IMG/VR virus record: IMGVR_UViG_3300036393_000004
Span: 1 to 21,771 of that record
Direction: 5' to 3' (one strand)
DNA length: 21,771 bases
Source of the DNA: a virus
Shown here: positions 1 through 21,771 of the stretch, one piece after another
Layout of the letters: each line of letters begins with the position of its first letter
Numbering within the stretch: position 1 is the stretch's first letter
Notes under the pieces: model-generated
Told to the model about the DNA's origin: nothing
The model's database searches: none
What the model saw: only the letters and a program-made list of their open reading frames with translations
Translations under genes and position numbers: made by a program

Positions 1-1
1 G

Positions 2-349
2 GACGGCCGGAGCGTGGAGCTTGCGGACGTCGAGCCGATGGTCCGCGATGCGGTCACCGCGGCCGTCGCGGCGCTGCCGACGCCTCAGGACGGCCGGAGC
101 GTGGAGCTTGCGGACGTCGAGCCGATGATCCGCGATGCGGTCACCGCAGCCGTCGCGGCGCTGCCGACGCCTCAGGACGGCCGGAGCGTGGAGCTTGCGG
201 ACGTCGAGCCGATGGTCCGCGATGCGGTCACCGCGGCCGTCGCGGCGCTGCCGACGCCTCAGGACGGCCGGAGCGTGGAGCTTGCGGACGTCGAGCCGAT
301 GGTCCGCGATGCGGTCACCGCGGCCGTCGCGGCGCTGCCGTCTCCCAAG
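2..349 (+). repeat. Four tandem copies of an 87-bp in-frame repeat
   Basis: Units begin at 2, 89, 176 and 263. Units 1 and 3 are identical over all 87 bp. Unit 2 differs from them at two positions (atc for gtc, gca for gcg). Unit 4 differs only in its last nine bases, where the array exits. The array runs off the left edge, so the copy number is unknown. Near-identity at synonymous positions points to recent expansion or gene conversion. The period is a multiple of three, so copy changes keep the frame. Confidence 0.95.
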
Positions 350-817
350 GATGGTGTCGGTCTCGCCGGCGCGCTGATCGATCGCGGCGGCAATCTGGTA
401 CTGACCTTGACCGACGGTTCGCAGCGCGAGCTCGGAACGGTCGTTGGCAAGGATGCCGACCAGGCGGCCATCGATCGTCAGGTCCGGGAGCTTGTCGCCG
501 AGATACCGAGGCCGCGTGACGGCTTCAGCCTGAAGGATTTCGACACTCACTTCGATGGCGAGCGGACGCTCACCCTCAAATTCGATGGCGGCGATGTCTC
601 CTACGAACACGAAATCCACCTTCCGATCGTCATCTACCGCGACGTCTGGCGCGCTGAGAATGACGACGGGTCGCAGAAGTTCTATGAGCGCGGCGATTGC
701 GTTACCTGGGCGGGGAGCCTGTGGATCGCGCAAGAGCGCACGAGCGAGAAGCCGGACGGCGGGAAGGGCTGGCGCCTGGCCGTCAAGAAGGGCCGTGACG
801 GCAAAAGCGCAACATGA
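2..817 (+). CDS. Fibre-like virion protein with 29-residue repeats and C-terminal carbohydrate-binding-like domain (5' partial)
   Basis: The reading frame is already open at base 2 and the repeat begins there, so the true start lies upstream; the GTG at 14 is only an internal codon. Four near-identical 29-residue units (Asp-Gly-Arg-Ser ... Leu-Pro-Thr-Pro-Gln) are seen, each probably a helix closed by a Pro-x-Pro-x-Asp-Gly turn, a pattern common in trimeric phage fibres and collagen-like spacers. Then follow a beta-rich segment and a module with the pattern YERGD-V-W-G-SLW-A-KP-W-L, which resembles the CBM5/12-like domains found at the ends of phage fibres. It ends in a short GRDGKS tail. Its stop overlaps the next ATG (ATGA, 814-817). 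Lying before the connector genes, it could be a head fibre or a tail fibre; the position does not decide. The fibre role is inference. Confidence 0.7.
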   Translation, partial: DGRSVELADVEPMVRDAVTAAVAALPTPQDGRSVELADVEPMIRDAVTAAVAALPTPQDGRSVELADVEPMVRDAVTAAVAALPTPQDGRSVELADVEPMVRDAVTAAVAALPSPKDGVGLAGALIDRGGNLVLTLTDGSQRELGTVVGKDADQAAIDRQVRELVAEIPRPRDGFSLKDFDTHFDGERTLTLKFDGGDVSYEHEIHLPIVIYRDVWRAENDDGSQKFYERGDCVTWAGSLWIAQERTSEKPDGGKGWRLAVKKGRDGKSAT

Positions 818-1401
818 CCGGATCGCTCGGCTATCGGAAAAACGAAGCCGCCATCCTGCGAGGTGATGTGCCGGAGAAATATCTCCGGATCCTGCCGCAT
901 GTGCCCGGAGACCGGGTTCTGGAGATCGGCTCCGCCGAGGGCGTGCTCGCGCTCATGTTGGCGCGGCAGGGCAAGCGGGTAACAGCGCTCGAGATGCGGG
1001 AGGATCGCGCTGCCGCGGCGCTTCGGCTCAGCGAGCGCTGGGCGCTCAGCTATTCGTTTCAGGAGCCGACATTCGTCGTCGGGCGCATCGACGATCGCCT
1101 GGACCTGCTGGCGGGGATCGAAACGCTCGTTGCCGTTCGCATGATCTATTATCTCCGGGCAGCTCTGGACGTGGTATTCTCGGCGGTGTCGCGGTCGGTT
1201 CCGAATGTCGTGCTCTGCGGCAACAGGAACCGCGCCGAGCGCTTCCACAGCGGCACGCTGACGGCGGACGATGCGCTCGGCGAAATGAACTTCTACGCCG
1301 GCGCCGACGGCATGACCGAGCTGCTGAAGCGCCACGGCTATCGGACCGAGCGCAAGGTCACCGACGGCGATGCGATCGTCGTGGGAAGGAAGGATGTCTG
1401 A
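814..1401 (+). CDS. Class I SAM-dependent methyltransferase
   Basis: This 195-residue protein has the Rossmann motif I VLEIGSAEG at residues 35-43 and an acidic residue closing strand 2 (VTALE, Glu60), the usual ribose-binding position of class I methyltransferases. The rest fits a small single-domain enzyme; the acceptor substrate cannot be read from the sequence. The start overlaps the fibre gene stop (ATGA) and has no clear Shine-Dalgarno of its own, so translation is probably coupled to the fibre gene. The 3' end overlaps the ParB-like gene by 8 bp. With the next two genes it forms a compact cassette inserted in the virion structural module. Family call is firm; role is unknown. Confidence 0.8.
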   Translation: MTGSLGYRKNEAAILRGDVPEKYLRILPHVPGDRVLEIGSAEGVLALMLARQGKRVTALEMREDRAAAALRLSERWALSYSFQEPTFVVGRIDDRLDLLAGIETLVAVRMIYYLRAALDVVFSAVSRSVPNVVLCGNRNRAERFHSGTLTADDALGEMNFYAGADGMTELLKRHGYRTERKVTDGDAIVVGRKDV

Positions 1402-1903
1402 TCCGGTCTGGATCGACCCTGCCAGGATCGAGTTCAAGATTTCGCCAGTCGCCGACCTGCAGGGAATTGTCGCTGGCAATTGGGATTTGCGACGTCGCCA
1501 CGCCCTCGACCGGTCGGTCAAATTTCGCTCGATCGAACAGAGGTTCCGGCGCGGGCGTCGCTGGGAGGAAACCGACCTCTTTCGTCACATCTATGCGCGT
1601 CGCTTCGCGCGCGGCGAACAGGTGCGCGGAGCCAAGACGATAGAGGAGCTGGCCGCTCAGTATTATGGACGGGTCGACGCACTCCACGCTGATCTAGCCC
1701 GCGACGGGTTCCGGCTTCGCAGCGAGCGCGGCAAGCCACATCCGCTGCCCGGCCTGCTGATCGGCCGGTCCGGCGAAATCTTCATCGGAAATCAAGGCAA
1801 CCACCGGCTCGCCATCGCCCGCGTGCTGGGTCTGCGAAATTTTGCTGGAAGGATCGTATGCCGTCACCCGTTATCGACACCGGAACCGTCATCCCGGCTA
1901 TGA
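1394..1903 (+). CDS. ParB-like (ParB/Srx-fold) domain protein
   Basis: This 169-residue protein carries the motif GNQGNHRLAIARVLGL (residues 132-147), which resembles box II of ParB/Srx-fold proteins (G-H-R-R-L-x-A-A type). The N-terminal part (VWIDPARIEF, GNWD, WEET) resembles small ParB-like proteins encoded beside methyltransferase, sulfotransferase and glycan genes rather than plasmid-partition ParB. I chose ATG 1394 over the in-frame GTG at 1370 because GGAAGGAAGG lies just before it and it shortens the overlap. No helix-turn-helix or centromere-binding domain is visible. The gene overlaps the next by 46 bp. Function unknown; ParB-fold proteins can be nucleotide hydrolases or kinases as well as DNA-binding proteins. 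Confidence 0.65.
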   Translation: MSDPVWIDPARIEFKISPVADLQGIVAGNWDLRRRHALDRSVKFRSIEQRFRRGRRWEETDLFRHIYARRFARGEQVRGAKTIEELAAQYYGRVDALHADLARDGFRLRSERGKPHPLPGLLIGRSGEIFIGNQGNHRLAIARVLGLRNFAGRIVCRHPLSTPEPSSRL

Positions 1904-2802
1904 CCACGGATGCGGAACGGGCGCTCTACTATCAGCTCGCGCGAGAAGGAGCCGGGCAGGGCGCCATCGTCGAACTCGGCGCCTGGCTGGGTGCGTCGAC
2001 GGCCTATATCGCCGCGGGCGTCAGGGATTCGGGCGTCGAGACGAAGGCCCACGTCTACGACCGCTTCCTCTCGAAGCCGGGGCACGTCGCCAAGGTCGAA
2101 GCCTTCTATGCGAAGCACGGCGGATCCGGCGATATGCCGCTCGGCTCGTGCTTCGAGCAATTCAAGGCCAACCTCGGTCCTTTGCTCGCGTTCGTCGAGC
2201 CGCATCCGGGCGAGATCGCCTCAATCGAATGGGGCGATCAGCCGATCGCGGTGCTGATCACCGACGCGCCGAAGCGAGTTCGCGAAATCTCCGCCGTCCT
2301 GACACGCCTGCGGCACGCGCTCCGGCCGGGGTCGGTCATGGCGTGGCAGGATTTCTGCCACTTCCCGAGCTATGAGATCCCGGCCTGTCTGTACCGGCTG
2401 CGCTCGTCGCTTCGGTTCGAAGAGGCGGTGGTACCGGGAACGACGCTGGCGTTCCGGTTGACGTCCAACCTGGGCGTCGCGGAGGTCTCAATTGACGCGC
2501 TCGGCCTGCATCGGTGGTCGCCGCAGACCGTCGCTGAAGCCTGGGAATATTGGCTGAACGGCCGCGTCGCTCCCGAGAAGGCTTCGCTCTTCCGCTGCGG
2601 CGCCGCGATGTTCCTCTGCGATATTGGCGAGCCCGATCGTGCCGTGACGTTGCTCCGGGAAGTCTTCGCTGCGGACCTCGAGGCCATCTTGCCGAAGTGG
2701 CAATACCTGCACCGCACGCGGGCCAATCTCGTCACCCGGTACCAGCCGCTGTTCGATTTTCTGGCGCGCGAGGGCGCGCTTTCCACCCCTGAGGAGTTTT
2801 GA
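1858..2802 (+). CDS. Class I SAM-dependent methyltransferase (Methyltransf_24-like) with C-terminal helical extension
   Basis: The 314-residue product has motif I VELGAWLGAST (residues 38-48), an acidic strand-2 end (VYDRF, Asp68), and a later LITDAPK (Asp136) followed by LRPGSVMAWQDF (Asp165), the layout of Methyltransf_24-type enzymes that often act on sugars or small molecules. About 100 residues after the catalytic fold look helical and TPR-like. A GGAAGGA at 1847-1853 precedes ATG 1858, inside the end of the ParB-like gene. It is unrelated in detail to the first methyltransferase of the cassette, so this is not a simple duplication. Substrate unknown; virion or host surface glycan is a guess from context. 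Confidence 0.75.
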   Translation: MPSPVIDTGTVIPAMTTDAERALYYQLAREGAGQGAIVELGAWLGASTAYIAAGVRDSGVETKAHVYDRFLSKPGHVAKVEAFYAKHGGSGDMPLGSCFEQFKANLGPLLAFVEPHPGEIASIEWGDQPIAVLITDAPKRVREISAVLTRLRHALRPGSVMAWQDFCHFPSYEIPACLYRLRSSLRFEEAVVPGTTLAFRLTSNLGVAEVSIDALGLHRWSPQTVAEAWEYWLNGRVAPEKASLFRCGAAMFLCDIGEPDRAVTLLREVFAADLEAILPKWQYLHRTRANLVTRYQPLFDFLAREGALSTPEEF

Positions 2803-2805
2803 TCC

Positions 2806-3213
2806 ATGGCTCTGCAATATTCCGTCGCAGTCCGCAACGCGCGCCTGGACGCGGTCGAGGCCGCCATCGGTGCTTCCGCGATCCTCAAGATCCGCACCGG
2901 CGCCGCCCCGGCCTCGTGCGCCACGGCGGACGCGGGCACCGTGCTCGCAACGCTCAATCTCCCGTCCGACTGGATGGCCGCCGCATCGAGCGGCACGAAG
3001 GCCAAGAGCGGCACTTGGGAGGATTCGAGCGCCGACAATGCCGGCACCGCCGCCCACTTCCGCATTTATGCGAATGACGGGACGACCTGTCACATGCAGG
3101 GCACCATCACCGCGACCGGCGGCGGCGGCGACATGACCGTCGATAACACCAGCTTTGCGTCCGGGCAGGCTTTCACGATCACCGGCTTCACGCTCACCGC
3201 CGGCAACGCCTAG
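2806..3213 (+). CDS. Small beta-rich phage virion-associated protein
   Basis: The 135-residue protein is rich in Ala, Thr, Gly and Ser with alternating hydrophobic strands (ILKIRTG, AHFRIYAN, GQAFTITGFTLTAGNA). I recall it as a type of conserved phage protein found between capsid and connector genes in proteobacterial phages, where it may be a head-decoration or fibre-base protein; this is memory of family resemblance, not a search. GAGGAG at 2791-2796 lies nine bases before ATG 2806. No transmembrane or signal segment is seen. The next gene lies 37 bp downstream. Confidence 0.6.
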   Translation: MALQYSVAVRNARLDAVEAAIGASAILKIRTGAAPASCATADAGTVLATLNLPSDWMAAASSGTKAKSGTWEDSSADNAGTAAHFRIYANDGTTCHMQGTITATGGGGDMTVDNTSFASGQAFTITGFTLTAGNA

Positions 3214-3250
3214 TCGTCGGAGCCGGAGAGCGAGCGGATAGGTCGCTGCC

Positions 3251-5401
3251 ATGGCGCTCACCACCGAAATCCTGAAGGTCGGCGCCTCAAGCTGGACGCC
3301 GCCGGCCGGCGTTACCAGCGTCGATGTGGTCGCCTGCCAAGGGCCGGGCGGCAACGGCTCGCGCGATCGTCAGTCGAACTCAAAGCCGAGCGGCGGCAGC
3401 GGCGGTTTCAGCACCAAGGCCGGCATTTCGGTCACGCCTGGCGTTCCCGTCAGCCTCCAGATCAGCGCAGGCGGCAGCCAGGCTTCCACGTGGTTCGACA
3501 GCACGGGAACCGTTCTTGCCAACGGCGGCGGCAATGCGACCGTTGGGATAGGGACGGGCGTTGCCGGCGCGGCGGCGGCGACTGGCGTCGGCGATCTTGC
3601 CCGCGCCGGCACGGCCGGGCGTACCGGCTGGAGCGGCGATGGCGGCGCAGGCGGCGCAGGCGCTCCCGGCCCCGATGGCGTGGGCGCTCAAGGCGGCAAC
3701 GGTGCTGGCGGAGGGCTTACCCCGGCTCAAGGCGGCGGGGGTGCCAATGGGGGCAGTGCAGGCAGCGATGCCGCAAGCGCGCTGATCGGCGGCGCGGGCG
3801 GCAATAACCGCACCGGATCCGGGGGAGGCGCGGGCGGCAATGCCTCCACCCTTCCGGGCACCGGCACGAACGGCGGCGGATCGGGCGGGGCAGGCAGCAA
3901 CAGCAACGGTGTCACCGCCAGCTACGAGCCGCTGTGGACGGATGATAGCGGCGGAGCGAACAACGGCACCACGATCGGGCCGGGCGGCGGCGGTGGTGGC
4001 GGCCGAGGCAACAGTTCGGTTCCGCAAGCCGGCAATGGCGGCTACGGCGCCGGCGGCGGCGGTCAGCGCGGGTCCGGGACATTCGGAGCGAACGGCGGCG
4101 ATGGCTATATCGTCCTCCAATATGATCCGGATGCCGGCGGCGGCGGGATCGAGGGCGAAGCCGCACTCAACGAAGAGGCCGATACGGCTTCGGCCTCAGC
4201 CGCGCTCGCACTGACCGGAGCGGGATCGATCGGCGAGGCAGCGGACACCCTTTCCGCTCCGGCGGCCGTTGTGATCTCTGGTGCGGTCTCAACCTTCGAA
4301 GCTGACGACGCTCTTTCCGCAAGCGGCGAGGGCGTTCCGCCGATCGAAGGCGAGTTGGCGACAACCGAGGAGGGCGACAGTCTCGGCGGCGTCGGCTCGA
4401 TTGCCGTGGCCGGGCTCGCGACGATCGACGAAGCGGCCGACGGTGTCGTCAGCTCCGGGCTTCTTCCGCTGGCTGCATTCTTGGCCGCGTCCGAGGGTGC
4501 GGACGGACTGGACGCCGCGGGCGCCGGGCTGGTTTCTGGGTCTGTCGATATTCAGGAGGCGAGCGACACCGTCGCATCGTCGGCCGCCCTGTCGATCGTC
4601 GGGCAGATGGTCGCCGGTGAAGCGGACGATGATGTCGAGGGCGCAGCGTCCCTCTTCGTCGCAGCGACTTCGGAAATCGTCGAACAGGGCGACGCGGCGA
4701 CGGGCGCGGGTGCTCTCGTCAACTCGGGAGCGCTGGACGCGTCGGAGGGGGCGGATACTTCGCTTGCTTCGGGCGCCGTTCTTCTCGCCGCGCTGTTGGC
4801 GGTGGAAGAGGTCGACGACACGCTGGATTCGACGGCGGATGCCACAATCCGGACCAACGGGCAGCTCGACGCGACCGAGGCACCGGACCTGGTCAGTTCG
4901 GCGGCCACGCTCGATACCTTCGGGGCGGCATCCATAGTTGAGGCGTCCGATGGCCTCACCTCTACCGGCACCATCCATCTGCTGGGCACGGTCTCGATCG
5001 CAGAGGGCGCCGACACCCTTTCCGCCGAGAATGGCCGAGCCGCCGTGGCCTCGATCACCGAGGGCAATGACGTCCTTTCCGGAACCGGCGGCCTGCGCAT
5101 TCGGGGCAGCGGCGTCATCGTCGAAGAGATGGACGATACCGCGGATGGTGACGCGGCGCTCATGATCTCCGGCATGGTCGCCGCGAATGACAATGACGAT
5201 GTGGTGTCCGGCTCGGCAAGCCTCGCGCTCGTCGGCATCGCCGACGTCGGCGAGGGCGATGACAGCCTGGAGGCCGGCGGTGCCGCCCGCATGATCCCGG
5301 TGCCGCCGTCGCGGACCTCGCTCGCCCCGATCGTGCATCGGGAAAGCGCCGCGCCAGCGATCCCGACCAGCTACGCGCCGAAGCGTTTCGCACAGGGGTA
5401 G
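3251..5401 (+). CDS. Large glycine-rich, repeat-containing virion fibre/adhesin-like protein
   Basis: The 716-residue protein has two parts. Residues about 1-295 begin with a beta segment (TEILKVG, WTPPAGVTSVDVV), pass through long glycine-rich runs and end with GGDGYIVLQYD. This is the layout of glycine-rich tip domains in some phage adhesins, where polyglycine helices pack into a sandwich. Residues about 302-683 are some 18 diverged 21-residue repeats of type G-x-x-x-x-x-E-x-x-D-x-L-S-A-x-x-x-L-x-I-x. The C-terminal 30 residues are Pro- and basic-rich. It lies 3 bp before the connector gene. Base bias towards GGC creates long open frames on the other strand, which are not genes. An adhesin or head-fibre role is inference; the repeat part could be a rigid beta-solenoid stalk. 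Confidence 0.65.
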   Translation: MALTTEILKVGASSWTPPAGVTSVDVVACQGPGGNGSRDRQSNSKPSGGSGGFSTKAGISVTPGVPVSLQISAGGSQASTWFDSTGTVLANGGGNATVGIGTGVAGAAAATGVGDLARAGTAGRTGWSGDGGAGGAGAPGPDGVGAQGGNGAGGGLTPAQGGGGANGGSAGSDAASALIGGAGGNNRTGSGGGAGGNASTLPGTGTNGGGSGGAGSNSNGVTASYEPLWTDDSGGANNGTTIGPGGGGGGGRGNSSVPQAGNGGYGAGGGGQRGSGTFGANGGDGYIVLQYDPDAGGGGIEGEAALNEEADTASASAALALTGAGSIGEAADTLSAPAAVVISGAVSTFEADDALSASGEGVPPIEGELATTEEGDSLGGVGSIAVAGLATIDEAADGVVSSGLLPLAAFLAASEGADGLDAAGAGLVSGSVDIQEASDTVASSAALSIVGQMVAGEADDDVEGAASLFVAATSEIVEQGDAATGAGALVNSGALDASEGADTSLASGAVLLAALLAVEEVDDTLDSTADATIRTNGQLDATEAPDLVSSAATLDTFGAASIVEASDGLTSTGTIHLLGTVSIAEGADTLSAENGRAAVASITEGNDVLSGTGGLRIRGSGVIVEEMDDTADGDAALMISGMVAANDNDDVVSGSASLALVGIADVGEGDDSLEAGGAARMIPVPPSRTSLAPIVHRESAAPAIPTSYAPKRFAQG
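4154..5299 (+). repeat. About 18 diverged 21-residue (about 63-bp) coding repeats
   Basis: Successive segments starting near GEAALNEEADT, GAGSIGEAADT, GSVDIQEASDT, GTVSIAEGADT and GIADVGEGDDS share a Glu-x-x-Asp core followed by Leu-Ser-Ala-type residues and a hydrophobic alternating strand. 382 residues hold 18 units. They are conserved as protein pattern but not as DNA, so they are old compared with the 87-bp array at the left edge. Confidence 0.8.
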
Positions 5402-5404
5402 ATC

Positions 5405-6169
5405 ATGATCCGTTTGGAAGCCATGCGCCCCGGCGAGACGCGGGACTACGCGCACGACTGGTCACCGTTCCTTGGTGAGGACATCATTCAGAGCGAGTCG
5501 ACCAGTGCGACCGGCATCTCTGTCGCCAATCATCATGTCGAGAGCGGCGACCAATCGGTTCGGTTCCGCTTCACGGCGGGCATGCCCGGCCTCGCGACGA
5601 TCATGCACTCGATCACAACCGCGAGCGGCCAGATCGAGACGGAAATCTTCACCCTCTGGATCCTGTCGGCGGAGGAGCCAGTGAGCGTCGCCGAGGCGAA
5701 GCGCCATCTACGCGTCGTCGACAACGACACCGAAGACGACGTGATCGCGGGTTATATCCGCGCGAGCCGCGAATGGGTCGAGCGCGAAAGCGGCCACATT
5801 CTGGTGCGCCGCACGTTCGTCGATCACCGCGATACTTTCGGAAGCTACATAGACCTCCACCGGACCCCGATCCTCTCGCCTGTGACCGTCGAGATCACGC
5901 CCGACGGAGGGGCTCCCGACGAGTTCGCCGGTTTTGTTTCACATCTCGATCGGCGCCCGCCACGCCTCACCCGCACGAGCGAAGTCTCAGGCGATGTGAC
6001 GATCACCTATGTTGCCGGCTATGGCGAGGGGGAGGCGCCGCCGATGCTGGTGCAGGCGGTCCTAGTCCTAGTGACCGGAATGTTCATGAACCGCGGTGGG
6101 CCAAACCATGACGCGGAGAAGGCCGCGGCGGACCTATGTGAATCCTTCAGTCTTCCGGTGCTGGCATGA
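5405..6169 (+). CDS. Head-tail connector protein (gp6/phiE125 gp8-like) with N-terminal beta domain
   Basis: Residues from about 92 on (EEPVSVAEAKRHLRV, DDVIAGYIRASREWVE, then VTITYVAGYGE and a final helix ending in LPVLA) match the gp6-like head-tail connector family, which forms the ring below the portal. The first 90 or so residues are a separate beta-rich module (LGEDIIQSES, TGISVANHHV, ETEIFTLWIL) resembling the small fibre-adaptor-like proteins usually encoded as their own gene just upstream of the connector. The two appear fused here. The gene starts 3 bp after the repeat protein, with GGGG at 5395-5398, and overlaps the next gene by ATGA at 6166-6169. Connector call is good; the fusion reading is moderate. 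Confidence 0.75.
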   Translation: MIRLEAMRPGETRDYAHDWSPFLGEDIIQSESTSATGISVANHHVESGDQSVRFRFTAGMPGLATIMHSITTASGQIETEIFTLWILSAEEPVSVAEAKRHLRVVDNDTEDDVIAGYIRASREWVERESGHILVRRTFVDHRDTFGSYIDLHRTPILSPVTVEITPDGGAPDEFAGFVSHLDRRPPRLTRTSEVSGDVTITYVAGYGEGEAPPMLVQAVLVLVTGMFMNRGGPNHDAEKAAADLCESFSLPVLA

Positions 6170-6495
6170 CGGACCCTGGCGCGCGTCCTTTCCTGATCGC
6201 GATCGAACGGCAAAGCGCGGCGATCGATGACGGATTTACGAAAGTGCCAGGGGCGTGGGCGCCCTACACAACCGCTTGGGCGCGAGTGCGCTATGGCACC
6301 GGCGCCGAGCGCCGTGAAGCTGCGCAGGAAACGGCCTCGCAAGCGGCAACCTTCGAAATAGGCTGGTCGCCGAAAGTCGCCGCGACACTGCCAATCGATC
6401 GGATCGTCGTTTCAGGCGCGAAGTGGGACATTTCGAGCGTCATCACGATCGGCCTCAACGAGGAGGTGCATATCACGGCAGTGAAGGCCGCGTAG
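6166..6495 (+). CDS. Head closure / head-tail adaptor protein
   Basis: A 109-residue protein placed between the connector and the gp10-like gene, the usual spot of the SPP1 gp16/Phage_H_T_join-type stopper. It shows the family pattern: an N-terminal strand, then WARVRYGTGAERREAAQETA, a TFEIGWSP strand and a closing beta pair (RIVVSGAKWDISSVITIG) ending in a HITAVKAA-type strand. It probably seals the connector and joins head to tail. Start overlaps the connector stop by ATGA; its TAG stop shares a base with the GTG start of the next gene. The function rests on position plus fold pattern. Confidence 0.75.
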   Translation: MTDPGARPFLIAIERQSAAIDDGFTKVPGAWAPYTTAWARVRYGTGAERREAAQETASQAATFEIGWSPKVAATLPIDRIVVSGAKWDISSVITIGLNEEVHITAVKAA

Positions 6496-6947
6496 TGGCG
6501 ACGGCTTTCAAGGTCGAGGGCTTTGCCGAGCTCGCGGCAAATCTGGATGAACTCCCAAAGGCGACACAGCGCGGGGTTCTTGTTCGGACACTGACCAAAG
6601 AGGGCCAGCCGGTCGCAGATACGGCCTCGCGAATGGCACCCGAGCGCAGCGGGCGCCTGTCGTTCAGTATCGTAGTTTCTCAGCAGTTGACGGCGCGGCA
6701 GCGGCGCGAACCGAAGGTGAGCTGGGTTGAAGTGCATATCGGTCCGGCCGGTGGCCTGGGCAGTCTCGCGTACGCCTCGTTCATCGAATTCGGAACGGTC
6801 CTGATGCCCGCGCAGCCGTACATGCGGCCGGCGTGGGAGGCTCACAAAGCCTCGGTGCTCACAGGCATCAAATTCACTCTGGGCGCCGAGATCGAGCGGT
6901 CAGCAGCGCGTCTGGCTCGGAAGCGGGCGCGGGCAGCAGCGGGGTAG
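6495..6947 (+). CDS. HK97 gp10-like tail/neck protein
   Basis: The 150-residue product reads FKVEGFAELAANLDELPKATQ at its start, then a helix with MAPERSGRLSFSIVV, a strand VEVHIGPA, and the SLAYASFIEFGT ... QPYMRPAWEA motif that is diagnostic of the HK97-gp10 family of head-tail joining/tail completion proteins. I place the start at GTG 6495, which touches the upstream stop (TAG 6493-6495) and gives a standard N-terminus; an ATG at 6423 would add 24 residues that lie over the previous gene. The C-terminus is a basic Arg/Ala helix. Context and motifs agree. Confidence 0.85.
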   Translation: MATAFKVEGFAELAANLDELPKATQRGVLVRTLTKEGQPVADTASRMAPERSGRLSFSIVVSQQLTARQRREPKVSWVEVHIGPAGGLGSLAYASFIEFGTVLMPAQPYMRPAWEAHKASVLTGIKFTLGAEIERSAARLARKRARAAAG

Positions 6948-6951
6948 AACC

Positions 6952-7380
6952 ATGGATTGGCAGGAAGCCTGGCGCGCCCGGCTGCTCGCCGTCGCGCCCT
7001 TGGCGTCACTCCTCGAGGGGGAAATTCATTGGGGCGAAGCGCCGCAGGGTACGCCCTATCCAAATCTGGCGATGCTTCTCGTCGCGGACGGTCACGAGCA
7101 ACACCTGAAGGGCTTCTGGAGCATCCAACCCGCACGCATCCAGATCGATGCGCGCGGCGCAAGCTATCTGCAGGCACGGGCGATCAAGAGCGCGTTTCTA
7201 GCCGCTGCACTCCCGGGCGGAACGACCAATGGCCACACCTTTTCGCGAGCGATGGTCGAGCTACCGCCGCGTGACATCATCGAGCGCGTCTCCGCGCTCG
7301 AGGGGCAATCAAAGAGCATTTTCCGGGTCAGCATGGATTTGACGGTCCACCATGCCCCCACCAGCGAGGAGGTAAGTTGA
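6952..7380 (+). CDS. Tail terminator/completion protein (DUF3168-like)
   Basis: The 142-residue protein begins with a helix (WQEAWRARLLAVAPLASLL), followed by GEIHWGEAPQGTPYPNLAMLLV and a long region with QIDARGASYLQARAIKSAFLAAL-like helix and SIFRVSMDLTVHH at the end. This order is typical of DUF3168 tail completion proteins that cap the tail tube. It sits 4 bp after the gp10-like gene and directly before the tail tube gene, which fits. Its last codons carry the strong ribosome site of the tail tube gene. Confidence 0.8.
   Translation: MDWQEAWRARLLAVAPLASLLEGEIHWGEAPQGTPYPNLAMLLVADGHEQHLKGFWSIQPARIQIDARGASYLQARAIKSAFLAAALPGGTTNGHTFSRAMVELPPRDIIERVSALEGQSKSIFRVSMDLTVHHAPTSEEVS
7366..7373 (+). 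promoter_or_regulatory. Strong Shine-Dalgarno for the tail tube gene
   Basis: GAGGAGGT lies eight bases before ATG 7382, within the final codons of the terminator gene. It is one of the best anti-Shine-Dalgarno matches in the window and precedes the gene expected to be needed in the highest copy number among the tail genes here. Confidence 0.75.
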
Positions 7381-7381
7381 A

Positions 7382-7840
7382 ATGACCGAAGCGCGCATTG
7401 GCTGGGGTGGCGAACTCCAGCTCTCGACGGACGGTACGCTTGGCAATTGCGCCGAGCTTATCGAGGTCCGCAGCTATAATGCCCCGACGGATGAAGCCGA
7501 CGAGCATGAGGTGACGCACCTCAAATCGCCCGATCGCCGCAAGGAATATCTCCAGGGTCTGATCGACGCCGGCGAGGTGAGCGCCACGCTCAATTACATT
7601 CCCGGCAGCGCAACCGACCTGCTGCTGACGGACGCACTGGACAGCGGCACCACGCGTGCTGTCCGCTTCATCATTCCGGATCCGGCTGGTGCCGCCGCCT
7701 GGAAGATCGAGACCAGCGGCTTCGTCAAGCGGTACGCGCCGGACACAGTCGAGGCGAACGCGCCCATCACCGCGACGCTGACGCTCCGCATCACGGGCGG
7801 TAAGACCCAGGGTGCGGTCACCGACGAAGACAATAGCTGA
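7382..7840 (+). CDS. Major tail tube protein
   Basis: A 152-residue protein with the tail-tube pattern: an N-terminal strand (IGWGGELQLS), NCAELIEVRSYNAP, DEHEVTHLKSPDRRKEYLQGL and a set of strands ending DTVEANAPITATLTLRITGG, as in lambda gpV N-domain/TTP-type proteins. It polymerises into the tube through which DNA passes. The short acidic tail ends the gene without an Ig-like extension. It lies between the terminator and the assembly chaperone, the canonical order. Its stop overlaps the next ATG by one base at 7840. Confidence 0.85.
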   Translation: MTEARIGWGGELQLSTDGTLGNCAELIEVRSYNAPTDEADEHEVTHLKSPDRRKEYLQGLIDAGEVSATLNYIPGSATDLLLTDALDSGTTRAVRFIIPDPAGAAAWKIETSGFVKRYAPDTVEANAPITATLTLRITGGKTQGAVTDEDNS

Positions 7841-8196
7841 TGGCCGCCCCGAACCCGTTGCGGGGCGAGGGGGAGATCGGTGGCCGGAAACTTGTTGTCG
7901 ATTTCAATTCGCTCTGCGCGTTGGAAGCGGTCACGGGCTACAAGGTTCCCGATCTCCTCGCGCTTGCGGAAACCGGGCTCGGCTTTCACGAGCTTCGGAC
8001 ATGGTTCGGCGTGTTTCTCGTCGACGATCTCAGCCCAAAGGAAGTCGGCGACCTCGTTGGCGCCGAGATTGCTGCCGCGGACGGTGAGAAGTTCATGGAT
8101 CGCATGAAGGTGGTCCAGATGAAGCTCTCGGTTCCGATCGAGGGATTTTTCGGCCCTCCGCAGGAGACTGGGGGCGACCCTCCGCCGGCGGAGTAG
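7840..8196 (+). CDS. Tail assembly chaperone, short form (lambda gpG analogue)
   Basis: The 118-residue product (GGRKLVVDFNSLCALEAVTG, LRTWFGVFLVD, KEVGDLVGAEIAAADG) fits the GTA/phage tail assembly chaperone family (Phage_TAC_11-like), which coats the tape measure before tube assembly. It lies between tail tube and tape measure. The last part is a low-complexity Gly-Pro tail (GGDPPPAE), typical of a frame read past a frameshift site. In the -1 frame the coding continues without a stop into a conserved-looking segment, so a longer G-T-type fusion is likely made as well. Confidence 0.8.
   Translation: MAAPNPLRGEGEIGGRKLVVDFNSLCALEAVTGYKVPDLLALAETGLGFHELRTWFGVFLVDDLSPKEVGDLVGAEIAAADGEKFMDRMKVVQMKLSVPIEGFFGPPQETGGDPPPAE
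8145..8151 (+). promoter_or_regulatory. Candidate -1 ribosomal frameshift site
   Basis: In the chaperone frame the codons are gga ttt ttc ggc, giving A TTT TTC, one base from the canonical T TTT TTC. The -1 frame has a TGA at 8085-8087, and the zero frame stops at 8194-8196, so the shift must occur between them. Six bases at 8156-8161 (ctccgc) can pair with 8188-8193 (gcggag), placing a stem about four bases past the heptamer. The need for a frameshift is well supported; the exact slip point is less certain. Confidence 0.5.
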
Positions 8197-8591
8197 GGTG
8201 GGACTGGTCGAACCTGCTCCGCATATGGGTTGAGGCCGGCCTTCCTCCCGAAACGTTTTGGCGGCAGCAAGCTTGGTCCTACGCGCAGGCGTTGGAGGGC
8301 AAGGCCGCCGAACGGAAGCGGGGGGCAAAGCGGGACCTGTCGCTAGCGTGGCACGCTGGCGCATTCGCCGGTCAGGCCTTTGCCGGCAAACTCGAAGACC
8401 TATCGACCTACCTCAATCGAGATCCGGAAAGTGAAGCTCGGCGCGGCAATGCCGCGGCTCTCTCCGCGCTGTTCGCGCTGAAGAGCAAGGGCGTTCCGAT
8501 GACGATCGAGCGCATCCAATGGGACCGACCAAATGGCCGCACTGATCGGCGCCCTCCGGGTCACCTTGGGGGCGAACACAGCGCAATATGA
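8151..8591 (+). CDS. Tail assembly chaperone, -1 frameshift extension (lambda gpT-like part of gpGT)
   Basis: This frame encodes WDWSNLLRIWVEAGLPPETF followed by WRQQAWSYAQALEGKAAERK and LAWHAGAFAGQAFAGKLEDL, a pattern like the second chaperone ORF of GTA-type and lambdoid tails. Between the upstream TGA at 8085 and this conserved start there is no ATG, GTG or TTG in frame; the first is a TTG at 8292, which would discard the conserved WDWSNLLRIW segment and has no Shine-Dalgarno. A -1 shift in the upstream gene gives a 250-residue fusion. It overlaps the tape measure start at 8533 by 59 bp. Treat it as the C-terminal part of a joint product with the gene at 7840. Confidence 0.65.
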   Translation, partial: RPSAGDWGRPSAGGVGWDWSNLLRIWVEAGLPPETFWRQQAWSYAQALEGKAAERKRGAKRDLSLAWHAGAFAGQAFAGKLEDLSTYLNRDPESEARRGNAAALSALFALKSKGVPMTIERIQWDRPNGRTDRRPPGHLGGEHSAI

Positions 8592-11049
8592 GGCTGGCAT
8601 GCGCCGGGCGGCCAGCACCGCCCGGCGCACCGGCCGCGATATCAGCGGCTCGATGTCGCAGGCCCAGCGCGTTGCAAGCAACGCGTTCCGTGGGATCGCG
8701 GCGGCGGCTGGGGTAACCGGCGTCGGCGCTGCTGCCGTGGGGTTTGCGCGCTATGTCGATGCCGCAAAGAACCTAGAAGCCCAACTCCGTCTCGCCACGC
8801 GCGAAACCGGGAGCTTCGTCAGGGCCCAAGATGACGTGCGGCGTATCGCGGCGTCGACCCGAAGCGGTCTCGAAGAGACCGCGAACCTGTACGCCACATT
8901 CCAACGAAATTCCCGCGAACTCGGCATTAGCCAAGAGCAGGCGGCGCGGGCGACCGAAACCGTGTCGAAGGCTTTTCAGATCAGCGGTGCGACCGCAGCG
9001 GAAGCTTCCGGCGGCCTCCGTCAGTTCCTCCAGGCGATCCAGAGCGGAACCCTGCGGGGAGAAGAGTTCAACAGCGTCCTCGAGAATGCGCCGCGCCTTG
9101 CTCGCCTGATCGCCGACAGCATGAACACGACCATCGGCGGTCTGCGAGCTCTTGCGGAAGAGGGAAAGATCACGGGCGACCGGCTGATATCGGCGCTGAC
9201 AAACCGGCGATTTACTGCCGGGATCGACGAAGAGTTCCGCCAGCTTCCCGTCACGTTCGGTCAGGCAATGACGTTGATCAACAATGCCGCGATCGAGACG
9301 TTCGGCGCTTTCGACCGCGGTGGCGAGTTCTCGCAGGCTATCACCAATTTCGTACTCCAGTTCACGACTGGAACCGGCACGATGTCCGACGCTGCCGAAC
9401 AAGCTGGCATAGATATCCGTTCAACATTCGAAGGGTTGGGTGACGTCTTCGCGCCCTTCATGGAGAATATTGGTCAAGCCTTCGACCTGCTGGATATCCG
9501 CATTCAAAGCTCGCGCGACTCAATCGCCGACTTGTTCGGGATCTACGACCAGCTCACCAACCTCGTAAGACGATACGGTAACTTCGGAACCGGCGCCTCG
9601 CTGCCGCTGTCGAATGCGAGGGAGCAGTTCCTCAGGAGATATGACGCATCGGATAGCAGGCTTCAGGCAAACGCCGACGCGCGCCGCTTCGGGCTCAATG
9701 CCTCAGGCGGCAGGTCGATGCCAAGCACGGAGTTCATGCGATATCTAAATGATCCGGCCCGCTACGATATGTATGGTCGCTCGCGAACCCCGCCGACGAG
9801 AGCGCCGACCGCTGCCAGCGGATCGGGGCGAAGCGGCACATCCGCCGCCGATCGCGCCGAGCGCGAACGCCTTCGGCAGGAACGCAACGAGGAAAGCTTC
9901 CGACAGGACTTGGCCAGGCTCAACGACGGGCTCCTAAACGCACGCCAAGCCTTGGTGGTGGCGGCGGAGGCCGTCGCCGAGTTCGAGGCGCAACAGATCG
10001 AGATCGAGCGGCAACGGGTCAACTCCTCGATACAGGCTGAGGTTACGCAGCGGCGCTTCACACAGGCGCAGGCTGATCAGCTCATTGCGCTCAACGATCA
10101 GGTCGCAGCAGAGCGGGTTCGCGCCATCCAGCTTCGTGAAGCCGAGCGTATCGCTGAAGAGCGCGCTCAGATCGCACGCGCCGACCTGGACCTTCAGATG
10201 GAGCTGGAACAGGAGTTCGGAAATCTCGCCCGCACGACGCAGGCCCGGCGCGAATCCGCCCTCCGCCTACTAGACTTGCAACAGCGACAGGAGCGGTTGG
10301 CTCTGGAAGCTGTGATCGCCAGCCGACAATCGACCGAAGCCGAAAAGCAGATCGCGTTCGCCCGCCTCGAAATGCTGGACGGGCTGTTTCAGATGCGTCG
10401 AGAAGGCGTCCAGCGCGGCAACCTCTCCCCGCTGCGCCAGCTCATCGAAGGCCTTCCGCAAACAGCCGATGAGATCAATGAAGCGTTCGAGAATGTCTCG
10501 GCGAACGGCATCCAGAGCATGATCGATGGCCTCTCGCAGGCTGCGGTTGGGGCTCGGTCGCTCGGCGACGTGTTCAAGAACGTGGCCCAGCAAATTCTAG
10601 CCGATCTTATCCGCATCCAGCTTCAGCGGGCGATCGTCGGGCCTCTCACGAATGCCCTGAGCGGTCTTTTGGGTGGGTTCGGAGGGAGTGGGGGTGGCCT
10701 GCCGTTTTCGTCCGGTAAGAACGGCGCGTGGTTCGGTGGACAGGTCGGCGCAATTCCCGGGCTCGCAACCGGCGGTTCGATCCATGTCGGGGGTCCGGCC
10801 GGCGTCGATCGTTCGATGTTGAGTCTCAACGGCCAGCCTATCGCCCGCGTCAGCCGTGGCGAGACGATCGGCGTGGGAAAAGGTGGACGCGCGGTGACCT
10901 TCGACCTTCGCGGCGCGGTGATGACCGAAGACCTGCTCCGCCAGATGGAAAGCATGTCGGACGCCGCCGCGGTGCGCGGTGCAGTCGGCGGGCGGGCTCT
11001 GACCATGGACACGCTTGGACGACGGGCAAGGAGGAGTTTGAACCGATGA
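8533..11049 (+). CDS. Tail length tape measure protein
   Basis: At 838 residues it is among the largest tail proteins, as expected. Residues about 70-240 match the tape-measure N-terminal domain (YVDAAKNLEAQLRLATRETG, GLEETANLYATFQRNSREL, GGLRQFLQAIQSGTLRGEEF, APRLARLIADSM). Residues about 440-620 form a long charged coiled coil. The segment near 690-740 is hydrophobic then Gly/Ser-rich (LTNALSGLLGGFGGSGGG), and the C-terminus ends in ALTMDTLGRRARRSLNR. It sets tail length and is ejected to help DNA entry. If length scales as in other siphophages (about 1.5 angstrom per residue), the tail would be near 125 nm. No Shine-Dalgarno is obvious, so it is likely coupled to the chaperone fusion. The stop overlaps the next ATG. 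Confidence 0.9.
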   Translation: MAALIGALRVTLGANTAQYEAGMRRAASTARRTGRDISGSMSQAQRVASNAFRGIAAAAGVTGVGAAAVGFARYVDAAKNLEAQLRLATRETGSFVRAQDDVRRIAASTRSGLEETANLYATFQRNSRELGISQEQAARATETVSKAFQISGATAAEASGGLRQFLQAIQSGTLRGEEFNSVLENAPRLARLIADSMNTTIGGLRALAEEGKITGDRLISALTNRRFTAGIDEEFRQLPVTFGQAMTLINNAAIETFGAFDRGGEFSQAITNFVLQFTTGTGTMSDAAEQAGIDIRSTFEGLGDVFAPFMENIGQAFDLLDIRIQSSRDSIADLFGIYDQLTNLVRRYGNFGTGASLPLSNAREQFLRRYDASDSRLQANADARRFGLNASGGRSMPSTEFMRYLNDPARYDMYGRSRTPPTRAPTAASGSGRSGTSAADRAERERLRQERNEESFRQDLARLNDGLLNARQALVVAAEAVAEFEAQQIEIERQRVNSSIQAEVTQRRFTQAQADQLIALNDQVAAERVRAIQLREAERIAEERAQIARADLDLQMELEQEFGNLARTTQARRESALRLLDLQQRQERLALEAVIASRQSTEAEKQIAFARLEMLDGLFQMRREGVQRGNLSPLRQLIEGLPQTADEINEAFENVSANGIQSMIDGLSQAAVGARSLGDVFKNVAQQILADLIRIQLQRAIVGPLTNALSGLLGGFGGSGGGLPFSSGKNGAWFGGQVGAIPGLATGGSIHVGGPAGVDRSMLSLNGQPIARVSRGETIGVGKGGRAVTFDLRGAVMTEDLLRQMESMSDAAAVRGAVGGRALTMDTLGRRARRSLNR

Positions 11050-11648
11050 CGGTCGCGCTCCCCACCAGCCCCTATATTCAGGATGCCGTCCCCAGGTTTT
11101 TGAACTGGGGATCTCAACAGAAGCCGCCTCTCGGCGGGTCGACAACGCAGATCGAGCGCGTCGGCTCACGGTTCGCGCTTGAAGTCAAAATGCCGCTCAT
11201 GAAGCCGGAGGTGGGCCGCCCTTGGGTCGCGGCGCTTATCGAGGGGATGGCGGACGGGGCGGTTTCGATTGAATGGCCCCAGCCCGACTTCACCCCAAGC
11301 GGAAACGCCATGGCGGCGATCAAGACTGCGATCTCCGGCGGAACCACGATCGCACTGAAGGGCCTCGCCGCCAGCACTCAGGCGCTGACGCGAGGCCAAT
11401 TTATATCGATCACGCACGCAGGGCGTTCGTTCCTGCATATGGTGGCCGGTGCCAACTACACGGCAAATGGGTCAGGAGAGGCGACGATCCTGATCGAGCC
11501 GCCCCTTCGAACGGCTGTCAGCGAGGATGACGTCGTACAGATAGCCGCGCCGATCATCGAAGGTTACCTCGTCGGCGACGAGCGGGAATGGAACCTGCCC
11601 GTCGCCCGCTTTTACGGCCTAGCCTTCACGATCGAGGAAATCGAATGA
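11046..11648 (+). CDS. Minor tail protein (distal-tail-like, family not identified)
   Basis: A 200-residue beta-rich protein starting at ATG 11046 by ATGA overlap with the tape measure stop. It has TQIERVGSRFALEVKMPLM near the N-terminus and ISITHAGRSFLHMVAG, ATILIEPPLRTAVSEDDVV and FYGLAFTIEEIE towards the end. This resembles the proteins encoded just after the tape measure in lambda-like and GTA-like tails that start the tail tip. It is not clearly DUF2460. The next gene begins within its stop (ATGA at 11645-11648). Role inferred mainly from position. Confidence 0.6.
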   Translation: MTVALPTSPYIQDAVPRFLNWGSQQKPPLGGSTTQIERVGSRFALEVKMPLMKPEVGRPWVAALIEGMADGAVSIEWPQPDFTPSGNAMAAIKTAISGGTTIALKGLAASTQALTRGQFISITHAGRSFLHMVAGANYTANGSGEATILIEPPLRTAVSEDDVVQIAAPIIEGYLVGDEREWNLPVARFYGLAFTIEEIE

Positions 11649-12301
11649 GCGCGATGACGCCGCAGATGGATGCGGCTCTCTCCGCCGATAAGCCTCTTAT
11701 CTTCGGTGCCGTCCAGATCGACTTTCCCGAATACAGCCTGCGGCTGATCGATGGTGCCGGCGAGGTGACGATCGGAGGCAACCTCTTCAAAGGGCGCGAC
11801 GACATTTTCGGAACCTTGGGCGCCATCAGCGAAATCGACGACGCGATGGACGATCAGGCCCCGGCCATTTCCGTAGCGCTGATCCCCCCTAAAGCCTCAA
11901 CGGCGGCGGAACTGGCATCCCCTCTGTTTCAGGGCTCGCGCATCCGCCTTTGGCTGGGCGCCATCGTCCGCGACACCGGTGAAGTCATCGCGGACCCCTA
12001 CCTTCTGTTCGATGGCGAGATCGACCAGCCGACGTTCGCCGCCGGCGCGAAGGTGCGAGAGGTCGAATATGAATGCGTGTCCGCCATGGAACGCCTGTTC
12101 GACGATGACGAAGGCTTCCGCCTCAACAATGCCAGCCATCAGCGCGTCTGGCCCGGCGAGGAGGGTCTGGAGCACGTCACGGCTCTGACGAAGCAGATCT
12201 ATTGGGGCGTAGCGAAGCCGGGAATGAGCAGCGGCGGAGGCAGTGGAGGCGGCTTCGGAAACGGGAGCCGCTACGACAATCAGTTCGTGAGGATCAGATG
12301 A
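11645..12301 (+). CDS. Tail tip hub protein (DUF2163/GTA gp13-like)
   Basis: The 218-residue protein has IFGAVQIDFPEYSLRLIDGA, then LFDGEIDQPTF, VEYECVSAMERLFDDDEGFR and LNNASHQRVWPGEEGLEHVT, followed by a WGVAKPG and a Gly/Ser-rich tail. This is the pattern of DUF2163-type baseplate/tail-tip proteins found between the distal tail protein and the NlpC/P60-like protein in GTA-type gene orders. It may take the place of lambda gpL. The start is set by ATGA overlap. Its stop overlaps the following start at 12298. Confidence 0.7.
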   Translation: MSAMTPQMDAALSADKPLIFGAVQIDFPEYSLRLIDGAGEVTIGGNLFKGRDDIFGTLGAISEIDDAMDDQAPAISVALIPPKASTAAELASPLFQGSRIRLWLGAIVRDTGEVIADPYLLFDGEIDQPTFAAGAKVREVEYECVSAMERLFDDDEGFRLNNASHQRVWPGEEGLEHVTALTKQIYWGVAKPGMSSGGGSGGGFGNGSRYDNQFVRIR

Positions 12302-12732
12302 TGAAACGCGCGCACGAAGCGGAGAGGCGCCAGCGCGCGACACAGGCAACCTTGGACACATTCAAGGGCAAACTATTCCAGTTCGGTCGCCACGACTGCG
12401 CGCAGCTCATCAAATCTCACGTTCGCCGGATGGGGCGACCGGTGAAGGGGTGGGCCCGCGCAGGATCCTATGTCTCGCTGGCGGGGGGCGTGAAACAACT
12501 CAAGAAGATCGGCTTCGACAATTTGATCGATGCGATGGACGCGAGCTTCGAACGCATTCCGCCGGCTGCGGCGCGCATCGGAGACGTCGTCGCGATGCCT
12601 GGCGTGGAAGGGCCGGGCGCGCTCACGGTGGCGCTGGGAAATGGCCGCGTGCTGGGCTGGGTTGAGGACGTTGCGGGCGCCGTCGTGCTGCAGCCGTTGT
12701 CCTACGACGGGGCAGCCTGGCGGATCCAATGA
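12298..12732 (+). CDS. DUF6950-like tail protein (NlpC/P60-related fold, possibly inactive)
   Basis: The 144-residue product carries GRHDCAQLIKSHVRRMG with Cys34, the position of the nucleophile in NlpC/P60-type proteins, and later ARIGDVVAMPG and LTVALGNGRVLGWVED. The place where active NlpC/P60 enzymes have the GHVGIY-type His here reads GALTVAL, with no His, so peptidase activity is doubtful. The gene order (DUF2163-like, this, host-specificity protein) matches GTA gp13-gp14-gp15 and lambda L-K-J. Start chosen at ATG 12298 because it overlaps the previous stop; a second ATG follows at once at 12301. Confidence 0.7.
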   Translation: MMKRAHEAERRQRATQATLDTFKGKLFQFGRHDCAQLIKSHVRRMGRPVKGWARAGSYVSLAGGVKQLKKIGFDNLIDAMDASFERIPPAAARIGDVVAMPGVEGPGALTVALGNGRVLGWVEDVAGAVVLQPLSYDGAAWRIQ

Positions 12733-12734
12733 TG

Positions 12735-12752
12735 CAGCTCCGATCGGAGCTG
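12735..12752 (+). promoter_or_regulatory. Perfect 18-bp palindrome, candidate operator
   Basis: cagctccgatcggagctg is its own reverse complement. It lies 3 bp after the tail gene stop and ends just before TGTTATACG, an extended -10-like element at 12753-12761 (hexamer 12756-12761). A transcript from there would start about two bases before ATG 12770. No T-run follows, so it is a poor intrinsic terminator; an operator over a moron promoter fits better. Prediction from sequence only. Confidence 0.4.
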
Positions 12753-12769
12753 TGTTATACGGCGAGCCG

Positions 12770-13291
12770 ATGACACGAACTCTGACGATCGCTGCTGGCG
12801 TCTTCATTGGCATCCTGGGGGTCATCTTCCTGTTTGTTTTTGCGTCGCGCGCAGCCTCTGGATGGGTGCCCCATCACGCGGCCGATCCGATGACGGATGT
12901 GATCACGGCCGACTTTCGTGTTGAAGCCCGCGATCGGCAGAGCATTCTGAGCCTGTCTTGCAAGCCGGGGAAGCCCGTCCGAGCGATCATCGCTGCTAAC
13001 CGGCGGCTGGGAGGCTATCGTCCGGAAGAGAATTTCATCGAGTTGCCCGCCCGGGTACGTTTTGATGACGATCAGGCGACATATCGCACCGCGGTGATCG
13101 GCGACGAGATGATTGGCCTCACCGAAACCACGAACCCCCGAGCGCCAGACATCCTCGCCCAGCTTTCCGCCGCTGATCGCTTCGCGATTCAGGTCGATCC
13201 TCCGAGTGGGCGCGAGCCGTTTCTGGCAATCTACGGCATCTCCGGGAGCCGGGACGTGATCGAGCAACTTCGGGCGCGCTGCCGCATCTAG
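12770..13291 (+). CDS. Membrane-anchored protein of unknown function (moron candidate)
   Basis: The 173-residue protein has a hydrophobic N-terminus (residues 6-26, TIAAGVFIGILGVIFLFVF) without a clear cleavage or lipobox site, then a soluble mixed domain with SILSLSCKPGKPVRAII, RVRFDDDQATYRTAVIGDE and a terminal IYGISGSRDVIEQLRARCRI. The domain is reminiscent of small secreted proteins that measure strand-rich folds, but I do not recognise a family. It interrupts the conserved tail-tip gene order, which runs directly from the DUF6950-like gene to the J-like gene in related loci, so it looks like cargo. Its TAG stop shares CTAG (13288-13291) with the stop of the opposing gene. Possibly expressed from the lysogen and acting at the cell envelope; inference. 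Confidence 0.6.
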   Translation: MTRTLTIAAGVFIGILGVIFLFVFASRAASGWVPHHAADPMTDVITADFRVEARDRQSILSLSCKPGKPVRAIIAANRRLGGYRPEENFIELPARVRFDDDQATYRTAVIGDEMIGLTETTNPRAPDILAQLSAADRFAIQVDPPSGREPFLAIYGISGSRDVIEQLRARCRI

Positions 13292-13602
13292 ATACAGCGT
13301 TCCACGGCGGGACGCGCAAAATAATCCATCGCCTGCCTCACCTCCACATGCGAGCCTGAGGCGGACGGCCTGACGGTCACCGATAACACAACGTTCGATC
13401 CGCTCGGGTTGAACGTAACGAGCGTCTCGGCCTCGCCTGGGATTACCGAAGGCGGGCCGTGCCCCTGCACCTGAGTAGCGACGCAGGCCGAAACCTCCTG
13501 AACTGACTTTGAGCTCTCGTAGGTCGCGCGCGGCTCCGCCGCCTGCATCTCGCCGATGGTCGTGCAGGCTCCAAGCAGCGCTGCGATGAAGATGATCCGC
13601 AT
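13288..13602 (-). CDS. Small lipoprotein (moron candidate), opposite strand
   Basis: The only convincing minus-strand gene in the window. The 104-residue product starts MRIIFIAALLGAC: a short signal peptide with lipobox LLGAC, Cys13 being the lipidation site. The mature part is polar with YESSKSVQEVSACVATQVQG and NVVLSVTVRPSASGSHVEVR, and two further Cys. A longer reading from TTG 13638 would put 12 residues ahead of the signal and is less likely. TTGACT (minus strand, 13638-13633) could be a -35 for it. It converges on the membrane gene, both stops lying in one CTAG. Envelope function such as superinfection exclusion is possible but unproved. Confidence 0.6.
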   Translation of the reverse strand: MRIIFIAALLGACTTIGEMQAAEPRATYESSKSVQEVSACVATQVQGHGPPSVIPGEAETLVTFNPSGSNVVLSVTVRPSASGSHVEVRQAMDYFARPAVERCI

Positions 13603-13649
13603 GGCGCGGAAGAAACATCCGAATTTCCGAAAAGTCAAAGGATGGCCGC

Positions 13650-16600
13650 TTGAAGGTACTCAAGATCGCCGCCGTCGTGGTGGGAACCATTGCTGGTGTA
13701 GCGGCGATAGCTACCGGATTCGGAGCGCCTCTCGGCGTTGGTATTTTGGGCGCGACTTGGGGGACGATCGCTGCGACGGCCGGGCTGGTTAGCGCGGGCC
13801 TCAATCTTCTTTCGCCGGCCAAGCCTAAACAAGGATCGGCCGTCGGCTCAGTCACAGAGTGGCGAGCCGATCCACAGGCCGGGATACCCTACATCATGGG
13901 TAGAGCCGCGTACGGCGGCAACATCGTGCATCGGGATACGTGGGGCACTGAGGGCGCATATTTCGGCAATGTCTTCGTCTGGTCCGGCGGTGGACCGGTC
14001 GAAGAGATCGAAGCTTTCCAGATCGAACGGGCAAGCGTCAGCTTTTCTGGCAACGCAGCGACTGGAACATGGGCTGGCTTCGTCTGGCTGGATCGTCAGC
14101 TCGGCGCGGTGCCGGAGCCCACCGCACTGGCGCCTACGAATGGCACAATGCCGGGATGGGATTCGGCCAGCGACCTCAGCGGATATTGCGCCGGGTTGCT
14201 TGAAACCAAGTTCGACAAGGACGGCAAGAAGTGGGCCGGCGGGTTTCCGTCGAACCTCATGGCGATCATCAAGGGCGTGAAGGTCTATGATCCTCGCCTC
14301 GATAGCACCTATCCCGGCGGCTCGGGTTCGCACCGTCACGACGATGAGGATACGTGGGCCTACTCGACCAATCCCTGGCTGCACGCCATCACATGGTGGC
14401 TGGGTCGCCACCAGAATGGCAAGCGTGTCCTGGGCATCGGCGGGCCGGCCGATGGAATTGACCTCCCGCGCTATGTCGACGCCGCCAACATGGCGGACAC
14501 CAATAGCTGGACGATCAGCGGCGTCATCTCGTCGCTCGACAGCAAATGGGAGGTTCTGAAGAAAATCTGCCAAGCCGGCGGCGGTGTACCGATCCGGCTC
14601 GGCGGCATGCTCTCCTGCGATTTCAATGCGCCGCGCGTGAGCCTCGCCACGATCACTGCCAAGGACATCGTCGGCGACACCCGCATCGTCGCCACCCAGC
14701 CGCGTCGCGAGCGGATCAACACCGCAATCCCGCGCTTGCGCCTCGAAAGCCAAGGATGGGAGGTCACCAGCCTCAGCCCGATCTCCATCAACGACTATGT
14801 CACCGAAGACGGCGGCACGCGCACGCGCGAAATGGATTTCGAGTTGGTCAACGACGCCAATCAGGCCGCCGAACTGGGCCTGTATGAGGTCGCAAATTCC
14901 CGCGAGTTTGGCCCGATCTCGCTGGGCCTCAAGGTTCAGTGGATTGGCTACAAGCCGGGCGATTGCCTCACTCTGGACGTTGACGAACTGGGGCTGGATG
15001 GTCAGGCGGCCGTCGTTACAAGGCGTGAGCTGGACCCGGAATCAGCGGTCGCATCGCTCGACTTCGTTTCAGAGACGGCAGCCAAGCACCCGTTCTGCCT
15101 GGGTCAGACCGGTACTCCACCGCCGACGCCATCACTCACGCCGATCGACCTTTCCAACGTGCCGTCGCCCGGCTCGTCCGCGTGGGATGTAGACCCTGTC
15201 CAACTCACGGGCACCGGCGGGCAAGCCTTGCCGGCGCTGCGCGTGACGGGCGCCGTCGACAATCCAAACGCGGAAGCGATCGTCATCGAAATCCGCGAGG
15301 ATGGTGCGACCGACTGGACCGGCATGGAGATGCACTCTCCAGACCTGGCCTCGCGCGACCTTCTGAACGTAAAGCCGGGCTTCGATTACGAGGTGGCCGT
15401 CAGCTACATCGTCAGAGGCGTTCGCTCCGACCGATTGATCCTGGGGCCCGTCACGGCCGGCACAATCGACGGCATTGAAGGTGCGGCCGGTCTCAACAAT
15501 GCGACAGTCTTCCTGTTCAAGCGCAGCGCCACCACGCCGACCGTCCCGAGCACGACGGCAACCTATACCTTCGCCACGTCCGCGCTGACGGGCCACAATA
15601 ACGGCTGGACCCAGACCGTCCCGGCGGCTGACGGCAATCCCCTCTGGGTGACCGCAGCGGCGGCGTCCTCGTCGTCGGCGACCGATACCATCGCGGCGGG
15701 CGAGTGGGCCTCCCCGGTTATCCAGGCACAGGACGGCGCGGATGGCGGCACGGGCGCCAATGGCCTGAATACCGCGACCGTCTTCCTCTACCAGCGCGCG
15801 GCTTCCACGCCGAGCGTGCCGGGTTCAACGACGACCTACACTTTCGCAACGGGCGCTCTCTCCGGGACGCTAGGATCGTGGACCCAGACCGTCCCGGCCC
15901 ACAACGGAAATCCCCTCTACGTCACCACGGCGACCGCGCTGAGCGCGAACACGACGGACACCATCGCGACCGGCGAATGGGCGACGCCGCGCGTCATGGC
16001 GCAGGATGGCGCCGCCGGATCGGCCGGCACCAACAATGCAACGGTCTTCCTCTTCCGCCGGAACGCGACCACGCCAGCGGTGCCCAGCACGACGGCGACT
16101 TACACTTTCGCGACGGCGGCCCTTACGGGGCACAACAATAGCTGGACCCAGACGGTGCCTGCGGCGAACGGACAGCCGCTCTGGGTCACCGCCGCCACTG
16201 CATCCTCGTCGGGCGCCACCGATACCATCGCGACCGGGGAATGGGCGTCGCCCGTCATTCAGGCGCAGGACGGCGCTACCGGTGCGACCGGCGGCACAGG
16301 CGCGGCCGGGCTCAACGCGGCGACGGTCTTCCTGTTTCAGCGGGCGGCGTCTTCTCCATCGGTGCCCGGCTCGACGCTCACCTATACCTTCGCGACCGGC
16401 GTGCTTTCGGGCACGCTCGGAAGCTGGACGCAAACGGTGCCGGCGCATAATGGCAACCCGCTCTATGTGATCACCGCCACCGCGTTGAGCTCCAGCACGA
16501 CGGATACGATCGCGACCGGAGAGTGGTCGGCGGTGCGGGTCCTCGCGGAGAACGGAAACGACGGCTACGCCTTCGACCTGTCGGCCGGCTCTCTCGTCGT

Positions 16601-17345
16601 CGAGGCTGACTATGCGGGCACGATCAAGGTAGGTCAGCTTCCTCGCACCGTGACCGGCACGCTGCGCCAAGGCACGACGAACGTCACGGGTTCGGCGACC
16701 TGGACTATCGACGCCGAGTCCGGATGCGACGCTTCTATCAGCGGCGCCATCGCGTCGCTCGATGACGTGACCGGCAGCGGCTATTTCGACATGAAGGTTG
16801 TTTACGGTTCCTTCTCGCAGGTGCGTCGGGTCGGCGTCACCATGACGCTTGACGCTGCACCGGGCGGCAATGGCGACGAAGCGCAGACGACGTGGACCTG
16901 GCCGTCGGTATCGTCGACCAGTTATCCGAGTGATCCGCTCAGCATCATGGTGGTGCGCTCGAACGCGAGCGGCGAAATCGCGATGAGCATGGGCGTCACC
17001 TACACCCCGCCAGTCCCTGGCTCGCTCGGCACCAATTCCCTCCAGCTCGCCGGCAAGGCCGTCTATCGCCCGGTCAGTGGCGGCGCGTGGTCGGATTTCC
17101 CGGACCCGTCACCCGGCATCGCAGACGGCGAGACGCGCGGCACAGTCGGAACCGGCCGCCGCTTCGAGACGTCGCCGGGCGAACAGGAGACCGATCAGAC
17201 AACCGGCTCCCTGTCATTCGCCGGCACGAAGACGGGTCTCACGGCGAACACGCAATATCAGGTTGGCGTCATGCTTCGCCGCTTCGCCGGCACCTATACC
17301 AGCGGCTACGTGCCTTACGGCTCCGCCACCTTCGACGGTCTCTAG
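13650..17345 (+). CDS. Tail tip / host-specificity protein (lambda J-like)
   Basis: 1231 residues. An N-terminal hydrophobic region (residues about 5-55) precedes AVGSVTEWRADPQAGIPYIMGRA, a common opening of J-like central tail proteins. The hub region follows (WLHAITWWLGRHQNGKRVLG, IDLPRYVDAANMADTNSW, KICQAGGGVPIRLGGMLSCD, RERINTAIPRL), then a fibronectin-like segment near residues 520-605, a block of four 75-90 residue repeats, and a beta-rich C-terminus. The start is TTG 13650 with AAAGGA at 13637-13642; no in-frame ATG or GTG lies nearby. It forms the tail tip and probably contacts the receptor through the C-terminal repeats. It is the final structural gene before the fibre-assembly-like gene. 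Confidence 0.85.
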   Translation: MKVLKIAAVVVGTIAGVAAIATGFGAPLGVGILGATWGTIAATAGLVSAGLNLLSPAKPKQGSAVGSVTEWRADPQAGIPYIMGRAAYGGNIVHRDTWGTEGAYFGNVFVWSGGGPVEEIEAFQIERASVSFSGNAATGTWAGFVWLDRQLGAVPEPTALAPTNGTMPGWDSASDLSGYCAGLLETKFDKDGKKWAGGFPSNLMAIIKGVKVYDPRLDSTYPGGSGSHRHDDEDTWAYSTNPWLHAITWWLGRHQNGKRVLGIGGPADGIDLPRYVDAANMADTNSWTISGVISSLDSKWEVLKKICQAGGGVPIRLGGMLSCDFNAPRVSLATITAKDIVGDTRIVATQPRRERINTAIPRLRLESQGWEVTSLSPISINDYVTEDGGTRTREMDFELVNDANQAAELGLYEVANSREFGPISLGLKVQWIGYKPGDCLTLDVDELGLDGQAAVVTRRELDPESAVASLDFVSETAAKHPFCLGQTGTPPPTPSLTPIDLSNVPSPGSSAWDVDPVQLTGTGGQALPALRVTGAVDNPNAEAIVIEIREDGATDWTGMEMHSPDLASRDLLNVKPGFDYEVAVSYIVRGVRSDRLILGPVTAGTIDGIEGAAGLNNATVFLFKRSATTPTVPSTTATYTFATSALTGHNNGWTQTVPAADGNPLWVTAAAASSSSATDTIAAGEWASPVIQAQDGADGGTGANGLNTATVFLYQRAASTPSVPGSTTTYTFATGALSGTLGSWTQTVPAHNGNPLYVTTATALSANTTDTIATGEWATPRVMAQDGAAGSAGTNNATVFLFRRNATTPAVPSTTATYTFATAALTGHNNSWTQTVPAANGQPLWVTAATASSSGATDTIATGEWASPVIQAQDGATGATGGTGAAGLNAATVFLFQRAASSPSVPGSTLTYTFATGVLSGTLGSWTQTVPAHNGNPLYVITATALSSSTTDTIATGEWSAVRVLAENGNDGYAFDLSAGSLVVEADYAGTIKVGQLPRTVTGTLRQGTTNVTGSATWTIDAESGCDASISGAIASLDDVTGSGYFDMKVVYGSFSQVRRVGVTMTLDAAPGGNGDEAQTTWTWPSVSSTSYPSDPLSIMVVRSNASGEIAMSMGVTYTPPVPGSLGTNSLQLAGKAVYRPVSGGAWSDFPDPSPGIADGETRGTVGTGRRFETSPGEQETDQTTGSLSFAGTKTGLTANTQYQVGVMLRRFAGTYTSGYVPYGSATFDGL
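15489..16557 (+). repeat. A-B-A-B repeat block in the host-specificity gene
   Basis: Repeats start at 15489 (A1), 15762 (B1), 16026 (A2) and 16308 (B2). All share ATVFL-x-RxA-TP-VP-TYTFATxxL followed by WTQTVPA, NPLxV and DTIAxGEW. A copies have TGHNN before WTQTVPA and end ASPVIQAQDGA. B copies have SGTLGS, then AHNGNPLYV. A1-A2 and B1-B2 are closer to each other than A is to B. The units therefore arose by duplicating a pair about 180 residues long. Confidence 0.85.
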
Positions 17346-17357
17346 GAGGCTCCAAAG

Positions 17358-17759
17358 ATGGCGAAACAATGGGCCATTGTCCGGATCGACACCGGCGAGA
17401 TCAAGGCCACCCCGACGCTTCCCGACAATGAGCATCCGCGCGACGAGCGATACGCTGACTGGAGCGAGGACGATTTCAGCTTCCACGAACTGGCCTCCAT
17501 CTGCCCCGATAGCAATCAGGCGATCCTCAACCGCACTACGTGGGACTGGGAAGAAGACCTGACCAATTGCTGGACGCAGTTGCGCGCCGAGCGGGACCGT
17601 CGCCTTGGCCAGACCGATTGGTACGAGCGGCCTTCCGTTGTCGCGCAGACTGATCCTGACCTTCATGCGGCTCGCCTCGCCTACTGCCAGGCGCTCCGCG
17701 ACCTTCCCGCAAACACCGCCGATCCCCGCGAACCCGAATGGCCGGAGGTGCCCGCATGA
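17358..17759 (+). CDS. Tail fibre assembly-like protein (Phage_tail_APC-type domain)
   Basis: The 133-residue protein ends in a region typical of the Phage_tail_APC domain: LRAERDRRLGQTDWYERP, then ARLAYCQALRDLP and EPEWPEVP. Such proteins follow the tail fibre or J-like gene and are thought to be assembly helpers for it. The N-terminal half (WAIVRIDTGEIKATPTLPD) is a small beta region. AGGAGG at 17344-17349 lies eight bases before the ATG and overlaps the stop of the upstream gene. The next gene starts inside its stop (17756-17759). Domain call good; role by analogy. Confidence 0.75.
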   Translation: MAKQWAIVRIDTGEIKATPTLPDNEHPRDERYADWSEDDFSFHELASICPDSNQAILNRTTWDWEEDLTNCWTQLRAERDRRLGQTDWYERPSVVAQTDPDLHAARLAYCQALRDLPANTADPREPEWPEVPA

Positions 17760-18085
17760 AGCAACTGATCCTCCTCGCCGCTCTGCTTCTCGGGTCATGT
17801 GAACCGGGCCAAGGTTCGGACGGCTACGCCTTCGGCCGCTGTCCGCTCAATCGCACCAGCTTCACCGTGACGATGGCCTTCCATCCCACGATCGCGGATC
17901 TGCGACGCGCGGCCGATCGGGTTGGCGCGTCGATCGAGAGCGGCCGAGAGGCATTCGCTTGGGGGACGTTCTCGCCATCCCGGCCCGTCTGCTCGATCCA
18001 TGTGATCGCCCCTCAGAACCAATGGCGGCCCGAACGATGGGGGCACGAGCTGGCGCACTGCGCCTGCGGTAGCTGGCATCGCTAG
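17756..18085 (+). CDS. Small lipoprotein with HExxH zincin-like motif
   Basis: The 109-residue product opens MKQLILLAALLLGSC, a signal peptide with lipobox LLGSC (Cys15). Near the C-terminus it has WGHELAHCACGSWH: His97, Glu98 and His101 form HExxH, and His108 seven residues later could be a third zinc ligand. This spacing is one residue longer than the metzincin HExxHxxGxxH. Small proteins ending in HELxHC-x-GxxH occur in proteobacteria and phages; I recall them as uncharacterised putative metalloproteins. It begins the lysis region, coupled by ATGA to the previous gene. A periplasmic hydrolase aiding lysis, or an envelope-modifying moron, are both possible. Confidence 0.6.
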   Translation: MKQLILLAALLLGSCEPGQGSDGYAFGRCPLNRTSFTVTMAFHPTIADLRRAADRVGASIESGREAFAWGTFSPSRPVCSIHVIAPQNQWRPERWGHELAHCACGSWHR

Positions 18086-18100
18086 CGGGAGAGTAGGCGT

Positions 18101-18544
18101 ATGAACTGGATCGATATCGCCATCGGGGCCGTTGGCGGCGGCGGCCTCACGACGATCATCGGTCACCTCATCCGTGCCAGAGTTTCGACCCATTCGACGG
18201 ATCGAACCGTCAACGCCGACCTGCAGAAGCACTGGACGGAAACGATGGTCGGCCTCGTTGATGCCCTCCGTGGCGAACTTCACGACGCGCGCCAGAAGGT
18301 GGCCGACTATCTGGAGTTGAAAGAGAAGCTCGCGCACCTCGAGGAGGCGTTGGACCATATCCACGCCATGCTGAACGCCGAAGGCGATATCGAGATCGGC
18401 GCGGCTCAACGACGTGCGCAGGCCTTCTTGCGTCGCATGCGGCCGGATCCTGCCACGGAAAAGGGCGAGCAGCGCCAGAGCGTGCAGCGCGCGATCAGCG
18501 CGAAGCGGCTGGAGCGGGACGTCAGCGACGGGAAGATCGACTGA
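18101..18544 (+). CDS. Membrane-anchored coiled-coil protein of the lysis region
   Basis: The 147-residue product has one N-terminal hydrophobic segment (residues about 5-24, Gly-rich) and a long helical part (VNADLQKHWTETMVGLVDAL, KVADYLELKEKLAHLEEALD), then a basic tail. GGGAGAG at 18087-18093 precedes the ATG by seven bases. Such proteins are common next to endolysin genes. The layout resembles an i-spanin, but a better spanin pair is present at 20606-21333. The short Gly-rich membrane segment and coil could also suit a lysis regulator. Not recognised as a named family. Confidence 0.5.
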   Translation: MNWIDIAIGAVGGGGLTTIIGHLIRARVSTHSTDRTVNADLQKHWTETMVGLVDALRGELHDARQKVADYLELKEKLAHLEEALDHIHAMLNAEGDIEIGAAQRRAQAFLRRMRPDPATEKGEQRQSVQRAISAKRLERDVSDGKID

Positions 18545-18590
18545 GCATCTCGCCAGGACCCTTCTCGGCGACCTCGAAAGGACTAGAGCA

Positions 18591-19268
18591 ATGAACCTCG
18601 CTGATTTTCAGCGCTGGCTTGTCGCGCATGGGCAGCCGATCGTCGTTGACGGTCTGCGCGGTCCCGCCACCCGCGCCGCGATCCTCGCCGCGTTCGCCAA
18701 TCGGAACGCGCCGGCCGTGACGTCCCACGACATCGATGGGTTCGCGCGTCGTCTCGGGGGCACGGCGAAGCAGGTCCGCGCGGTATCGATCGTCGAGAGC
18801 GCCGGCGGCGGCTTCAATGAGGCCGGGCAGCCGAAGGCGCTCTACGAGCGCCACTATGCCTGGCGCCGGCTGCGGATTGTCATCCCGCTGCTCAGCAACC
18901 CGGCGCCGGGCGGCTACACGATGGACGCCGATCGCGATGGCCTGAATGACAGTTGGGAGAAGATCGCCGACATGGCGATGCGCAACCCGCTGGTCGCGTT
19001 CGAAAGCGCCTCGTTCGGCAAATTCCAGATCATGGGAGCATGGGCAGCGCAGCTCGGCTATGCCAATGCGATCGAGTTCGCCTATGCGCTGAGCCGCAGC
19101 GAGGCGGCGCACTATGAGGCGCTCTGTCGCTACATCGAGCGGCTGGGCGGCGCGGCGAAGTTTCGGGCCCTCTCGACAGATTGGCGCGAGAACACGCCGT
19201 TTGCCGAATTCTACAACGGCAAGAACCAGAAGGGCTATGACCGCCGGCTCGCCGAGGCAATGCGGTGA
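18591..19268 (+). CDS. Endolysin, N-acetylmuramidase (DUF3380-type)
   Basis: The 225-residue protein has a short N-terminal peptidoglycan-binding-like segment (FQRWL, VVDGLRGPATRAAILAAF). The muramidase domain follows, with AVSIVESAGGGF (Glu69 the likely catalytic acid), KALYERHYAW, SASFGKFQIMG and FYNGKNQKGYDRRLAEA near the C-terminus, the order seen in this family. Residues 112-123 form an EF-hand-like loop. There is no signal peptide, so it needs a holin for release. AAAGGA at 18577-18582 lies eight bases before ATG 18591. The GTG of the next membrane gene overlaps its stop. Cleaves the glycan backbone of the host wall. Confidence 0.85.
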   Translation: MNLADFQRWLVAHGQPIVVDGLRGPATRAAILAAFANRNAPAVTSHDIDGFARRLGGTAKQVRAVSIVESAGGGFNEAGQPKALYERHYAWRRLRIVIPLLSNPAPGGYTMDADRDGLNDSWEKIADMAMRNPLVAFESASFGKFQIMGAWAAQLGYANAIEFAYALSRSEAAHYEALCRYIERLGGAAKFRALSTDWRENTPFAEFYNGKNQKGYDRRLAEAMR

Positions 19269-19753
19269 CGGGTCCAATCGATGACGAGGCGCTGGTCCGC
19301 GCACTCCGCGCTATCGCGCAGCCGGAGAAGCCGTCGCGCATTCCCGGCTGGCCTCCGCGCGACTGGCGGGCCTTCGTTGCACTGCTAGGCTCTGTCGCCG
19401 GCGCGGCCGTCCTGACTGCCTTCGCCGCTTGGCTGGTCTGGATCCTGTGGAAGGGCGGCTGGCCGCTCGAGACGGCCGACAAGCGCATTGAGGCCCTCGC
19501 CTGGGCACTGCTCGGCATCCTCGCCACGGTGGGAATTGTGCTGGTCGGGCTCGGCATGGCGATCAATCGTCGCACCGTGAAGGGCAAGGCGGGCCTGATC
19601 GAGTTCGAGGCCAGCGGCGGCGATGAAGCCCAGCCGGCGGCGACGGCAACTACGACAACCACCGTCTCGGTCCCCGTTCCGCCTGCCCCGCCCGGGGACG
19701 CTTCGCCGGACGGCGGCGGGCCCGTCGGCCCAAACATGGAGGATCGGCAATGA
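19265..19753 (+). CDS. Two-TM membrane protein, holin candidate
   Basis: The 162-residue protein has two hydrophobic helices, about residues 38-62 (ALLGSVAGAAVLTAFAAWLV) and 77-98 (ALAWALLGILATVGIVLVGL), with a basic turn and a long Thr/Pro/Gly-rich tail. It starts at GTG 19265, overlapping the endolysin stop, and its own stop overlaps the next ATG. The position directly after the endolysin and the two-helix layout suggest a class II-type holin, but the large polar tail is unusual for one. It could instead be an antiholin or pinholin partner of the 67-residue protein downstream. Confidence 0.55.
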   Translation: MTGPIDDEALVRALRAIAQPEKPSRIPGWPPRDWRAFVALLGSVAGAAVLTAFAAWLVWILWKGGWPLETADKRIEALAWALLGILATVGIVLVGLGMAINRRTVKGKAGLIEFEASGGDEAQPAATATTTTTVSVPVPPAPPGDASPDGGGPVGPNMEDRQ

Positions 19754-19953
19754 TCGGCAGCGCGCTTCTCGTCATCTGGGGGCTTGGCGCCATGCTGGTG
19801 CTGAGCTGGGCCATGCGGGCAACCCGGGGCTGGGTTGAGCAGTCCGCGGGCGCCGCCGCCGCACTGTTGTGGCCGATCGTCGTGTGCGTCCTTCTCAGCC
19901 TCATCTTCCTCGATTGGCGCGCCGCGCGCCGTCTGAAAGGCAGGGTGCTCTGA
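19750..19953 (+). CDS. Small two-TM membrane protein, holin candidate
   Basis: The 67-residue protein is nearly all membrane: helix one at about residues 3-23 (SALLVIWGLGAMLVLSWAM), a short basic loop (RATRGW), and helix two at about 35-55 (AAAALLWPIVVCVLLSLIFL), with a basic C-terminus (DWRAARRLKGRVL). Size, two helices and charged tail match small class II holins. It overlaps the upstream membrane gene by ATGA, and its stop overlaps the next ATG at 19953. It may form the pore that releases the endolysin; the tandem pair leaves open which is holin and which is antiholin. Confidence 0.55.
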   Translation: MIGSALLVIWGLGAMLVLSWAMRATRGWVEQSAGAAAALLWPIVVCVLLSLIFLDWRAARRLKGRVL

Positions 19954-20594
19954 TGGGGGCGGTCAGCGTCTTCTTCATCGAGCCGACCGATCGCGAGCGG
20001 CGGTCGCTGCGCAGGTATCGTTCGAGCGAAAAGGCAAAATGCTCGGCATCGGGCTATGGCTACTGCAACGCTGAGGTCCCGATCGGGGAAGGACCCGCCG
20101 GAAGCTCGTCTCGGAGTTGGTCAACACGGTCGGAGGCGCTCGCGCTCGACAGTCGCTGGCCGATATCTTGCGCTTGCGGCTACGAGTTCGCCGACGACGA
20201 TCAATGGCAGCTCTTCACGCGGCACATATACCGCCGCCCTGATACGGGCGAGGAGATGACGCTTCACGATGCGCCTGTCGGGGCGTGCTGGAACGCCTTC
20301 TGGATGGCGGAATTCCGAGCTGCTCGACCACGGCCGTGCTTCGGTATCGGCGACGACGGCCGGAGCCTGGTGGTGAAGTTGCCGGGCAATCACGACTGGA
20401 TGATCGACGAGCGGGCCAGCAACTGCACGATGCCCGACGATCACACCCACAAATGCTGGGTGCGGATCGGCCGGCCGGAAGATGGCACGCTGCACGTCGA
20501 CAAGAACGGCCACACCTGCGCCGCCGGCGCCGGGAGCATCATGGTCCCTGGCTATCACGGCTTCCTGCATCACGGCCACCTCACCGACTGCTGA
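19953..20594 (+). CDS. Cys/His-rich protein of unknown function
   Basis: The 213-residue protein has CxC at 73-75 and further Cys at 30, 38, 112, 129, 158, 168, 189 and 213. The C-terminal half has RSLVVKLPGNHDWMIDERAS, then NCTMPDDHTHKCWVRIG, VDKNGHTCAAGAGSI and GYHGFLHHG. I recall proteins with the same C-terminal block (ASNC, H-CWVRHG, TC-AGAGSI, YHGFL) in many unrelated tailed phages, usually listed as hypothetical. The Cys/His pattern suggests metal binding; no catalytic motif is obvious. Start at ATG 19953, overlapping the upstream stop. It sits within the lysis region between holin candidates and spanins. Confidence 0.6.
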   Translation: MGAVSVFFIEPTDRERRSLRRYRSSEKAKCSASGYGYCNAEVPIGEGPAGSSSRSWSTRSEALALDSRWPISCACGYEFADDDQWQLFTRHIYRRPDTGEEMTLHDAPVGACWNAFWMAEFRAARPRPCFGIGDDGRSLVVKLPGNHDWMIDERASNCTMPDDHTHKCWVRIGRPEDGTLHVDKNGHTCAAGAGSIMVPGYHGFLHHGHLTDC

Positions 20595-20605
20595 AGGAGC
20601 GACAG

Positions 20606-21010
20606 ATGCCCTCATTGACTTGGCGGCTCGCCGGCATGATCGGCGCGCCCATTGCGATCATCCTCGCGATCGTCCTCGCGGTGGTGACGATCCAGAAAAA
20701 TTCCGTCATCGGCGCGCTGCGCGACGACAAGGCGGCCCTAACGAAGTCCCGCGACGACGCACTGCGCGATCTTACCCAATGCCGAGCCAACCGGATCACG
20801 CTCGACGAGGCGATCCGCCGTCAGAATTCGGCCGTGGCGGCCGCCCGGGCGGCCGGAGAGGCCCGGATCGCCGAGCTCGACAGATTGGCGGCAGAGGCGC
20901 GGCGCACGGCCGCCAGCGCCCGTGCGCGCGCGAACTCCATCCTGTCTCGCCAAGCGACGGGCAATGCCTGTGCCGACGCGGAGGCACTGATCAGGGAGAC
21001 GCTGCAATGA
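20606..21010 (+). CDS. i-spanin (Rz-like)
   Basis: The 134-residue protein has one N-terminal transmembrane helix (about residues 8-30, LAGMIGAPIAIILAIVLAVV) and then an almost continuous helix with heptad-like charge (LRDDKAALTKSRDDALRDL, ARAAGEARIAELDRLAAEAR). This is the layout of Rz-type inner-membrane spanins, which join an outer-membrane lipoprotein to fuse the membranes in the last step of lysis. GAAGGAG at 20593-20599 is a good ribosome site six bases before the ATG. Its stop overlaps the ATG of the lipoprotein gene that follows (ATGA). Confidence 0.75.
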   Translation: MPSLTWRLAGMIGAPIAIILAIVLAVVTIQKNSVIGALRDDKAALTKSRDDALRDLTQCRANRITLDEAIRRQNSAVAAARAAGEARIAELDRLAAEARRTAASARARANSILSRQATGNACADAEALIRETLQ

Positions 21011-21333
21011 GCGACATGCGCCTATACGATGCAGGGGTAGGATGCCTCAACTGGATCATCCTCGCGATCGTGATCTCCGCCTTGGCCGGGTGCACCTCAG
21101 CGCCGGCGGCGGCCCCTGAGCCGATAATTCGGACAGTAGAGGTTCAAGTTCCGGTACCACAGCCATGCGATGCAGCGACGCGGATCGGAGAGGCTCCAGC
21201 CTATCCCGATTCGGATCAGGCATTGGGCGCTGCGTCCGGCATCTTCAAGCAGGTCCAGCTCCTCCTCGCCGGCCGGGCGTTGCGTCGCGACCGTCTCGCG
21301 ACGATCGAGGGTGCGCTTCGAGCGTGTCGATAG
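21007..21333 (+). CDS. o-spanin (Rz1-like lipoprotein)
   Basis: The 108-residue product has a hydrophobic signal with lipobox LAGC (Cys29), then a Pro/Ala-rich stretch (APAAAPEP, VPVPQPC) and a short helical C-terminus ending in RACR. A proline-rich lipoprotein immediately after an Rz-like gene is the expected outer-membrane spanin partner. The N-region before the hydrophobic core is longer than usual (about 14 residues). The genes overlap by 4 bp rather than being nested, which places the pair in the overlapping-separate class. A 6-bp inverted repeat follows the stop. Confidence 0.7.
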   Translation: MSDMRLYDAGVGCLNWIILAIVISALAGCTSAPAAAPEPIIRTVEVQVPVPQPCDAATRIGEAPAYPDSDQALGAASGIFKQVQLLLAGRALRRDRLATIEGALRACR

Positions 21334-21347
21334 TCTGACATTCAGAC
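21333..21347 (+). terminator. Perfect 6-bp inverted repeat after the spanin stop
   Basis: gtctga and tcagac pair with a CAT loop directly at the spanin stop codon (TAG 21331-21333). No T-run follows, so this is at best a weak or processing-type hairpin rather than a standard intrinsic terminator. Confidence 0.25.
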
Positions 21348-21491
21348 ACCACCGCCGGCGCAACATGCCGGGCGGGGGGACCGCGCTACCAACGCGGCCA
21401 CCGACGAGCGCGAACTCGTCACGCGCGGCCCGGCCGTGCCACGCGATCCCGCACCCGTGCACCGGGCGGGACCAATTGGACAGAAACCTTC
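21348..21491 (+). other. GC-rich non-coding gap with three predicted hairpins
   Basis: No credible gene lies here. Hairpin 1 (21381-21397) has ccgcg/cgcgg around a 7-nt loop. Hairpin 2 (21403-21420) has gacgag/ctcgtc around a 6-nt loop. Hairpin 3 (21447-21471) has tcccgc/gcggga with an inner 3-bp stem. All are visible by direct pairing. It may be a structured leader for the methylase gene or a transcript end; it does not fold as a standard tRNA. Confidence 0.4.
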
Positions 21492-21677
21492 ATGGAGTCG
21501 AATCTTACCTACGTCCGGCCGGTCGCGCCGGTCGCGCCATATATCGGTGGCAAGCGAAATCTCTCCCGCCGTCTGATCGCGATCATTGATCGCATCGAGC
21601 ACGACACCTATGCAGAGCCCTTCGTTGGAATGGGCGGCGTCTTCCGGTATTATGTAGCAATTGCACCAAGGCGATGA
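21492..21677 (+). pseudogene. DNA adenine methylase (D12 class), C-terminally truncated
   Basis: The 61 residues start with the family N-terminus: VAPVAPYIGGKRNLSRRL (SAM-site PYIGGK at residues 16-21) and continue to TYAEPFVGMGGVF (41-51), the FxGxG SAM-binding motif. Intact enzymes of this type run some 250-300 residues and continue with a basic stretch and a later DPPY-type catalytic motif. Here the match ends at Phe51 and the frame closes after RYYVAIAPRR at TGA 21675-21677. Neither other + frame resumes the methylase, so this is a break at about 21645, not a simple frameshift. No Shine-Dalgarno is clear. The fragment cannot be catalytic. Confidence 0.65.
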
Positions 21678-21745
21678 CCGACGCCATCAATCCGGATGGT
21701 GAACGTATCGCAGATGGTGGCAGCTACCCGATACCGGCGCGCTAG
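21674..21745 (+). CDS. Tiny ORF of unknown function at the methylase break
   Basis: A 23-codon frame (MTDAINPDGERIADGGSYPI then PAR and stop) starts by an ATGA overlap with the methylase fragment stop and ends where a strong Shine-Dalgarno for the next gene begins. It may be the remains or start of material joined at the break. The frame is open a little further upstream with Cys-x-x-Cys. Not recognised; coding status uncertain. Confidence 0.25.
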   Translation: MTDAINPDGERIADGGSYPIPAR

Positions 21746-21757
21746 GAGGCGCTGGAC

Positions 21758-21771
21758 ATGTGTGGTGGTTA
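21758..21771 (+). CDS. Start of a further gene, cut by the window edge
   Basis: ATG 21758 follows AGGAGG (21744-21749) with eight bases between, a textbook ribosome site. Only Met-Cys-Gly-Gly and two bases are visible. A Cys at position 2 followed by Gly occurs in SRAP/YedK-type proteins (usually MCGRY) and in several phage virion proteins, but four residues cannot settle it. Confidence 0.4.

Follow-up and report, generated by a model that had tools for sequence, protein, structure and literature searches.

A mobile head-module gene cassette of phages that pairs a ParB-fold protein with two methyltransferases and probably makes an O-methylated glycan

Phage-encoded glycosylation of virions is known from a few actinobacteriophages. 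In Corndog, an O-methyltransferase gene and three glycosyltransferase genes lie between the portal and protease genes, and modification of the capsid has been proposed (PMC4351075); in Corndog and cluster O these genes encode the O-methyltransferase gp35, the glycosyltransferases gp36-gp37 and the GlcNAc-transferase gp38. Capsid and tail tube modification of the Corndog type has been reported, according to PMC11600133, which cites Freeman et al. 2023. The locus described here resembles that of Corndog in that relatives carry methyltransferase and glycosyltransferase genes within the head module, while the window (the whole stretch of DNA analysed, an entire IMG/VR virus record of 21,771 bases) itself carries methyltransferases only. 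It differs in having two methyltransferases where Corndog, whose hosts are actinobacterial, has one, and in encoding a ParB-fold protein, which the Corndog cluster, compared by description, lacks; the ParB-like gp90 of Corndog is encoded elsewhere.

Three further systems are comparable. Tetraselmis viridis virus S20 (NC_020840) has a glycosyltransferase of the same family as relatives of the window (40% identity) and, like the cassette, two methyltransferases of different families, located between the protease/MCP region and Hc1. However, S20 has no ParB-fold protein, FkbM and Methyltransf_23 proteins replace the two methyltransferases MT1 and MT2, and additional GT-D, GT2 and sialyltransferase-annotated genes are present. 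The Bradyrhizobium elkanii USDA 31 phage-plasmid pUSDA31-2 encodes a portal, a GT9 protein, two methyltransferases and a glycosyltransferase of the same family, followed by tail genes; it differs in having no annotated ParB-fold gene, and its glycosyltransferase is 26% identical. Finally, the methylmannose polysaccharide (MMP) cluster of mycobacteria, MeT1-MmpH-pMeT3-ManT, combines two methyltransferases, a hydrolase and a mannosyltransferase (PMC9883506). Like the cassette of relatives it has four genes, two of them for sugar methyltransferases, one for a glycosyltransferase and one for a previously uncharacterised protein, but it is cellular and its fourth protein is a glycoside hydrolase instead of a ParB-fold protein.

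The ParB fold itself was the subject of a 2025 survey (PMC12704722), which reports that its members bind CTP, ATP or GTP and require the Box II arginine, that fusions of the domain to methyltransferases are common in phages, that phage ParB-Methyltransf_23 fusions are interpreted as DNA-modifying, and that some bacterial ParB-methyltransferase fusions bind ATP. These fusions, SerK, SbnI and sulfiredoxin share the core fold and a GxHR/GxRR motif with the cassette protein, whose subfamily is set apart from them by a conserved helical insertion and by an asparagine in place of the sulfiredoxin cysteine. Its partner belongs to Methyltransf_24, whereas the phage fusions reported involve Methyltransf_23, and the available sections of the survey describe no glycan or head-module context. 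The ParB-fold protein is a component not previously seen in virion-glycan systems, and no published description of this cassette was found in the open-licence literature.

Layout of the three genes

The window starts within a repeat-bearing fibre gene, so its upstream end is missing. The first-pass annotation had described three genes tied to the fibre gene and one another by overlaps of 4, 8 and 46 bp, and both the frames and the overlaps agree with that description (Table 1). The fibre gene and MT1 share ATGA, the ATG of the ParB-like gene lies 8 bp before the end of MT1, and the longest overlap joins the ParB-like gene to MT2. All three reading frames are intact. Use of an in-frame ATG at 1900 as the start of MT2 would shrink the last overlap to 4 bp, and the residues IPAMTT upstream of this ATG are conserved across relatives. 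The 46-bp overlap was considered as a special form of coupling and discounted, as the spacing between the two genes varies among relatives, the extremes being a 4-bp overlap and 531 nt, and in some the two are fused. Tight spacing is more regular for the MT1-ParB pair (23/31); these spacing figures rest on gene starts chosen in relatives by a simple heuristic script. The fibre gene, which is probably a neighbour and not a cassette member, contains four tandem repeats of 29 aa, in 87 bp units from position 14, of which the second, third and fourth match the first at 85/87, 87/87 and 76/87 positions, respectively.

Table 1. Coordinates of the cassette genes and their neighbours in the window
Feature	Position	Strand	Remarks
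Fibre/decoration protein, C-terminal part	1..817	+	Collagen-like, portal-adjacent; open at contig end; phrog_1289/2271 'portal protein' C-terminal region
MT1	814..1401	+	Class I SAM methyltransferase of small size (195 aa); first gene of the cassette
ParB/Srx-fold protein	1394..1903	+	169 aa, single domain with helical insertion; cassette gene 2; predicted NTP-binding
GNQGNHR motif	1787..1807	+	Box II / P-motif position of ParB-fold protein
MT2	1858..2802	+	Methyltransf_24, resembling metal-dependent sugar O-methyltransferases; third gene of the cassette; possible start at 1900
Virion structural protein	2806..3213	+	phrog_3758; flanks MT2 downstream

Conservation and mobility of the cassette

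Viral contigs were scanned with each of the three proteins and with a ParB-family profile, which yielded 46 further contigs with at least part of the set. In all 43 contigs that carry the three genes (window included; approximately 31 distinct), MT1, ParB and MT2 have the same order and strand, and among 151 loci fetched via the portal or a glycosyltransferase the ParB gene was never found without both methyltransferases. The gene order is not due to chance, and the earlier proposal that these genes are linked survived the search for the same arrangement in other phages. Ratios of dN/dS between 0.04 and 0.45 for MT1, ParB, MT2 and the glycosyltransferase described below indicate purifying selection. 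Apparent stop codons in three ParB relatives (L016, L028 and L032) were dismissed: the hits extended beyond the gene, and each frame is intact. Searches of annotated phages with the ParB-like protein, MT1 and MT2 gave no matches, and two scans of bacterial genomes using short peptide patterns, which distant relatives can escape, detected no ParB relative.

The three genes recognized at first sight are real, but the set was incomplete, a glycosyltransferase having been missed. A GT8-like glycosyltransferase (about 210-240 aa) lies after MT2 in all 40 contigs continuing past MT2, the window excepted, either directly or one inserted gene later. It has an invariant DLD motif and matches phrog_1962 'glycosyltransferase', and its profile found GT8 enzymes among PDB entries, namely Dictyostelium AgtA with E 0.003 and, less strongly, glycogenin. 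No glycosyltransferase was found in the 21.8 kb of the window, the upstream end of which is cut off; there, the place behind MT2 is taken by a structural protein. The glycosyltransferase is the best clue to the chemistry of the cassette.

Pairwise distances of MT1, ParB, MT2 and the glycosyltransferase correlate with one another (r 0.51-0.73), in comparison with -0.16 to 0.46 for cassette genes against MCP, portal, protease and TerL. The cassette genes therefore co-diverge more closely with each other than with the capsid, portal, protease and terminase genes, indicating that they mostly move together. However, distances of the tail tube gene also correlate with those of the cassette genes (0.49-0.76, ≤12 contigs), which makes co-divergence weaker as a stand-alone argument.

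The position of the cassette varies as well. The usual gene order is TerL, protease, MCP, small gene, MT1, ParB, MT2, glycosyltransferase, portal, fibre, adaptor, Hc1, neck and tail, such that most relatives have the cassette between MCP and portal, and the fibre gene beyond the portal. In L008/L009 it is found between adaptor and Hc1, and in the deep lineages and the window it is placed after the fibre gene; in L067 the available stretch contains no head gene. These differences in placement indicate that the cassette moves, nearly always within the head-neck module. Because the position of the fibre gene relative to the cassette changes, we reject the specific tie to the fibre gene that had been suggested from the overlaps in the window: only some arrangements place the fibre gene next to the cassette, a pattern that speaks against a fibre-specific role, and relatives of the window's fibre gene occur also in phages without the cassette. 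Taken together, the invariant gene order, the fusion of ParB to MT2 in six lineages, the co-divergence and the movement as a unit support the earlier view that the three genes form one functional unit.

The glycosyltransferase also occurs more widely. A scan with this protein identified 411 viral relatives, and nearly all of the 80 kept for analysis adjoin head or neck genes, across unrelated capsid families (phrog_617/10, 247 and 264). Where ParB is absent, the neighbours of the glycosyltransferase include GT2, GT9, Methyltransf_24, TylF and other methyltransferases, UDP-glucose/GDP-mannose dehydrogenase, epimerase, hexapeptide transferase and TupA; the families listed for this slot include no membrane transferase or flippase. 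In related-portal phages that lack the glycosyltransferase the slot is usually empty, the gap between MCP and portal being at most about 600 bp in 51/57. Seven structural proteins were compared as candidate acceptors for serine/threonine enrichment, with a negative outcome (two p values, 0.03 and 0.05 before correction, lose significance after it).

Folds and gene contexts of the cassette proteins

MT2 passes the Pfam Methyltransf_24 cut-off (E 8e-7). The nearest solved fold to its AlphaFold2 model (pLDDT 92.4) is MeT1 (Z 19.5, 194 residues, 3.0 Å rmsd), to which its sequence identity is 16%. MycF follows with Z 16.9, and SpnH, NovP and CalS11 also score highly, all of them sugar O-methyltransferases. 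Catechol O-methyltransferases are interspersed among the top structure matches, these non-sugar, COMT-type enzymes scoring only approximately 3 Z units below MeT1. The model thus has the fold of the TylF/MeT1-like metal-dependent sugar O-methyltransferases, with a C-terminal helical extension of approximately 100 aa. Asp136 and Asp165 are invariant in 20/20 aligned sequences and are plausible candidates for metal ligands, judging from their position. On cyanobacterial plasmids, MT2-like domains occur inside proteins annotated as glycosyltransferases, and a single chain in Nostoc combines a GT4 domain with a Methyltransf_24 domain and a second methyltransferase domain.

MT1 produced only sub-threshold matches to class I methyltransferases. 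An alignment of 23 sequences shows 51-62% identity to the window copy. In profile comparisons MT1 matched protein arginine methyltransferases weakly and only across the general SAM-binding core, and no clear functional relative was found. Neither MT1 nor MT2 matched any DNA-methyltransferase family.

The ParB-like protein had no match in Pfam, NCBIfam or PADLOC and a single, chance-level match in PHROG. Its ParB/Srx fold was confirmed by an AlphaFold2 model with pLDDT 93.6 and by a search of solved structures: Srx, ParB, Noc, KorB, SerK and SbnI head the PDB matches, the best Z is a modest 6.2 over 82 residues, and the top 34 VIA rows are members of the fold family or OSA. Similarity to SerK (Z 4.6) and SbnI (Z 4.2) is confined to the core, and a long helical insertion is kept even in haloarchaeal relatives. 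The motif given in the first-pass annotation as GNxGNHRLAIA reads GNQGNHRLAIA in the window; GNQGNHR is invariant in 22/22 aligned relatives, including G135-N-H-R138, and GxHR is retained in the aligned haloarchaeal sequences. The invariant Asn136 occupies the place of the catalytic cysteine of sulfiredoxin (GGCHR), an equivalence drawn by motif and not by coordinates, and this replacement indicates that the protein is not a sulfiredoxin. Likewise, the 169 aa contain no recognised HTH, as had been noted earlier, so it is not a partition protein; canonical ParABS traits were lacking further in that no dimerisation domain was recognised and no ParA gene was found near the cassette.

In the six deepest lineages (L067, L091, L092, L094, L095 and L098), which group together in the tree with support 90/90, ParB and MT2 constitute one ORF of about 450-480 aa. 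The occurrence of the pair in both split and fused form is good evidence for a direct partnership. Haloarchaeal relatives of the ParB-fold protein (27-34% identity) were found at nearly full length at six places. One in Natronorubrum lies next to genes for a sugar transferase, AglF and an O-antigen ligase, and those on two Halobaculum plasmids lie beside epimerase, flippase and glycosyltransferase genes; polysaccharide clusters thus account for three of several loci, the others being unrelated or transposon-rich contexts. The fold survey (PMC12704722) makes NTP binding likely, by analogy with other members of the fold, and these contexts make a role in glycan synthesis plausible.

Proposed pathway and alternatives

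We propose, with a probability of roughly 0.6, that this is a horizontally exchanged cassette, expressed with the late head genes, that makes an O-methylated glycan whose likeliest site is the virion. Among the targets offered at the outset, which also included the fibre and host surface sugars, a glycan on the virion is the best supported. The reactions, the acceptor protein and the preference for the virion over the host are inferred from the genes and their contexts. In this pathway the GT8-like glycosyltransferase, present in the cassettes of relatives and not beside MT2 in the window, would attach a sugar to a virion component, MT2 would O-methylate the attached sugar in a metal-dependent, TylF/MeT1-like reaction, and MT1 would place another methyl group at a different site of that glycan. 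The ParB-fold protein would bind an NTP and be a direct partner of MT2, its probable role being that of an ATP-dependent enzyme of the kinase type with the same substrate as MT2. This last role is modelled on the fold relatives SerK and SbnI, which phosphorylate serine, and a kinase activity assigned by such analogy is a guess; alternatively, the protein may be an NTP switch for MT2. It is possible, if doubtful, that the ParB-fold protein is the first of its superfamily in glycan biosynthesis: an NTP-dependent enzyme, retained between phages and the polysaccharide clusters of haloarchaea, phosphorylating or activating a sugar that MT2 then O-methylates, in a virion modification of an undescribed kind.

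The same enzymes could instead modify a glycan of the host cell surface, the late operon being used only for the timing of expression, so as to mask receptors, exclude superinfecting phages or free progeny from debris that bears receptors. An integrase match was detected in 10/15 relatives checked, most of which are thus probably temperate, making host-surface modification possible; moreover, cellular ParB relatives reside in surface-polysaccharide clusters and the enzymes of the slot are of surface-glycan type. We nevertheless regard this as unlikely, given that the slot families include no enzyme for membrane transfer or flipping, that a head-module location across unrelated capsids suits products needed at assembly, and that in the studied precedents of like layout the modification is on the capsid and tail tube. 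Methylation directly on virion proteins (e.g. at Arg, Lys, Gln or termini), with the glycosyltransferase an unrelated neighbour, would accommodate both the weak matches of MT1 to protein arginine methyltransferase profiles and the window copy without an adjacent glycosyltransferase. This appears very unlikely, since the glycosyltransferase follows MT2 in every continuing relative, MT2 is nearest to sugar O-methyltransferases and the MT1 matches cover only the general SAM-binding core.

Glycosyltransferases occur in base hypermodification. The two methyltransferases, the glycosyltransferase and the ParB-fold protein might accordingly act on bases of the phage genome, as the fold survey takes the common phage ParB-methyltransferase fusions to do (PMC12704722), but we consider this even less probable: MT1 and MT2 gave no match to DNA-methyltransferase families, the MT2 fold is that of sugar and small-molecule O-methyltransferases, the alternative occupants of the slot are UDP-sugar and polysaccharide enzymes, and a thymidylate-synthase homologue was found in 0/12 relatives with positive controls, although these records may be fragments. 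A search for TET/JBP oxygenases gave 0/12 with a silent control and carries no weight here. A role in partition or as a DNA clamp, with the gene at this location by accident, might be suggested for the ParB-fold protein by its ParB/Srx fold and GxHR motif, but is scarcely credible for a single-domain protein of this size with neither HTH nor dimerisation domain recognised, no ParA gene found in the cassette context and a fusion to MT2 in six lineages.

The cassette links a ParB-fold protein, a type hitherto read mainly as a part of DNA segregation or DNA modification, with probable sugar methylation, and suggests a function that can be tested for an orphan ParB subfamily also present in haloarchaeal surface-polysaccharide clusters. 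The head-module slot carries exchangeable sugar-modifying genes in many phages outside the actinobacteriophages, across unrelated capsid families. The B. elkanii phage-plasmid is the closest cultured relative of this wider slot that was found.

Fibre-gene repeats and other genes of the window

The 87-bp units of the fibre gene are near-identical among themselves, and the contig starts at the edge of these tandem repeats, probably at an assembly break within them. A search of the 716-aa Gly-rich protein against Pfam returned no match; a weak, partial relative was found in one compared locus, L007.

Genes adjoining the cassette in relatives

In most relatives, a gene encoding a protein of 60-120 aa lies ahead of MT1, the first methyltransferase gene of the cassette. 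It likewise lies ahead of MT1 in locus L008, which carries the cassette at another position, and it was also found after the capsid gene in cassette-free phages. In the deep lineages, where the ParB domain and MT2 form one protein, the ORF upstream of MT1 is sialyltransferase-annotated or MptE-like, and in two of these loci (L095 and L098) MT2 and the GT8-like glycosyltransferase (GT) are separated by a further methyltransferase gene, the third.

Neighbours of GT and of haloarchaeal ParB relatives

A phosphoribosyltransferase-domain gene repeatedly adjoins GT in phages without the ParB gene. In two genera, genes for an AAA_33 kinase-like protein and for a PAP2 phosphatase lie near the haloarchaeal ParB relatives.

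Features in the window and in compared loci (L-numbers)
Feature	Location	Detail
Four tandem fibre-gene repeats	window 14-361	unit 87 bp (29 aa)
716-aa Gly-rich protein	window 3251-5401	Gly-rich, then degenerate repeats with many EADD-type motifs
ORF start at window 3′ end	window 21492-21677	Dam DNA adenine methylase family; weak similarity, below cut-off
Small gene before MT1 (example)	L034 4456-4683	
Sialyltransferase-annotated or MptE-like ORF upstream of MT1	L091 6762-7361	phrog_4603
Same	L098 6507-7397	C-terminal part
Same	L092 5909-7063	C-terminal part
Phosphoribosyltransferase-domain slot ORFs	L205, L220, L221, L239, L242, L249	
Haloarchaeal ParB-relative loci with AAA_33 kinase-like/PAP2 phosphatase genes	L100 8803-9633; L101 8806-9621
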